A DNA stretch of 64,000 nt from Aquaticitalea lipolytica (GCF_014641635.1 NZ_BMIC01000001.1:998641-1062640), one strand, 5' to 3'; positions 1 through 64,000 are shown, counted from the stretch's first letter. Numbers and translations: made by a program. The notes: a model not told the origin generated them from the letters alone.

Positions 1-546
1 AATAGCACAATGTTCCTTAATGTATTTTTAGTAGCAGTATTAAGTGTACCTATGCTATATATTAAAAATGAGTATGCTCACTTAAGATATTACTTCTATT
101 TTATGAGCTTTTTCGTGATTAGTTCTGTTATCTTTTTTGTGTGTTATTGGTTTATGTACAAAAACATTTATGGCGATGGCTTTAAACGCTTTTTTGGATA
201 TATAGGTATGTTTTTTACATTCTTTACAATAGCTATGGGCTTTTCATTACATAATTCAATAGCAGTTATAGAAGGACATATTGGTAAACGCAGTGAGTTT
301 GTTCGTACTCCAAAATTTAATATAAGCACTTTAAAAGACTCTTGGAAAGGCAATAAATATATTAATAAGAAAATCTCTTTTAACGTTATTATTGAAGGCT
401 TGTTAGTATTATACTTTGCTTTTGGTATGTATAGCGCATTTATTGTAGGAGACCAAGGTGGAGATTTCGGATTGTTCCCTTTTCACTTAATGTTATTTTT
501 AGGTTTTGGTTTTGTGTTTGTTAAATCATTAACCTCTAAAGTTTAA
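1..546 (+). CDS. C-terminal part of a family 2 membrane glycosyltransferase (truncated by window start)
   Basis: The reading frame is already open at base 1 (codons for N-S-T precede the first ATG at position 10), so this is the tail of a longer gene. It shows at least four hydrophobic segments and, between them, the stretch GHIGKRSEFVRTPKF. That stretch is typical of the C-terminal membrane part of BcsA-like GT2 enzymes in Bacteroidota, where it follows the catalytic domain. The catalytic motifs would lie upstream and cannot be seen, so the sugar and product are unknown. A strong hairpin terminator follows about 50 bases after the stop. It could also be an unrelated multi-pass membrane protein, but the FVRTPKF signature makes this less likely. 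Confidence 0.7.
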   Translation, partial: NSTMFLNVFLVAVLSVPMLYIKNEYAHLRYYFYFMSFFVISSVIFFVCYWFMYKNIYGDGFKRFFGYIGMFFTFFTIAMGFSLHNSIAVIEGHIGKRSEFVRTPKFNISTLKDSWKGNKYINKKISFNVIIEGLLVLYFAFGMYSAFIVGDQGGDFGLFPFHLMLFLGFGFVFVKSLTSKV

Positions 547-597
547 TTTTTATAGCGTTTCTCACAACTAGGTTGTGAGTCGCGTTTTACATTATAT

Positions 598-638
598 CTA
601 ATAAAAAAAGCTGCAATTTTTTGCAGCTTTTTTATTAG
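598..638. terminator. Rho-independent terminator
   Basis: A near-perfect inverted repeat (arm about 598-616, arm about 621-638) with core AGCTGCAA / TTGCAGCT is flanked by A and T tracts, so it can work on both strands. It ends the glycosyltransferase transcript before the convergently independent gene at 758. Confidence 0.85.
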
Positions 639-757
639 GATGCCATTGCAACCGCTAACGCATATTTTGCTTATATAATGTAAATTTCGTTTTATAATAA
701 CGACAAAAAACAAATTAAAAATCTTCTTAACTTGAAGCCGAAATACTAAATCTGCAA

Positions 758-2149
758 ATGTTTAATTCAACATTTTTAAAACTAAATAAAACACCTCTTT
801 TAATGGCACTTACTAGTGTCTTGTTTTATGCATCATTTGCCTACGATTTAGTAAGAACAGACTACACAAAGCTATTTACACTATATATCGCATTGTTCTT
901 TTTGTTTTACAAACTCATTCAAGTAAATAAAGACAATTTTAAGTTTCTAGTAGTATTAGCCATTATTTTTAGAGTTGTTTTTTTATTTGCAATACCAAAC
1001 CTATCTCAAGATTTTTACCGCTTTATTTGGGATGGACGGATGATTATACAAGGTTTTAATCCTTATCTATACACACCAGAATCTTTTATCAATATTAATA
1101 TTTTCCCTATAGCACAAGCCCAAGAGTTATATAATGGTATGGGAGAACTAAACGGAAGTCATTTTACCAACTATCCTCCAATAAAGCAACTTGTGTTTAT
1201 GATTGCCGCATTACTATCAGGAAAAAGCATTATTGGGTCTGCAATAGTCTTTAGGATTTTTATACTAGCAGCAGATATTGGCACATTATATTTTGGAAAA
1301 AAACTTTTAGAAAGACTTAATCTTCCTACTCATAATATATTTTGGTATTTGCTTAATCCATTAATTATTATTGAACTTTCAGGAAACCTACATTTTGAAG
1401 GCATTATGATATTCTTTTTAGTGTGGAGTTTATATTTATTGCATTCAGGTAAATGGAAATGGGCAGCTATTGTTTTTGCTTTATCTATTTCAGTAAAATT
1501 GATTCCGCTTTTATTTTTGCCTTTGTTTTTTAAGTATTTTATACAACATCGTTTTACAAAGAGTGATGTTGCAACATCAAAACCCCTTCGCAATGACATT
1601 ATAAATTTAACTGGGTTTTACGCAATTGTAGTTTTAACAACACTGCTTTTGTTTACACCCTTTTTCTCATCAGAATTTATTAATAATTATACTAAAACTG
1701 TAGCGCTTTGGTTTAGTGATTTTGAGTTTAATGCTAGTATATATTACATTGCAAGAAGTATTGGTTATGCAATTACTGGTTATAATGAAATAGCAATCAT
1801 TGGAAAATTTATTCCGCTAATTACGATTATTTCTGTTTTAGGATTTACTTTTTTAAGAAAAAATAACGGTGTTCAGAAGCTTATAATTTCTATGCTTTTT
1901 GTGACTACAGTTTATTATTTTACATCAACAACAATTCATCCTTGGTATATAACAATACTTGTATTTCTATCAGTATTTACCAATTATAAATTTCCAATAG
2001 TTTGGTCGCTAATGTTAGTCATAAGTTATTTTGCCTATGCTAATAATTATAATGAAAACCTCTGGCTTATCACCATAGAATATGCTGTTGTCTTTTCGGT
2101 ATTTATTTACGAAGTGTTTATAGTGCCTAGAAAGCAAAAAATAGCCTAG
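758..2149 (+). CDS. GT87-like integral membrane mannosyltransferase (DUF2029 type)
   Basis: A 463-residue multi-pass membrane protein with about ten hydrophobic segments. Near residue 85 it carries DFYRFIWDGRMIIQGFNPY, which matches the first-loop acidic motif of GT-C glycosyltransferases of the GT87/mannosyltransferase group (D-x-x-R-x-x-W-D-G-R-x-x-x-G-x-N-P-Y). Such enzymes move a mannose or similar sugar from a polyprenyl-phosphate donor to a glycan or lipid on the outer side of the inner membrane. The preceding gene is also a glycosyltransferase, but a terminator separates them. The stop codon overlaps the stop of the convergent antiporter gene in the palindrome CTAG. The acceptor is unknown. 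Confidence 0.75.
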   Translation: MFNSTFLKLNKTPLLMALTSVLFYASFAYDLVRTDYTKLFTLYIALFFLFYKLIQVNKDNFKFLVVLAIIFRVVFLFAIPNLSQDFYRFIWDGRMIIQGFNPYLYTPESFININIFPIAQAQELYNGMGELNGSHFTNYPPIKQLVFMIAALLSGKSIIGSAIVFRIFILAADIGTLYFGKKLLERLNLPTHNIFWYLLNPLIIIELSGNLHFEGIMIFFLVWSLYLLHSGKWKWAAIVFALSISVKLIPLLFLPLFFKYFIQHRFTKSDVATSKPLRNDIINLTGFYAIVVLTTLLLFTPFFSSEFINNYTKTVALWFSDFEFNASIYYIARSIGYAITGYNEIAIIGKFIPLITIISVLGFTFLRKNNGVQKLIISMLFVTTVYYFTSTTIHPWYITILVFLSVFTNYKFPIVWSLMLVISYFAYANNYNENLWLITIEYAVVFSVFIYEVFIVPRKQKIA

Positions 2150-3417
2150 TTTTCGGTTACATCATCAATTGTAGGAGCTTTCCATTTTGTTGTACCAACT
2201 TTTACTTGATTTGCAGTTTTAATTGCTGAGCCAGCTCGTTTCTTATCATAAATCATAGCTCCAGTCATAATTAAACTAGTTCCAATAATTACAAATAATA
2301 ATATACCTGGCTCAAACGTAGCAATTTGTGCTTCAACAGGAATAGCATAAAATAATAATACTGTAATTAATCCTCTTGGCGCAATAAACAACTGTGGTAA
2401 TATATCAGTACCAATAAAGATTCGTAATAGCACAAAACGAATAGCATAAATTGATGCAATAATCATCAAACTAATCATAGCTACATCAAAATTAAATAAA
2501 GAAGCAACGACTATAGTTAATCCGAAAATAACGAAGAAAAGTGTACGAACAACAAAAGCTGTTTCTAATGTAATAATATGTAGTTCGTGATAAATTTGAT
2601 GTGCTTTTTGATAATCTAAAAATTTTGATAGTTTACCTGAAAAGAACAATTTCATATTAGCAATAACTAACCCAAAAATTAAAATAATAATCAATGAAGA
2701 AAGGTGCATTTTTTTACCTAAAGCATATAAAAGCAGTAATACAGCTATGAGTAAGAATAATTTTGCTTGACTTTTTATTTTCTGAAATATCATTATTATA
2801 GCATAACTAGCTACAAGTGATATTAAAATTGTAACTATTAAATTGCCTGCAAAACCAACCGCTCCAGTGTCTTCTGCTGGATTTAATTTGCCAACTAAAA
2901 AGTAAAACATCATAATTCCAATAATATCAGAAAAGGTACTTTCATAAATATGAAATTCCTTTTTATCTTCTCTTAAACCAGTAACACTTGGTATTATAAT
3001 AGCACTTGATAAAATAGATAATGGTGTTGCATATAACCAAGCAGAATGCATAGTCATTTCTGGAATAAATTGATACAATATTAATGCTGCTGCCCAAGCT
3101 GATCCTACTAACCCAACTATTGCAATAAGCATTGATTTTAGTATAGGCATTAGCTTTTCTCTTTTGAGTTCTAACTCTAATGCAGCCTCAAGCACAATCA
3201 TAATAAGTCCTACAATACCAATAATTTCTAACATTGGTAAAAAATTAGGAAGATCCTCTGTAAAATACCCTAAACCATATTGTAATACAACGCCTAATAT
3301 TATTAACATTAAAACCGCTGGAATATTTGTTTTTTTAGATACACCATTAAACAAGAAAGATAAAATGATGATTAGCGAAACGCCTATAATGACATTATAA
3401 GATGAGAAAATTTCCAT
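2146..3417 (-). CDS. Cation/proton antiporter (CPA family, NhaP-like)
   Basis: 423 residues with about twelve hydrophobic segments and no cytosolic regulatory tail. The N-terminus has the layout of monovalent cation:H+ antiporters (a segment ending KKTNIPAVLMLIILGV, then a glycine-rich half helix). The family exchanges Na+ or K+ for protons across the inner membrane. It is the last gene of a tightly packed minus-strand operon, 5 bases after an MscS-like protein and downstream of an SLC12-type cotransporter, which supports a role in ion and pH balance. Substrate ion cannot be told from sequence. Confidence 0.82.
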   Translation of the reverse strand: MEIFSSYNVIIGVSLIIILSFLFNGVSKKTNIPAVLMLIILGVVLQYGLGYFTEDLPNFLPMLEIIGIVGLIMIVLEAALELELKREKLMPILKSMLIAIVGLVGSAWAAALILYQFIPEMTMHSAWLYATPLSILSSAIIIPSVTGLREDKKEFHIYESTFSDIIGIMMFYFLVGKLNPAEDTGAVGFAGNLIVTILISLVASYAIIMIFQKIKSQAKLFLLIAVLLLLYALGKKMHLSSLIIILIFGLVIANMKLFFSGKLSKFLDYQKAHQIYHELHIITLETAFVVRTLFFVIFGLTIVVASLFNFDVAMISLMIIASIYAIRFVLLRIFIGTDILPQLFIAPRGLITVLLFYAIPVEAQIATFEPGILLFVIIGTSLIMTGAMIYDKKRAGSAIKTANQVKVGTTKWKAPTIDDVTEN

Positions 3418-3422
3418 TTGTT

Positions 3423-4121
3423 TTATTGTTTAGTAAGACTTGACTTGATATTAAATTGATTTAAATAATCTATTACAGATTCTATTTTTGCACCATTTTC
3501 GAGTGTTAATTGTATTTGCTGAACCTTCTCTCCTGGAATATTCCAAACAGAAGGATTTTGGTTGAAATCGATTAATGGACTCTCAAAAAGTAAATCCATT
3601 ACCTCATCAGTTTTTTCGGGTTCTAATAAATACAAAGTTTTGCGCATAGAACCATCAACTTTTTGATTAACACAAAACCCTTGTTTATCAATTGTTGAGT
3701 AATTAATAAAACGCTCTCCTTGTTCTACTTTAATTATAAGTCCAAAAGGCAGTAGCTTTTCTATTTCGCCTTGATATTCTCCTGTTACCAAATTAACTCC
3801 AGGATCAATTAATGGGTTAATTTTAAATAAAATTCCGCTGCAGTAGTTTTTAATATGCTGAAATAAAATTATGCCTGCAGCTAATATTAAAACACCATGA
3901 ACTTTATAATTTATAATAACAAAAGCTGCAACAATTGTTAACAAGGCTAATGGCTTATATAACTCGAAAATAATTTCTATCCACTTTTTAAACTTGCGTT
4001 TATAACTATTTCTTCTAAAAAGTTTGAATGCTATTTTTGATAAGATTTTTAATCCAAAAAATAGAAGTATTAATCCTAAAACCAATTTAAAAAAGTCGAG
4101 CCATGTGATTTGTAATTCCAT
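3423..4121 (-). CDS. Small membrane protein resembling a degenerate MscS core
   Basis: 232 residues with hydrophobic segments at about 10-30, 55-72 and 74-88, followed by a soluble region of about 140 residues. The region around residues 95-145 (DPGVNLVTGEYQGEIEKL, then a turn and IIKVEQGERFINYSTI) resembles the beta-domain that follows the pore helix of MscS channels, but the glycine/alanine-rich TM3 signature is not obvious. It may be a divergent channel or an accessory subunit. It sits between the ATPase gene (10-base gap) and the antiporter gene (5-base gap) in one operon. Function is not established. Confidence 0.5.
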   Translation of the reverse strand: MELQITWLDFFKLVLGLILLFFGLKILSKIAFKLFRRNSYKRKFKKWIEIIFELYKPLALLTIVAAFVIINYKVHGVLILAAGIILFQHIKNYCSGILFKINPLIDPGVNLVTGEYQGEIEKLLPFGLIIKVEQGERFINYSTIDKQGFCVNQKVDGSMRKTLYLLEPEKTDEVMDLLFESPLIDFNQNPSVWNIPGEKVQQIQLTLENGAKIESVIDYLNQFNIKSSLTKQ

Positions 4122-4131
4122 AGTTTATAAA

Positions 4132-6498
4132 TTAGTTACGTTGGTTTATAAATTGGTTAACATCACTTAAAACAACAGGATTAATATATAAATGCCCTAA
4201 ATTGTTTCTTAATAATACTTTTGTATTAATAAGTCTTTTTAAAGCTGATTTGAAATCTGATTCAAACCTTGACACCAATATGCGTTTTAATTCTAATTCT
4301 GTTACTTTCTTAAAAATAGACGATTGCTTTAAAATGATTAATTCTTGTTGAGTAAAAAAATCAGGAAAATCGTAATCTACCTCTTTAAATAAAACTTTTT
4401 CGTTCTCTTGAACAAAAGTATAGTATGTCCAAGCTTGAAACACATCACCTAGATTGTTGTTATACTTATGACTCAACTTTGTAATTGCTTTTTGAATCAT
4501 TTTTGCGCTCATAGGTTCTAAATTTTCAGAAACTAAATCTCTATGAGCAGCACCATGACGAATCATTAAGGCTTCAATAATTTCGTCTCTGTCTGTTTTA
4601 CTAACATTTATTGATGTACTAAATACGTTAGAAAAATTTAATCTTGCGTCTAAATGATTTACCATTGCTTTAGTTGTAGATACCATTACAAATGCCACGT
4701 CAGACTCTGTTTCAATAAAATTAATAAGCGCTCTAATATTAGATAACAAACTATAATCTTTATCTCTCCAAAGCTCTAAATCATCAATTAAAATTACTGG
4801 CTTTGTGCTGCCATTGTTATTGTTTTTAATATACTGTAGCGCTTCTTTTAAATTATTAGTGGTTGTAAATTTTCGTCCATCAATAGTTGCAACACTATTA
4901 GGTTGAAGAACAACTATGTTATTCCCAAAATATTTTTTTGAAGTATAATCTAAAAATGTTGAACGACCACTTAATCGTTCTCCAAATACTAAGGCTGATT
5001 TATTAAAGCCAGAATGCCATTGATTTAAGGTTTTACTTAAAGTCTCTTCTTGAGTTTTTCTTGGAATTAAAAACAAATCACCTATAAATTTTTTATTTAA
5101 AAACAACGAGTCATAATGCTCATCATCTTGCTTAAACATTCGATGGTTTAAACAATGTGTTGCTGATTCTATACTAGAATGTGCATTGTAATGTGTAGTT
5201 TTCTTTATTTGTGTATCAAAAAAGGAAAGCCCTTTTTGTATTGGTGATTTTATACTGTTTAAAAAGGTATTACTATTTAAATTAAGTGATGAGTTAAACG
5301 GAACTTCTAAAAACACCTTACCTTTTATAAGATTTGCTATTTGTAATTGAGCCTCTACTTTTTTATTAACTCTTGCAGTAATAACTTCTCCTTTGCTTTT
5401 TAAATCGGATAAATTATCCTTTAAATTATTTAAGTTAGGTGTATTCCTATTTGTGTTTTCTTCATCAGAGCTTTTGGCAAGTTGTATATTGTTTTTAAGG
5501 TTTGTTAAATTAATGCTATTAATACTTTTTAAACTATTTTCAATAGTAATTAAATCCATTACATCTGGTAAAATCTGATAATCAAACCATTTTTGAACAG
5601 CTTTATTTAAATCAATTTCTCTATTAATTAACATTCCTTGCTCAGATGAAATAGGAATTTTTACCTTTTTCAACTTATCTATTTGTGAATTTAGATCTTC
5701 TGTTAAAGTCGATAAATTATTACCTAAAGTTAAATCGTGCACTAACTGTTCATCAATAAAAAATTTCAGCTCTTTTTGAGCATCTTTATTATTAATGTTT
5801 TTTTCAATATGACTAATACTAGCTTCTAGTTGTTTGATTAAAACAGTATGCTTATCAGAAATAGAAGTGCATGCTTTTTTTAAATCATTAAAAGTTTTTA
5901 AAACATCTTCAGATATATCTTTTGCTTGTTCAATATCTTTAAACTGACTTAATAAAGCAGTAAACTGGTTATTATATACACTCCAAGGGTTTTGATGTAA
6001 TGAAAGCTTTTTTGATAATTTATTTGATGCTTTTAAATTTTTGGATAAAGCATTCTTTTTTGCAAATATCTTATTTAGAACATCATCAAGTTGCGATTCT
6101 AAAATAGCTTTACTCTTCTCAAAATGTTTATTAGATAATGTTTTAATTTCTTTTTGTTCTTTTTCTAGAACTTTTACTTTATTAAGTTCTAAAAAAACAT
6201 CTCTGTGTAATATGATTGTGGTTTTAAAATCTTCTGGAACACTGTAGTTTACAATATAGGTTTCAATAACATCGACTTCAGTTTCGTTATTATGCGAAGC
6301 ATCTTCAACATAATTTCCCATATTAATATATAAGCTTACTAGATCTGTAAAATTAGAAACTATTAATTTTTTTAAACTTTCAATAGTATCAATGTCGTTT
6401 AATTTATCCTTGTAAACAGCTAGTTGACTTTCAAATTCATTAAAAGTCACTTTGTTAAAAGTTGGTTTAATTTCAGTTTTAGTGCTACTTATATTCAT
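4132..6498 (-). CDS. Coiled-coil AAA+-like ATPase of unknown function with Arg in the Walker A motif
   Basis: 788 residues, no signal peptide or membrane segment. Residues 1-400 are lysine-, glutamate- and leucine-rich and look like long coiled coils. Around 506-513 there is a P-loop, GERLSGRS, in which the usual invariant lysine is arginine (R512). A Walker B strand ILIDD follows at 569-573 and a likely sensor-1 strand (AFVMVSTTKA) after that. The last 100 residues look like a winged-helix domain. The gene lies 2 bases after an SLC12-type cotransporter and 10 bases before an MscS-like protein, so it probably serves ion transport, perhaps as a regulator or assembly factor. I recognise no named family. 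The function is unknown. Confidence 0.6.
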   Translation of the reverse strand: MNISSTKTEIKPTFNKVTFNEFESQLAVYKDKLNDIDTIESLKKLIVSNFTDLVSLYINMGNYVEDASHNNETEVDVIETYIVNYSVPEDFKTTIILHRDVFLELNKVKVLEKEQKEIKTLSNKHFEKSKAILESQLDDVLNKIFAKKNALSKNLKASNKLSKKLSLHQNPWSVYNNQFTALLSQFKDIEQAKDISEDVLKTFNDLKKACTSISDKHTVLIKQLEASISHIEKNINNKDAQKELKFFIDEQLVHDLTLGNNLSTLTEDLNSQIDKLKKVKIPISSEQGMLINREIDLNKAVQKWFDYQILPDVMDLITIENSLKSINSINLTNLKNNIQLAKSSDEENTNRNTPNLNNLKDNLSDLKSKGEVITARVNKKVEAQLQIANLIKGKVFLEVPFNSSLNLNSNTFLNSIKSPIQKGLSFFDTQIKKTTHYNAHSSIESATHCLNHRMFKQDDEHYDSLFLNKKFIGDLFLIPRKTQEETLSKTLNQWHSGFNKSALVFGERLSGRSTFLDYTSKKYFGNNIVVLQPNSVATIDGRKFTTTNNLKEALQYIKNNNNGSTKPVILIDDLELWRDKDYSLLSNIRALINFIETESDVAFVMVSTTKAMVNHLDARLNFSNVFSTSINVSKTDRDEIIEALMIRHGAAHRDLVSENLEPMSAKMIQKAITKLSHKYNNNLGDVFQAWTYYTFVQENEKVLFKEVDYDFPDFFTQQELIILKQSSIFKKVTELELKRILVSRFESDFKSALKRLINTKVLLRNNLGHLYINPVVLSDVNQFINQRN

Positions 6499-6500
6499 AC

Positions 6501-8693
6501 TTATACCAAGGCATTTTCATTTAAACTATCTAAACAGAAGATAGCCGAAGTTCGAGTAAAATTAACAATTTCAATCATTTCTTTTATATTATTTTCTTTT
6601 AAAATAGGAATAATATTTATGTCTGAATTATTAGACTTTAAAAGTGATGCTTCAGATTGAATGTCATACGATTCAATTATTGAATTTACAGGGAAACGCA
6701 CTAAATCATTCAATAAACTAATATCTTCTTCATTCTGCATACCTAATGAGTCTAATGCTACTTTTACATTAATATTTCCTTTCCAGTTTTTTTGAAGCAT
6801 TAAAGCTGTAAGAATAGAAATATCATTATTTCCAATATCAAAATTGGTTTTCCAACCCGATGGAAATTCTTTAAGCCAAAGCGTAATATCTCTTTCTAAT
6901 GAAAGTCCAACATTTTCAAATGGTACATATAACAAAACACTATATTTATTAAGTTTAGCGACATCAATTAATTTTTGGTATGACTCATGCAACTCTTCAT
7001 TACCATTAACCGTTAAAAACAAAGTGTTTGGTTTAAAAAAGGCAGCATTAAGTGATTGCATACTAATTTTTAAACTTTCTGCTAAATCATTTCCGCTAAT
7101 GTATGTATAGCTTGTTGCAATATTTTTACTTTTTAGTCTAGCGCTTACTTCTGGTAAAAAGACGTTTAATTTATCATCTACATCTTTGTCAAAGCTTTTT
7201 ACAGCTAAAAATTTAACCGAACCTTTAGGCGCTACAGTACTTTCAATTAGTTTAAATGCGCTTCTTATATCTTTTGGAGCTGTAACAGGAATTAATAAAT
7301 CTGGTCTCCATGAGCGAACTTCTCTATTTGGGCTTAATTCGTTAGTTTTTTTAGTAGACCATTCAGCTAAAGCTGTAAACAAACCACTACGTGAATCTCC
7401 AGCATCAGATTTTAATTTCTTTTTTACTAGATAGTAATAAAACACAATTATTAATACAATTGATGCCATTGCTACAATTGCATTAATAATAAACATAACC
7501 GTTAACGAACCAAAAGCGCCTATTATTGGTATTATTATAGGTATTTTTAAAGTTGGTCTAAAACTTGGTAATGCCAATGATTGTTCTATTAATGCTACTA
7601 CATTTACCATTGCATAAGTAATCATGAAAAACATTGTAATTAATGGAGCAATGGTATTTAAATCTCTTAGCGATAAACCTAGCAAAACAATAAATGAAGT
7701 AATAATCATTGCATTAATTGGCTCACCTTTTTTATTAGTTTTAGCTAAAAAAGGGCTTTTTGGTAGTATTCTTTTTTCTCCTAGAGCCAATAATATTCTT
7801 GGAGCACCAACAAATGATCCTAATGCAGAAGATAATGTTGCTCCTAATAATCCAGCTAGAACAATTGGCGCATAATATGCTTTATCAATAAATACGTTAT
7901 AATTTTCTAATAATTCTGTTGGCGTAGCTAATAATGCAGCAACAAATACTAAAGCCATATATACTAATGTTGTTATAATAACTGCACTAATAGTACCAAC
8001 TGGAATATTTTTTCGAGGATTTTTTAAATCTCCAGACATGTTAGCTCCAGCCATGACACCAGTAACTGCTGGAAAAAATACTGCAAAGACGACCCAAAAA
8101 GATGTTCCGCTAAAATTATTTTCTACAGATCCTTTATAATCCCCAAACCAAACAAAATCGTAATTAAGCTCATTAACAAACAATCCACCTACAATTGAAG
8201 CAATTGACAAAATTATGATAGCCATAATTACGTATTGTATCTTAAACGCAAAACTAGTACTGATAAATGCTATTAACATAACCAATGCAAATACCATTAA
8301 GTCTAAAACAAGAGGAGCGTATTCTGGTAGTAATGATTGTAATCCTTCTCTAAAACCAAATACATACATTGCTACAGCAATTGCTTGAGAAAAGAAAAAA
8401 GGAATTCCTATAGCTCCACCAATTTCTAACCCTAATGATTGGGATATTAAACTAAAAGCTCCACCAGATCCAATACGAATATTAGTAGTAATACTTGATA
8501 AAGAAAGTGCTGTTGATAGTGTAATAGCAACAGCTATGATAATAATTGCGAGAGCGCCTAAAATACCTGCATTACCAACAACCCAAGGGTGTCTTATATA
8601 CATAATTACACCTAAAATGGTTAAAAATGTTGGCGTAAAAACCCCAGCCATTGTACCAAACTTTTTTACTGTTTTAGTTGGTTCTGCTTTCAT
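6501..8693 (-). CDS. SLC12-like cation-chloride cotransporter / APC-family permease
   Basis: 730 residues. The first 440 hold about twelve hydrophobic segments and begin with KFGTMAGVFTPTFLTILGV and MYIRHPWVVGNAG, which matches the first transmembrane helices of SLC12 cation-chloride cotransporters. GSGGAFSLISQSLGLEIGG follows, a typical APC-fold segment. Residues about 440-730 form a soluble C-terminal domain, as in the SLC12 family. The family moves K+ or Na+ together with Cl-. Bacterial members are often labelled amino acid permeases, so the substrate is open. It is the central gene of the ion-transport operon, 16 bases after lapA and 2 before the ATPase. Confidence 0.8.
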   Translation of the reverse strand: MKAEPTKTVKKFGTMAGVFTPTFLTILGVIMYIRHPWVVGNAGILGALAIIIIAVAITLSTALSLSSITTNIRIGSGGAFSLISQSLGLEIGGAIGIPFFFSQAIAVAMYVFGFREGLQSLLPEYAPLVLDLMVFALVMLIAFISTSFAFKIQYVIMAIIILSIASIVGGLFVNELNYDFVWFGDYKGSVENNFSGTSFWVVFAVFFPAVTGVMAGANMSGDLKNPRKNIPVGTISAVIITTLVYMALVFVAALLATPTELLENYNVFIDKAYYAPIVLAGLLGATLSSALGSFVGAPRILLALGEKRILPKSPFLAKTNKKGEPINAMIITSFIVLLGLSLRDLNTIAPLITMFFMITYAMVNVVALIEQSLALPSFRPTLKIPIIIPIIGAFGSLTVMFIINAIVAMASIVLIIVFYYYLVKKKLKSDAGDSRSGLFTALAEWSTKKTNELSPNREVRSWRPDLLIPVTAPKDIRSAFKLIESTVAPKGSVKFLAVKSFDKDVDDKLNVFLPEVSARLKSKNIATSYTYISGNDLAESLKISMQSLNAAFFKPNTLFLTVNGNEELHESYQKLIDVAKLNKYSVLLYVPFENVGLSLERDITLWLKEFPSGWKTNFDIGNNDISILTALMLQKNWKGNINVKVALDSLGMQNEEDISLLNDLVRFPVNSIIESYDIQSEASLLKSNNSDINIIPILKENNIKEMIEIVNFTRTSAIFCLDSLNENALV

Positions 8694-8709
8694 TTTTATG
8701 AGCTTTAGA

Positions 8710-8907
8710 TTATTGCTTTCTTTTGTGCCTAAAGGCTAATAACATTCCTGAGGCTAATCCTATTAAAAAACAGCCTAGAATAACTAACACTCTAGACATA
8801 GATAACTTATAAGTTAGAAATTTTATAGTTACAACTTCTGTGTTCTGAATTGTAAAAATGACAACTAATAATATTAGTATTATGGCAATAATAGATTTTG
8901 TGTTCAT
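8710..8907 (-). CDS. LapA-domain small membrane protein
   Basis: 65 residues with two hydrophobic helices (about 5-22 and 40-60) separated by FTIQNTEVVTIKFLTYKLSM and a basic C-terminus. This is the typical form of the LapA (DUF1049) family. In Escherichia coli members are inner-membrane proteins linked to lipopolysaccharide assembly control. In this operon it sits 5 bases after an unknown soluble protein and just before the SLC12-like transporter, so a role beside the transporter is possible but unproved. Confidence 0.75.
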   Translation of the reverse strand: MNTKSIIAIILILLVVIFTIQNTEVVTIKFLTYKLSMSRVLVILGCFLIGLASGMLLAFRHKRKQ

Positions 8908-8912
8908 AATTT

Positions 8913-9356
8913 TTAAAATTCGAGGTTGGCACTATATGGTTTAGACCATTTTCCTATTGTCGTTACAGCTGGTACAAGTACTGCGAATGTTTCAAGTTTT
9001 TTTGTGTAATGCGAACTGCCTGTATAAAGCAAACCAAGTTTTAGCTTTATATCACTAATTATCTCTTCTGATTTTGAAGATGCATTAACTTTAACTTTTA
9101 GTTCGCCTAAAAAATCATCTTTTCTGTCTTCTGTTAATGAATATATTGCACTTTCATCCCAATTCGATACTAATACAGGAATATCAATTTTGCCATGAAC
9201 TTCATATACGTATAGATACAGCATATATTCCATCTGAAGCTTTAAATCAATATCATGAAACTCTACAGTTGTTTTTACAGTAATATCATTAATATTATCA
9301 CCTACAATTATAGTTTCAGGCACATTAATTAACTCAACAGATGAAATCTTTGCCAT
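8913..9356 (-). CDS. Conserved-looking soluble protein, unknown function
   Basis: 147 residues, no signal peptide, no membrane segment. The sequence alternates short polar and hydrophobic stretches and looks like an all-beta fold. It lies 12 bases after the 78-residue gene and 5 before lapA, clearly within the operon. I do not recognise the family. Codon use and spacing support a real gene. Confidence 0.55.
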   Translation of the reverse strand: MAKISSVELINVPETIIVGDNINDITVKTTVEFHDIDLKLQMEYMLYLYVYEVHGKIDIPVLVSNWDESAIYSLTEDRKDDFLGELKVKVNASSKSEEIISDIKLKLGLLYTGSSHYTKKLETFAVLVPAVTTIGKWSKPYSANLEF

Positions 9357-9368
9357 ATTTAAGTTTTA

Positions 9369-9605
9369 TTATTTTAGAGCGTTTACTTTATCTTCGTAAG
9401 CGTGCCATACTTCAGTAATAAACTCATGATCGTTAGAAAAGTCGTTATTTAATTTGTCTAAGGCTTTTTCTAAATCTTTATCTGGATGATTAAATAAATC
9501 TACTTGAAGATGTCCTACTTTTTCAACTAAGCTCTCACATGAATTTTTAATATCTTCTATTTTTCTTAAAAATTCTTCTTTTAATTCTAAATTTGATTTT
9601 TCCAT
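9369..9605 (-). CDS. Small helical soluble protein, unknown function
   Basis: 78 residues, strongly charged and predicted helical throughout (lysine, glutamate and leucine heptads; KIEDIKNSCESLVEKVGHL). No signal or membrane segment. It is the first small gene of the packed block, 23 bases after the GIN-domain gene and 12 before the next. It may be a small binding partner for one of the operon's larger products. No family recognised. Confidence 0.5.
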   Translation of the reverse strand: MEKSNLELKEEFLRKIEDIKNSCESLVEKVGHLQVDLFNHPDKDLEKALDKLNNDFSNDHEFITEVWHAYEDKVNALK

Positions 9606-9628
9606 TGTAGTTATATTATTTTGATTTG

Positions 9629-10450
9629 TTATTTCTTTATTATTTGTGATTTATCGTTTAATCCTTCTACTTTAATATGAGGTGTGCCATATACGTAAAT
9701 AAAGCTTTTACCTTTAGCATAAATATTAAGTTCTTTACTTACATAAACATAAATATCTGATGTATTAGAGGCGTTTAAGTTGGCATTGGTAACTTTTAAA
9801 TCTTTTGCTTTAATATCTGTCGACCCAGTTGTTATAAGGCTTAAATATTCTGCATTTCCTTCAATTTTCATATCAGCTCGTTTGTTTACTGTAAGCGCTA
9901 AATTATCAACCGATAATTTACCTTTTAAATATGCATTATCGTTTAAGACCATTGTAGCCTCGTCACTTCTCATTTGTAATTTTCCTTTAGTATTTCCGTT
10001 AAGATTCATAGTTAATTGTTTAGAATTTACATCTAAATCAAAATCACTTCCATCGTAACCATCTAAAATAAAATTGTTTAAATTGAACTTGTTTAAACCT
10101 TCAATTTTGGCATCATTTCGAAGTGTTATTTTATCTAAGTTTTGAAATGTAACAGATATTTCTAATTTTTTACTAGAAGTAATTTTATGTGTAGTATGTA
10201 TTTTTAAAACACTATCTACCACTTCTACTTTTAAAATTTCTACAAGGTTAGAGTCTGTTTTTAATCGGTATCCATCTGCAGTTGTTTGCATTAAAGACAC
10301 CTCTAAACCATCACCTATTTCAATTTGATTAAAACCTTGAAGATTCTCAAAAACTTCTACAACATCTTTATTCCCTTTTACTTTAAGCTTTTTTTGAGCT
10401 ACAAGGTTTAAAGAAAATAAGACTGTTATTGCTATAAATATTGATTTCAT
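9629..10450 (-). CDS. Secreted GIN-domain (DUF2807) beta-helix protein
   Basis: 273 residues with a signal peptide (MKSIFIAITVLFSLNLVAQ) and then repeated short beta strands such as LTMNLNGNTKGKLQ and MVLNDNAYLKGKL. This is the pattern of the head GIN domain, a right-handed beta-helix found in envelope proteins of Bacteroidota. The exported protein is expected in the periplasm or at the outer membrane. A hairpin lies between this gene and the MscS gene upstream, so it may begin a second transcript that continues into the ion-transport genes 23 bases downstream. Confidence 0.75.
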   Translation of the reverse strand: MKSIFIAITVLFSLNLVAQKKLKVKGNKDVVEVFENLQGFNQIEIGDGLEVSLMQTTADGYRLKTDSNLVEILKVEVVDSVLKIHTTHKITSSKKLEISVTFQNLDKITLRNDAKIEGLNKFNLNNFILDGYDGSDFDLDVNSKQLTMNLNGNTKGKLQMRSDEATMVLNDNAYLKGKLSVDNLALTVNKRADMKIEGNAEYLSLITTGSTDIKAKDLKVTNANLNASNTSDIYVYVSKELNIYAKGKSFIYVYGTPHIKVEGLNDKSQIIKK

Positions 10451-10476
10451 AATTTATATATTTTGTGTTATTTGAA

Positions 10477-10527
10477 TTAAAAAGAAGCGGCTACCAATTA
10501 TGGAGGTACAGAATTAAGATAACCGCT
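10477..10527 (-). terminator. Possible terminator or attenuator after the MscS gene
   Basis: On the minus strand AGCGGTTATC (10527-10518) can pair with GGTAGCCGCT (10495-10486) using two G-U pairs, with a loop of about 22 bases, and is followed by TTCTTTTT. It could end the sigma-MscS transcript, or act as an internal attenuator before the GIN gene. The large loop lowers confidence. Confidence 0.4.
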
Positions 10528-10625
10528 CTTTAATTTCAGTAGAAACTTTCGTCAACATAAATCAACCAACTTTGACATGTTATAAAACTTATAAAAAGCT
10601 GACTATTATTTCTACTGATTTGCTA

Positions 10626-11453
10626 TTAATCTTCTATTTCTACTTTTTTATCAACTAGTTCTTTAATAGGTATTACCACTTTACCTTTAACAGTTTTTAA
10701 TGTGACACAAATGTTGTCTATAGATTCAATTTGCCCTTTAATATCATCAACTTTAATATGCTGGCCTATTTCGAAATTTCTTTTAGAATAAAATGAGAAT
10801 AATAGACTTTGAATAACATCTTTAGATCCAAATCCGAAAGCAATAGCAAAGGCTAATAAAAAAGATCCTAGAACTAGAGTAAGATTGTTTGTTATTATTG
10901 TTGTATCTATACCAGCTTGATTTAATGCTGTTATTGTAATAATAATTGCTATTAAATAATATATTAGGTGACTTATGGCTTTAGCACCAACAAGATCAAA
11001 TGAAGAGAAAAATCCTGCAATAGCTTTTTTTATAAAATTTGCTATATAAAGACCAACCATAAATAATGCAATTGCACTAAATAGTTTTGGAATATAACGT
11101 AATAAATTCCCTATCTCTTCTGATACAATTTTCCAGTTTAATATTTCAAAAGAAACAGTTAAAAAGACTAGAAACATTATAAACTTAATAAAGCCCAATA
11201 TAACGTTGGAAATTTTAAAGTTAACTTGTACTTTTCCAAAAACTTCAGACTCTTTTAGCTTGTCTGTTAGATTATCAACTTTTGCTAATTTAAATACTCT
11301 TTTTAAGATGTAAATTGTAATTTTAGTGATAATCCAACCTAAAAGCAATACAAGTATTGCTCCTATTAAATTTGGTAATACTTCAGCCATTTTAGTACCC
11401 ATATCTCTGAATGTATTATAAATAATATCTTTCCACTGATTTACTGTTTCCAT
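10626..11453 (-). CDS. Small-conductance mechanosensitive channel (MscS family)
   Basis: 275 residues with hydrophobic segments at about 17-50, 80-105, 120-142 and 160-210. The pore-lining helix and following turn read LLAFAIAFGFGSKDVIQSL, the small-residue-rich TM3 signature of MscS, followed by a beta-domain (FEIGQHIKVDDIKGQIESID). The family opens under membrane tension to release solutes on hypo-osmotic shock. The protein stops soon after the beta-domain, so the usual C-terminal alpha/beta cage is absent or very short. It lies 5 bases after the 66-residue gene and is probably cotranscribed with the ECF sigma factor. Confidence 0.88.
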   Translation of the reverse strand: METVNQWKDIIYNTFRDMGTKMAEVLPNLIGAILVLLLGWIITKITIYILKRVFKLAKVDNLTDKLKESEVFGKVQVNFKISNVILGFIKFIMFLVFLTVSFEILNWKIVSEEIGNLLRYIPKLFSAIALFMVGLYIANFIKKAIAGFFSSFDLVGAKAISHLIYYLIAIIITITALNQAGIDTTIITNNLTLVLGSFLLAFAIAFGFGSKDVIQSLLFSFYSKRNFEIGQHIKVDDIKGQIESIDNICVTLKTVKGKVVIPIKELVDKKVEIED

Positions 11454-11458
11454 AATAT

Positions 11459-11659
11459 TTAGTCTTTATTATTTGAATTGTTTTTTTTATTTTTTTTTAA
11501 AATCCCAGAAAATACCGATGCATAATTAAACGTAAATAAAGAAGATACTTCTTGAATTAATTTAATACTTTCAACACCATCCATTACTTTTTTCTTGAGA
11601 TGTATTGGAGCTTCAACTGGTGGATTTCCTATTTTTTTAAATGGATTTTCTTTACTCAT
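11459..11659 (-). CDS. Small protein linked to the ECF sigma factor
   Basis: 66 residues, start overlapping the sigma factor stop by 8 bases, which implies translational coupling. The N-terminus (NPFKKIGNPPVEAPIHLKKK) is basic and the middle (KLIQEVSSLFTFNYASVFSG) is mildly hydrophobic but too short to be a clear membrane helix. The C-terminus is lysine/asparagine-rich. Its position is that of an anti-sigma factor, but it lacks the zinc motif and membrane helix of usual anti-sigma proteins. Function unknown. Confidence 0.55.
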   Translation of the reverse strand: MSKENPFKKIGNPPVEAPIHLKKKVMDGVESIKLIQEVSSLFTFNYASVFSGILKKNKKNNSNNKD

Positions 11660-12230
11660 CTGTTTTTATATTATTATAAGATTCTATAAGCCTAGATTTA
11701 GCTCTTTTTAATCTCATTTTTACTGCACTTTCACTAAGTGTTAACAATACACTTAAATCTTTAATTGATAAATCATCTTGATATTTTAATAATAAAATCA
11801 CTTTGTCCTCAGGGTTAATAAGTTCTAATGATTTTTGTAACTTATCTACTTGCATCTGAAATAAACTATAATCATCTACATCAATCAATAATTCATTAGA
11901 ATCATTTAACTCTACTGATGCTTTTTCTATCTTTTTATTCTTATCTCTATTTACATAGTTTACACAAAAATTATAAGTCAGTACATATAACCATTGCCTA
12001 AAACTTACCTTTTTTGTAAACGTATTTAATTTTGTATAGGCATGTATAAAAACATCTTGTGTTAAGTCTTCAGCCTCTTGTGATGATTTTGAAAAGCCTA
12101 GACACTTATTATATACATTAGTTATATATCTGTCATATAGTTCTCCAAAAGCTGTTGAGTTTTTTGAAGTAAGTATGATATCAACAATTTCTATGTCGCT
12201 AAGAATCTTGATATCTGCTATTGTTTTCAA
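11652..12230 (-). CDS. ECF-type RNA polymerase sigma factor
   Basis: 192 residues. Region 2 spans about 25-95 (FGELYDRYITNVYNKC, then EAEDLTQDVFIHAYTKL and FRQWLYVLTYNFCVNYV). Region 4 spans about 130-185 (LLLKYQDDLSIKDLSVLL and a helix-turn-helix ending ESAVKMRLKRAKSRL). Sigma region 3 is missing, as expected for the ECF group. It is the first gene of the locus with a 210-base upstream region. A classical membrane anti-sigma gene is absent; the coupled downstream gene encodes only 66 residues, followed by an MscS channel. It probably controls part or all of the ion-transport locus in response to envelope or osmotic stress. Confidence 0.88.
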   Translation of the reverse strand: MKTIADIKILSDIEIVDIILTSKNSTAFGELYDRYITNVYNKCLGFSKSSQEAEDLTQDVFIHAYTKLNTFTKKVSFRQWLYVLTYNFCVNYVNRDKNKKIEKASVELNDSNELLIDVDDYSLFQMQVDKLQKSLELINPEDKVILLLKYQDDLSIKDLSVLLTLSESAVKMRLKRAKSRLIESYNNIKTDE

Positions 12231-12382
12231 TTTTTAAAGTTGGTTTATACTTATTAAACACAGAATAATTTAAAAAGTCACATTATTTTTTAAATTATTA
12301 TTAATATAATGAATAAAAAAATAAGTATTAAGCAGATTTAATAATATTATACTACTGTTTATCAGAGGGTTAATAAATCAAA

Positions 12383-12409
12383 AAAAGCTACCGAAAATCG
12401 ATAGCTTTT
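12383..12409 (-). terminator. Hairpin terminator after the VOC-family gene
   Basis: AAAAGCTA (12383-12390) pairs with TAGCTTTT (12402-12409), with an inner CGA/TCG pairing, flanked by A/T tracts. It lies just after the stop of the minus-strand VOC gene and upstream of the sigma factor promoter region. Confidence 0.7.
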
Positions 12410-12439
12410 ATAAATAATTATTACTCCTGTTCTTTAATC

Positions 12440-12853
12440 TTATGATTTAAAAACTTCTTTTTGATTTGTAAAACATTTAAACTCTACTGTAAAATCGTTT
12501 GGGTCTTTAATAAAAAAAGATTGATGCTCTCCCACTTTGTTTTCTAAAAATTTAACTTGAGAAGTAATTTCAATTTTTTTAGATTTTAAAAGGTTTAAAA
12601 CCTTATCCCAATCAGGTTTATCTAAAATAATTCCGAAGTGAAAAGAAGGCAAAATATCTCCATTAAAAGAATAACTTTTGCACTCAAATTTAAAAGGACC
12701 ACACTCTGTAAATGTTATTTGGTTGTTATACAAATTAACATCTGCCCATTTTACAGAAGAACGTCCAATTTGAGCACCTAATACTTCGGAATAAAAAGCT
12801 CTTGTCTTATTAATATTAACACAAGGTAATGCTAAATGAAATTGAGTAGCCAT
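12440..12853 (-). CDS. VOC-family (glyoxalase/bleomycin-resistance fold) protein
   Basis: 137 residues with the two beta-alpha-beta-beta-beta modules of the vicinal oxygen chelate fold. The first starts FHLALPCVNINKTRAFYSEV and the second ends FFIKDPNDFTVEFKCF, where the final E is a usual metal ligand. A histidine in the second module (SFHFGIIL) may be another. The reaction cannot be told from sequence; most such small proteins are labelled glyoxalase-like. It stands alone, with its own terminator. Confidence 0.78.
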   Translation of the reverse strand: MATQFHLALPCVNINKTRAFYSEVLGAQIGRSSVKWADVNLYNNQITFTECGPFKFECKSYSFNGDILPSFHFGIILDKPDWDKVLNLLKSKKIEITSQVKFLENKVGEHQSFFIKDPNDFTVEFKCFTNQKEVFKS

Positions 12854-12955
12854 AAGTTTTTAATTTACCTAAAGTTAAAACTTTTTTTTTCTCATTGTTA
12901 TATTTTATTCAACTTTTTTTTAAAGATTATATTTTGGTTTAAAGCCTATTAAACT

Positions 12956-12986
12956 AAAAAAGCCAACTTAAATAAGTTGGCTTTTT
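12956..12986 (-). terminator. Terminator of the polyamine operon
   Basis: AAAAAGCCAACTT and AAGTTGGCTTTTT form a perfect 13-base stem with a very short loop and a T tract. It lies 20 bases after the last gene (stop near 13007) of the minus-strand polyamine operon. Confidence 0.85.
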
Positions 12987-13006
12987 ATAATTGTTATTAA
13001 TTGATT

Positions 13007-13345
13007 TTAGTCAATATCTTCATCAATTTCTACATCTGCATCTTCGTCTGATATTTCTGGATCTTGAACTGCTTCTGGATCGTCACTATCATAATCTTCA
13101 TAGTCATCTTCGTCATAGTTTTCCATAGTAACTTGTAGTTTAGTACTCACTTTCACTAAATACTTTGTATCGTCTGTTGTTACTTCAACAGCTTCAACTA
13201 TTTCGTTATTAGCATTTTTAAAGGTGATGATATTTTCATCATCATAACCGTCAGGATACTTTTCCACTAATAAAGCTAAAATTTCTGGCGTTAATTTTTT
13301 AAAATCAACGATAACGCGTTTAAGATTATCTCTTTTGTTACTCAT
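13007..13345 (-). CDS. Acidic-tailed protein linked to the deoxyhypusine-synthase homologue
   Basis: 112 residues. Residues 1-75 form a compact domain (RVIVDFKKLTPEILALLVEK, then YLVKVSTKLQV). The last 35 residues are almost only Asp and Glu with a few small residues, giving a very acidic tail. It follows the deoxyhypusine-synthase-like gene by 2 bases, so it belongs to the polyamine operon. An acidic tail might bind polyamine or another basic partner, but that is a guess. No family function is recognised. Confidence 0.6.
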   Translation of the reverse strand: MSNKRDNLKRVIVDFKKLTPEILALLVEKYPDGYDDENIITFKNANNEIVEAVEVTTDDTKYLVKVSTKLQVTMENYDEDDYEDYDSDDPEAVQDPEISDEDADVEIDEDID

Positions 13346-13347
13346 AA

Positions 13348-14328
13348 TTACATGTCTAATAGGTAGGCAAATATAAGTGGTGCAACAATAGTAGCATCAC
13401 TTTCTATTATAAATTTTGGTGTGTCTATATCTAATTTTCCCCAAGTTATTTTCTCATTAGGAACTGCTCCTGAATACGAACCATAACTTGTTGTTGAATC
13501 GCTAATTTGGCAGAAATAACTCCAAAATGGTGTATCTTCTCTCTCCATATCTTGATATAACATTGGTACTACGCAGATTGGAAAATCTCCTGCAATACCT
13601 CCTCCAATTTGAAAGAAACCTATTCCGTTTTTAGAATTATCTGTGTACCAATCTGCTAAGAATGTCATGTATTCTATACCAGATTTCATTGTACTAGCCT
13701 TTAACTCTCCTTTAAGAACGTAGCTTGCAAAGATATTACCCATTGTACTATCTTCCCATCCAGGTACAATAATAGGTAAATTTTTCTCTGCTGCTGCATA
13801 CATCCAAGAATTTTTAATGTCAATTTCGTAGTGCTCTTCAAGAACACCGCTTAACAACATTTTGTACATAAATTCGTGTGGAAAATAACGCTCACCTTTA
13901 TCTTCAGCATCTTTCCATATCTTAAAAATATGTTTTTGTAAACGTCTAAACGCTTCTTCTTCTGGTATACAAGTATCTGTAACTCTGTTTAATCCCTTCT
14001 CTAACAAATCCCACTCATCTTGTGGTGTTAAATCGCGATAGTTAGGTACACGTTTGTAATGTGAATGTGCAACTAAATTCATTATATCTTCTTCAAGATT
14101 TGCTCCTGTACAAGAGATAATTTGAACTTTGTCTTGGCGGATAATTTCACCAAAAATTTTACCAATTTCGGCAGTACTCATTGCACCTGCTAAAGACACC
14201 AACATTTTTGAGCCTTTTGCTAATTGCGCTTCATAGCCTTTTGCTGCATCAACTAGTGCAGCAGCATTGAAATGCAAATAGTATTTTTCAATAAAGTTTG
14301 ATATGTGTCCTTTAGTTTTCGTCATCAT
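13348..14328 (-). CDS. Deoxyhypusine synthase family enzyme (probable polyamine aminobutyl transferase)
   Basis: 326 residues, near the length of eukaryotic deoxyhypusine synthase. Near the C-terminus it has WGKL followed by ESDATIVAPLIFAYL. WGK holds the lysine that carries the butylimine intermediate (here K298), and the acidic-small-residue strand matches the spermidine/NAD site. Bacteria have no eIF5A, so this branch must use another acceptor, and some relatives are homospermidine synthases. It overlaps agmatinase by 17 bases and lies in one operon with arginine decarboxylase, so its substrate is probably putrescine or a product made from it. The exact reaction is not settled by sequence. 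Confidence 0.85.
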   Translation of the reverse strand: MMTKTKGHISNFIEKYYLHFNAAALVDAAKGYEAQLAKGSKMLVSLAGAMSTAEIGKIFGEIIRQDKVQIISCTGANLEEDIMNLVAHSHYKRVPNYRDLTPQDEWDLLEKGLNRVTDTCIPEEEAFRRLQKHIFKIWKDAEDKGERYFPHEFMYKMLLSGVLEEHYEIDIKNSWMYAAAEKNLPIIVPGWEDSTMGNIFASYVLKGELKASTMKSGIEYMTFLADWYTDNSKNGIGFFQIGGGIAGDFPICVVPMLYQDMEREDTPFWSYFCQISDSTTSYGSYSGAVPNEKITWGKLDIDTPKFIIESDATIVAPLIFAYLLDM

Positions 14329-15253
14329 CCTCGAATTTAGAAAATTTGTTTATAGATGAGCCTGATTCTTTAAAGTTACTTTCATAACCATCTTCTACAT
14401 TATCATCTAAAAATTTATAGCTTAACATTTTATAGTATAATTTTGCCGCAAGAAAATCTGATGATCTCTCTTTTGAGTCTGGGCACAACTCAACAATATC
14501 AAAACCTACTACATTTTTTTCTTCAAAAACTTTTCTTAAAAAATCTAGCGTTTCGTACCATAACAAACCACCTGGTTCTGGTGTTCCTGTTGATGGCATT
14601 ATTGAAGGGTCGAATGCATCTAAATCTATAGTAATAAATACATTATCTGTCATTTGATCAATTGCACTATCCATCCAAAACTCATCAGTTACCATTTCGT
14701 GGGCAAAGTATGTTTTTTCTTTGTCCATTACAGTAGTTTCCATAACGTCCATACTACGAATACCTACTTGTATTAGATTTGTCGTTTGACTTGCTTCATA
14801 TAAAGCACATGCATGATTACATTTACTTCCTTGATACTCTTTACGCAAATCGGCGTGAGCATCTAATTGAAGTACTGTAAGGTTGTCAAAACACTCATTA
14901 AACGCTCTAATTGTACCTATAGAAATTGAATGTTCACCACCAAAAGCAGTTACAAACTTGTTTCTTTTAATGTACTTTTTTACAGTTTGATGAACTTCAT
15001 CGACCATTTTTTCTGGTGATGAATTTTCTGTTACTGCATCAGCAAGATAAACGCCTTGTTTGTAAACCTCAGTTTCAGTTTCGATATCGTAAAGTTCCAT
15101 GTTTTCAGAAGCATTTAAAAATGCATCTGGTCCTTTGTCTGCGCCTTTTTGCCAAGTACTTGTACCATCATAAGGCACAGGTATTAATACAATTTTAGCG
15201 GTTTCTAATTTGGAATATTCTTCTTCTATTCCTGCATACGTTTTATTACTCAT
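14312..15253 (-). CDS. speB: Agmatinase (arginase/ureohydrolase family)
   Basis: 313 residues with all manganese ligand motifs of ureohydrolases: GGEHS (H108), DAHAD (D131, H133, D135) and IDLDAFDP (D210, D212). The enzyme hydrolyses agmatine to putrescine and urea. It overlaps the arginine decarboxylase gene by 8 bases and the deoxyhypusine-synthase-like gene by 17, so the three are translated as a unit. Neighbours support agmatine rather than arginine as substrate. The C-terminal 25 residues are acidic and variable. Confidence 0.9.
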   Translation of the reverse strand: MSNKTYAGIEEEYSKLETAKIVLIPVPYDGTSTWQKGADKGPDAFLNASENMELYDIETETEVYKQGVYLADAVTENSSPEKMVDEVHQTVKKYIKRNKFVTAFGGEHSISIGTIRAFNECFDNLTVLQLDAHADLRKEYQGSKCNHACALYEASQTTNLIQVGIRSMDVMETTVMDKEKTYFAHEMVTDEFWMDSAIDQMTDNVFITIDLDAFDPSIMPSTGTPEPGGLLWYETLDFLRKVFEEKNVVGFDIVELCPDSKERSSDFLAAKLYYKMLSYKFLDDNVEDGYESNFKESGSSINKFSKFEDDDEN

Positions 15254-16643
15254 TGTAACCTAAAATTTTAAGTAAGTCTTCACTTTTTTGTTGTTCACTA
15301 AATAATTCGGTCGTTAATTTACCGTTTTCGTCTTTGTCAATTAAAATATGTTTTGGCGAAGGTATTAAACAATGCTGTAATCCACCAAATCCGCCAATTG
15401 TTTCTTGATATGCTCCTGTATTAAAAAAGCCAAGATACAAAGGTTTTTCTTTATTATACTTTGGAAGGTAAATAGCATTCATATGCTGCTCACTGTTATA
15501 ATAGTCATCACTATCGCATGTTAAACCTCCAAGTAAAACTCTTTCATATGAATCGTTCCATCTATTTATTGGCAACATGATAAATCGTTTATTAATTGCC
15601 CATGTGTCTGGCAATGTAGTAATAAATGATGAGTTTATCATATTCCACTTTTCTCTGTCGTTTTGTTGCTTTTGGTATAGCACTTCATAAATTGCACCTC
15701 CACTTTCTCCTACTGTAAAGCTACCAAATTCTGTAAATATGTTTGGAACTGGTACTTCTTCTTGCTCACAGAATAATTTAATCTGGTTTACAATTTCATC
15801 TACCATATACTCATAATCATACTCAAATGCTAATGAGTTTTTTATAGGAAATCCTCCTCCAATATTTAAACTATCTAATGATGGACAAATTTGTTTTAAG
15901 CTTGTGTAAACTTTTAAACATTTAGATAGCTCATTCCAATAGTAAGCATTATCTCTAATACCTGTATTGATGAAAAAGTGAAGCATTTTTAGCTTTACTT
16001 TTTTATTGTCTTTAACTTGATTTCTGTAAAAAGGTAAAATGTTTTTATAGCCAATTCCTAATCTAGAAGTATAAAACTCAAACTTCGGCTCTTCCTCAGA
16101 AGCTATTCTTATTCCTATATTAAATTTACCGTTAATTTCTTGCGATAGTAAATCTATCTCTTCATAATTATCAATTATAGGAATACAGTTTTTATGTCCA
16201 TTATTGATTAATCGAGCAATATTGGTAACATATTGTTCTCTTTTAAAGCCATTACTAATTACATATGTTTTATCTGTAATTTTTCCTTCAGCTTTCATTT
16301 TTTCAACAATATCAATATCAAAAGCAGAAGATGTTTCAATATGAATATCATTTTTTAAAGCTTCATTTAATACGTGTTTAAAGTGAGAACTTTTTGTACA
16401 ATAGCAGTAACTGTACTTGCCTTTGTATTTGTGCTTTTTTATTGCCTTGGCAAACCAGCCTTTGGCTCTGTTTATATTATTTGATATTTGTGGTAAATAC
16501 GTAAACTTTAAAGGTGTCCCATAATCTTCAACCAATTTCATTAAATCAATATCATGAAATTGCAAGTTTTTGTCTTCGAGTTTAAATTCGTCTTGTGGAA
16601 AGTAAAAGCTTTGATTGATGAGATCAATGTATTTTGTATTCAT
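15246..16643 (-). CDS. speA: Arginine decarboxylase, PLP-dependent (alanine-racemase fold)
   Basis: 465 residues, clearly shorter than the about 650 of E. coli SpeA, as is usual for Flavobacteriia. The likely PLP lysine is K84 in YCTKSSHF at the end of the first beta strand of the TIM barrel. A glycine-rich phosphate-binding segment (NIGGGFPIKNSLAF) and the C-terminal GAYQETIGGFGGLQHC stretch follow. The product agmatine feeds the downstream agmatinase, so the operon makes putrescine and then an aminobutylated polyamine. The upstream 309 bases carry its promoter region and one short open frame. Confidence 0.85.
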   Translation of the reverse strand: MNTKYIDLINQSFYFPQDEFKLEDKNLQFHDIDLMKLVEDYGTPLKFTYLPQISNNINRAKGWFAKAIKKHKYKGKYSYCYCTKSSHFKHVLNEALKNDIHIETSSAFDIDIVEKMKAEGKITDKTYVISNGFKREQYVTNIARLINNGHKNCIPIIDNYEEIDLLSQEINGKFNIGIRIASEEEPKFEFYTSRLGIGYKNILPFYRNQVKDNKKVKLKMLHFFINTGIRDNAYYWNELSKCLKVYTSLKQICPSLDSLNIGGGFPIKNSLAFEYDYEYMVDEIVNQIKLFCEQEEVPVPNIFTEFGSFTVGESGGAIYEVLYQKQQNDREKWNMINSSFITTLPDTWAINKRFIMLPINRWNDSYERVLLGGLTCDSDDYYNSEQHMNAIYLPKYNKEKPLYLGFFNTGAYQETIGGFGGLQHCLIPSPKHILIDKDENGKLTTELFSEQQKSEDLLKILGYNE

Positions 16644-16707
16644 TATTTAGTATTAAGGTTTAAAATTCTGAAAAAAAAATTAATTAACGGAATAAATAAT
16701 GAAAAAA

Positions 16708-16860
16708 TCATACTCTGATTTGTTGATAAGCAGGAATAGACACTATTATTAAGTGCTCGCTTTCAGATAAATCTAATTTAGAAGTTAGCTTTAAAACTTT
16801 GTTACTTATCTTATAAGTGGCTTTCAAATTTGACTTCAAAACTTTTAAAAGCCTAAACAT
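16708..16860 (-). CDS. Possible 50-residue protein in the gap upstream of speA
   Basis: An ATG-started frame of 50 codons fills most of the 309-base gap between speA and the pseudouridine synthase gene. The product begins MFRLLKVLKSNLKATYKI and ends IIVSIPAYQQIRV. It runs in the same direction as speA and ends about 64 bases before it. No family is recognised and chance frames of this size are common in AT-rich DNA, so it may instead be leader sequence. The rest of this gap shows nothing clear. Confidence 0.3.
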   Translation of the reverse strand: MFRLLKVLKSNLKATYKISNKVLKLTSKLDLSESEHLIIVSIPAYQQIRV

Positions 16861-16952
16861 AAAAACTTTTGTCAATTGTTTAATTAAATGAGGTACAAAA
16901 GAAATATAAAAAAATTAAAAACAAAGATGTTTAAAACTTTTTTTTAGAAATT

Positions 16953-17825
16953 TTATGATAACATTTTTAAGGTATTCACTTCTTGCTCTGTAAGATGCTT
17001 CCAATGACCTCTAGGAATGTCTTTTTTAGTTAATCCAGCTATTGCTACACAGTCTAATTTAACTATCTCATACTTTAAATGATCAAAAATTGAACGAATA
17101 ATTGTATTACCTGTGTTCTTGATTTTTAATCCTATTTGATTTTTAGATTCTCCTTCGATATAGCTAATCTCTTCTACAGTAATTAATTTACCTTCTATTT
17201 TAAGTCCAGCTTGTATTAATTTAATATCTTCTAGTTTTAAGTTTTTATCAAGTTCAACCTGAAACAAACGCGGAACACCATTTTTAGAATTCGTGAATTT
17301 TTTTACTAAAACTTCATCGTTTGTAAATAAAATTAATCCTAATGAATTTCTACCTAATCGACCAATTGGCTTAATACGTGCAGATGTAGCGTTAGCTACT
17401 AAATCCATTACTGTTCTTCCTTTACCTTCGCTTGTAGTTGTAGCAAATCCTTTAGGTTTATTAAGCAATACGTAAGCATTCTTTTCTGGTTTTATTCGTG
17501 CTCCATCAAAACGAACTTCGTCTTCAAGCTTCACTTTATAACCCATTTCGGTTATCACTTTTCCGTTAACAGTTACACTACCTGTTGCTATATGCATATC
17601 CGCATCGCGACGAGAACACATTCCTGAATTAGCAATATACTTGTTTAATCGTATCTCATCTGGATTCGATTTTTTAGCAGGTGCTTTTGGAGCAGATGTT
17701 TTTGTTGTTGGAGCTTGTTGCTTTTTTAATGGCGAATTACCTCTTGCATAACTTTTAGAACGAGTATTGTTTCCTCCTCGTCCTGAAGCTTTTCCTTTTT
17801 TATTATCACCTTGATGTCTAGTCAT
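16953..17825 (-). CDS. RluB/RsuA-type pseudouridine synthase homologue lacking the catalytic aspartate
   Basis: 290 residues: a basic low-complexity N-terminus (1-55), an S4 RNA-binding domain (about 57-105, RLNKYIANSGMCSRRDAD) and the synthase domain (115-285). In all active members the motif is GRLD; here it reads GRLGRN, with G158 in place of aspartate (codon GGT at 17354-17352). The later loop usually rich in arginine is also altered (IKNTGNTIIRSIFDHL). The frame is intact and the end (GLTKKDIPRGHWKHLTEQEV) is well kept, so the protein is probably made but should not isomerise uridine. It may act as an RNA-binding protein in ribosome assembly. Last gene of the long operon, 51 bases after the prenyltransferase. 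Confidence 0.85.
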   Translation of the reverse strand: MTRHQGDNKKGKASGRGGNNTRSKSYARGNSPLKKQQAPTTKTSAPKAPAKKSNPDEIRLNKYIANSGMCSRRDADMHIATGSVTVNGKVITEMGYKVKLEDEVRFDGARIKPEKNAYVLLNKPKGFATTTSEGKGRTVMDLVANATSARIKPIGRLGRNSLGLILFTNDEVLVKKFTNSKNGVPRLFQVELDKNLKLEDIKLIQAGLKIEGKLITVEEISYIEGESKNQIGLKIKNTGNTIIRSIFDHLKYEIVKLDCVAIAGLTKKDIPRGHWKHLTEQEVNTLKMLS

Positions 17826-17876
17826 TGTATTTATTTTGATGCAAAGATACTTTATTATTTATTCTTTCCTTAATAA

Positions 17877-18779
17877 TTAAATTCGATTAAGAACAACACT
17901 AATATCTATTAAAGCAATACTAAAAACACCAGCAACTATGATTAGCTTTAAAATATTATGCAAAATAAGATAATGTGTTTTTGTTTTAGATTTCCAAAGT
18001 AAAACAACAAACACAGCTAGTAATAAAGTGCTTAAGTAGAAAAAATAATTCATCCTACCGACATCAAAAAAATACAGAAGTAGATAGGTTGGAATTAAAG
18101 TGAGTAAAATAAGTGTGGTCAACATTACTTTTGAAACCTTCTCACCATAAACAATTGGAATTGTATGATAATCTTGAGCCAAGTCGCCTTTTATATTTTC
18201 TAAATCTTTGGTCAACTCACGCATAGAAATAATTAAAAACAAAAACATAGCATGTACAAAAATTACTGTTTCAAAATTTTTGTAATAGATAAAAATGGCA
18301 AAAAACGGTGTAATAGTTAATATTGCTGAAGTTAAATTACCAATAAAAGGAAGCTTTTTAAGCTTATGTGAATAAAACCAAATACCGAATATATATATAG
18401 AAAAGAAAATTACTGCTCTAAACGACACATAGCTTGCTAAAACAACAGCAAAAAAGTTAAGCACAAAATAGAAAGATAGCTTGGTATTCTGGCTAACTAG
18501 TTTATCTAGTTTTGATTTTTCTGGACGATTAATTAAATCTTTTTCTGAATCGTAAAAATTATTTATGATGTAACCAGCTGCAATTGTTGATGCAGAAGCT
18601 AAAACTAACATAAATAAATTGATATCTAATACGACTTCACGCAATGGTTTATCGTGAGCTAAAATATAGATTGAAGCTAAATATTGGGCTATAACTATAA
18701 CGAGAATATTGTAACCTCTAACAACAGAAAACATGCTAAAAAACTTTAGCAAGAGGTGTTTTTGTTTTCTCGTAAACAT
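17877..18779 (-). CDS. UbiA-superfamily prenyltransferase (geranylgeranylglycerol-phosphate geranylgeranyltransferase-like)
   Basis: 300 residues with about eight membrane helices. The first aspartate-rich motif is NNFYDSEKD (D77, D81) and the second is TKDLENIKGD; these bind the Mg-diphosphate of the prenyl donor. Homologues in Flavobacteriia are usually labelled geranylgeranylglycerol-phosphate geranylgeranyltransferase, though the acceptor has rarely been tested. It is 11 bases from mevalonate kinase in an operon with diphosphomevalonate decarboxylase, so it sits with genes that supply its isoprenoid donor. Confidence 0.78.
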   Translation of the reverse strand: MFTRKQKHLLLKFFSMFSVVRGYNILVIVIAQYLASIYILAHDKPLREVVLDINLFMLVLASASTIAAGYIINNFYDSEKDLINRPEKSKLDKLVSQNTKLSFYFVLNFFAVVLASYVSFRAVIFFSIYIFGIWFYSHKLKKLPFIGNLTSAILTITPFFAIFIYYKNFETVIFVHAMFLFLIISMRELTKDLENIKGDLAQDYHTIPIVYGEKVSKVMLTTLILLTLIPTYLLLYFFDVGRMNYFFYLSTLLLAVFVVLLWKSKTKTHYLILHNILKLIIVAGVFSIALIDISVVLNRI

Positions 18780-18789
18780 AAGTTGAATT

Positions 18790-19719
18790 TTAGAAGTTGT
18801 AAACCACTTCTAATTTATAATTTGCAAGTGATAACTTGGCTTTATCAATATCTTCAGTAAAGCCTAAAATATAGCCTCCTCCACCAGAACCACAAAGTTT
18901 TAAGTAATAATCATTAGTATCAATACCTTTTTTCCAAAGCTCATGAAACTCTTGCGGAATCATTGGTTTAAAGTGATTCAATACCACCTTAGATAATTTT
19001 TTGGTATTACTAAACAGTGATTTAATATCTCCTTTTAAAAAATCGTCAACACATGCATCGGTGTGTTTGATAAATTGGTTTTTAAGCATTTTTCTGAACC
19101 CTTCTTGTTTCATATTTTCCATAAAAATGCTAACCATAGGAGCTGTTTCTCCTATAATGCCACTATCTAATAAAAAGACAGCACCTTTTCCATCGCTTTT
19201 TTGTGAAGGAATACCAGTAGCCTCAATATTGTCTTTAGAATTGATAAGAATTGGGATGCTTAAATAACTGTTTAAAGGATCTAAACCAGACGATTTCCCA
19301 TGAAAGAAAGATTCCATTTCAGAAAAAATTGATTTTAATTTCAATAATTTTTCTCTGGTTAAGTTTTCTAGAACAGTAATTTTATTAAACGCATATTTAT
19401 CATAAATAGCAGCAACCAATGCACCACTACTTCCAACACCATATCCTTGCGGAATTGAAGAATCAAAATACATTCCTGCATCAACATCTTGCTGTAATTT
19501 TTCAAAATCGAAAGCCACCAACTTATTATCAATACCTCGAAGATATGTTACAAATCGTTTTAAACTTTCATTAGATTTTATAGCAATTTCAGATGAGTTA
19601 TCATTCATCTTTAATGCACCATTATAAAAGTTATAAGGAATTGATAAGCCTTTAGAATCTTTAATGATTCCATATTCTCCAAAGAGTAATATTTTTGAGT
19701 AAAAAAGAGGTCCTTTCAT
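18790..19719 (-). CDS. Mevalonate kinase (GHMP kinase family)
   Basis: 309 residues. The GHMP ATP-binding motif is at 90-100 (PQGYGVGSSGA), preceded by a galactokinase-like start (KILLFGEYGII). A second conserved glycine-rich segment near the C-terminus reads KLCGSGGGGYILGF. With the decarboxylase 33 bases upstream this fits phosphorylation of mevalonate. Phosphomevalonate kinase is not in the window. A different GHMP substrate cannot be excluded by sequence, but the neighbour argues for mevalonate. Confidence 0.83.
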   Translation of the reverse strand: MKGPLFYSKILLFGEYGIIKDSKGLSIPYNFYNGALKMNDNSSEIAIKSNESLKRFVTYLRGIDNKLVAFDFEKLQQDVDAGMYFDSSIPQGYGVGSSGALVAAIYDKYAFNKITVLENLTREKLLKLKSIFSEMESFFHGKSSGLDPLNSYLSIPILINSKDNIEATGIPSQKSDGKGAVFLLDSGIIGETAPMVSIFMENMKQEGFRKMLKNQFIKHTDACVDDFLKGDIKSLFSNTKKLSKVVLNHFKPMIPQEFHELWKKGIDTNDYYLKLCGSGGGGYILGFTEDIDKAKLSLANYKLEVVYNF

Positions 19720-19752
19720 GTATTAGAGCAATTTCCTTAACAAATATACGTA

Positions 19753-20859
19753 TTATTCTTTTATTTGGTTTGCACCAAAACCAATTTGATCGCAAATATA
19801 ATGTCCGTTTTGACAATATGCAACTAACTCACTTTTAATAAATTCCAAAATTTGAGTTGCTTCATTTTTTGGATATAAAACATGAACGTTAGCTCCTGCA
19901 TCTAAAGTAAAACTAATATGCAAACCTGAATCTTGTCTAAAACGCCAAATTTTATTAATTATTTCAAGCGTATTTGGCTTCATTAAAATAAAATAAGGCA
20001 TACTTGTCATCATCATGGCATGAAGTGTTAATGCCTCACTCTCTACTAGTTTAACAAAAGCATTTAAATCTCCAGATTCTAATATAGGCTTTAGTTTTTC
20101 AAGGTTATTATGTGCTTGTTGAAATCTATTTTGAGCATAAGGATGATTATGCATTAAATTATGCCCAACTGTGCTACTTACTTGTTTTTCACCTTTATCA
20201 ACTAATAAAATAGTGTCTTGATAGTTCTTAAAATTCTGGTGAACTTTATATGGGTATTTTACACCAAACAAATCTGTGCTTCCTTCAATTGAATCAGTTT
20301 TTCCCCAAACAATTAAGTCGCCTTCAATACTTCTGCATGCTGAACCTGAACCTAATCGTGCTAAAAATGATGCTTTTTGATTGAAAAGGTTTTCATTAAA
20401 AGAGGTCTCGACTGCGCTTAACCTGACAGACAATTCTTTCTCAATACTCATTAAACATAATGCCAAAGCGCTCATTCCGCTAGCTGACGACGCTATACCA
20501 GAACTATGCGGAAAGGTGTTTTTGGTTTCAATTTTAAAATGATAGTCTCTTAAAAAAGGTAAATAAGATTCAATTCGCTCAAAAAACGTTTGAATTTTTG
20601 GTTTAAAATCATCTTCTTTATTTCCATCTAAATATACTTCAAAAGAAAAGTCTTTATTGCTTTCTTTCTTTGTAAAAGTTAGTGTAGTTATGGTTTTGCA
20701 TTCATTAAGCGTAAAGCTTATTGATGGATTTTCAGGAATTTGATGTTTCTTTTTTCCCCAATATTTTACTAATGCAATATTACTTGGCGATTCCCAAGTT
20801 ACTTTTCCTTTTTCTAAAGTTTTCGAATATGTTTCAGGAATAAAATCTTGTTCTGTCAT
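19753..20859 (-). CDS. mvaD: Diphosphomevalonate decarboxylase
   Basis: 368 residues. The family signature SNIALVKYWGKK lies at 26-37 and the ATP-binding loop HSSGIASSASGMSALALCL at about 116-135. RLGSGSACRS, another conserved segment, follows. The enzyme converts diphosphomevalonate to isopentenyl diphosphate with ATP use and CO2 release in the cytosol. It starts 5 bases after the DUF1697 gene and precedes mevalonate kinase. The presence of both shows that the organism makes isoprenoids by the mevalonate route. Confidence 0.92.
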   Translation of the reverse strand: MTEQDFIPETYSKTLEKGKVTWESPSNIALVKYWGKKKHQIPENPSISFTLNECKTITTLTFTKKESNKDFSFEVYLDGNKEDDFKPKIQTFFERIESYLPFLRDYHFKIETKNTFPHSSGIASSASGMSALALCLMSIEKELSVRLSAVETSFNENLFNQKASFLARLGSGSACRSIEGDLIVWGKTDSIEGSTDLFGVKYPYKVHQNFKNYQDTILLVDKGEKQVSSTVGHNLMHNHPYAQNRFQQAHNNLEKLKPILESGDLNAFVKLVESEALTLHAMMMTSMPYFILMKPNTLEIINKIWRFRQDSGLHISFTLDAGANVHVLYPKNEATQILEFIKSELVAYCQNGHYICDQIGFGANQIKE

Positions 20860-20864
20860 AGCAA

Positions 20865-21398
20865 TTATTCTGATGACAAAGATAAGAGTTTTACCATTGT
20901 GTTGTAATTTCTTGCTGTTGCAAATGTTTTAAACTTTCGTTCAAAGAAATTGACATTAAATTTTGCCTTTCCCAAGCCTTTTTCATAGTAATAGTAAATA
21001 CAGTTGTTGATAATTTTATATTCTTCTCCTTCATACACTTTTTCTAAAGCTTCTTTTACTAAATCATCACTTGGGCAATTGTGAAGCATCATAAAATGAC
21101 TCGCTTTCTTTTTATCTTTGGTGAAAGGAGAATCATCAAAAATGCGTTGTAAATCTTGCCTTGTTTTTACTAATACTGACACTTCAAATCCGAAATAATT
21201 CATAATACTTTTTTCGATATCACTTTCTATTTTAGAAATATCGCTTTTGTTGGATTGCAAAATAACATTACCACTCTGAATGTATGTTTGTACATTTTCA
21301 AATCCAGATTTAGATAACAATTCACGTAACTCAGCCATTGGCACTTTTTTGTGTCCACCTACATTAATACCTTTTAAAAGTGCTATGTATGTTTTCAT
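20865..21398 (-). CDS. DUF1697 family protein
   Basis: 177 residues beginning with the family signature YIALLKGINVGGHKKVPMAE, followed by VQTYIQSGNVILQSNKSD. The family is widespread, soluble and of unknown function. The start overlaps the preceding flavoprotein stop by 4 bases (ATGA), so it is translationally coupled in the operon. No active site is established. Confidence 0.85.
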   Translation of the reverse strand: MKTYIALLKGINVGGHKKVPMAELRELLSKSGFENVQTYIQSGNVILQSNKSDISKIESDIEKSIMNYFGFEVSVLVKTRQDLQRIFDDSPFTKDKKKASHFMMLHNCPSDDLVKEALEKVYEGEEYKIINNCIYYYYEKGLGKAKFNVNFFERKFKTFATARNYNTMVKLLSLSSE

Positions 21399-22612
21399 TC
21401 TGAAATAGATTTAGCTGCAATATAAGCTCCTGTCCAAGCATTCTGAAAATTAAAGCCTCCTGTAACTGCATCTACATTAATAACTTCTCCTGCAAAATAC
21501 AAATTGTTATGTAACTTACTTTCAAAGGTTTTAAAATTGATTTCTTTTAAATCGATACCTCCAGCAGTCACAAATTCTTCTTTAAAGGTGCTTTTTCCGT
21601 CTACTTTAAAAACAGCTTGAGTAAGTTGTGAAGCTAAATCTTCTAATTGGCTTTTGTTCAAATCTGCCCAACGTGTGTCTTGATCCATATTAGACGCTAA
21701 AACAAGTTTATGCCACAAGCGTTTTGGCAACTCAAATTGTGTAGATTTATAAACTGTTTTCTTTGCTAACTCGTGCTTTAATTCTTTTAATATATCTAAA
21801 CAATCTTCAAACGATTGTCTGATGAAATTAACTTCAATCTGAAATTTATAATGGCATTTTGCCAATTCAATAGCGCCAAAAGCAGAGAGTTTTAAAATTG
21901 AAGGCGCACTCATTCCAACGTGTGTAATTAACAAAGGACCTTCAGAAACCAAGTCAGTTCCTAACACTTTAACCTCAACATTTTGTGCTACAACTCCAGG
22001 AATATCTTTAATGCGATCGTCTTTTATATCAAACGTAAACAGTGATGGAACAGGTTGCGAAATGGTATGACCTAAATCTTCAAGAAGACTCCATATTTTT
22101 GGGTTGCTTCCTGTAGCTATGAGTAGTTTTTCACATGAGTAAATGCAGTCTTTGGTTGAAATTTCAAAACCTCTCGACTGTGTTCGAGGTGACAAACTTG
22201 TAACACTTTGATTATATAACACCTCAACTTTGTGTTTTTTGGCTTCATTTAAAAAACAATCGATAATCGTTTTTGATGAATCTGTGATTGGAAACATACG
22301 TCCATCGTCTTCAATTTTGAGTTCGACACCTCGTTTTTGAAACCAATCAATAGTATCTCCAGTCATAAACTGATGAAAAGGTCCTAATAATTCTTTTTCA
22401 CCTCTTGGATAATTAAGTACTAATTCCGAAGGTACAAACTCCGCATGAGTTACATTACATCGACCTCCTCCAGAAATTCTAACTTTTTGTAAGCCTTCTT
22501 TTCCACGTTCAAGAATAACGACTTTTAACTTTGGGTTTTGTCCAGCAATATTAATTGCTGCAAAAAAACCTGCTGCTCCACCTCCAACAATGATGACGTC
22601 TTTTTTTATCAT
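21395..22612 (-). CDS. HI0933/YhiN-type FAD-dependent flavoprotein
   Basis: 405 residues. The N-terminal Rossmann motif is VGGGAAGFFAAINIAG, followed by RISGGGRCNVTH, the family's flavin-contact segment. FVTAGGIDLKEI and GEVINVDAVTGGFNFQNAW near the end are also characteristic. The family is a cytosolic oxidoreductase-like flavoprotein whose substrate is unknown. It overlaps both neighbours by 4 bases (GDPD upstream, DUF1697 downstream). Confidence 0.87.
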   Translation of the reverse strand: MIKKDVIIVGGGAAGFFAAINIAGQNPKLKVVILERGKEGLQKVRISGGGRCNVTHAEFVPSELVLNYPRGEKELLGPFHQFMTGDTIDWFQKRGVELKIEDDGRMFPITDSSKTIIDCFLNEAKKHKVEVLYNQSVTSLSPRTQSRGFEISTKDCIYSCEKLLIATGSNPKIWSLLEDLGHTISQPVPSLFTFDIKDDRIKDIPGVVAQNVEVKVLGTDLVSEGPLLITHVGMSAPSILKLSAFGAIELAKCHYKFQIEVNFIRQSFEDCLDILKELKHELAKKTVYKSTQFELPKRLWHKLVLASNMDQDTRWADLNKSQLEDLASQLTQAVFKVDGKSTFKEEFVTAGGIDLKEINFKTFESKLHNNLYFAGEVINVDAVTGGFNFQNAWTGAYIAAKSISE

Positions 22613-23298
22613 AATCTATCTGGTACATCAGAAATTATTCCGTCAACTTTATAGTTTTTCATTCTTTTAATAGTATCATCATCATTAACTGTCCAAGTAT
22701 ATACTTTATAGCCTTTTGTTTGTGCTCTGTTTACATTTTCGGAAGTTAACAAGGCATAATTGGGATGAATTGCAACTGCATTTATGGTTTGAGCAAATTC
22801 AATAGCATCATCTACACTTGCTTTAGATAACACTCCAAGTGGAATTTGTTTATCAATTTCAAAAACGTCTTCAAGCTCATGATGCTGAAAGCTAGACACT
22901 ATAAAATCTTGATAGTTCCATCCTTTTGTTTTTATATATTTCTGAACTATTTCGCATGTTTTTGAAGTTGTATTTTTCCCTTTTAATTCGATATTTAAAA
23001 GGCATTTTTTGTCAATAACATCCAAGATTTCTTCTAAAGTAGGAATAGTAAATTGATTATTTATTTTGAGTTGTTTCAGTTCAGATAATGATAATTTACT
23101 AACTTCTCCAGTTCCGTTAGTCATTCTATCTAACGTAAAATCATGAAAAACAACCAATTCACCAGAAGCGCATAAATGTACATCAAGCTCAATGCCATCA
23201 ACTCCAAAATCTAATGCTTTTTGAATAGATTCAATAGTGTTTTCGGCAATGTATCCTTTTGCACCTCGATGTCCTATTTTTAAACATGAGTGCTTCAT
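22609..23298 (-). CDS. Cytosolic glycerophosphodiester phosphodiesterase
   Basis: 229 residues with a TIM-barrel start KIGHRGAKGYIAENT (H10, R11), the metal ligands in GIELDVH (E37, D39) and the general acid/base H52 in VVFHD. No signal peptide, so it should act inside the cell on glycerophosphodiesters from phospholipid turnover, releasing glycerol-3-phosphate and an alcohol. It overlaps the upstream thioesterase and the downstream flavoprotein by 4 bases each. Confidence 0.9.
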   Translation of the reverse strand: MKHSCLKIGHRGAKGYIAENTIESIQKALDFGVDGIELDVHLCASGELVVFHDFTLDRMTNGTGEVSKLSLSELKQLKINNQFTIPTLEEILDVIDKKCLLNIELKGKNTTSKTCEIVQKYIKTKGWNYQDFIVSSFQHHELEDVFEIDKQIPLGVLSKASVDDAIEFAQTINAVAIHPNYALLTSENVNRAQTKGYKVYTWTVNDDDTIKRMKNYKVDGIISDVPDRL

Positions 23299-24158
23299 CC
23301 TTTTGGTCGCATTAAGCCTTCTTGAGCTACAGAAGCAATAAGTTTTCCATCTCTTGAAAATATATTTCCTTTAGCAAACCCTCTTGCGTTAGACGTGTTT
23401 GGAGATTCTATAGAATACAGCAACCAATCATCAAAATCGAAGTCCCTAAAATACCACATAGAGTGGTCTAAACTTGCTGTTTGGGTATTTCCCCAATGTG
23501 CTTTGCTAGCATGACGATTCATGGCTGCAGCTAAAATATTATAATCGGAAATATAAGTGAGTATTTGCTGTTTTGAAGCCAAATCTAAATTTGAAACATC
23601 ACCTTTTAACTTAAACCATACGTTTGTAAAAGGCGGCAAATCTTCTTTATTAAATGGATTTACAACCTCAACAGGTTTAAATTCTACAGGACGCTCAATC
23701 TCCATAAAACCTTTAGTTCTTGGAGGAATAGCTTCTCCAAATTGATGCAACATATCTGTCCAACTTAACAATTCTTCAGGTTGTTTTATGCTTTTTGGCA
23801 TTTCAATTTGATGGTTATAACCTTCTTCTTTTTTATGAAAAGATGCAGACAAAATAAAAATTGTTGTTTCTCCTTGATGTGCAGTTACACGACGAACCGA
23901 AAAACTCCCTCCATCTCTTACAATACTCACATTATAAGTAATAGGAATCTCTAAATTTCCTGCTTCTAGAAAATAGGAATGCATCGAATGTAAAACACGA
24001 TTGTTGGTAATTGTCCTGCTTGCTGCATTAATAGCTTGTGCTAACACCTGACCACCAAATACATTTGGGCTACCAACAGTTTTGCTTATTCCATTAAATT
24101 CGTTCTCACTTATCTTCTCTAACGTTAGAAGATCTAATAAGTCGTTAACCGTCGTCAT
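23295..24158 (-). CDS. Acyl-CoA thioesterase II (TesB type)
   Basis: 287 residues, a double hot-dog protein of normal length for TesB. The N-terminal half has VFGGQVLAQAINAASRTI and HSMHSYFLEAGNLEIPI. The C-terminal half has TASLDHSMWYFRDFDFDDW and a closing stretch FSRDGKLIASVAQEGLMR, all typical. The family hydrolyses medium- to long-chain acyl-CoA. It is the first gene of the long minus-strand operon, 130 bases from the divergent lipoprotein gene. Confidence 0.9.
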   Translation of the reverse strand: MTTVNDLLDLLTLEKISENEFNGISKTVGSPNVFGGQVLAQAINAASRTITNNRVLHSMHSYFLEAGNLEIPITYNVSIVRDGGSFSVRRVTAHQGETTIFILSASFHKKEEGYNHQIEMPKSIKQPEELLSWTDMLHQFGEAIPPRTKGFMEIERPVEFKPVEVVNPFNKEDLPPFTNVWFKLKGDVSNLDLASKQQILTYISDYNILAAAMNRHASKAHWGNTQTASLDHSMWYFRDFDFDDWLLYSIESPNTSNARGFAKGNIFSRDGKLIASVAQEGLMRPKG

Positions 24159-24288
24159 GTTTTTCTCTTTTATAATTTCAAAACTATTAAAATCATTGGT
24201 TGCTTTCTACTTATTTTATAAATAGTTTAAGATTTTTAATTTCAAATTCAGTATTAAAGTCGTTATATTGGTTTTTAACCTAAAATTT

Positions 24289-25098
24289 ATGATGTTTCAA
24301 ATTCAACAATTAATTTTTATCACTCTATTTTTATCTTCTTGCGATACAGGCAAATTGACTGTAATTGCAGATTTACCATCAACCCTAAAAGAAGTTTCAG
24401 CGACTGAGACAATACCCAATTCTGATTTGATTTGGGTTATTGAAGATGCAGGAAACAAAAACAATATTTATGGTTTAAATACTCAAGGGAAAATTATAAA
24501 AGATATTGATGTTAGCAATGCAAGTAATATAGATTGGGAAGATTTAACTTCAGATAATTTAGGCAATTTATATATTGGTGATTTTGGTAACAACAGCAAA
24601 AACAGAGATGATTTTACTATTTACAAAATTGCGAATCCTGATACAGATAAAGCTATTGTAATTGCTGAAAAAATCAACTTTTTGCTTCCAAAAGATATGA
24701 AATCAGAAGATTTTGAAGCTTTTTTCCTTTTTAAAGGTTATTTCTATGTTTTTAGCAAAGAGAATAAGACTAGTAAACTTATTAAAGTCCCTAACCAAAT
24801 TGGTAAGCATACAGCAGAATTGGTTACTGACTTTAATCTAGCAGGAAAGCATCACAAAATAACCTCTGCTGATGTGAGTGATGATGGAAAAACTATAGTG
24901 CTATTAAACCACGATAAACTTTGGAAAATAACTAATTTTAAAGGTGATAATTTTTTTAAAGGCACCATAGAAGAATTGAAATTTGATCACGATTCTCAAA
25001 AAGAAGGCATTTGTTTTAAGGATAACTCTACTGTTTTAATCACTGACGAAAGTGATAGTAAGTTAGGAAGTAATATTTATAGTTTTAAACTGAATTAA
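24289..25098 (+). CDS. Lipoprotein with probable beta-propeller fold
   Basis: About 269 residues from the ATG at 24289. An upstream in-frame TTG at 24268 is possible, but the ATG gives a good lipoprotein signal (FITLFLSSC). The mature part has repeated strands with DWEDLTSDNLGNLYIGDFG and EDFEAFFLFKGYFYVFSKEN, like propeller blades of SdiA-regulated or esterase-like phytase proteins. No catalytic motif is seen. It stands alone; its stop overlaps the convergent MORN gene by 4 bases. Probable location is the periplasmic side of a membrane. Confidence 0.65.
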   Translation: MMFQIQQLIFITLFLSSCDTGKLTVIADLPSTLKEVSATETIPNSDLIWVIEDAGNKNNIYGLNTQGKIIKDIDVSNASNIDWEDLTSDNLGNLYIGDFGNNSKNRDDFTIYKIANPDTDKAIVIAEKINFLLPKDMKSEDFEAFFLFKGYFYVFSKENKTSKLIKVPNQIGKHTAELVTDFNLAGKHHKITSADVSDDGKTIVLLNHDKLWKITNFKGDNFFKGTIEELKFDHDSQKEGICFKDNSTVLITDESDSKLGSNIYSFKLN

Positions 25099-25742
25099 TT
25101 ATAAAGCGTAATTTCCCACGATCCAGGCTCGTATATAATAATTTCAAATCTAACCTCATAAGTCATTGTTTTAAACTTATTTGGAGTTTTGTATGTTACT
25201 TGACATTTAAAAGGATATTGTACATCTTCATAACCTTCGCTATTACCTTGAGAAAAGGAATCTGAAAACTTTAATCCGCTATCACCAAAAACGTTTAAAT
25301 CTGTTATAGTGTTTTTTCCTCCATTTTGGTAAAACCAAAATTTTATCTTGTTTCCTTCTCCATTCCTTCTAACAGTAAACCTTTCTACATTTACTTTCTT
25401 TTGAACTTTATAAGCATTAGGCAATTGTATGCTAGCTTCTCCTTTGTAATCATTGTTTTTCCAAATACCTTCTTTTAAAAGTTTTTTTTCTCCATTTACA
25501 ACTTCAAATAATTGGCCTTTTCCATGTTTCTTTCCTTTTTTAAATTCTCCAACAAACATGTACTTCCCATTAAGGTATGTAAAAACACCTTCTCCATGTG
25601 CCAGTCCTTTTTTACATGTTCCAACATATAGTCCACCTGTTGAATCATCAACAACAGTACAGTTATTTTTTTCTTGACTATAACTCAACTGAGTTGACAA
25701 CATAAATGCTATTGAAAATAATAGAAAGTATTTTAATTTCAT
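25095..25742 (-). CDS. Secreted MORN-repeat protein
   Basis: 215 residues with a signal peptide (FLLFSIAFMLSTQLSYS) and MORN-type repeats around residues 33-90 (GGLYVGTCKKGLAHGEG, then FVGEFKKGKKHGKGQL). The C-terminal 110 residues form an unrecognised domain with a polybasic, asparagine-rich start. MORN repeats often mediate binding to lipid or protein. It lies 42 bases downstream of the large phosphoesterase-barrel gene on the same strand and may be cotranscribed with it. Confidence 0.75.
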   Translation of the reverse strand: MKLKYFLLFSIAFMLSTQLSYSQEKNNCTVVDDSTGGLYVGTCKKGLAHGEGVFTYLNGKYMFVGEFKKGKKHGKGQLFEVVNGEKKLLKEGIWKNNDYKGEASIQLPNAYKVQKKVNVERFTVRRNGEGNKIKFWFYQNGGKNTITDLNVFGDSGLKFSDSFSQGNSEGYEDVQYPFKCQVTYKTPNKFKTMTYEVRFEIIIYEPGSWEITLYN

Positions 25743-25784
25743 TTTTTTATTTTAAATATACGTAAGTAATCATAAGAATAAATC

Positions 25785-28700
25785 CTAAAAATTCAATCCA
25801 AAGCCAAACGAAAATCTTAAGCCTTCTGTACTATTAAAAAAATTAAATGTTCCTGATAAACTCTCTGCTGCAGTAACCCAAAATCCGCCACCATAATCGT
25901 TATGCCATTTTTCTGAATCTTCATTTTTTAACCATACTCTACCAACATCTGCTCCTCCAAAAATTCCAATTTGCAATGGCAAAATGTTGGTTTTAAAGGA
26001 TGGAAAACTATATCTCACATCGGCACTTCCTACCAATGAGTTTTTACCAGTAAAGCGTTCGGTTCTAAAACCTCTCAATCCATTATTTCCTCCAATATTT
26101 GATGCTTGGTAAAATACAAGCTCATCACCAATTCGTATTTGAGTTCTTAAATCGGTTTTGAGTACCAACTTTCTGTCTTTAGACAATGCATTATAAAAAC
26201 CTAGATCCGAATTTATAAAGCCATACGTATTTTTTGTGTCTTTAAATTCTGTTTTCCCTCCAACGTTTAGCATAAAAGTCATACCTCTTGAAGGATTGAT
26301 AGCATTATCAAAACTTTTATAATTATACTCAGCTTCTAAACCTCCAAAAAAGCGTCGTTTGTAAAAATCGGTATTTATTTCTGGAGCAAATTCTGATATA
26401 AATCTATCTTCGGTTTCTTCAATTTCAATACCTTCAAAAATGGTTCTAAATCCATAATCGCTACCAAAACTTCCTTTTTTTATTATCCCAATTTTGACTG
26501 CATAAATTCCTGTTTTAACTCTGTTATAATCTAAATCTAACTCCTCATCATTATTTACAGTTTCGTTACCATAGCCAAAAAAGTTGTTCGTAAAATTTTC
26601 TGAAGTAAATGTACCAGCAACATGTAAATTCCAATCCTGAAAAATATTAGCAAACTCACCATCATAATTAAGTGCAAACCCATTTGTTGCAAAAAAATAA
26701 CCACCTTTAAAACGATGTTGCTGCGAAAATGGATTGCGTTGAAACCCTTTAACTGTTTTCATAAACGACACACCTAATTGAAAACCATCGTCAGGATTAT
26801 ATCCTATACTTGGTGTAATAGTTGATGTTTTTACAATGTTTTTATTGAAATCGAAAAGGTTTAAATTGTACACATCGGTAAATTTAATTTGAGCACCTTT
26901 ATTTTCTTGAATTGTATTCTTTTTTGACTTGTGATCATAGACTTTAATTCTCCTTCCGTTTTTAATAATATAAGTGTCATTCTCCTGACCTCCAATAAGT
27001 CTTGTAAATATTAAATTATTTGCTTTTCCGCTCACTTCAAAAACATCTTTATCGTCAAGACCGTAAATCCAAATCTCTTTGGTGATATCTCTATTAAATG
27101 TTTTGTCAACTAAAATTTCACCTTTTTCACCTCCAATAATTCTTGAAATTTTAATATGTGTTTCTTTGTCCCCAACTCGTGTCACTTCAATATAATCATC
27201 TTTATCTGTTCCTGTGAGAATTACTAACTCATTTAAATAATTATAATAGCGTGTAGCAATGTCTTGTAGATTACCTCTTCTTCCTTTAAGTTTCTTTTTG
27301 ATGTCTTCTAATGTTTCATCTTGAACTTCTACAGGAACTTTTGAAAATGCCAAATCAATAACTTCATCTGTAATATGTTCTTGCAAAAACTTAGCTTGCT
27401 CTATCCATTTTTCTTTATCTGCTTTTTGAATTAAGACTCTGTCGAGCTTAATTCCCGCGCTATTCATCCACTCAATATCCTTTAGTTCTTCGTCATATAC
27501 TTGGAGTTGTTTTGTAGAACCCGAAATAATTTTCATTACATCTAACAAAGCGCCATCGAAATTTGAAAACACCTGATCTCTATCTCTAGGAATTGGTCTA
27601 TAGTATTTGTCGCCATTTTCCATATTAAATTGTGCCCAACGCCATTGGTCTTGATGTCTGTCCCAATCGCCAATTAGCATATCAAAAAGACGTGCTCTAA
27701 CAAAAGCATTTTCGTCAATTTTATACTTTTCATCTTCTCGCACTTTTTCAATAATATCGTGAGTACTTTCAATATCATCTGCATAACCAAAGTTTCGCTC
27801 ATCAGTATAATTATCTTCTGGTCGTTCTTCAATCATATATAATTCATCACCATACTCTTCATTATACTCTCCTAAACTTTCATGCTTTGGAATAAAAAAC
27901 AGTTTTGGGTTTGTATGATAAATCTCTGCTGCATTTGACAAGTCTGGAACTACTGAAAAAGCATAAGGATGCGCTGCTGTATAAAAATCTAAAATAAGAC
28001 TTTCAATTGCAGTTTTTTCAAACTCATCTTGTATGTAAGTGTCTTTAAAAAGTACTGCCTGTAAATATTGTGTGGCACTTTTACGAAGTGCTCTCATATT
28101 TAATTCTCTACCATCTTTAGTTTTTAAACGTAACGAGCGTGTTTGATGTCCTCCACCTTTTCTAACAACTTCCAATCCACCATAAAGCGTATCTAAAGTT
28201 GTTACTTTAGTTTTAATTTTTGTACTATAAACATCTCTGTAATGATCTCCCCAAACCGATTCGAAAAAACCTGTTTTATCTGTTTCTTCTTTTGTGTAAA
28301 TAGACACTTCGATTTCTTGCGGAAAGCTTTTAGGGAATTTTGAAGCATCAAAAATGGTTCTTGGTTGAAAAATTTCTTTTTGAAATAACACTTTTGCTTT
28401 TCCATTTTCGACACCATGAATTTTAACCCAACTACTTCCATCTTTAAAAATTGTCAATTCAGCAAATCCTTGTTTGCCATAAGAGAATTGTCCATTTTCA
28501 CCCAACGAAACTGCAGATTCTTTTGAACCTGAACCAGAAACTATTTGTTTTATAGATTCGTTTTCTATGTATTGTAATGTGTGTTCATGACCAGAAACAA
28601 ATACAACATTGTCTGCATCTAAAGTGATAGTCTCCAATCGACTCATTAATTTATGATAACGTTCATTATACCTGTCTTGTATAGACACTCCTCCTTGTGT

Positions 28701-29492
28701 TCTAACTTGAGTTAGCAATGACGCAAAAATTGGCACAGGAATTTTACTCTGTGTTGGGAACAAATGTTTTTCGGCAGCAAAATAACCTCCATGAACTCCA
28801 TTGGTGAACATTGGATGATGCATTGCAAATACTACTGTTTTATTTTGCGCTTTTTTAAGTTCGCCTTCTATTTCTTCAAATAAGCGTTCTCTTGTTTTTA
28901 TTTCACAATCATCATTTATTGTTGGGTTATGATTCCAGTTTTCTAAATACCATTGTGTATCAATTATTATAAGCTGAATTGTTTCACTTACATCTATACT
29001 TTCAAGTGGACAACCATTTTCTGGTAAAAAAGTGTTTTTTCCTAACGCATCTTCAATATATTTTTCTTCACGTTTTAAGCCTTTTAGTCCGTTTGAATAC
29101 CAATCGTGATTTCCAGGAATAAATATCGTTTTCCCTTTAAACTCTTTAACCGATTTTATTTGGGCATTCAAACCATTTTCAGCACTTTCTCTTCCTTTCT
29201 CATCTTTATCTGGCAATCCTGCTGGATAAATATTATCTCCAAGAAAAATGGTATAGTCTCCATTAGTTTTTTTATCTGAAATATAATCTTGAAATGCTTT
29301 TAAACCATCTGAAAGTCCATTTTGAGGAGATAATCCTGCATCACCAACTAAATAAAAAGTTTTATCTATTTCTTTATTTGGAAATTGATTTTGTTTTACC
29401 TCATCATTAACATACTGAGCGTCATAAGTCGCACATGCATTAAATATTAAAGCAATTAAAAAAAGTATAATTAATTTATATTGAAACTTCAT
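25785..29492 (-). CDS. Lipoprotein metallophosphoesterase fused to an Omp85/BamA-like outer-membrane barrel
   Basis: 1235 residues. A lipobox (LIALIFNAC) starts the protein. Residues about 45-370 are a calcineurin-like phosphoesterase with all metal motifs: GDAG, GDNIYP, GNHDW, MHHPMF and GHEHTL. A long middle part (about 370-890) contains DxD-rich and RWAQFN-type segments of unknown role. The last 340 residues alternate aromatic beta strands and carry GGNNGLRGF; LRGF at about 1139-1142 is the loop-6 motif of Omp85 barrels. The protein ends in phenylalanine as barrels do. The family probably acts at the outer membrane on a phosphate ester. The substrate is unknown. Confidence 0.85.
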   Translation of the reverse strand: MKFQYKLIILFLIALIFNACATYDAQYVNDEVKQNQFPNKEIDKTFYLVGDAGLSPQNGLSDGLKAFQDYISDKKTNGDYTIFLGDNIYPAGLPDKDEKGRESAENGLNAQIKSVKEFKGKTIFIPGNHDWYSNGLKGLKREEKYIEDALGKNTFLPENGCPLESIDVSETIQLIIIDTQWYLENWNHNPTINDDCEIKTRERLFEEIEGELKKAQNKTVVFAMHHPMFTNGVHGGYFAAEKHLFPTQSKIPVPIFASLLTQVRTQGGVSIQDRYNERYHKLMSRLETITLDADNVVFVSGHEHTLQYIENESIKQIVSGSGSKESAVSLGENGQFSYGKQGFAELTIFKDGSSWVKIHGVENGKAKVLFQKEIFQPRTIFDASKFPKSFPQEIEVSIYTKEETDKTGFFESVWGDHYRDVYSTKIKTKVTTLDTLYGGLEVVRKGGGHQTRSLRLKTKDGRELNMRALRKSATQYLQAVLFKDTYIQDEFEKTAIESLILDFYTAAHPYAFSVVPDLSNAAEIYHTNPKLFFIPKHESLGEYNEEYGDELYMIEERPEDNYTDERNFGYADDIESTHDIIEKVREDEKYKIDENAFVRARLFDMLIGDWDRHQDQWRWAQFNMENGDKYYRPIPRDRDQVFSNFDGALLDVMKIISGSTKQLQVYDEELKDIEWMNSAGIKLDRVLIQKADKEKWIEQAKFLQEHITDEVIDLAFSKVPVEVQDETLEDIKKKLKGRRGNLQDIATRYYNYLNELVILTGTDKDDYIEVTRVGDKETHIKISRIIGGEKGEILVDKTFNRDITKEIWIYGLDDKDVFEVSGKANNLIFTRLIGGQENDTYIIKNGRRIKVYDHKSKKNTIQENKGAQIKFTDVYNLNLFDFNKNIVKTSTITPSIGYNPDDGFQLGVSFMKTVKGFQRNPFSQQHRFKGGYFFATNGFALNYDGEFANIFQDWNLHVAGTFTSENFTNNFFGYGNETVNNDEELDLDYNRVKTGIYAVKIGIIKKGSFGSDYGFRTIFEGIEIEETEDRFISEFAPEINTDFYKRRFFGGLEAEYNYKSFDNAINPSRGMTFMLNVGGKTEFKDTKNTYGFINSDLGFYNALSKDRKLVLKTDLRTQIRIGDELVFYQASNIGGNNGLRGFRTERFTGKNSLVGSADVRYSFPSFKTNILPLQIGIFGGADVGRVWLKNEDSEKWHNDYGGGFWVTAAESLSGTFNFFNSTEGLRFSFGFGLNF

Positions 29493-29526
29493 TTTGGAAT
29501 TTTAGTTTTTATAAAGATAAGTATTG

Positions 29527-31089
29527 TTAAGAACTACAAGACAACATAGAGCAACCAACTTTATGTCTTGCCCATTCTGGACGTTTTGCAAACCATTTTT
29601 GCTGTTCTGGTTGTTCTGCATAAGGGTTTTTAAGCAGGTTAAACAATTCGTCAATTAACTCGTAATTTCCTTTATCTGCTTCATCAATTGCTAACTGAGC
29701 CATATAATTTCGCAATACATATTTAGGATTTACTGCATTCATTTTTTCTTTTCTTTCGGAATTAGAAAGAGATTCTTCTTGTAATCTTGTAGCGTATCTG
29801 CCAAACCATTCATTCCATTTTTGTCTGATACTATCAGAAATTTCGGTTGGCACATAAAAAGCATCGCTTACAATACTTAATCCTTCTAGAGAATTATCTT
29901 TATCAAAGTCACTCAGAGTTCTAAAAAAAATAGTCATATCTGCCTCAGTGAAAAGCAAATTATCTTCAAGATCTTGAATCATTAATTTATCAGCCTCATG
30001 TTCTTTTTCTAAACCAAGCTTAGAACGCATCATATTTAAAGATTTTATATCAAAATCTGTTTTATACTGATTCAAAATTGTTTCAAATGGTTCAACTTCT
30101 TCAACCAAAGGATACAACGCATTAGCTAGCTGATATAAATTCCAAAGTCCAATATTTGGTTGGTTTCCATATCTGTATCGTTTATGCTCACTATCTGTGG
30201 TATTTGGTGTCCATCCAAAATCGAATCCTTCTAACCATCCATAAGGTCCATAATCTATAGTTAGTCCTAAAATAGACATATTATCAGTGTTCATTACTCC
30301 ATGCACAAAACCAACGCGTTGCCATTCAATTATCATATTTAGAGTGCGTTGCGTAACTTCATTAAAAAATGCTAAATATGTTTCTTTTGAAGGGTTACCT
30401 AAATGAGCAAAATGGTGTTTTATTGTAAAATCTACAAGTGTTTTTAAAGTCTCATGGTCTTGTCTTGCAGCAAATATTTCGTAGTTTCCAAATCGTAAAA
30501 AAGATGGTGAAACTCTACACACAATTGCTCCTTTTTCATAATCTGGATTACCATTATACATAACATCGCGAAGCACCTCATCTCCTGTTATAGATAATGA
30601 TAAAGCTCTTGTTGTTGGTACACCTAAATGATGCATAGCTTCGCTACACAAATACTCTCTTATTGAAGAGCGTAATACTGCTAAACCATCTGCAGTTCGA
30701 GAATATGGAGTTTCTCCAGCTCCTTTTAACTGTAATACCCAGCTTTTATTATTATGTTCAACTTCGGCTAAATTTATTGCTCTGCCATCACCTAATTGTC
30801 CTGCCCAATTACCAAATTGATGTCCTGCATAACACATAGCATAAGGTTTTGTATTTGGTAAAACCTTATTGCCAGTAAAAACATTTAAAAATACCTCAGA
30901 CTTTGAATCTTCTTCAGTTAAACCTAAATTTTTCAACATATCTGGTGATACATGCAACAACTTAGGTTTTGACGTTTTTTTAGGTGTTACATAAGAAAAG
31001 CATGCGCTTTTAACTTGCCTTCTGGTATTTTCCAAAACTGGATCTGCTGGCAATTCTTTATTAAATATGTCTTTAATCTGAAGTTTCAT
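29527..31089 (-). CDS. selO: SelO (YdiU) family protein adenylyltransferase
   Basis: 520 residues. It has the family segments KGAGETPYSRTADGLAVLRS and FVHGVMNTDNMSILGLTIDY, which hold the nucleotide and metal residues of this pseudokinase fold. It ends CSMLSCSS; the penultimate Cys-Ser-Ser replaces the Sec-Ser-Ser of selenoprotein O. SelO transfers AMP from ATP to hydroxyl residues of target proteins, including redox proteins. It starts at the last base of msrA's frame (1-base overlap), in one operon with both methionine sulfoxide reductases, which fits a redox-stress role. Confidence 0.92.
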   Translation of the reverse strand: MKLQIKDIFNKELPADPVLENTRRQVKSACFSYVTPKKTSKPKLLHVSPDMLKNLGLTEEDSKSEVFLNVFTGNKVLPNTKPYAMCYAGHQFGNWAGQLGDGRAINLAEVEHNNKSWVLQLKGAGETPYSRTADGLAVLRSSIREYLCSEAMHHLGVPTTRALSLSITGDEVLRDVMYNGNPDYEKGAIVCRVSPSFLRFGNYEIFAARQDHETLKTLVDFTIKHHFAHLGNPSKETYLAFFNEVTQRTLNMIIEWQRVGFVHGVMNTDNMSILGLTIDYGPYGWLEGFDFGWTPNTTDSEHKRYRYGNQPNIGLWNLYQLANALYPLVEEVEPFETILNQYKTDFDIKSLNMMRSKLGLEKEHEADKLMIQDLEDNLLFTEADMTIFFRTLSDFDKDNSLEGLSIVSDAFYVPTEISDSIRQKWNEWFGRYATRLQEESLSNSERKEKMNAVNPKYVLRNYMAQLAIDEADKGNYELIDELFNLLKNPYAEQPEQQKWFAKRPEWARHKVGCSMLSCSS

Positions 31090-31628
31090 TATTTTAGCTT
31101 ATCTGCATGCATTTGTCTCAATTTAGTCAACTTTGGTGTAATGACAAAACTGCAATATCCTTGCGACTTATTATTCTCATAATAGTCTTGGTGATAATCT
31201 TCAGCTTCATAAAATATTTTTAATGGGCTAATCTCTGTTACTATTGAATTATCAAAGTATTTTGAAAGGTTTTCAATAACTGTTTCTGCCATTTCTTTTT
31301 GTGTATCATTATGATAATAAATTACAGAACGATATTGTGTACCAACATCTCCACCTTGACGATTAAGTGTTGTTGGGTCGTGGCTTGTCATAAAAACAGT
31401 AAGCAAATCTTTGTATGAAATACTATTAGCATCAAAAGTAACCTGAACAACTTCTGCATGACCAGTTAAGCCAGAGCATATTTCTCTATAAGTTGGTTTT
31501 CCTGGTGCTTTCCCTCCTGAATAGCCAGACACAACTTTTTCTACGCCTTTTACAGCTTGAAAAACTGCTTCTGTACACCAAAAACAGCCACCTCCAACAG
31601 TCATAAGTTCTATCTTTTTATTTCCCAT
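31089..31628 (-). CDS. msrA: Peptide methionine (S)-S-oxide reductase
   Basis: 179 residues with the catalytic motif [10 protein letters not shown] (C15 nucleophile, C18) and the family segments [19 protein letters not shown] and [10 protein letters not shown]. It reduces the S-epimer of methionine sulfoxide in proteins. It shares a base with msrB upstream and selO downstream, so the three form a coupled operon. No signal peptide, so cytosolic. Confidence 0.95.
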
Positions 31629-32086
31629 TATTTGGTTTCCTCAGTTTTATTAATAACCATTGACTCTGAATTAATACAATAACGCAATCCACTTGGTTCT
31701 GGTCCATCAGGAAATACATGACCTAAATGAGCATCGCACGTATTGCACATTACCTCTACTCTAACCATTCCAAAACTTGAATCTTTTTCATATTTGATAG
31801 CATTTGTTTTAATAGGCTGTGTAAAACTTGGCCATCCTGATTTTGATTCGTATTTAATTGTAGAATCGAACAAAGGTGTATTGCAACATACACAATTGTA
31901 TTTGCCTGTATCGTACACACTGCATAATGCACCTGTTCCTGGTGCTTCAGTTCCTTTTTTGCGCGTTATCCTATATTGTTCAGAGGTTAGAAGTTGTTTC
32001 CACTCGCTTTCTGTTTTTTCAACTCGTTTATCTGGTTGAGGATTTCCATTTACTGCATAAGCAATAATATCTTTCCATGTAAGCAT
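31628..32086 (-). CDS. msrB: Peptide methionine (R)-S-oxide reductase
   Basis: 152 residues. Two zinc CxxC pairs are seen (C65/C68 and C114/C117). The catalytic cysteine is C137 in GLRYCINS, and [16 protein letters not shown] is the family signature. C55 may be the recycling cysteine. It reduces the R-epimer of methionine sulfoxide. It is the first gene of the msrB-msrA-selO operon and is transcribed away from the HD/Pycsar gene; the 163-base gap between them holds an inverted repeat. Confidence 0.95.
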
Positions 32087-32123
32087 ATAATGTCCTTTCG
32101 TTATTAATTAATATTTTTTGATG

Positions 32124-32159
32124 CTTAATATTACGGTTTAAAATAGTCGTAATGTTAAG
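32124..32159. promoter_or_regulatory. Inverted repeat in the msrB / HD-Pycsar divergent promoter region
   Basis: CTTAATATTACG (32124-32135) and CGTAATGTTAAG (32148-32159) form a 12-base inverted repeat with one mismatch and a 12-base spacer. It has no T tract, and it lies between two divergent genes, so it looks more like an operator than a terminator. No regulator is known. Confidence 0.35.
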
Positions 32160-32249
32160 TATTTCATTACAATGGCGACTATTTAGCTTATCAGATATAT
32201 TCTGATATTTTTTTAGTAATTTGTAATTCTATAAACTCAATATTTTTAT

Positions 32250-33515
32250 ATGCCTAAATTAATTGAAAAAGCTGAGAAATTTGTCTTTGATTTATTTAAA
32301 GACCATCTTGATCAGACATTTTTATATCACAACTTTACACATACCGAACGTGTATTACGTAGCTTGAGAGAAATTATTGATAACACTAAAGTTAGTAAGT
32401 CTGATGCTGAAGTTTTAGAACTTGCTGCCTTGTTTCATGATACTGGTTATACAAAAACGAGAGAAGGTCATGAAGAGGAAAGTGTAAAAATTGCTACAGC
32501 TTATATGAAAGATAATGACGTGGATGATAAAACAATTGAAGCTGTAAGCAAATGTATTATGGCTACAAAGTTTAAAGATTCGCCAGATACTGATTTAGGT
32601 AAAATAATAAGAGATGCTGACTCGTCTCATTTTGGAAAAAAATACTTTAATGAAGCGAGTGAATTTTTAAGAAAGGAATTAGAAATACAAGGCATTAAAA
32701 ACTATTCACCAAGAGAATGGTTAGACGAAAACATTAATGTGCTTTCTAAAAAGCATGAATTTTATACCGATTATGCGTTAAAAAACTGGCAACCTAGAAA
32801 AGAGAAAAACCTATCTAAACTCATAAAAACCAAAAAGAAGCAGAAACTAAAATTAAAAACCGAAGAAATAAAAGCCAAATACAAGGCGCAATATAAAGAT
32901 GAAAGCCCTGAGCGTGGCATACAAACGTTTTATAGAACAGCTTTAAGAAATCATATAAAATTAAGTGATATTGCAGATACAAAAGCCAACATTTTACTTT
33001 CTGTAAATGCCATTATTATTTCGCTTGTGCTATCTACTCTAATTTCAAAATTAGACAATCCATCAAATGAGTATTTAATAATTCCTACTGTAATTTTCAC
33101 CTTATCGAGTGTTATCTCTATGGTGTTATCTATTATTGCTACACGACCAAATATAACAAGTGGCCAATTCACAAAAGAAGATGTTAAACAACGTAAAGTA
33201 AACCTTACCTTTTTTGGGAATTTTCATAAAATGGAATTACATGAATTTCAATGGGCAATTGATGAGTTGTTAAAAGACAAAAATTATGTTTATAGCTCGC
33301 TTACTAAAGACCTCTATTTTTTAGGAAAGGTATTAGACAGAAAGTACAGAATTTTGAGAGTTACTTACACTATATTTATGATAGGAATGATAGTATCTGT
33401 AATTTCTTTTGCAGTATCTTTTAAAATGCATCCAACTGCTAAAATAGAAGATGTATTACCTACAGATAGTCCTTCTGGTTGGGTTATACCTTTGGAGGAC
33501 AACTACTTTGTTTAA
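32250..33515 (+). CDS. HD-domain phosphohydrolase fused to a Pycsar-type membrane effector (DUF5706)
   Basis: 421 residues. Residues 20-180 are an HD domain with the metal set H31, H63-D64 and D122 (YHNFTHTERV, ALFHDTGY, IIRDADSS). A basic linker follows (185-215). Residues about 224-391 match the Pycsar effector membrane domain: YRTALRNHIKLSDIADTKAN, then hydrophobic helices at about 247-265, 276-298 and 372-391. In Pycsar phage defence, this domain responds to cyclic UMP or CMP and harms the membrane. No cyclase gene is adjacent, so here the HD domain may make, break or sense a nucleotide. Inner membrane protein; role in defence or signalling inferred. Confidence 0.82.
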   Translation: MPKLIEKAEKFVFDLFKDHLDQTFLYHNFTHTERVLRSLREIIDNTKVSKSDAEVLELAALFHDTGYTKTREGHEEESVKIATAYMKDNDVDDKTIEAVSKCIMATKFKDSPDTDLGKIIRDADSSHFGKKYFNEASEFLRKELEIQGIKNYSPREWLDENINVLSKKHEFYTDYALKNWQPRKEKNLSKLIKTKKKQKLKLKTEEIKAKYKAQYKDESPERGIQTFYRTALRNHIKLSDIADTKANILLSVNAIIISLVLSTLISKLDNPSNEYLIIPTVIFTLSSVISMVLSIIATRPNITSGQFTKEDVKQRKVNLTFFGNFHKMELHEFQWAIDELLKDKNYVYSSLTKDLYFLGKVLDRKYRILRVTYTIFMIGMIVSVISFAVSFKMHPTAKIEDVLPTDSPSGWVIPLEDNYFV

Positions 33516-35893
33516 GACTTAATTTCTTTAATTAAATCGTTATAAGTGTAGAATTTTTTATCGTTAGCATCTTTATTATATAACAAGCTCACACGAATTG
33601 CTTTAAGACCTGTTACACCTTGCAAATCTTGAAGTTCTAATAGCTCAATATCATCATCAAGCATTAATTTAGATTGTAGAAAACTGACATATCGTAAGTA
33701 TTCTGTTTCGTCTTCTTTTTGTGAATAGATGATAGTTATTTTTCCTTTTTGAGTAATGCGCTCATCTGTACCTTTTATAACAGCTTTATCTACTCGTTTT
33801 TTAACCACTTCATATCTGGCATTATAAGTTCCATCAACATCAAACTGTTTTTCATCCATTCTAAATCTAATTGATAAAGGCTGGTTAAACACTAAAATCA
33901 TTGATGCAACATCTAAAGATAATGGGTATTCGTTTTGTTTGTTATAAAACTCTCTTTCCATTTCGCACATGACTTGCAATTGCCAGAGCCTTAGATTATA
34001 AAGATAAATGATATTAAAGCTCTCTTCTTTAGTAATAGATTCACCTATATACATATTATGCTCTACACCATCAGTTTTAAAACGCTCAAAAAAATGAGGA
34101 TACATTTGTTGTGCTTCAATTTGCTTTTTGTCTAATAGCCCAGACATTCTTTTATTTATCAGCGCAATTGTATCGTCATAGTTTTTTCTGTAATAATATA
34201 TAACTCCTAAATCATCATCTATTTTGCTAAAATAATCTTCAATATCTTCATTAACAGATTTGTTTTTCTTTTGCAGAAATCTAAATAATGGTTCAATTTC
34301 ACCCTTAAAAAAACCTGATATTTGATGTTCGCTATCTACCTTAAAATCGACTTTTATTTCTTTAGAATATGACTCAATTTGGTATTTTATCTGTTCATAA
34401 ATTGGTAGTTGATCTTTTTTAGGAAGCTTGTCAAAAATCTTTTCGGCAAGTGATAACTGCATGGCTAAATCTTTTTGAGTAGCATGATTTCTGGCTTCTG
34501 ATGAACCTTTAACATCAATTTGTCCAAATAATGGATATACTTTTTTAAAGCTTATTCTACTAAAAGATGCATTAGAACCTAGATGTTGTTTGTCTATAAG
34601 AAATTTTTTGGCTGCTTTTCTAAATTTCCATGCTACGCTTGAGTGAATTGATGTACACTCTTGTTGTATTATGGCTTCAATAAGGTTTTCTTCTTCATTT
34701 TTAGATCGCTTTACAGACGCAACAATATATGGCATTACATCTACTAGCTTATTAGCATTTATACTATTGAGTAGTTTTGGCTTGTCTGAAACTAGCTCTA
34801 AAACTCCCATCAGCTCATTATTGTCTGCTATTGGAGCCAAAATAACACTCTTAATTCCTTGCTCTTTAAACGTTTTGATTTGAGGCGCTTTACCTTCGGA
34901 TTTCTTATACATCTTATCTACATCAGATATAGAATATGATTTATGATATGTAAGAAGTCGTTTATACGAGCTATGACATAACGCTTTTTCACAATCAAAA
35001 TGCTCATTGTCATTTAATAAAAAACTCGTTATCCCTTCACCATAAACTCGTTCAAAAGTATTGTCTTCCTTATTATAAATTGAAAAACCAACTTTTAACT
35101 CTTTAATATTTAAAAGCGAACGAAATATTTCATGAAAATTATCCATGAAGTTTTTGTCTTTTCGTTTTCCTTCAGAAATTAAAGTCGATTTTATATTAGA
35201 AATAGATTGATCGTCAGTTACATCAAACATATTTGAAATAACAAAGCCTTTAAATGTGTAACTGTTTGGTGGAAATTTCTCTTTCCAAAGTTTCAGATTA
35301 TCAAAATTATCTAACAACAATTCATAATCTTCTTTGGTTATTTTTGGAGCATTCTTATTCGGAATTAATTCACAAAAATCTGCATTATATAAAATTTTAT
35401 AATACCTCATTATACCATTTGCATCTGGTATTTCATAAAAAAATGGTCGTTTAAAATTTAAATCATATCCATAACAAAAGTTAAGAATAATTGTACAAGC
35501 CATGATATAAGTATCATCTTCTATCATGTTTTTAATTTGAAGATTAAAATCTTTTCCTGCTGTTTTTATAATATTTTTAAACCTTTCGGAAGAGTTAAAA
35601 ATAAGATCATGAAATGGTACAGAGGCAGTTTTTATTTCATTTTTTGTTAAAATTTCACTGAAAGAATCCTGAAGAATTAATTTAATCTCTTTCTCGTATT
35701 TTGAAAAAAACGATACATCACTAAATCCAGATCTTAATATTGGATGAGGCCTTTGTTTTATTAAAACCCTTCTTGCTTTAGCCGAAATAAATTCGTCATC
35801 ACTTTTTTCCAGATTTTCATAATAATCTAGAAGCTTATTAAAGCTAACTTTAATTGTAAAAGGAGATTCTATGTTATCGTTTAAATCTTTCAT
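33512..35893 (-). CDS. Large cytosolic GAF-domain protein, unknown function
   Basis: 793 residues, no signal or membrane helix. A GAF-like domain lies at about 245-410 (LKVGFSIYNKEDNTFERV, then IKSVILAPIADNNELMGVLE). The first 230 and last 390 residues are mostly helical and unrecognised. There is no GGDEF, kinase or HTH output domain, so it is probably a sensor or scaffold. Its stop overlaps the stop of the HD/Pycsar gene by 4 bases in convergent orientation. Upstream is a 157-base gap shared with the divergent 36051 gene, in which I see no clear site. Confidence 0.6.
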   Translation of the reverse strand: MKDLNDNIESPFTIKVSFNKLLDYYENLEKSDDEFISAKARRVLIKQRPHPILRSGFSDVSFFSKYEKEIKLILQDSFSEILTKNEIKTASVPFHDLIFNSSERFKNIIKTAGKDFNLQIKNMIEDDTYIMACTIILNFCYGYDLNFKRPFFYEIPDANGIMRYYKILYNADFCELIPNKNAPKITKEDYELLLDNFDNLKLWKEKFPPNSYTFKGFVISNMFDVTDDQSISNIKSTLISEGKRKDKNFMDNFHEIFRSLLNIKELKVGFSIYNKEDNTFERVYGEGITSFLLNDNEHFDCEKALCHSSYKRLLTYHKSYSISDVDKMYKKSEGKAPQIKTFKEQGIKSVILAPIADNNELMGVLELVSDKPKLLNSINANKLVDVMPYIVASVKRSKNEEENLIEAIIQQECTSIHSSVAWKFRKAAKKFLIDKQHLGSNASFSRISFKKVYPLFGQIDVKGSSEARNHATQKDLAMQLSLAEKIFDKLPKKDQLPIYEQIKYQIESYSKEIKVDFKVDSEHQISGFFKGEIEPLFRFLQKKNKSVNEDIEDYFSKIDDDLGVIYYYRKNYDDTIALINKRMSGLLDKKQIEAQQMYPHFFERFKTDGVEHNMYIGESITKEESFNIIYLYNLRLWQLQVMCEMEREFYNKQNEYPLSLDVASMILVFNQPLSIRFRMDEKQFDVDGTYNARYEVVKKRVDKAVIKGTDERITQKGKITIIYSQKEDETEYLRYVSFLQSKLMLDDDIELLELQDLQGVTGLKAIRVSLLYNKDANDKKFYTYNDLIKEIKS

Positions 35894-36050
35894 GTTATTA
35901 TATTAATACAAAACTACAAAATAATGGATTAGTCGTGAAGATATTAACCAAATAACAAATTGCATTGTTTACAATTTTTAAGCTAAATAATTACGAATAT
36001 GATAATTTTCAATATATTTATTAAACTAATAACTAACTAATACAATAATT

Positions 36051-36476
36051 ATGTTTTCAAAAACAAATTTAATTTCAACTTTAGCCGCAACTATTTGGGG
36101 CTATTTTGGTGGCTATTTACTTTGGGGAATTATAGGAGATTCCTTAATGGCTGATTATTCTGGATCTGCAACTGGAGTTATGAAAGTTGCTGTAGACCAT
36201 GTACACCTATTACTGGGTTGTTTAATTCTTGCTTTTGCTTTTTCTACTATTTACTCTAAGTGGGCAAGAGGAGCTCATTCAGTTTCTCAAGGAGTACAAT
36301 TTGGTATTTGGATGGCCATTTTAATTGGTCTTGGTGAAGGGCTAATAGATTTTGGCACTTCCAATTTACTTAATATTACTGGTACATTTTTAAACACTGT
36401 AATATATCTTGTTCATTTTGTAATTATGGGAGCTATTGTAAGTGTTGTTTATAATAAACTGTCTACTAAAGAATAA
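36051..36476 (+). CDS. Small four-helix membrane protein, unknown function
   Basis: 141 residues with hydrophobic helices at about 10-28, 50-68, 85-102 and 113-134. There is a conserved-looking histidine cluster in VDHVHLLLG, and glycine-rich helix ends. No family function is recognised. It stands alone between a 157-base upstream gap and a strong terminator. Confidence 0.6.
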   Translation: MFSKTNLISTLAATIWGYFGGYLLWGIIGDSLMADYSGSATGVMKVAVDHVHLLLGCLILAFAFSTIYSKWARGAHSVSQGVQFGIWMAILIGLGEGLIDFGTSNLLNITGTFLNTVIYLVHFVIMGAIVSVVYNKLSTKE

Positions 36477-36494
36477 TATTTATCTTATAAACTT

Positions 36495-36525
36495 AAAAAG
36501 CTTCAACATTATGTTGAAGCTTTTT
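36495..36525. terminator. Bidirectional Rho-independent terminator
   Basis: A perfect 15-base inverted repeat (AAAAAGCTTCAACAT / ATGTTGAAGCTTTTT) with a one-base loop lies between the convergent membrane protein gene and the last gene of the alpha-glucan operon. It can serve both. Confidence 0.9.
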
Positions 36526-36550
36526 GCATTAATTAAATAGTTAGTTATAG

Positions 36551-37975
36551 TTAATTAATTAAGATTTTGTATTCCCATGGCTTAAGAGTAATTGTTTCAC
36601 CTTCTTTAAACTCTACCTTTGTATTATTCATATAGTCGGTAAAATTGCCAAGTATTGTAACTGTGGTTTTTTGCTCTTTATCTGTTAGGTTAGCAATAAA
36701 GGTCACTTTTGTGCCTTTTTTATTTCTTTCAAAAACTAAAACGTCTTTATTTTCTGAAGATAGCCTCTTATAATCTGCAGCAGATTTCCCTCCATTTAAT
36801 GCAACGTTATCAGTTTTAAGTTTTCCAAGCTTTTCTAATAAAGGCCACATTTTTCCTTTTGTTTTTGGAATACTATCTTTTTCAAAAAACTTAAGCCTGT
36901 GATTTAAATCATACTCTTGCCCAGAATAAATTAAAGGCATTCCTGGTGCAACATAGCTTAGTGCCAACATAGTTTCTGCAGCATTTCCCATTCGTTCATT
37001 TATAGTGCCATTCCATGAATTTTCGTCATGATTAGTAATAAAATTCATAAGGATATCGTCCTTCTCATATTCTTTTCCCATTTTTTCAATATAGGTATCC
37101 CACTCTTTTACTCCTTGCTCACCTTGTGCAATTTTATTTAAAATATGATGTCCTTCCCAAGCGTAAGCCATATCAAATAAGTTGCCTTTTAATAATTCAG
37201 GTTCCCAAGCTTCTGCCAGCATAAATAAAGGTTTTTTAGCTCTTAATTCTGAAACACATTCTTTCCAAAAATCTAATGGAACTGAACCTGCAACATCACA
37301 TCTAAACCCGTCAACGCCTTCATCAGTTATCCAATACATCATGTCTTCAATCATTTCTTTACGCATTGCTTTGTTATCGTAATTTAAGTCAGCAACATCT
37401 GTCCAGTCTGTTCCTTCAGGATGTGTAATATTTCCATCTTTATCTTTTGTATAGTAATCTGGTTTGTTTTTAATCCAAATATGATCCCAACCTGTGTGGT
37501 TAGGCACCCAATCTAAAATCACATAAATATCATTTTCATGAGCTGTTTTTACTAATTTTCTAAAGTCTTCAATTGTTCCATACTCAGGATTTATTTTTGT
37601 AAAATCAGTTACTGCATAATAACTTCCTAAGTATTTTTTTTGTTCTTCCTCTGGAAAATCTGTAGCAAACTTACTGTCTGGTCCTCCAGTTGCTTTACGT
37701 TTTGTTTCTGAAATAGGAAATACAGGCATCAACCAAATAACTTTAACTCCAAGTTGTTTTAATTGTGGAATATCTTTTGTGAATTCTTCAAAAGTACCTT
37801 CAGGTGAATATTGACGAATATTTGCCTCATAAATAACAGCAGTTTCCATCATTTCTGGTGTTACAGGAGCAATATCTTGTGATTCAGTTTCTGCATTTTG
37901 TGCTACTTCTTTCTTTTCTTTTTTACAGGCAATAAAGAGTACTAATGTTAATACTATAAGTGTTAGTTTTTTCAT
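36551..37975 (-). CDS. GH13 alpha-amylase lipoprotein (SusG-like)
   Basis: 474 residues with a lipobox (LVLFIAC, C17). The TIM barrel shows the GH13 regions: DWVPNH, GFRCD (nucleophile D227), AEAWEP (acid/base E255) and ITNHDENS. This fits an alpha-1,4-glucan hydrolase anchored to a membrane, perhaps at the cell surface. It is the last gene of the minus-strand arm of the alpha-glucan locus, 3 bases after the GH31 gene, and is followed by a strong terminator. Confidence 0.9.
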   Translation of the reverse strand: MKKLTLIVLTLVLFIACKKEKKEVAQNAETESQDIAPVTPEMMETAVIYEANIRQYSPEGTFEEFTKDIPQLKQLGVKVIWLMPVFPISETKRKATGGPDSKFATDFPEEEQKKYLGSYYAVTDFTKINPEYGTIEDFRKLVKTAHENDIYVILDWVPNHTGWDHIWIKNKPDYYTKDKDGNITHPEGTDWTDVADLNYDNKAMRKEMIEDMMYWITDEGVDGFRCDVAGSVPLDFWKECVSELRAKKPLFMLAEAWEPELLKGNLFDMAYAWEGHHILNKIAQGEQGVKEWDTYIEKMGKEYEKDDILMNFITNHDENSWNGTINERMGNAAETMLALSYVAPGMPLIYSGQEYDLNHRLKFFEKDSIPKTKGKMWPLLEKLGKLKTDNVALNGGKSAADYKRLSSENKDVLVFERNKKGTKVTFIANLTDKEQKTTVTILGNFTDYMNNTKVEFKEGETITLKPWEYKILIN

Positions 37976-37978
37976 AGT

Positions 37979-40369
37979 TTATTTGTTTAGTTTTATGTCT
38001 ATTTCAATATCGGTTTTTACTTTCCAGTTTATTGGTATTATTAATGTTTTACTTAATTCATTCCAATTAAAATCAGCTTTTTTATTGTTTACATTTATTC
38101 GTTTTGGTGATTTATTTATATTGTGAATTGTTAAGTTTATTTGTTTATCATTTGATGTGTATTGTGAACCAATTATAGATTCAAATTCTATCTCTAGATT
38201 TCCTTTTTCTAATTCTGATTCAAATTGCAATAACTCATAATTACCTTTTTCAAATGCGTTAGGAGTTAATCCATCATCATTATAAAGTTGACTTGTACTA
38301 GTAATTACAGATTCGTCATAATAATAGTGCACATCTAAACTTGAAGCATTATAGGTGTCAGTGCTTTGCACCAATTTAGCCATTGGAATAAATGCTCCAG
38401 CTCTAACGTAAGTTGGAATATAATTTTCTTTAGTTTGAATTGCTTTAGTTTGTCCGCCTTCAAATTTTTCATCAGTATAAAAATCAAACCAAACATTGTT
38501 TTTTGGGAAGTATACTTCTTGCTCCTTTACATTTGAGTTTACAATTGGCGTGACTAAAAAATCTTTTCCCCAAAGGTAGGTTGTTGCACTTAATTGCTGA
38601 GTTTTACTATTTGGCTCATCAAAAAATACTGGTCGCATTAAAGGTGCTCCTGATTGGTTATTCTCAAATGCTAACGTGTAATTATATGGCAGTAGTTTAT
38701 AACGTAATTCGATTGATTGCTTTGCTAATTGTTTCGTTTTTTCTTCTCTAAACACTGGTTCGGCTGGTACTTCTTCTTGAGCATGAGGTCTGTAAATAGG
38801 CTGAAAAACACCATATTGAAGCCATCGCGTATATAATTCATCATCTAAATTTGCACCTGCAAAACCACCTAAGTCACTATGCATATATGCAAGCCCTTGC
38901 ATTGCCATTTGTATTGCAATTTCGGTTTGGCTCTGCAATCCTCCCCAAGTTCTGTTAACATCTCCAGACCAGGGGATTAACCCAAAACGTTGTGAACCTG
39001 ATGAGCCTGATCGCATTAAAATAAATGGCCTTTGATTAGGAAAATCTTTTTGATAACCTTCAAACACTAAACGAGCCCAATCGTGACCATAAATATTATG
39101 CACCTCATCTGCTGTACCTGTTGCATGCAATAGTTTTGAAGGATGTACTTCGGGCTCACCTAAATCTCCCCAAACACCTTTTACTCCAATATCAGCTAGT
39201 TCTTTGTAAATGTTCCATAACCAAGCTTTTCCTTTTGGGTTATATATATCTATTAACCCAGTGTTTCCAAAATAAAAATCGAATTTATAAGGATTCCCAA
39301 CTGAATCTTTTGCTAAAACATCTTTATCAACAGTCTCTTGCCAGCGTTTTGATGTTGTTAAAATAAAAGGTTCTGTTACTAACACTGTTTTTACTCCTTT
39401 GTCATCAAGGTTTTTTATCATCTGTTTAGGATTTGGGAACGAATCTTTTAAAAACTCTAAATTTCCCATGTGACCTTGAATATCTTTTCCGAACCAATAA
39501 ATGTCTATAATAACAGCATCTAAAGGGATTTTTTCATCTTTAAATTTTTGTACAGTTTCTTCAACTTCTTTTTGTGAATGGTAACCAAATCTACTTGAAA
39601 AATTACCAAATACCCAACGTGGTGGTAATGGTTGTTTTCCTGTTAAATCTGTATAATTATCTATTAAATCTAACCAAGAATCGCCAACAATAACTTGATA
39701 TGTTTTACGACCAGATATGGTTTCATAAGTTAACGTGTTATCTTGTTTACTATCTAAATCTAAATACCCAATAGGTGCATTATCAAAATGTACAGCATAT
39801 ATGTTAGATGACATTACTAATGGCATTGTATAGTTCATCAACTCACTATGCGTTTCATAGCCATAATGTGCTCTGTTATAAAGCTGAAGCCTGTTGCCTC
39901 TTCTATTCATACCTAAAGCTCTTGCTCCTCCTCCATATAAAACTTCATCTTTAGTGAGGTTAAATTGAATGGACTCGCCAGATTCAATTTTTGTATAACC
40001 TTCTTTTTCTGAAATAATAGGCTTGCCATTAAACCAGTACGAAATTTGAAATGGCTTCTTTTGAATATTAACAGTTATTCCATTTGAATGAAGTACTATT
40101 CTATCGTTTAAATCTTTCAACTCAAGAACTACTTTTTCGGGTTGTAAAACAACTGCATGCGAATTTGAATTAAAGTCTTCACCATTAGGAATGAAAGTGG
40201 TTTCTACAATTTTAGAAGTATAAAACTGAATTTTATAAACACCGTCGTTTACTACTACTTCTACTCCATTATTGGTTTTTTCAACATTAGAGATGTTTCG
40301 ATTAACATTCTGCCCAAATGAGAACTGAACAATAGTGAAAAGCGAAATAATATTTAAATATTTATACAT
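37979..40369 (-). CDS. GH31 alpha-glucosidase, exported
   Basis: 796 residues with a signal peptide (IISLFTIVQFSFGQ). GH31 signatures are present: VIIDIYWFG, the nucleophile in WGDLGEPE (D402) and the acid/base in IPWSGDVNRTWGG (D470). It removes glucose or isomaltose-type units from alpha-glucan fragments, most likely in the periplasm. It starts at the base after the esterase stop and lies 3 bases before the GH13 lipoprotein, so the genes are coupled. Confidence 0.9.
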   Translation of the reverse strand: MYKYLNIISLFTIVQFSFGQNVNRNISNVEKTNNGVEVVVNDGVYKIQFYTSKIVETTFIPNGEDFNSNSHAVVLQPEKVVLELKDLNDRIVLHSNGITVNIQKKPFQISYWFNGKPIISEKEGYTKIESGESIQFNLTKDEVLYGGGARALGMNRRGNRLQLYNRAHYGYETHSELMNYTMPLVMSSNIYAVHFDNAPIGYLDLDSKQDNTLTYETISGRKTYQVIVGDSWLDLIDNYTDLTGKQPLPPRWVFGNFSSRFGYHSQKEVEETVQKFKDEKIPLDAVIIDIYWFGKDIQGHMGNLEFLKDSFPNPKQMIKNLDDKGVKTVLVTEPFILTTSKRWQETVDKDVLAKDSVGNPYKFDFYFGNTGLIDIYNPKGKAWLWNIYKELADIGVKGVWGDLGEPEVHPSKLLHATGTADEVHNIYGHDWARLVFEGYQKDFPNQRPFILMRSGSSGSQRFGLIPWSGDVNRTWGGLQSQTEIAIQMAMQGLAYMHSDLGGFAGANLDDELYTRWLQYGVFQPIYRPHAQEEVPAEPVFREEKTKQLAKQSIELRYKLLPYNYTLAFENNQSGAPLMRPVFFDEPNSKTQQLSATTYLWGKDFLVTPIVNSNVKEQEVYFPKNNVWFDFYTDEKFEGGQTKAIQTKENYIPTYVRAGAFIPMAKLVQSTDTYNASSLDVHYYYDESVITSTSQLYNDDGLTPNAFEKGNYELLQFESELEKGNLEIEFESIIGSQYTSNDKQINLTIHNINKSPKRINVNNKKADFNWNELSKTLIIPINWKVKTDIEIDIKLNK

Positions 40370-41335
40370 CTATTTACCTAATAAAAAAGTTAGTGGAATA
40401 TCTAATCGTTTTTGCCATGCAGCTTCAGAATGGTTTTCACCTTTAAACTTCAAATTTCTAAAATTGGTATCATTGTACCCTTTTTTATGAAAAATTGCAT
40501 TAACAGTTTCTTCATATTGAGGGTAATACTGATCTAATGTTTCTGTGCCAAAATCGAAATATAATTTATGCGTTTTTGAGTCAGGAAGTTTATCTTTCAT
40601 ATACTTAAAAATCGCATTTGCAAATACGTTGGTTTGTGATGGAACTACACCTGGCCAATGTGTTGAAATACAAGCAGCACCTGAAAAATACTCAGGATAT
40701 TCACATAAAGCATACATAGAAATTAATCCTCCCATGCTAGAACCTGCAATAAACGTTTTCTCTTTTGTAGCAAAAACTGAATAGTTAGAATTAACATAAG
40801 GCATTAATTCTGAAGTGATAAACTTTAAATAATTATCTGCATTTAGATTTAAATTAAAATTGTCCGATTTAGCTTTTTGTATAATAGAGTCTTTAACTTG
40901 TTCTGGAATATAATCTAAAGCTTTTTGTGGAAAATAATCTTGCCATCTTATCTCAGAAATATTCCATATAGCAACAACAATAAAATCGTTTGTTAAGTTA
41001 TCATCCATTAACTTTGATGAGACCTCATCTACCATCCACTCTTGTTTATTCCATGTTTTTAATGAGTCAAACAACATTTGACCATCATGCATATATAAGA
41101 CTGAATATTTTTTATTACTCGTATAGTTGTGAGGCAACCATACGTCTATATTTCTTGGTGTAATGTAATTTGAAGGGAATTTTTCTACTCTAAATATCTT
41201 ACCAGAACTAATATTTATATCTAAAACTTCAGATGATTTTATATCATTAAATTCATTTTTTACCGAAACAGTTTTAGTCTCTTTGCAAGAAACAAATACA
41301 ATAAAACAAACCGATATCAAGATATATTTAATCAT
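40370..41335 (-). CDS. Alpha/beta-hydrolase, esterase D-like lipoprotein
   Basis: 321 residues with a lipobox (FIVFVSC). The nucleophile elbow is AGSSMGGLISM, and a candidate catalytic histidine lies in GENHSEAAW near the end. The N-terminal part RNIDVWLPHNYTSNKKYSVL is typical of the Fes/IroE/esterase D group. Its place between a GH13 and GH31 gene suggests removal of ester groups from glucan or another helper role. The substrate is unknown. Confidence 0.82.
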   Translation of the reverse strand: MIKYILISVCFIVFVSCKETKTVSVKNEFNDIKSSEVLDINISSGKIFRVEKFPSNYITPRNIDVWLPHNYTSNKKYSVLYMHDGQMLFDSLKTWNKQEWMVDEVSSKLMDDNLTNDFIVVAIWNISEIRWQDYFPQKALDYIPEQVKDSIIQKAKSDNFNLNLNADNYLKFITSELMPYVNSNYSVFATKEKTFIAGSSMGGLISMYALCEYPEYFSGAACISTHWPGVVPSQTNVFANAIFKYMKDKLPDSKTHKLYFDFGTETLDQYYPQYEETVNAIFHKKGYNDTNFRNLKFKGENHSEAAWQKRLDIPLTFLLGK

Positions 41336-43191
41336 TATTTCAATTCTATAATCATTGATGATTTGGCTTCAACTTTTAAAGTGCCATTAAATTCAATTTC
41401 ATTTCCTGAAAGAATCTCTTGCCCATATTTTGATTCTTTTATCATTTCAGCAAAACGACTTAACTCTAATGATTGCGCATCAGTACTATTATTTAAAACA
41501 ACCATTACACGTTCAGAATCATTATATCTAAAATATACATACACATTATTTTGTGGTACATACTGCATTGTTTTACCATTGTGTATTACATCTTTAGATT
41601 TCCTCCAATTGAATAATTTTTTTGTGAAATTATAATAGCTGTTTTGTGAATCAGTTCTTCCTTGTGCTGTAAACGCATTACTTGCATCACCTTGCCATCC
41701 ACCAGGAAAATCACGTCTAATATCTCCATCTCCTTTTGCATTTTTGTCTCCAAGCATTCCTATTTCATCTCCATAATAAAACTGCGGAATTCCTCTAACT
41801 GTAGCAATTAACGACATTACTAATTTGTATTTATTTATATCACTTTTATAGATTTCGTTAATTCTATTGGTATCATGATTACCAGCAAAAACTAAAATAT
41901 TATTGATATCAGGATACAAAAAGTCATTAGTAAAATTATCGTAAGCACGAATCATTCCTTTATCCCAAGACCATTTTTCTTCTTCATTGAACATTACTGT
42001 AACAGCATCATGAAGTGTAAAATCCATAACACTTGGTAAATTAGAATTAAAACTATCTATAGCTCCAACTTTACTGTCTTTTTGCCAATATGCCATTTGA
42101 GATTGGTTATGCATCCAGACTTCGCCAACGATATTAAAATTTGGATATTCATCCATAATCGCTTTTGTCCATTTTGCAATAGCTTCTTTATCATTATAGG
42201 AATAGGTATCTACTCTAAAACCATCTAAATCTGCATATTCAATCCACCAAATTGCATTCTGAGTAATATATTTTAATAACAAAGGATTGCTTTGATTCAT
42301 ATCTGGCATTGTAGTATCAAACCATCCATCCATACATGCATGTGAATCGTGTTGTGAAGCGTTACTGTCAAATTGTGTAGACATTCTGTAACTGCTTCGC
42401 TGAAATCCTTTTTCACCATTTTCCCAATAATGAATCCAATCTTTAGTTGGTAAATCTTGAATCATCCAGTGCTTACTTCCCCAATGATTGGTTACATAAT
42501 CCATGATAAGCTTCATGTCACGTTTGTGCATTTCGCTAGCTAAACGTTTATAATCTTCATTAGTCCCAAAACGAGAATCAATTTTATACAAATCGCTTTG
42601 TGCATAAGTATGATATGAATATACTGGCTCATTATCTTCTAACAATGGCGTACTCCAAAGTGATGTAAAACCAAGGTCGTTTATATAATCTAAATGATCA
42701 ATTACTCCTTGAATATCTCCTCCATGTCTTCCACCTGGATTAGTTCTATCAGCTTTTTCAACTGTATCTGCTGTACTATCATTATTTGGGTTTCCGTTTG
42801 CAAATCGATCTGGCATTATTAAATACATGGCATCACTTGAATCGAATCCATCACGAATTGATGAGTTTTCTCTTCTTTGTTTAAACTCGTAAGCTAATGT
42901 TTGTATTTTTTTACCTTTTTCTGAAAACGTAATATTTATGTTTCCTGGATTAATGTTTTCTGTACTAACAGTTATAAATTGATAGTTAGGATTTTCTGTT
43001 TTTCTGACATTAATTATTTTAATGTTATCGGAAATTGACACGTCATATTTAGCAATGTTATTACCATAAACTACTAGTTGTAATTCAGGATTTTTCATAT
43101 TACTCCACCAAAAAGGTGGTTCTATTTTTTCTACTTGAGAAAAAATAGAAATACTAAACAACAAAATGACTACTTTAATAATTGATTTCAT
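41335..43191 (-). CDS. GH13 cyclomaltodextrinase/neopullulanase-like amylase (SusA-like)
   Basis: About 618 residues. The frame extends 10 codons further up to 43221, but the ATG at 43191 gives a clean signal peptide (MKSIIKVVILLFSISIFSQ) and is chosen. An N-terminal immunoglobulin-like domain precedes the barrel. GH13 motifs are DYVTNH, GFRVD (nucleophile D328 in this numbering), GEVWM (E357) and FAGNHDTNR. MPDRFANGNP is typical of the neopullulanase subgroup. It should cut malto-oligosaccharides in the periplasm. It overlaps the esterase by 1 base. Confidence 0.9.
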   Translation of the reverse strand: MKSIIKVVILLFSISIFSQVEKIEPPFWWSNMKNPELQLVVYGNNIAKYDVSISDNIKIINVRKTENPNYQFITVSTENINPGNINITFSEKGKKIQTLAYEFKQRRENSSIRDGFDSSDAMYLIMPDRFANGNPNNDSTADTVEKADRTNPGGRHGGDIQGVIDHLDYINDLGFTSLWSTPLLEDNEPVYSYHTYAQSDLYKIDSRFGTNEDYKRLASEMHKRDMKLIMDYVTNHWGSKHWMIQDLPTKDWIHYWENGEKGFQRSSYRMSTQFDSNASQHDSHACMDGWFDTTMPDMNQSNPLLLKYITQNAIWWIEYADLDGFRVDTYSYNDKEAIAKWTKAIMDEYPNFNIVGEVWMHNQSQMAYWQKDSKVGAIDSFNSNLPSVMDFTLHDAVTVMFNEEEKWSWDKGMIRAYDNFTNDFLYPDINNILVFAGNHDTNRINEIYKSDINKYKLVMSLIATVRGIPQFYYGDEIGMLGDKNAKGDGDIRRDFPGGWQGDASNAFTAQGRTDSQNSYYNFTKKLFNWRKSKDVIHNGKTMQYVPQNNVYVYFRYNDSERVMVVLNNSTDAQSLELSRFAEMIKESKYGQEILSGNEIEFNGTLKVEAKSSMIIELK

Positions 43192-43283
43192 GTGTTGATG
43201 TTTGTTTTTTTTATTGGTCATATGTTACTTCCTTTTAATCTTTCGATTAGTTGTAAAATTATAGTTATGGAAGTTTCATAATA

Positions 43284-45590
43284 TTATATGGTTACTAAAT
43301 TATTAGGAGAGATTCTCACTTTTTTGTCTTTAACAAAAATGTCTAAATCTGCATCGCCTTCTAATTCAAATTTTGTGTCCTTTTGACATACATTCACTTT
43401 TAAAATTTGATTTCTGAAGTTTACTTTAAATGAATAACCTTCCCACTGTTTTGGAATTTTAGGCTCAAAACTTAAGGAGTTATTCTTTACACGCATTCCT
43501 CCAAAACCTTCAACAATACTCATCCAGGTTCCAGCCATTGAGGTAATGTGTAAACCTTCTTCTACTTCATGATTATAATCGTCTAAATCTAATCGAGAGG
43601 TACGCAAATAAAAAGTATAAGCTTGCTCCATTCTATCTAATTTAGCAGCCTGAATACTATGTACACAAGGAGATAATGAACTCTCATGAACTGTAAATGG
43701 TTCATAAAAATCGAAATGACGCTCTAATTCTTCAGTTGTGAATTGGTCTTCAAAAAAGTAAAAACCTTGTAAAGTATCTGCTTGTTTTATATATGGCGAA
43801 CGTAATATTCTATCCCATGACCATTTTTGGTTAATTGGTCGTTGCGATTTATCTAAATCGGCAACAGTAATAAGTTCTTTGTCTAAAAACCCATCTTGCT
43901 GCAAGTATACGTTATGCTTTTCGGAATACGGGAAATACATATTATCAGCAACTTTCTTCCATTGCTGCAATTCAGTTTTAGAAAGTTTTGCTTTATTCAT
44001 AATTCGTGTATAATCTGAAGCATAATCAGACTCTATTCTATCAATGTTTTCTAACGTATAGTTTATACACCATTTAGCAATATAGTTGGTATAAAAATTA
44101 TTATTTACATTGTTTTCATATTCATTTGGGCCAGTAACACCAAGAATTACATATTTGTTTTTATCGGTTGAAAATGTAGCGCGTTGATGCCAAAATCGAG
44201 CTATTCCTATAAGAACTTCTAGTCCTTTTTCTGGAATGTAACTATAGTCTCCTGTGTATCTATAATAGTTAAAAATGGCAAAAGCAATGGCTCCATTACG
44301 ATGTATTTCTTCGAAAGTAATTTCCCATTCGTTATGGCATTCTTCTCCGTTCATAGTAACCATTGGATACAAAGCAGCTCCGTTTTTAAATCCTAATTTT
44401 TCAGCATTTTCAATGGCTTTTTGCAAATGATTATATCTGTACTCCAGCAAACTTCTTGCTACATTTTGATCTTTAGTTGCCATGTAAAATGGAATACAAT
44501 ATGCTTCAGTATCCCAATAGGTTGAGCCTCCATATTTTTCTCCTGTAAATCCCTTTGGACCAATATTTAAAGTTGAATCTTTTCCTAAATACGTTTGATT
44601 AAGTTGAAAAATATTGAAACGAATACCTTGCTGTGCTTTTACATCACCATTAATAGTTATGTCTGACATGTTCCAAATGTTTGCCCATGCATGCTTTTGC
44701 ATTTCTAACAAACCATTAAAACCTAATTTACTTGTCTTTTCTAATATTGCTTTTGCAGCTGAAACAAGTTTTGCTTTATCATGATTTCTGTCTACAGTAT
44801 AACCTCCAAATTTATGAATTGCATAAGTTTCTCCTTTACTAACAGCTTGCTTATAACTAAAAGACACATAATTAACTTGAGAATTAGTTGTTGGCTGATT
44901 TGAAACTGCTTCTCCATTAATAAACACACTAGACTCCATAAAAGTACAAGTGTGAAAATTTGTTTTCATTGTTTTAGCTTCTATAAAAGCTTGATTTTTC
45001 TCATGACTTACATTTTTAGTATCCCAAAACTTATCATCCCAGTTGCTGTCTTCATTTGTAATACCAGAATCTAAATACGGTTGAAATGTAATTTCTGCAT
45101 TACTATTTTTAGGTGTGATTTGATATTGTATTGCTCCAACTTCATCAATATCTAAGCTTAAAAAACGTTTTGCTTTAACTTCTATTTCTATATTGTTTTG
45201 TAGTGTTGCTAAAAAACTACGAGATAACCAACCTTCTTTCATGTTAAGCTCTCTACGAAAGTTTTCAACTTTTTTGCAAGTAAATAAGTCTAGGGCTTCT
45301 CCATTTACAAAAACGTTTATCCCAATCCAACTTGGCGCATTAAGCACTTTAGCAAAATACTCAGGATAGCCATTTTTCCACCAACCTACTCTTGTTTTAT
45401 CTGGATAATAAACTCCTGCAATATAACTTCCTTGAAATGTTGGTCCTGAATATTGCTCTTCAAAATTAGCACGTTGTCCCATGGCACCATTACCAATACT
45501 AAATAAGCTTTCAGATGACTTTACGTTTTCAGTATTAAAGCCTTCCTCAATAATTGACCAATTATTTGGTTGTATATAATCTTGATTCAT
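43284..45590 (-). CDS. GH65 maltose phosphorylase-type enzyme
   Basis: 768 residues, no signal peptide, so cytosolic. GH65 signatures are GEKYGGSTYWDTE, NGEECHNEWEITFEEIH and VTGPNEYENNVNNNFY with the catalytic acid E490. The family splits an alpha-glucosyl disaccharide with phosphate. Next to beta-phosphoglucomutase and a maltose-type transporter this fits maltose to glucose plus beta-glucose-1-phosphate. Kojibiose or trehalose specificity cannot be excluded. The gene is separated from the pgmB-like gene by 81 bases with a possible hairpin. Confidence 0.9.
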   Translation of the reverse strand: MNQDYIQPNNWSIIEEGFNTENVKSSESLFSIGNGAMGQRANFEEQYSGPTFQGSYIAGVYYPDKTRVGWWKNGYPEYFAKVLNAPSWIGINVFVNGEALDLFTCKKVENFRRELNMKEGWLSRSFLATLQNNIEIEVKAKRFLSLDIDEVGAIQYQITPKNSNAEITFQPYLDSGITNEDSNWDDKFWDTKNVSHEKNQAFIEAKTMKTNFHTCTFMESSVFINGEAVSNQPTTNSQVNYVSFSYKQAVSKGETYAIHKFGGYTVDRNHDKAKLVSAAKAILEKTSKLGFNGLLEMQKHAWANIWNMSDITINGDVKAQQGIRFNIFQLNQTYLGKDSTLNIGPKGFTGEKYGGSTYWDTEAYCIPFYMATKDQNVARSLLEYRYNHLQKAIENAEKLGFKNGAALYPMVTMNGEECHNEWEITFEEIHRNGAIAFAIFNYYRYTGDYSYIPEKGLEVLIGIARFWHQRATFSTDKNKYVILGVTGPNEYENNVNNNFYTNYIAKWCINYTLENIDRIESDYASDYTRIMNKAKLSKTELQQWKKVADNMYFPYSEKHNVYLQQDGFLDKELITVADLDKSQRPINQKWSWDRILRSPYIKQADTLQGFYFFEDQFTTEELERHFDFYEPFTVHESSLSPCVHSIQAAKLDRMEQAYTFYLRTSRLDLDDYNHEVEEGLHITSMAGTWMSIVEGFGGMRVKNNSLSFEPKIPKQWEGYSFKVNFRNQILKVNVCQKDTKFELEGDADLDIFVKDKKVRISPNNLVTI

Positions 45591-45671
45591 TTGATTTATT
45601 TCGTCTTGTAATTCTTAATGATTAGAGAGTCTCTCAAATTGAGATTCTCACTTTCATTAGGAATAACAAAT

Positions 45672-46328
45672 TCATTTATTAATTAATTCTTTTAAAAATT
45701 CTGTACTTACCTCAGTAAAATCATTAAACACATAATCTGCTTCTTTAAGTACACTTTTTTCTCCTATACCTACTGATATCATACTTGCAATATTAGCTGC
45801 CTTAACACCTGCGAGAGAATCTTCAAAAACAATACAATCTTTTGGCAGACAATTTAATTGCTTTGCTGCTTTTAAAAATACTTCAGGATTGGGTTTTGCT
45901 TTTGTAACATCATTACCATCAACGATTGTATCAAACTTTTTAAATAAGTTTACTTTTTTTAAAATCTCTCTTGCATTTTTACTTGCGGAACCTAGCGCAA
46001 TAGGTTGATTGTTTTGTATTAAAAAATCTAATATTTTAGTTACATCTGGAAGAATTTCATTTTCGTCCATTTTATTGATATAGCTTAAATAATCGTCATT
46101 TTTTAAAGCCATAAGTTCCATAAACTCATCTTCACTAATACTTTTATTGCCCCAAGCCAAAATCTTTTCGAGCGATTTAACTCTACTAACTCCTTTTAGC
46201 TGTTCGTTTTGAACTTCAGAAAAATCGACACCTATGCTATTTGCTAATTTTTTCCATGCCAAAAAATGATACTTCGCAGTATCAACTATTACTCCATCTA
46301 AATCGAATATAAATGCTTTTTTACTCAT
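45672..46328 (-). CDS. pgmB: Beta-phosphoglucomutase
   Basis: 218 residues of the HAD family. The nucleophile motif is FDLDGVIVDTAKYHF (D9, D11), then LGSASKNA and VFEDSLAGVKAA, the latter holding the magnesium-binding ED. It turns beta-glucose-1-phosphate into glucose-6-phosphate, linking the GH65 phosphorylase to glycolysis. It lies 2 bases after the transporter gene. Confidence 0.93.
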   Translation of the reverse strand: MSKKAFIFDLDGVIVDTAKYHFLAWKKLANSIGVDFSEVQNEQLKGVSRVKSLEKILAWGNKSISEDEFMELMALKNDDYLSYINKMDENEILPDVTKILDFLIQNNQPIALGSASKNAREILKKVNLFKKFDTIVDGNDVTKAKPNPEVFLKAAKQLNCLPKDCIVFEDSLAGVKAANIASMISVGIGEKSVLKEADYVFNDFTEVSTEFLKELINK

Positions 46329-46330
46329 TT

Positions 46331-47704
46331 TTATAGTTCTTCTGCTTGATATGAAATTGCATTTTTATTAGTGATTAACAAATTACATAAACCAGCAATA
46401 ATTAAACTTATACCTGCTACTGTCATTGCATTTATTGCTTCTTCACCTAAAAGCCCAGAAATAAAATTAATACCTCCAAGAGCTGCAATAATTTGTGGTA
46501 TTACAATAAACATATTGAAGATTCCCATAATAACACCCATTTTTTTAGGGTCTACAGAACTTGATAACATTGCATAAGGCATTGATAAGATACTTCCCCA
46601 AGCAAAACCAATAAGTATAAAGCAGTACATTAAATTTTCAGGTGATGCATAATTCATTAAAATAAATCCTAGTCCACCAAATATCAAAGAAAACATATGA
46701 ACTAGCTTACGATTTATGTTCCTTTTTGATGTATATAAAACTAGTAATAAGGCAAATGCCATTGAAGACAAACCATAAATACCCATCGCAGAACCAACTA
46801 AATTTGAAGATTTTTGAAATGCAGTATTTGCTATATCAAAAGCTTGAGCTTGAGCAGGCAAATTCATATCATATGCTGCCTCAATTGGTGCTGGTGTTTT
46901 ATAAACGTGCTCTGTTAAAGCAGGATTTGCTAAACTCCACATAGTAAAAAAGGCAAACCATGAAAAGAACTGAATAACACCTAGCTTTTTCATTGTAAGA
47001 GGCATACTTCCAATATTATTTAAAATATCAGGAATAAAATTATTTTTTTTAGCCTTTTCACGTTCAAACTCTTCCATATCTTCTGGAGGATACTCTGTAG
47101 TTGTAAAGACAGTATATAATATACTAATCAAAAACACAAAAGCACCAATCGCAAATGCAATTTTCACTGACATAGGCACTACTCCCAAAGGTGCAGAATC
47201 ACTAACGCCGAGTTTAGAAACTAACCAAGGTAAATTACTAGCAATCCAAGTTCCTATTCCAATAATTAATGTTTGTACAACAAACCCATATGAACGCTGA
47301 GAGTTTGGTAGTTTATCGGCTACTAACGCTCTAAACGGTTCCATTGATATGTTAATGGATGCATCTAAAACCCATAAAAATCCTGCTGCAATCCAAAGCG
47401 CAGGAGAGTATGGTACAAAAAATAAAGCTAGAGAGCTTAAAATAGCTCCTATGAGAAAATATGGCCTGCGTCTTCCCCACTTAACACTCCAAGTTCTATC
47501 GCTTAGATACCCAATTATGGGCTGAACAAGCAAGCCTGTTAAAGGCGCAGCAATCCATAATAAAGGAATGGCGTCTTTTTCAGCTCCTAATGTTTGAAAT
47601 ATTCGAGACATGAAGCCTCCTTGTAAGGCAAAACCAAATTGGATTCCTAAAAAACCGAAACTCATGTTCCAGATTTCCCAAAATCCTAGTGTGCGCTTTT
47701 TCAT
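46331..47704 (-). CDS. MFS sugar (maltose-type) transporter, SLC45/GPH-like
   Basis: 457 residues with twelve hydrophobic segments. The loop 2-3 motif is GYLSDRTWSVKWGRRRPY, typical of SLC45 and glycoside-type carriers. GLLVQPIIG precedes it. In maltose loci of Bacteroidota this gene moves maltose or short malto-oligosaccharides from periplasm to cytosol. It opens the minus-strand operon; its 130-base upstream region holds an inverted repeat and a motif shared with the susC promoter region. Confidence 0.87.
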   Translation of the reverse strand: MKKRTLGFWEIWNMSFGFLGIQFGFALQGGFMSRIFQTLGAEKDAIPLLWIAAPLTGLLVQPIIGYLSDRTWSVKWGRRRPYFLIGAILSSLALFFVPYSPALWIAAGFLWVLDASINISMEPFRALVADKLPNSQRSYGFVVQTLIIGIGTWIASNLPWLVSKLGVSDSAPLGVVPMSVKIAFAIGAFVFLISILYTVFTTTEYPPEDMEEFEREKAKKNNFIPDILNNIGSMPLTMKKLGVIQFFSWFAFFTMWSLANPALTEHVYKTPAPIEAAYDMNLPAQAQAFDIANTAFQKSSNLVGSAMGIYGLSSMAFALLLVLYTSKRNINRKLVHMFSLIFGGLGFILMNYASPENLMYCFILIGFAWGSILSMPYAMLSSSVDPKKMGVIMGIFNMFIVIPQIIAALGGINFISGLLGEEAINAMTVAGISLIIAGLCNLLITNKNAISYQAEEL

Positions 47705-47729
47705 CTATAGTATGTTTAAATTAATACTA

Positions 47730-47753
47730 TTGATAAGCGATATTACTTATCAA
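47730..47753. promoter_or_regulatory. Inverted repeat upstream of the transporter operon
   Basis: TTGATAAG (47730-47737) and CTTATCAA (47746-47753) form a perfect 8-base inverted repeat with an 8-base spacer, 26 bases upstream of the transporter start. It could bind a dimeric regulator. It does not resemble the 16-bp LacI-type palindrome before susC. Confidence 0.4.
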
Positions 47754-47763
47754 AACTTATTAG

Positions 47764-47780
47764 TAGAAGTGAAAATATAA
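47764..47780. promoter_or_regulatory. 17-base motif shared with the susC upstream region (copy 1)
   Basis: TAGAAGTGAAAATATAA occurs here and again at 49107-49123, with further similarity on the left side. Both copies are in the two regulated intergenic regions of the alpha-glucan locus. Role unknown; a promoter element or second operator is possible. Confidence 0.4.
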
Positions 47781-47834
47781 GTTTTGATTATGGGATAAAG
47801 ATAGTAAAGTTTTTAAATTTGCAATATTAATTTT

Positions 47835-48875
47835 CTATTTGGTTGAATTTCTTTCTATTAATTCTGTCTCTATAACTACTGTTTGATACTGTTCCTCTTG
47901 GTCTTCGTGCTCTAATTTTTCTATTAGTAATTCTGCAGCTTTTTCGCCCATTTCTTGACCATGCTGACTAACTGTTGTAAGGCTTGGTGTAGCGTGTTTA
48001 GACAATACACCATCGGTAAAACCAATAAACTGAATATCATCTGGTATCCTCAGTCCACGTTTTCTAGCTACTTTCATTCCTATAATAGCATAGAGTTCGT
48101 TTACAGCAAAAACACCATCTATTTTTTTATTATTTAAAAATAATTGTTCTATTTCAGATTCTAGAGATATTAAATGATCTTCTGAAACTAATTCGTCGTC
48201 TACTTTTAATATTAAGTTAGAGTTTGGACTCATTTTATAATCTTCTAATGCTTCTAAATAGCCTTGAGTTCTTAACTTCCCGACACTAACATAGTCTTTA
48301 GTGGTAATAATAGCAACATGTTTACACCCATTAGATAATAGTTTGCTTACTGCATTTTTAGAGCCTTTTAAATCGTCAATGATAACTTTATCGCATTCTA
48401 TTTCATTAACTACTCTATCAAACATAACAATTGGCATCCCTTGGCTAATTGTTTCTTTAAAATGGTGATAATCTTGTTGCAATAATGTCTCTTTAGAGAT
48501 TGACAAAATAAAGCCATCAATACTACCATTTGCTAGCATTTGCATATTAATCACTTCTTTATCAAACGATTCGTTAGATAAACCAACAATTACATTATAT
48601 CCACGTTTGTTTGCAACTTGCTCAATACCTCGAATTACCTTTGAGAAAAAATGGTGTACTATTTCTGGAATTATAACTCCAATCGTTTTTGTTTTTCTGT
48701 TTTTAAGACTTAACGCAATATTATTAGGTCTATAATTATATAGCTTGGCAAAAGCCTGAACTTTTTCTCTAGTATCTTCACTTATTTCAATACTATTCCG
48801 TAACGCTTTTGAAACTGTTGATATTGAAACATCTAGTTCTCTTGCTATTTGCTTTAATGTTATTTTTTTCTTCAT
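47835..48875 (-). CDS. LacI-family transcriptional regulator
   Basis: 346 residues from the ATG at 48875; an open frame runs to 48962, but MKKKITLKQIARELD is the normal LacI start. The helix-turn-helix is VSISTVSKALRNS, followed by the hinge NNIALSLKNRKTKTIGVIIP and a periplasmic-binding-protein-like sensor domain. It sits between the transporter operon and divergent susC. The palindrome at 49034-49049 matches the operators of this family. It probably controls the alpha-glucan locus in response to a maltose-related sugar. Confidence 0.9.
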   Translation of the reverse strand: MKKKITLKQIARELDVSISTVSKALRNSIEISEDTREKVQAFAKLYNYRPNNIALSLKNRKTKTIGVIIPEIVHHFFSKVIRGIEQVANKRGYNVIVGLSNESFDKEVINMQMLANGSIDGFILSISKETLLQQDYHHFKETISQGMPIVMFDRVVNEIECDKVIIDDLKGSKNAVSKLLSNGCKHVAIITTKDYVSVGKLRTQGYLEALEDYKMSPNSNLILKVDDELVSEDHLISLESEIEQLFLNNKKIDGVFAVNELYAIIGMKVARKRGLRIPDDIQFIGFTDGVLSKHATPSLTTVSQHGQEMGEKAAELLIEKLEHEDQEEQYQTVVIETELIERNSTK

Positions 48876-49033
48876 TAAAATGATATATAAAAGGAGTAAA
48901 TCTTGCCTGAAATTGATTATTAAATTATTGCATTTCAACCATTTTAATTCCAAACACGACAATAAAGGTATTATTTTATTAATAATTCGGTAATATTTTC
49001 GTCAAAAACTAGCAATTTAAAAAAGTTGTCAAC

Positions 49034-49049
49034 ACGAAAACGTTTTCGT
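49034..49049. promoter_or_regulatory. Perfect 16-bp LacI-type operator
   Basis: ACGAAAACGTTTTCGT is a perfect palindrome with a central CG, the layout of LacI/PurR-class operators. It lies 112 bases upstream of the susC start and 158 bases from the regulator start, so it may control both. I saw no other copy in the locus. Confidence 0.75.
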
Positions 49050-49106
49050 AAAAACATAAAATTGAGCTAGCCAAAAATTAACATAAAATTTACATAAGTT
49101 TATAGC

Positions 49107-49123
49107 TAGAAGTGAAAATATAA
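49107..49123. promoter_or_regulatory. 17-base motif shared with the transporter upstream region (copy 2)
   Basis: The same TAGAAGTGAAAATATAA as at 47764-47780, here 38 bases upstream of the susC start and downstream of the operator. Given its position it may lie in the 5' leader or core promoter. Confidence 0.4.
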
Positions 49124-49160
49124 CGAAATAATTAAAAGCAACTAACTTTAAAAATATTGT

Positions 49161-52049
49161 ATGAAAACATTTTTAAATAGCTTATTGGTACTACTCTTTT
49201 TTATACCCTCAATACTGTTGGCTCAATCAACAGTTTCTGGTACTGTAACCGATAAAGCTAACGCATTACCTTTACCAGGTGTAAATATTTTAGTCAAAGG
49301 CACTTCTGTTGGAACAACTTCAGACTTTGACGGAAATTATACTATATCTGCTAAATCGGGTGACGTTATAGTTTTTTCTTACGTAGGCTTTAAGACTCAA
49401 GAAATAACTTATAACGGACAATCAAAATTAAATGTAACCTTAACCGAAGATGCAGCTCAACTAGATGAGATTGTATTAATTGGATATGGTTCAACAACAA
49501 AGCAAGATGCAACTGGGGCAGTTGAAAAAATTTCAACAGAAGAATTTAATAAAGGAGCTATTGTTTCGCCAGAACAACTGTTGGCTGGTAAATCTGCAGG
49601 TGTTCGTGTAACTTCTAATAATGGTGCTCCAGGTGGTGGATCAGAAATTAGAATTAGAGGTGGTGCATCTTTATCTGCTAACAACTCTCCATTGATTGTT
49701 GTTGATGGATTACCTTTAGATCAAAGAGGTGTTCAGGGTGTGAGAAATCAATTAAACGCAATTAACCCAAATGACATTGAAGATTTTGTGGTTTTAAAAG
49801 ATGCATCTGCAACAGCTATTTATGGTTCTAGAGCATCTAATGGTGTTATATTAATTACTACTAAAAAGGGAAGCGCAAATACTCCAATTAAATTTGAGTA
49901 TGATTTAAAGGCTTCTTCTTCACAGGTTAATGATTATGTAGATGTTTTAGATGCGACTCAGTTTAGAGCAATTGCTGAAACAGATACAAACTATAATGCA
50001 AGTTTACTTGGAAATTCAAATACTAACTGGCAAAAAGAAATTTACCAAACAGCTATTGGAGCAATTCATAATTTAACTGTATCTAAAGGGTATGAGAATT
50101 TTAATTATCGTATTAATTATAATCATACTTCGCAACAAGGTGTTTTAACTGGTGATTTATATGAGCGTAATGCATTAAACCTTTCGTTTGTGCAACGTTT
50201 ATTAAATAATGACCTTAAGTTAACATTAACAACAAAAGGCATTTTAGATGATAACAAATATGCTGACAATGGAGCCATTGGAGCTGCGGTAGCATTCGAT
50301 CCAACTCAATCAGTTTACAATGCCGATGGCACTTATTTTCAGTATACAGGAGAAAATTTAGCTCCTATTAATCCTGTTTTCACTTTAGAAAACAATAATA
50401 ATAGAGCTAGAAATAAACGAAACATTACAAATTTTAATTTAGACTATAAGTTTTGGTTTTTAAAAGAATTAACCTTTAATCTAAATGCTGGAATAGATTA
50501 TTCTGAATTAAATGGAAAGCAGTTTAATGCAGCTAGACCAACTAATTCAGCTAGTTTTCCTTATAAAAACTTCTATTCAGGGTTCAATCGTAATACTTTA
50601 CTAGATTTTTACTTTAACTACAAAAATAATCTAGAGTTAATAAATGCTAAAATTGATTTAACTGCTGGACATTCTTATCAAGAATTCTTTATTAAATCCA
50701 AACAAACAGAAACAGAAACAGCTACGACATTAGTAGTTAGAACCCCTGTAATTAATAGAAATGCTTTAGAATCTTATTTTGCACGTGTTAGTTTTGATAT
50801 AGCAGATAAATATCTTATTTCTGCTAGTTACAGACGCGATGGGTCATCTAGATTTGGACCTAAAAATAGATGGAGTAGTTTTCCAGGTGTATCTGTAGGT
50901 TGGAAATTAACAAACGAAGATTTTTTAAAAGATTCTTTCTTCTCTAGTTTAAAATTAAGAGCTGGTTGGGGAAAAACTGGTCAACAAGAAATTGGAGCAA
51001 ATTATGGATATTTAGGAGTTTACACTCCTGGTAGAAATGATGCAAGTGTTCAAATTGGCGATATATTTGTTAATACCTTACGCCCAGAAGAGTTTGATGA
51101 AAACTTAAAATGGGAAGAAACTTCACAATATAACTTAGCATTAGATTTCGGATTTTTCAATGACAGATTAACAGGTACTGTTGATGCTTATTACAGAGAA
51201 ACTGAGGATTTATTAGCAACTGTACCAACTCCTGCGGGTTCAAACCTTTCAGATTTATTGACTACAAATGTAGGTTCTGTATTAAGTAAGGGTATTGAAT
51301 TAAGCTTAAATGGCGAATTAGCAAAATCTGAAAATTTCAATTGGGATTTAGGAGTTAATGTTACATTACAAGAAAACAAAATCACAAAATTATCTTTAGG
51401 TAATGATCCAAACTTTTTAATTGCTCAAGGAGGCATCTCTGGTGGTGTTGGTAATAACATTCAACTATGGAGAGAAGGTTTAGATCCATCTACATTTTAT
51501 GTGTTTAGACAAGTTTATGATAATGCTGGTAACCCAATTGAAGGTGCTTATGTAGATGTAAATGGTGATAATCAAATTACTGAAGCCGATAAGCAAGCTT
51601 ATAAAAAGGCTTCGCCTGATGTTTTTGCAGGATTAACAAACACATTAACATATAAAAATTTAGACTTTAGTTTTACCTTCAGAGGTAGTTTTGGTAACTA
51701 TATGTATAATAATGTTGCTTCAGACAGAGGTAATATTACTACAGTTAATAATGCTCCTGGTAATTACTATCCAAATGCCCATGTTAGTGTTCTGTCTACA
51801 AACTTCAATAATCAAAATCTATTCTCAGATTTATATTTACAGCGTGCAGACTTTGTTAAACTAGATAACATTTCTATAGGCTATTTAGTTCCTGGAGAGA
51901 AAATAACATTTAGAGCTTCACTTACAGCTACTAATGTACTTACAATAACTAAATATGATGGATTAGATCCAGAAATATCAAACGGAATAGATAACAATTT
52001 TTATCCAAGACCACAAATGTATGTGCTAGGATTAAATTTCACATTTTAA
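49161..52049 (+). CDS. SusC/RagA-type TonB-dependent outer-membrane transporter
   Basis: 962 residues with a signal peptide (LLVLLFFIPSILLAQ). A carboxypeptidase-D-like domain follows (22-100, SGTVTDKANALPLPGVNILV). A TonB box region and plug come next (DEIVLIGYGSTTKQDATGAV, then IRIRGGASLSANNSPLIVVD), then a beta barrel ending in phenylalanine (YVLGLNFTF). It imports malto-oligosaccharides across the outer membrane with SusD. The gene starts the plus-strand arm of the locus. Confidence 0.95.
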   Translation: MKTFLNSLLVLLFFIPSILLAQSTVSGTVTDKANALPLPGVNILVKGTSVGTTSDFDGNYTISAKSGDVIVFSYVGFKTQEITYNGQSKLNVTLTEDAAQLDEIVLIGYGSTTKQDATGAVEKISTEEFNKGAIVSPEQLLAGKSAGVRVTSNNGAPGGGSEIRIRGGASLSANNSPLIVVDGLPLDQRGVQGVRNQLNAINPNDIEDFVVLKDASATAIYGSRASNGVILITTKKGSANTPIKFEYDLKASSSQVNDYVDVLDATQFRAIAETDTNYNASLLGNSNTNWQKEIYQTAIGAIHNLTVSKGYENFNYRINYNHTSQQGVLTGDLYERNALNLSFVQRLLNNDLKLTLTTKGILDDNKYADNGAIGAAVAFDPTQSVYNADGTYFQYTGENLAPINPVFTLENNNNRARNKRNITNFNLDYKFWFLKELTFNLNAGIDYSELNGKQFNAARPTNSASFPYKNFYSGFNRNTLLDFYFNYKNNLELINAKIDLTAGHSYQEFFIKSKQTETETATTLVVRTPVINRNALESYFARVSFDIADKYLISASYRRDGSSRFGPKNRWSSFPGVSVGWKLTNEDFLKDSFFSSLKLRAGWGKTGQQEIGANYGYLGVYTPGRNDASVQIGDIFVNTLRPEEFDENLKWEETSQYNLALDFGFFNDRLTGTVDAYYRETEDLLATVPTPAGSNLSDLLTTNVGSVLSKGIELSLNGELAKSENFNWDLGVNVTLQENKITKLSLGNDPNFLIAQGGISGGVGNNIQLWREGLDPSTFYVFRQVYDNAGNPIEGAYVDVNGDNQITEADKQAYKKASPDVFAGLTNTLTYKNLDFSFTFRGSFGNYMYNNVASDRGNITTVNNAPGNYYPNAHVSVLSTNFNNQNLFSDLYLQRADFVKLDNISIGYLVPGEKITFRASLTATNVLTITKYDGLDPEISNGIDNNFYPRPQMYVLGLNFTF

Positions 52050-52050
52050 T

Positions 52051-53679
52051 ATGAAAATTAATAATATTAAACACAAAGCTATGTTAAGAATAATTAAAAC
52101 AGTCTTTTTTGCCTTTATAATGATTGGGTTTATTCAATCATGTGAAAGCAATCTAGATTTGCAACCAGAAGACAATCGTCTTACTGCTGATGCTGTTTTT
52201 GAAGACCCAGCAGCATACAAAGCATTTTTAGCTAAAATATATGCAGGAATTTCTTTAAGTGGGCAACAAGGTCCAGCTGGTGACGCAGATTTATCTGGTT
52301 TAGATGAAGGATTTTCCAACTACTTAAGATTGTATTGGAAAATGCAAGAACTTACAACTGATGAAGCAATAATTGGTTGGAATGATGGAACTATAAAAGA
52401 TTTACATGCACAAACCTGGACATCAGGTAATGAGTTTATTCGTACTATGTACAGTAGATTATTTTATCAAGTAGCATTAACAAATGAGTTTTTACGTCAA
52501 ACAACAGATGCTAAATTAGATGCAAGAGGTGTTGATGCTGCATTAAGAGCAGAAATTCAAGATTACAGAGCTGAAGCTCGCTTTATGAGAGCTTTAACTT
52601 ACTGGCATGCAATGGATTTATTTGCTAATGTCCCATTTGTAACAGAAAATGACCCTATTGGAGCATTTTTACCACCACAAATACAAAGAGCAGATTTATT
52701 TGATTATGTAGAATCTGAACTGTTAGCTATAGAAAATGAAATAGTACCAGCAAGACAAAACGAATATGGTCGTGCTGACCAAGGTGTTGTTTGGATGCTT
52801 TTATCAAAACTCTATTTAAATGCTGAAGTATATACAACTACACCTCGCTACTCAGATGTAATTACGTATACAAATAAAGTAATTGGAGCTGGTTATTCTA
52901 TTTCAACAAATCCATATTACCATTTATTCTTAGCAGATAATAATACAAATGGCACTCAAACTGAGGTTATTTTTCCAATTGCTTTTGATGGTTTAAATAC
53001 TCAATCATTTGGTGGTATGACATTTTTAGTACACGCACCTGTTGGAGGGAGTATGACACCTTCTAACTACGGGATTAATGGTGGTTGGGCTGGAGTTAGA
53101 ACTACTGCAACTTTTGTTGAGCAATTTCCAGGAGAAGAAAATTCAGCAGATGGTAGAGCATTATTTTATACAGATGGTCAAACAAAAGCAATTGCAAATG
53201 TTTCACCTTTTACAAATGGTTTTGCAATTGAAAAATTTAGAAACGTAGATGTAAATGGTGTACAGGGTTCTGACTCTACTGGTGATTTTGCTGATACAGA
53301 TTTTCCAATGTTTAGATTAGCAGATGCATATTTAATGTATGCTGAGGCATATATAAGAGGTGGTGGAGGCTCTGCTGCAAATGCTGTTACTTATATTAAT
53401 CAACTACGAGTTAGAGCTTATGGCAATTCAACAGGAAATATTACACAGTCAGATTTAACTTTAAATTTCATTTTATCAGAACGTTCTAGAGAATTATTCT
53501 GGGAAGCTCATAGAAGAACTGACTTAATAAGATTTGGACAATTTTCTAGTCAAGGTATTTGGCCTTGGAAAGGAAACGTAGCACAAGGAGTAACAACTGA
53601 AAGTTTTAGAGATGTTATGCCAATTCCTGCTACAGATTTAGGTATAAATACCAACTTGCAACAAAATGAAGGATATTAA
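52051..53679 (+). CDS. SusD/RagB-type starch-binding lipoprotein
   Basis: Up to 542 residues. A start at 52081 (MLRIIKTVFFAFIMIG) gives a more usual lipoprotein signal ending FIQSC, while the first ATG is 2 bases after the susC stop. SusD features are YRAEARFMRALTYWHAMDLF, the TPR-like helices and RLADAYLMYAEAYIRGG plus LSERSRELFWEAHRRTDLIR near the end. It caps SusC and binds glucan at the cell surface. It overlaps the extended frame of the next gene. Confidence 0.95.
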   Translation: MKINNIKHKAMLRIIKTVFFAFIMIGFIQSCESNLDLQPEDNRLTADAVFEDPAAYKAFLAKIYAGISLSGQQGPAGDADLSGLDEGFSNYLRLYWKMQELTTDEAIIGWNDGTIKDLHAQTWTSGNEFIRTMYSRLFYQVALTNEFLRQTTDAKLDARGVDAALRAEIQDYRAEARFMRALTYWHAMDLFANVPFVTENDPIGAFLPPQIQRADLFDYVESELLAIENEIVPARQNEYGRADQGVVWMLLSKLYLNAEVYTTTPRYSDVITYTNKVIGAGYSISTNPYYHLFLADNNTNGTQTEVIFPIAFDGLNTQSFGGMTFLVHAPVGGSMTPSNYGINGGWAGVRTTATFVEQFPGEENSADGRALFYTDGQTKAIANVSPFTNGFAIEKFRNVDVNGVQGSDSTGDFADTDFPMFRLADAYLMYAEAYIRGGGGSAANAVTYINQLRVRAYGNSTGNITQSDLTLNFILSERSRELFWEAHRRTDLIRFGQFSSQGIWPWKGNVAQGVTTESFRDVMPIPATDLGINTNLQQNEGY

Positions 53680-53692
53680 AAAAAATAAACAA

Positions 53693-55030
53693 ATGAAAAA
53701 TTTAAAAATTTTAGGATTATTAATTATAGCCTTATTAGGTTTTAATTCTTGCGAAACTCAAGATGATGTTGTTTTTATAGCACAAGAAACTGAAGGTTTT
53801 GTTTTCACGAACTCTACTCAAGCTAACTATATATTAACTACTGGAACTGCCAGTAATTTAGCAGAAAGATTTACTTGGAATAATGCTGATTTTGAAGTTC
53901 CAACAAATATTACTTATGAGCTACAACGCTCCATTATGGGTGATTTTAGTGATTTAGTAGTCTTAGGTTCTACAAACGGAAACGAACTTGCTGTTACTAT
54001 AGGTCAAATGATGAGTATTGCTACAGAAGCTGGTTTGGATGCAAATCCAAATACAGCTGAACCAAATACAGGAGCATTTTCTGTAAGGTTAAGAGCTTAT
54101 GTTGGTAATGGAGGTTCAACAGAAGTATTTTCTGATGTAAAAACCATTTCAGTTGAGTTATTAGAAAATACAGGTGGTGGAAGCGGAATAACACCTTCAA
54201 CTTGGGGAGTTGTTGGTTCTGGTTATAATAATTGGGGAGCTTTTGCAGATGGTGTATTCTATACAACTAGTACTGCAGATGTATTTGTAGCTTATGTAAC
54301 TTTAGTAACAGGCGAAATTAAATTTAGAGAAAATAATGATTGGGGAAATAATTTTGGAGATACTGGTGCTGATGGGACTTTAGACGCTGGAGGAGATAAT
54401 ATAGCTGTTACTGCTGGTAATTATAAAATTACTTTAAACTTAAGCAACAACACTTATACTATGGAAGCATTTTCGTGGGGAGTAGTTGGCTCTGGTTATA
54501 ATGATTGGGGAAATGCTGGTCCAGATGCTAAATTTTATTACGATTATACAACAGATACTTTTAAAGTTGGTGTAAAGCTTCTAACTGGTGATATTAAGTT
54601 TAGAATGAACAATACTTGGGTAACAGATTTTGGTGATACTGGTGCAGATGGTACATTAGATGCTGGTGGAGACAATATTGCTGTGACAGCAGGACATTAT
54701 ACTATTTCTTTAGACTTTAATGCTGGTACATACTCAATAGATACTGATGATGTATGGGGAGTTGTTGGGTCTGGTTATAATAATTGGGGAGCAACTCCAG
54801 ATTTTGCCTTGACAGAAACTGAACCTGATGTTTGGGTTGGTGATATAGCAACTTTTGTCGCAGGTGAAATTAAATTTAGAGTCAATAATGATTGGGGAAC
54901 TAATTATGGTGATACTGGTGCAGATGGCACTTTAGATGATGGTGGAGACAATATTGCTGTTACTGCTGGTTTATATAGAGTTAAACTAGATTTAGCCAAT
55001 GGAACTTATAAATTAAATAAAGTTCAATAA
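53693..55030 (+). CDS. SusE/SusF-like glucan-binding lipoprotein with three tandem modules
   Basis: About 445 residues from the ATG at 53693; the frame is open from 53666 but this ATG gives a lipoprotein signal (IALLGFNSC). The N-terminal 165 residues form a SusE-type domain. Three modules of about 91-93 residues follow, each with WGVVGSGYNxWG, EIKFR or DIKFR, GDTGADGTLD and GGDNIAVTAG. Such modules bind starch in SusE and SusF. It lies directly after susD and is followed by a terminator. Confidence 0.88.
   Translation: MKNLKILGLLIIALLGFNSCETQDDVVFIAQETEGFVFTNSTQANYILTTGTASNLAERFTWNNADFEVPTNITYELQRSIMGDFSDLVVLGSTNGNELAVTIGQMMSIATEAGLDANPNTAEPNTGAFSVRLRAYVGNGGSTEVFSDVKTISVELLENTGGGSGITPSTWGVVGSGYNNWGAFADGVFYTTSTADVFVAYVTLVTGEIKFRENNDWGNNFGDTGADGTLDAGGDNIAVTAGNYKITLNLSNNTYTMEAFSWGVVGSGYNDWGNAGPDAKFYYDYTTDTFKVGVKLLTGDIKFRMNNTWVTDFGDTGADGTLDAGGDNIAVTAGHYTISLDFNAGTYSIDTDDVWGVVGSGYNNWGATPDFALTETEPDVWVGDIATFVAGEIKFRVNNDWGTNYGDTGADGTLDDGGDNIAVTAGLYRVKLDLANGTYKLNKVQ
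54200..55027 (+). repeat. Three tandem coding repeats of about 275 bases
   Basis: The repeats start at about 54200, 54473 and 54752. The segment encoding GDTGADGTLDxGGDNIAVTAG is nearly unchanged in all three, while the first 40 residues of each vary more. This suggests recent duplication or conversion within the gene. Confidence 0.9.
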
Positions 55031-55047
55031 TAATATTATAAAAAATT

Positions 55048-55078
55048 AAAGGGCTGATAGTACACATCAGCCCTTTTT
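55048..55078 (+). terminator. Rho-independent terminator after the susE-like gene
   Basis: AAAGGGCTGAT and ATCAGCCCTTT pair across a 7-base loop and are followed by TTT. It separates the susCDE transcript from the secreted amylase, perhaps only partly. Confidence 0.85.
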
Positions 55079-55097
55079 CAATTAAAAAATATTTGCT

Positions 55098-57971
55098 ATG
55101 ATTAAAAAAATATTTTTAATATTCTTTCTATTTTCTACGGTTGTTTATTCTCAACAACAAACAATAACATATTCAATTACTCCAACAGTTTTTGAAGAAA
55201 CAGATGCTATTACATTAACTATTAATGGCAATAGCATAAATGAAGCAACATGGGGAGTTACTGGTAATGCGCTATATTTATGGTCATGGTCTTATGATTT
55301 AAACCTATCAAATCAACAAGATTGTCCTACAAATGGCACTTGGACAAATTCGAACGAAGCCAATCGTTTAACTTATAATAGCGGAAACGACACCTATACT
55401 CTAACTTTTACTCCTACTGCATTTTATAGTAGAACAAATATTGGAAGAATAGGCTTTTTAGTTAAAGCAAAAGATGGTACAGGAGACAAAAAATCTCAAG
55501 ATGTTTTAGTCGATGTTGGTTCTTTTAGAGTAACAATGGGTAATCCTGCTCAAAATTCTACTACAATATTAACTTCAGGCAGTAATCTATCCATAAGCGC
55601 TAGTAATATTGGTGGCAATGCAAATTATGTTCTTAAATCCAACGGATCAATAATAAACTCACAATCTAATATTGCTTCATACTCATATGCTCATAATAAT
55701 ATTACCGAAAATCAAAATTATAAATTAGAAGTCACACTTAATGGAGATACTATTACTAAAGAATTTTCGGTGTTAATAGATCCTGGCTCTAATATTGGCA
55801 TAATGCCAACAACCTATCAAGATGGCATAACATATTTAAGCAATACAGAAGCTGTATTAGTCTTATATGCTACTGGAAAAGATTTTGTTTATTTAGCAGG
55901 TAGTTTTAATAACTGGCAACCTACTTCGGCATATGCAATGAAAAAAGATCCAACCAGGAACAATAAATTTTGGATAACATTAACTGGTTTAACACCTGGA
56001 CAAATTGAAACTTATCAGTATTGGGTTGCTGACAAGACTCCATTAGCTAACTCACCTGCTTTGGTAAAAACAGCTGATCCTTATTCTACTTTGGTTTTGT
56101 CTCCATTTGATGATCCATACATTCCTGCTGCCTCTTATCCAAATATGCCAACATATCCTGTTGGACAAGAAAGAGAAGTTACAGTATTACAAACAGGGCA
56201 AACACCATATAACTGGCAAGTCACAAATTTTAATAAACCTAAAAAAGAAGACTTAATCGTTTATGAGGTTTTGGTAAGAGATTTTGATGTAGATAGAAAC
56301 TATCAAGATTTAATTGATAGAATTGACTATTTCAAAAATTTAAATATTAATGCTATTGAATTAATGCCTGTAATGGAGTTTGAAGGCAATGAAAGTTGGG
56401 GTTATAACACAGCTTTTCATATGGCTTTAGATAAATTTTATGGTACTGAAAATAAGCTAAAAGAATTAATTGATGTTTGCCATCAAAATGGTATAGCAGT
56501 AATTTTTGACGTTGCATTAAATCACGCTTTTGGTAGAAGTCCTATGGTTAGAATGTGGATGAACGATCCTGATAGTGATGGATGGGGAGATCCAAGTACA
56601 GAAAACCCATACTTTAATACAGTAGCAAGACATAGTTATAGTGTTGGAAGTGATTATAATCACTCTAACCCTAGAACTAAAGACTATGTTAAACGCGTCA
56701 TTAAGCATTGGATTGAAGAATTTAAAATAGACGGATTTCGTTGGGATTTAACTAAAGGTTTTACTCAAAATTGTACAGCTAATGATCAAGGTTGTACAAA
56801 TTCTTATCAAGCTGACAGAGTTGCTATTTTAAAAGAGTATGCAGATTATTCTTGGTTATTAGATCCAGATCATTATGTGATTTTTGAACATTTAGGTAGT
56901 GAAAACGAAGAAAAAGAATGGGCTAATTATAGATATAGTGAAGGAAAAGGTGTAATGATGTGGGGGAAAATGACAGACCCCTATAATCAACTTACAATGG
57001 GCTTTGATTCTAATAATAACATTAATGGGATTGGTCATAAATCACGTCCTTCGTTTTTAGGAGCTCGTATTATTGGCTACCCTGAAAGTCATGATGAGGA
57101 ACGGTTAATGTATAAAAATTTACAGTTTGGTAACTCAACAAATTCATCTCATGATGTTAAAAATCTAAATATAGCTTTATCAAGAATGTCTGCACTTGGT
57201 GCAGTTAGTCTAACAGTTCCAGGACCTAAAATGATTTGGCATTTTGGTGACTTAGGTATGCAAAATTCTATTTTTACATGTAATAATGGTACTGTTAATG
57301 AACCTGGCGGGACAGATGGTGATTGTAAATTAGACACAAAACCACAACCTCAGTGGTCTGAAAATTGGCTTGCTAATTCTAATAGAAATAAAATTTACAA
57401 TGATTGGTCTAGAATTAATTATTTAAAAATAAATGAAGCTGTTTTTGAAGGTGATTATACAATTAACTCAGGCAATTTAACTCCAACCATCTTAATTAAA
57501 GATGATGCATTGCCATCAACACAACTTAAAGATGTGGTTATTTTAGCAAACTTTGATGTTAACTCTCAAAACATTACGCCAAATTTTCCATATACAGGAG
57601 ATTGGTATGATTTAATGGATGCTACAGGAAGTACTTTTATTAATGTTACAAGTGTTACTAATCCAATAACAGTTGCTGCAGGACAATTTAAAATGTATGG
57701 TAATAAAGCTCCAACATTATCTGTTGAAAACGAAGAGTTGAGTTTATCATTTAAAATTTATCCAAATCCTGTAAACAATTCGTTTAACATTAATAAAAAT
57801 GCTAATGAATTAAGAATTTATGATTTAACAGGAAAACTTGTAAAAACATTTAAAGGGGAATTTACTCAAAATAAATCGTTTGATATATCAGAATTAAATG
57901 ATAGTATTTATCTAGTTAAGATAAAAAATAACGAAGGACAAGTATTAACTTCTAAATTGATTAAAATTTAG
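55098..57971 (+). CDS. Secreted multi-domain GH13 alpha-amylase with type IX secretion tail
   Basis: 957 residues with a signal peptide (FLIFFLFSTVVYS). Residues 20-240 hold immunoglobulin-like domains. A CBM48-like domain follows (DFVYLAGSFNNWQPTSAYAM). The barrel has DVALNHAFG, GFRWD (nucleophile), IFEHLGSE (acid/base) and YPESHDEER. The last 75 residues match the type A T9SS sorting domain: KIYPNPVNNSFNI, ELRIYDLTGKLV and a final KLIKI. The enzyme should be exported to the cell surface or medium and open large alpha-glucans. It is the last core gene before the tRNA fragment. Confidence 0.9.
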   Translation: MIKKIFLIFFLFSTVVYSQQQTITYSITPTVFEETDAITLTINGNSINEATWGVTGNALYLWSWSYDLNLSNQQDCPTNGTWTNSNEANRLTYNSGNDTYTLTFTPTAFYSRTNIGRIGFLVKAKDGTGDKKSQDVLVDVGSFRVTMGNPAQNSTTILTSGSNLSISASNIGGNANYVLKSNGSIINSQSNIASYSYAHNNITENQNYKLEVTLNGDTITKEFSVLIDPGSNIGIMPTTYQDGITYLSNTEAVLVLYATGKDFVYLAGSFNNWQPTSAYAMKKDPTRNNKFWITLTGLTPGQIETYQYWVADKTPLANSPALVKTADPYSTLVLSPFDDPYIPAASYPNMPTYPVGQEREVTVLQTGQTPYNWQVTNFNKPKKEDLIVYEVLVRDFDVDRNYQDLIDRIDYFKNLNINAIELMPVMEFEGNESWGYNTAFHMALDKFYGTENKLKELIDVCHQNGIAVIFDVALNHAFGRSPMVRMWMNDPDSDGWGDPSTENPYFNTVARHSYSVGSDYNHSNPRTKDYVKRVIKHWIEEFKIDGFRWDLTKGFTQNCTANDQGCTNSYQADRVAILKEYADYSWLLDPDHYVIFEHLGSENEEKEWANYRYSEGKGVMMWGKMTDPYNQLTMGFDSNNNINGIGHKSRPSFLGARIIGYPESHDEERLMYKNLQFGNSTNSSHDVKNLNIALSRMSALGAVSLTVPGPKMIWHFGDLGMQNSIFTCNNGTVNEPGGTDGDCKLDTKPQPQWSENWLANSNRNKIYNDWSRINYLKINEAVFEGDYTINSGNLTPTILIKDDALPSTQLKDVVILANFDVNSQNITPNFPYTGDWYDLMDATGSTFINVTSVTNPITVAAGQFKMYGNKAPTLSVENEELSLSFKIYPNPVNNSFNINKNANELRIYDLTGKLVKTFKGEFTQNKSFDISELNDSIYLVKIKNNEGQVLTSKLIKI

Positions 57972-57996
57972 CCTAAGATTAATAGCATTTATAATT

Positions 57997-58030
57997 AAAA
58001 AAGCTTCTCAATTACTTGAGAAGCTTTTTT
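57997..58030. terminator. Rho-independent terminator after the amylase
   Basis: AAAAAAGCTTCTCAA and TTGAGAAGCTTTTTT form a perfect 15-base stem with a 4-base loop. It lies between the amylase stop and the tRNA fragment and may also have served the original tRNA transcript on the other strand. Confidence 0.9.
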
Positions 58031-58037
58031 CTTTTTG

Positions 58038-58092
58038 TACAGGCGGGGAGACTCGAACTCCCACACCTCGCGGCACTAGATCCTAAGTCTGG
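58038..58092 (-). other. Displaced 3' half of a tRNA-Leu(UAG) gene: attachment site of an integrative element
   Basis: On the minus strand the sequence runs from the anticodon stem (AGACTTAGGATCTAG, anticodon TAG) through a long variable arm, a T arm (GGGAG, loop TTCGAGT, CTCCC) and a 3' acceptor strand CGCCTGT plus A73. The D arm and the 5' acceptor strand ACAGGCG are missing, since the sequence beyond 58092 is unrelated. This is the classic scar of a tyrosine recombinase that uses the anticodon loop of a tRNA gene. The integrase gene begins 209 bases further on. The intact tRNA should be at the other end of the element. Confidence 0.85.
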
Positions 58093-58109
58093 TATATATT
58101 GCACCAATA

Positions 58110-58268
58110 AAACATAAATTAACTCATTTTCAATGATTTATGTTTTTAATCATTTTATTTAAGGTCAATTAATATCAGTTAATATCAACATTTGTTGTAC
58201 CTATGTTGTACCCAAAATTCCTAATAAAGACGTATCTTTAGAGTGAATTTTTGACAAAATGTTGTACC
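58110..58268. repeat. Arm-type repeats and inverted repeat between attachment site and integrase
   Basis: The region has an inverted repeat (AAACATAAAT 58110-58119, ATTTATGTTT 58136-58145), two copies of TTAATATCA (58169 and 58179, 10 bases apart) and three copies of TGTTGTACC (58193, 58204, 58260). Spacing near one helical turn suggests integrase or excisionase binding sites. Confidence 0.55.
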
Positions 58269-58300
58269 TGATTTGGCTTTCGTATCTAAACAGGTTAAAA

Positions 58301-59515
58301 ATGTCAACAAGTGCAAAAATAATTCTTCGCAAAAAACCTAATTCTAAAGGACTATATCCTCTTGCTATTAGGATAACCAAAAACCGTCGTTCAACTTATA
58401 AACAATTAGGCCATTATATTGAATTGGAAGATTGGGATTCAAAAGACTTAAAAGTAAAAAAATCTCACCCTAACGCAGACAGCTTAAACAACCTTATAGC
58501 ATCTAAACTTTCAGAAACTAGGAAAGGACTGATTTTTTTACAAACCAACAACAGGGATGCATCTGCTCAGCAAATTAAAAGAGAAATTTACAAACCAAAA
58601 TCTAGCCTAACATTTTTTGATTTTGCTAATGAGCATTTAGAAGGCTTGCAGGCTGAAAACAAAATTAATCGCTACTCAACAGATTCTGCTTGGCTTAGTT
58701 ATATAGAAAAATATTGCTCTGGTCGACATCTTACTTTTCAAGAAATCGACGAGTGCTTTCTCAAAAAATTCAAAATATACTTAAAAGGTTCTTGCTCATT
58801 AAGTGAAACTACTACAATGAATGTAATGGTATTAATAAGATTGCTGTTTAATAGAGCCATTCGGGACAAAGCTGTAAGTAAGGAAATATATCCTTTTGGT
58901 AATGGTAAATTCAAAATCAAGTTTCCAGAAACCGTCAAAATAGGATTATCTGAAATAGAGATAAAGGCCCTTGAAAATTTGACCAACCTTTCAGAAACCG
59001 AAAGACACTCACTCAATGTATGGTTGTTTAGTTTCTATTTTGCTGGAATGAGAATATCGGATGTTTTGTTAACAAGGTGGTCTCAAATTTATGATGGTAG
59101 ATTGCATTACCGTATGAGCAAAAATTCCAAATTATTATCCCTTATGATTCCCGAGAAAGTCAAGACCATTTTAGCGTATTACATATCGACCAAAGATAGT
59201 GACAACGATTTTGTGTTTCCAGAAATGAAGAAAGCTGATTTATCTGATGCTATGGATATTTACAGAAAGAAAAAAGTTGCCAATAAGAAATTTAATACCC
59301 ATTTGAACAAACTTGCAAAAAAAGCAGGTATTAAAAAGAAGATAACCATGCACATTGCCCGTCATTCTTTTGGCAATATTGCAGCAGACAGCATTCACCC
59401 TCAAATGCTTCAAAAATTGTATAGGCATACAGATTTAAAAACAACCATTAATTATCAGGCTAACTTTATATACAAAGATGTAGATGAAGCCCTAAAGAAT
59501 GTCATAAATTTCTAA
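58301..59515 (+). CDS. Tyrosine recombinase / integrase
   Basis: 404 residues from the ATG at 58301. An earlier ATG at 58259 is in frame but overlaps a TGTTGTACC repeat, and MSTSAKIILRKKPNSKGLYP is the usual start of Bacteroidota integrases with an arm-binding domain. A SAM-like core-binding domain follows (FFDFANEHLEGLQAEN). The catalytic domain has FYFAGMRISDVL (first Arg), HIARHSFGNIAAD (His-x-x-Arg) and LYRHTDLKTTINYQ (histidine and Tyr nucleophile). It probably integrates the element at the tRNA-Leu site beside it. Confidence 0.92.
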   Translation: MSTSAKIILRKKPNSKGLYPLAIRITKNRRSTYKQLGHYIELEDWDSKDLKVKKSHPNADSLNNLIASKLSETRKGLIFLQTNNRDASAQQIKREIYKPKSSLTFFDFANEHLEGLQAENKINRYSTDSAWLSYIEKYCSGRHLTFQEIDECFLKKFKIYLKGSCSLSETTTMNVMVLIRLLFNRAIRDKAVSKEIYPFGNGKFKIKFPETVKIGLSEIEIKALENLTNLSETERHSLNVWLFSFYFAGMRISDVLLTRWSQIYDGRLHYRMSKNSKLLSLMIPEKVKTILAYYISTKDSDNDFVFPEMKKADLSDAMDIYRKKKVANKKFNTHLNKLAKKAGIKKKITMHIARHSFGNIAADSIHPQMLQKLYRHTDLKTTINYQANFIYKDVDEALKNVINF

Positions 59516-60059
59516 TCTTAGCAAAAAAAAAGAACAGCTAAACGACGACATAACCAATCTAATTAAGATAAGTTTACAGAACAATCTTATAGCTTTACCT
59601 ACTGGTTCTAGTTGATTTAAATGGGTTCATTGTTGCTTTTTCACAAATCAATTCAGATTAAAAAACCATCGTGAAGCTTTTTATTTCCGCTAAAAACAAA
59701 TCTACGAAATTGCGATGAAAGGCTTTTTGACCTTCAGTAGCATGTATAGTGATGGTCACAAGGAAAACCGTTTCAAACCGCATTCTTCTTTACACTTTCA
59801 GTTAAATCAACAATTATATTTGTAGTCAATGAATTACCTCGACGTAAGATACGACAAGGTATTGAGTTGAATTAATTTTTTGTTTATTTAGTCGCAGAGC
59901 ATCAGGGAATTAAACCCAATCTTCTCGTCTGCCAAAACGAACGGGAAGGAAGTTTAAATGAAGATGTAGAGTTTAACGTTGAGAAGGTAAGCCTTTTACC
60001 TCAAATGCTACGGGTGAGGTCAAAAGGTAAATTTTTAGCAAAATAACTTGCCAAGAGCA
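59516..60059. other. Gene-poor stretch without a recognised gene
   Basis: No credible complete gene. A plus-strand frame of about 50 codons ends near 60045 (containing EHQGIKPNLLVCQNEREGS), and a short minus-strand frame lies near 59785-59665 (MRFETVFLVTITIHATEG). Both lack recognised families and may be remnants of older cargo. Nothing else is seen. Confidence 0.4.
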
Positions 60060-60515
60060 AACCAAATAAATCCAACCATTATATAAACCGTGCTTCCAAA
60101 AAATCGGATTCTTGAAATACCTCTTTAACGTTTACTCCAAAACGAACCAAGATATAACTGCCATTAGTAAAACAAGACCGTATAATGTGGCAGGTATCAC
60201 GATAAAATGGTTTCTCCCATGTAGGCCGTTGCAAGGAAAAAATGAAAAGCCAAAATAATAAGTGAAGATTACTCCCTATAACACTTTACCATTTACTTTT
60301 CATATACATGCATTAATTGGTGGTGGTTGTTCATATATATTCTAAGTACAAAAAACTCAGGATGTAAATAGAAAATTTTGGAATCAAAGGTTTTAAATCA
60401 TAACATTCTCAACCTTCAGGCACTTTAAACTCCAATACACTAATTGCGGCAATAATTGCGAACCGCATCTCTAAAAGCTTCTAGTCGGTCAGTATTTATT
60501 TCTTTAAAAAGCAAG
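60060..60515 (-). pseudogene. Decayed TMEM175-family (DUF1211) potassium channel gene
   Basis: Minus-strand translation in changing frames rebuilds the family in order. RLEAFRDAVFAIIAAISVLE and FKVPEG come first, then a stop, DLKPLIPKF, YMNNHHQLMHVYEK, NGKVL, NLHLLFWLFIF, FLATAYMGE and finally NHFIVIPATLYGLVLLMAVI. These match the first helix (normally with an FSD motif, here FRD), the IYWNNHHH segment and the later NLHLLFW and MGENHF segments. At least two frameshifts and two stops break it, and no ATG start is seen. It should be non-functional. It was probably carried in with the element. Confidence 0.8.
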
Positions 60516-60707
60516 TTTTTAGTGTTAATAAAGTTATTACGGGATTATTTCCAGAGCATGTATTCAAAACAAATTTAACTAAATATAAACAACTATTCAG
60601 AATGATTATAAATTGCCTTTTCTCTTAAAAAAATCTTAAACTGAATATATATTCAGTTAGAAGAAATTCTTTATCTTGATAATATAAAGCTTAAAACCTC
60701 TCGTCCA

Positions 60708-61187
60708 ATGTACTCTAATGTAAAAGTTAACAGAAGAAAATTTCTTAAAACAGATGCACTTGCAATTGGCGACCTTATACGGAGTGGGTATTCGCGCATA
60801 GCAAGTAAAGGAAAAAATGTTGCAAAAGCAATGGAGATTGCCCATTACACTCCTAATGCTTTTATAAAAATTGGTACTGACAATTTTGTTTACAAGGCGG
60901 TAAATCACAACGAAATAGGGCAAGACAAAAATACTACAATTAACCAATTAATCGGTGATGAAATGGAAGTACCTTGGAAAAATATCTGTACAGAGCATGC
61001 ACAATTCGATGCTATATACAACCCTCCTAGTTTTGTTATGCAGCATATAGAAGAAAGCGCTATCATTCAAAATGAAGAGGTGTCGTTTACGGCATCAACT
61101 GGTACGGAGTTGGTACTCTTTTATACCAATGAAGAATCCAAATGTTATAAATGGGGCATGTTTAGCGGTAATCAATTTAGATTATGA
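60708..61187 (+). pseudogene. Truncated remnant of an isoquinoline 1-oxidoreductase beta-type molybdenum hydroxylase
   Basis: 159 residues against about 700 for the family. The N-terminal 110 residues follow the family start: RRKFLKTDALAIGDL (a worn Tat-like signal), YTPNAFIKIGTDNFVYKAVN, EIGQDKNTTINQL, EMEVPWKNICTEHAQFDAIY. Key small residues are changed (for example Gly-Gln-Asp for Gly-Gln-Gly). The last 45 residues (EVSFTASTGTELVLFYTNEE) do not belong to that family and may be the tail of a cupin or pirin-type protein. It is probably a fused relic of no function, though the frame is open. Confidence 0.6.
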
Positions 61188-61211
61188 TTCAAGTAATTAA
61201 AATAGTTCAGT

Positions 61212-61712
61212 ATGAAAACTAAAGAATATACAAACGGAGAAGTCACCATTATATGGAATCCTACAAAATGCACTCATGCAGGTATATGTGTAAGAACATT
61301 ACCAAAAGTTTATAACCCCAAAGAAAGGCATTGGATAAAACCTGAAAATGCATCATCCGAAGCGTTAGTAAATCAAGTCTCGCAATGCCCATCAGCAGCT
61401 TTGCGCATAAAAGAAACTCAGAACATAATTAGAATAGAACAAGAAGATGATGGGAAAAGAGGACGATTTGCCATTTATGAAAATGATGTGTTTGCTGGAG
61501 AAATGACTTACGTATGGGCGGGAAAATCAAAATTTATAATTGACCATACAGGAATAGAAAAAGGATTTGAAGGCAAAAGCTTTGGAAAAAAATTAGTAAT
61601 GCAATCTGTAGAATATGCACGAGAAAACAGCTTGAACATTATGCCCCTTTGTCCTTTTGCAAATGCTATGTTCAAAAAACATACAGAAATACAAGACGTT
61701 TTAAAAAATTAA
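61212..61712 (+). CDS. Divergent 4Fe-4S mono-cluster domain fused to a GNAT acetyltransferase
   Basis: 166 residues. Residues 8-66 match the divergent single-cluster ferredoxin domain (Fer4_19): KCTHAGICVRTLPKVYNP with C20 and C26, then QCPSAAL with C59. Residues 82-165 match the small YjdJ-type GNAT domain: GRFAIYENDVFAGEMTY, IEKGFEGKSFGKKLV (acetyl-CoA loop) and MPLCPFANAMFKKH with C147. The two domains are often separate neighbouring genes; here they are one protein. It starts 25 bases after the remnant upstream. The acceptor of the acetyl group is unknown. Confidence 0.82.
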   Translation: MKTKEYTNGEVTIIWNPTKCTHAGICVRTLPKVYNPKERHWIKPENASSEALVNQVSQCPSAALRIKETQNIIRIEQEDDGKRGRFAIYENDVFAGEMTYVWAGKSKFIIDHTGIEKGFEGKSFGKKLVMQSVEYARENSLNIMPLCPFANAMFKKHTEIQDVLKN

Positions 61713-61863
61713 TAAATAAGAGCACGGCAATGATACTTTCATAAAAACGAACAAAAAATTACTTGAACACTAGGATTCACCAGTATGGTAGACTTTTTTG
61801 TTTATGACATCGTCTTTTGAAAATCCAATTTTGAACCAATTCCCTCTTTAAAACCTACTTAGA

Positions 61864-62352
61864 ATGATTAAAATTTTTACTACTGGCGGTACCATCGAAG
61901 GCTATGATTACGACCGGCCTAGTTCCAAACAAGAAAACACCAAATCCATTCAGGAAATCATTAAGTCAATATTAACTAAATCGGACTATTCCATTGAGAA
62001 GATTTTGGATAAAGATAGTCAGTTTGTAACCGATGACGATAGGGCTTTGATGGCTTCAAAAATTCAAAATGTCCAATCATCAAAAATCCTCGTTACACAC
62101 GGAACAATAACAATGGTGCAGACCGCAAAATTTTTAGGTCAGCAAAACTTAAATAAGACTGTGGTATTGACTGGTGCTTTCATTTTGGGTACAAATCCAG
62201 AATCTGATGCGTCCTTTAATTTAGGTTTTGCCATTTCAGCGTTGCAATTTCTTGAATCTGGTGTGTATATCGCCATGAATGGAAATATTTACAATTGGGA
62301 CAACGTGCGGAAGGATACGGAAAACAACCGTTTTGAATCCATAAATAAATAA
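61864..62352 (+). CDS. Single-domain asparaginase-like protein
   Basis: 162 residues, about half of a normal L-asparaginase. It holds the N-terminal domain: IKIFTTGGTIEGYDYD with the nucleophile loop, then ILVTHGTITMVQTAKFL and KTVVLTGAFILG. The second catalytic motif is HGTDTM in active enzymes; here aspartate is isoleucine (I82). The C-terminal domain is absent. It may be a binding protein or an enzyme of changed specificity. It ends 6 bases before the membrane LuxR gene, so both are probably cotranscribed. The 151-base gap before it shows no clear site. Confidence 0.75.
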   Translation: MIKIFTTGGTIEGYDYDRPSSKQENTKSIQEIIKSILTKSDYSIEKILDKDSQFVTDDDRALMASKIQNVQSSKILVTHGTITMVQTAKFLGQQNLNKTVVLTGAFILGTNPESDASFNLGFAISALQFLESGVYIAMNGNIYNWDNVRKDTENNRFESINK

Positions 62353-62358
62353 GAATGG

Positions 62359-63282
62359 ATGATGTTTGGCACCTCTATACATTGGACTACTTTTTTCTAC
62401 CTTTTGGCTGATTCAGTTATTGTGCTAATCGCTATCTATATTTCAAAAAAGAAAACACGAAACGATTTAAAACGGTTCATCAATCTTGGGCTGTTATTTA
62501 TTACTTACAACTTCACGGGAGGCTTTTTGCCAACGGATAAATTTCCAGGACCAATAATCCTACAATACATTATCACTTACGGCATTGCAATTGCACTTTG
62601 CATCTATATTGTTTACTATCTTTATGAGGAATATGACATCATTGTTCTGAAGTTCAACTCCTCTATAAAGAACATTATAATAATTTCGGCAATCAGCTAT
62701 GTTGCCTTGTATTTAATCCCTTACTATTTTACCAAATCATTAATAGCATCAAAGTATTTATTCAATATTCCTATTTCATTATTGACCTTCACTTTTCTGG
62801 TTGTTTTTTGCCGCAGGATTTCCAACCCAAAAAACACATCTCCTATAATTTTAAGAAGAAATAAATTGTCATTGATAAGTGCTGGAAGTATAGCACTCTT
62901 GCCCATTTTAACGGCAATTGGTGATTATCAATGGTTAACTTTCTCTGTGATGAACTTGGCTTTTTACGCAATCACTGTGATTGAAATAGACCGTTACCTA
63001 TACATACTCGCCCACCACTCCAGAATGTATGAGGTCTTTGCTCTAACTAAAAAAAAGCATATTGTAACTTCAGAATCAAAAATTGTTTATGAAGATTTGA
63101 CGCGCAGGGAAATAGAAATTGCATTGTGCATTTTAAATAACGTAAGCTACAAGAAAATTGCCCAAGAATTATTCATAGCAGAAAGCACAGTCTCAAAACA
63201 TGCTTCAAACATTTTCAAAAAAACAGGAGTAAAAAACAAGCGTCAGTTCATTTCTCGGTTTAAAAAGAAACCCAGCAAATAG
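62359..63282 (+). CDS. Membrane-bound LuxR-type transcriptional regulator
   Basis: 307 residues. The first 215 hold about seven hydrophobic helices. The last 60 are a LuxR/FixJ-type helix-turn-helix: LTRREIEIALCILNN, VSYKKIAQELFIAESTVSKH and NIFKKTGVKNKRQFISRF. There is no kinase or receiver domain, so it looks like a one-component regulator that senses from the membrane. The gene follows the asparaginase-like gene by 6 bases. The ligand and targets are unknown. Confidence 0.8.
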   Translation: MMFGTSIHWTTFFYLLADSVIVLIAIYISKKKTRNDLKRFINLGLLFITYNFTGGFLPTDKFPGPIILQYIITYGIAIALCIYIVYYLYEEYDIIVLKFNSSIKNIIIISAISYVALYLIPYYFTKSLIASKYLFNIPISLLTFTFLVVFCRRISNPKNTSPIILRRNKLSLISAGSIALLPILTAIGDYQWLTFSVMNLAFYAITVIEIDRYLYILAHHSRMYEVFALTKKKHIVTSESKIVYEDLTRREIEIALCILNNVSYKKIAQELFIAESTVSKHASNIFKKTGVKNKRQFISRFKKKPSK

Positions 63283-63518
63283 TCAGTAATTTCCTTAATT
63301 CTTGGGTAAATCTTCTTTCCGTAGATAAATACGTGTTAGCCCGTATTATTCTACGGTTTAATTTTCTAATAAATAGAGTTCCTCAATGTATATTTATTAA
63401 TGGCTATAAATAAACATAAAAGCCGCCAATTCTTATGAAATTCAATACCAAGCCTAGATAAACCCAACCAAAACATTTAAAACAATAGTTATGACACCGC
63501 AATTAAAAATTATCCCAA

Positions 63519-64000
63519 ATGAACCAAAACGCTCTCATAAAAAACCTCCCCCAACTCCTAAATGATATAAAATCTGAAAATAAAAATATCATTGACAGAG
63601 CCTACCAATCCATTTTGGTTTGTAGGGATGTTTTGAGCGAGCTAAAAAAGGAAGTATTGAATAAAGGCTTTTCTACTGTTGAAGAAGAAATACAATTCTT
63701 TAAGGAAACCAAACAAATCCCATTGGAAAATCTCATTTACTTTTCTGAAGTCCATTCCTTTGAAATCCAATTCCCAAAAATCGACTTCAAAAGCCAACTT
63801 AAAGCTATAAAGAAGAAAAGTGATAAAATAAATCGTTTCTTTCTGTATAACCTAGACTTTGGCAGATACATAGAGCTTGGACAGACCCATTTTGATAAAG
63901 AATACTATACTAGGGCACATCTTAACGGCACCCCTATCACCCTTTCTCGATTTTACTTTCAAGACCCAGAGTTTTGCACTGCGAGGGATATGCTTTTGGG
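63519..64000 (+). CDS. RteC-domain protein, partial at the window end
   Basis: An open frame from the ATG at 63519 runs 160 codons to the window edge without a stop. The start is MNQNALIKNLPQLLNDIKSE. Characteristic RteC features follow: EEEIQFFKETKQIPLENLIY, an HSFEIQFPK segment, NRFFLYNLDFGRYIELG and PITLSRFYFQDPEFCTARD. RteC proteins in conjugative transposons of Bacteroidota control excision. A 24-codon frame at 63491 (MTPQLKIIPNEPKRSHKK) overlaps the start and is probably not a gene. The 236 bases before it show nothing clear. Confidence 0.8.
   Translation, partial: MNQNALIKNLPQLLNDIKSENKNIIDRAYQSILVCRDVLSELKKEVLNKGFSTVEEEIQFFKETKQIPLENLIYFSEVHSFEIQFPKIDFKSQLKAIKKKSDKINRFFLYNLDFGRYIELGQTHFDKEYYTRAHLNGTPITLSRFYFQDPEFCTARDMLL

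Follow-up and report, generated by a model that had tools for sequence, protein, structure and literature searches.

Do the sigma factor, channel, transporter and ATPase-like genes clustered in Aquaticitalea lipolytica form one self-regulated unit for osmotic or ionic stress, as a preliminary description of the locus had proposed? The genes lie on the minus strand at 2146-12230 of the window, the whole stretch of 64,000 nucleotides that was analysed, and all 11 ORFs were verified at the positions given in Table 1. In the order of transcription the intergenic distances are -8, 5, 175, 23, 12, 5, 16, 2, 10, and 5 nt. The packing is therefore mostly tight, as had been described, with at most 23 nt in nine of the ten gaps; the exception is the gap of ~174-175 nt that follows the MscS gene (10626-11453) and precedes the DUF2807 gene (9629-10450). 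The naming of an ECF sigma factor, an MscS channel, an SLC12-like cotransporter, and a CPA antiporter was also correct, each having Pfam matches above the cut-off. The relatives used for comparison are Bacteroidota genomes. The locus looks like two modules, module 1 (10626-12230) and module 2 (2146-8693), rather than one self-regulated unit.

Table 1. Features of the locus, in the order of transcription (window positions).
Feature	Position	Strand	Basis or remark
Promoter-like dyad GTGACTT-N13-GTGTTTAA	12254..12281	-	5' of sigma gene; conserved-dyad search, motif scans of window and genomes
ECF sigma factor, TTG start	11652..12230	-	Pfam Sigma70_r2 and r4_2 above cut-off; NCBIfam SigX PRK09640 top match
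66-aa soluble small protein, 8-nt overlap with sigma gene	11459..11659	-	No known family; candidate anti-sigma, CfrX-like position
MscS-family channel of the sigma triad, CmpX-like position	10626..11453	-	Pfam MS_channel_1st_1 and MS_channel_2nd above cut-off
Gap with two hairpins, probable terminator	10452..10625	-	Folding against shuffles, z -5.2
DUF2807 (head GIN) secreted protein	9629..10450	-	Pfam
78-aa protein, no family	9369..9605	-	Pfam search; comparison with fetched relatives
147-aa protein, no family	8913..9356	-	Counterparts in L003, L036, weakly L048
LapA-domain small membrane protein	8710..8907	-	Pfam LapA
Prokaryotic SLC12-type cation-chloride cotransporter	6501..8693	-	AA_permease and both CCC_C_pro domains above cut-off
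Coiled-coil and AAA+ (Orc/Cdc6-like fold) protein, Walker A GERLSGRST	4132..6498	-	AAA_22 in relatives and predicted fold
MscS2, MscS-like small membrane protein	3423..4121	-	Via relatives; constant partner of AAA+ protein
CPA (Na_H_Exchanger) antiporter	2146..3417	-	Pfam; 60-82% identity in relatives' AAA+/MscS2/CPA trios

Module 1 is a triad of sigma factor, small protein, and MscS channel whose order is widely conserved. A profile built from the window 66-aa protein and its Polaribacter glomeratus (L003) counterpart detected the small protein in 86 of 249 genomes of the family, and the loci of 40 of these genomes were inspected in detail. All 40 carry a sigma gene of the same subfamily directly 5' and an MscS gene 3', in the same direction. 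The phylum search added five loci with this arrangement (L085, L086, L089, L090, and L091); the last belongs to another order and its small gene rests on a profile match, and the small gene of L075 was identified by its NPF motif, not by BLAST. Together with P. glomeratus, sigma → small protein → MscS is thus the order in all 46 inspected relatives carrying the small protein. The sigma gene and the small gene are mostly -8 to +6 nt apart, and among the fetched relatives the triad normally stands alone, without the genes that follow it in the window. The window MscS protein of the triad matches both the transmembrane and the beta domain of MscS.

Searches of Pfam, NCBIfam, and PDB gave no family for the small protein, and no recognised anti-sigma domain of the ZAS, RskA, or FecR type was found in its 42 members. 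The preliminary description had stated that no classical anti-sigma gene is present, which is literally true in terms of domain matches; it had missed the 66-aa protein as a non-classical candidate. In the alignment an N-terminal NPF and a Lys-Leu position are invariant, and two helices are predicted. The sigma factor and small protein of P. glomeratus were modelled with AlphaFold as one read-through chain (translated from the native DNA, which is in frame, with a residue in place of the stop codon); the model has a pTM of 0.57 and good local confidence, gives no interface measure, and does not demonstrate binding. Sigma factors were the sole matches in a structure search with this model. We propose the 66-aa protein as the best anti-sigma candidate at the locus.

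The nearest known system is the cmaX-cfrX-cmpX/sigX/oprF cluster of Pseudomonas aeruginosa (SigX, group ECF102), which likewise brings together a sigma factor, a small soluble protein, and an MscS channel. In Pseudomonas, CfrX is a putative soluble anti-sigma factor acting with CmpX and OprF (PMC8999054, PMC7641640), a mechanosensing complex of SigX with these three proteins has been proposed (PMC8999054; PMC7641640; PMC10965496), and SigX is the single mechanosensing ECF pathway studied (PMC8999054). Further likenesses are the upstream motif suggesting autoregulation, the SigX model as best match, and an OmpA-family gene beside the triad in L096 and P. glomeratus, although the window itself has no OmpA gene. 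Across the 17 sigma factors scanned, SigX (PRK09640) was the model that matched best overall; it was also the top NCBIfam model for the window sigma factor, whose 85 bits are below the cut-off of 194. In contrast to the Pseudomonas cluster, the sigma gene comes first here and the locus has no cmaX-like gene. CfrX has 84 aa against 60-66 aa for the small proteins described here, and the two are likened by gene position. Module 1 may work like the proposed SigX complex, but it is not classed as a member, because its sigma factor is below the SigX cut-off and the CfrX likeness is positional.

A conserved promoter-like dyad, GTGACTT-N13-GTGTCTTA, precedes the triad, and the pattern GTGAC-N15-GTGT is common to the upstream regions of 41 sigma genes, exact in 27 and more degenerate in about eight others. 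The best dyads occurred in 26-27 of the 41 regions, compared with 11-13 for the top dyad in three shuffles. At 30.1 bits the window dyad (12281-12254) is the sole match above 8 bits in the 64 kb. The extended pattern, allowing at most one mismatch, gave 99 sites in 14 genomes and 5 with the reversed control; a sigma-70 promoter scan yielded no more sites than shuffled sequence. An exact site stands 5' of the sigma operon in at least eight genomes besides the window's, and this operon looks autoregulated. Behind other exact sites are genes for a homologue of the K+-binding protein Kbp (E 8e-8), DUF2853, dodecin, and others. A site also lies at the OmpA-family gene preceding sigma in L096, and at a neighbouring envelope operon in L096 and P. 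glomeratus. The regulon predicted from these sites leans towards envelope and K+ functions; the motif may also serve other ECF factors. The genome of the window gives no demonstration of a wider regulon, since the motif was found there only upstream of the sigma operon and at one place within a TolC-like gene, a match discarded as antisense.

The long gap separates this operon from the remaining genes. It folds far more stably than its shuffles (Table 1), with two hairpins and a T-rich run behind the second, and an Rfam search of 1900-13400, which includes the gap, found no match. A terminator-like hairpin 3' of MscS is present in 20 of 41 relatives; P. glomeratus has none there. Because of the hairpins with their T-rich tail and the absence of the motif 5' of the genes beyond them, those genes probably form a unit of their own, and sigma control of module 2 is unsupported. 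The DUF2807 gene also lies 3' of the triad in P. glomeratus, L036, and L096. The 78-aa protein has no counterpart among the fetched relatives, the 147-aa protein has counterparts of 45-47% identity in P. glomeratus and L036 and a weak one of 27% in L048, and a LapA-type gene is also present in P. glomeratus and L036.

Two other readings of the sigma triad and its surroundings were weighed. The 66-aa protein could be an adaptor or activator, for instance linking MscS to the sigma factor or assisting the channel, instead of an anti-sigma factor. It is unlike any anti-sigma family, and its invariant residues could dock either neighbour; however, a place directly behind the sigma gene and overlapping it is typical of regulators, and CfrX in the analogous cluster is itself a suspected anti-sigma factor (PMC7641640, PMC8999054), so that an adaptor role is rather unlikely, though it deserves consideration. 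It is improbable, too, that all eleven genes are one transcription unit under sigma control. The nine short gaps are what such a unit would have. So is the P. glomeratus locus, where the triad, DUF2807, LapA, 147-aa, AAA+, MscS2, and CPA genes are kept in order with insertions, and in L096 the DUF2807 gene begins only 3 nt behind MscS, while in L094 it has a motif site of its own 5'. Against this stand the terminator-like gap, the lack of the motif upstream of the window genes beyond it, the triad being usually found alone, and the AAA+ trio occurring without the sigma factor in L095 and L109-L112. Of the self-regulated module originally described, the apparently autoregulated sigma operon is retained; its extension over the whole locus is not, the triad normally standing alone elsewhere, a strong hairpin lying between the modules, and the motif occurring once in 64 kb, 5' of sigma only. 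Gene order, whose conservation the preliminary description had named as a check, is kept well beyond chance. The parts are conserved together in pieces, and an osmotic or ionic function is plausible.

Module 2 is built around the 788-aa AAA+ protein. Of 148 genomes in the order, only 2 gave a match in a single-sequence search, and a contig scan gave P. glomeratus as the single named relative; profile searches, however, recovered the family across the phylum, in 73 of the 395 Bacteroidota genomes sampled. The window protein itself has no Pfam match above the cut-off, and for MscS2 and the 66-aa, 78-aa, and 147-aa proteins, too, no family was matched above the cut-off. Among AAA+ relatives, AAA_22 was matched above the cut-off in L120 and at the cut-off in L114, and there are weak nSTAND matches. 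In the AF2 model (pLDDT 82, pTM 0.47) the C-terminal domain matches Orc/Cdc6 by Foldseek (E 1.5e-6), with low TM-scores over the full length; RuvB and ClpC AAA+ domains are further fold matches, and a PDB search with the AAA+ profile gave nothing useful. The window Walker A motif has Arg in place of the canonical Lys. Of the 33 census loci, about two thirds retain GK and about a third have a degenerate Walker A. ATP-driven action of the window protein, which had been called the ATP-linked part of the locus, is doubtful because of this replacement, and a role in nucleotide binding, or one that is purely structural, is just as likely.

The AAA+ gene has a near-constant partner. By HMM or alignment, an MscS-like gene adjoins it in 33 of 38 loci (the 33 census loci, the window, L003, L004, L094, and L095); census assignments of MscS and transporter genes come from purpose-built profiles, and Pfam confirms them only at the loci named here. 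The order AAA+ → MscS-like → CPA is found in the window, L003, L004, L094, L095, and L109-L112, the middle gene of L111 and L112 being MscS-like by position only. The window MscS2 (3423-4121) gave no match to the MscS beta domain, and one of three members gave a weak match. A direct comparison of the MscS2 and MscS profiles reached only 18% probability, so MscS2 was assigned through its relatives: the window-type profile (A6) matches the partners in L113, L116, and L117, which pass the MS_channel_2nd cut-off, and these together with the partner in L165 pass the beta-domain test. The second MscS-like protein and the ATPase family of the preliminary description are in this way backed through relatives, and the latter also by its fold, while the window copies have no Pfam match of their own.

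In other genomes the AAA+ domain is covalently joined to transporters. Four loci (L113, L116, L117, and L165) encode SLC12-AAA+ fusions of ~1650-1700 aa with the AAA+ part at the C-terminus, followed by the MscS-like gene, and in at least two loci (L120 and L183) an N-terminal Na_H_Exchanger domain is fused to a C-terminal AAA+ domain. Genes for TrkH and TrkA potassium uptake, absent from the window locus, adjoin the L183 fusion (Pfam), and L184-L187 match L183 in size and layout. The transporters flanking the window AAA+/MscS2 pair are of the same two kinds. The cotransporter shares the transmembrane and both C-terminal domains of prokaryotic cation-chloride cotransporters (SLC12; C-terminal domain PDB 3g40), from which the locus differs in that the AAA+ gene follows here, is fused in relatives, and comes with an MscS-like partner. 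The antiporter has the domain of CPA Na+/H+ or K+/H+ antiporters (Na_H_Exchanger, 71 bits against a cut-off of 26) and differs in belonging to an AAA+/MscS2/CPA trio, with covalent AAA+ fusions in relatives; a PDB search with its profile gave nothing useful. Since the same two kinds are fused to AAA+ elsewhere, the genomes argue strongly for an action of the AAA+ protein on both transporters, and the natural fusions lend strong backing to the suggestion of a physical partnership between the ATPase and the SLC12-like protein. Many SLC12 and CPA relatives lack the AAA+ protein, which is therefore not essential for transport, and many AAA+/MscS pairs have no recognised transporter alongside.

Could the AAA+ protein be an ATP-driven motor or chaperone of the Orc/Cdc6/STAND type, acting for example on DNA or unfolded proteins and merely located near transporters? 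Its fold matches and the canonical P-loop of most relatives would suit such a role, but the repeated covalent fusion to two transporter families, the MscS-like neighbour, and the missing Walker A Lys in the window copy make it quite unlikely. Defence systems include pairs of an NTPase and a membrane effector, and module 2 could be an anti-phage or stress-suicide system in which a STAND-like NTPase sensor opens an MscS-like effector channel. The patchy distribution in the order (by single-sequence search) and the weak nSTAND matches are in line with this, yet the fusion partners are housekeeping-type cation transporters and TrkH/TrkA adjoin one of them; a defence role is very improbable.

We slightly favour two neighbouring modules, the sigma triad and the transporter module, serving turgor and monovalent-cation control. 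Around the observed gene order, motif, fusions, and family-wide adjacency we infer a scheme of anti-sigma binding, tension sensing, transporter gating, and ion movement. The ECF sigma factor would transcribe its own operon from the GTGAC-N15-GTGT promoter, and the 66-aa protein, made by translational coupling, would bind the sigma factor and keep it inactive until the co-transcribed MscS channel reported membrane tension and the sigma factor was released. The AAA+ protein and MscS2 would form a regulatory complex attached to the membrane and gate secondary transporters of cations (at this locus, a K(Na)-Cl cotransporter and the CPA antiporter), with nucleotide binding as the signal and hydrolysis not necessarily required. 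Swelling or K+ imbalance would then switch the transporters and cell volume would be corrected. More tentatively, module 2 may belong to a class of ion-transport complex in Bacteroidota that is regulated by nucleotides and has not been described before, in which the AAA+ protein and a miniature MscS-like protein are docked on or fused to SLC12, CPA, or K+ uptake clusters and gate them, so that membrane tension and nucleotide state would set cation flux. A search of the open literature turned up no counterpart of the transporter/MscS/AAA+ combination; as negative evidence this is weak.

The SLC12-type cotransporters of bacteria are related to NKCC and KCC of animals, and to our knowledge their regulation appears largely unstudied. 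The AAA+ fusions and the near-constant MscS-like pairing offer a concrete, testable regulator for them. The sigma triad would extend the mechanosensing ECF pathway beyond Pseudomonas SigX to a large family in another phylum, and its conserved promoter motif makes sigma regulons predictable. Taken together, the two modules point to a way in which these bacteria may detect swelling and potassium imbalance and correct them.

The sigma triad is adjoined by polyamine genes (arginine decarboxylase-like, agmatinase-like and deoxyhypusine-synthase-like) in the window and in 2 of 40 fetched relatives. The AAA+/MscS2/CPA trio of genome G001 adjoins an S-adenosylmethionine decarboxylase-like gene. These neighborhoods may reflect chance or a link between polyamines and K+.

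In the relatives' loci L003 (Polaribacter glomeratus) and L096, the triad adjoins an envelope cluster encoding an OmpA-family protein, a coiled-coil protein, two small proteins and a large porin-like protein, with the sigma-type motif located upstream of the cluster. In a single genome (G279, locus L094), the small-protein gene is doubled in tandem within the triad. This genome also has another sigma gene, from the subfamily to which the triad's sigma belongs, 0.7 kb ahead of the AAA+/MscS2/CPA trio, with a bestrophin-type channel gene between them. Relatives of the 78-aa protein of the window were found in none of the fetched loci.

Most sigma genes of the subfamily apparently start with TTG (26/42 start calls), which may limit their translation.

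Coordinates of the features in the window and in loci of relatives
Feature	Locus	Position	Strand or orientation
Polyamine genes	window	13348-16643	
Polyamine genes	L057	6429-9801	triad orientation
Polyamine genes	L073	6684-10065	triad orientation
S-adenosylmethionine decarboxylase-like gene	L004 (G001)	3115-3471	
Envelope cluster	L003	2996-8573	
Envelope cluster	L096	12819-17835	
Tandem small-protein genes	L094 (G279)	1967-2408	
Second sigma	L094 (G279)	6583-7203	
78-aa protein	window	9369-9605	-
Sigma gene start	window	12230
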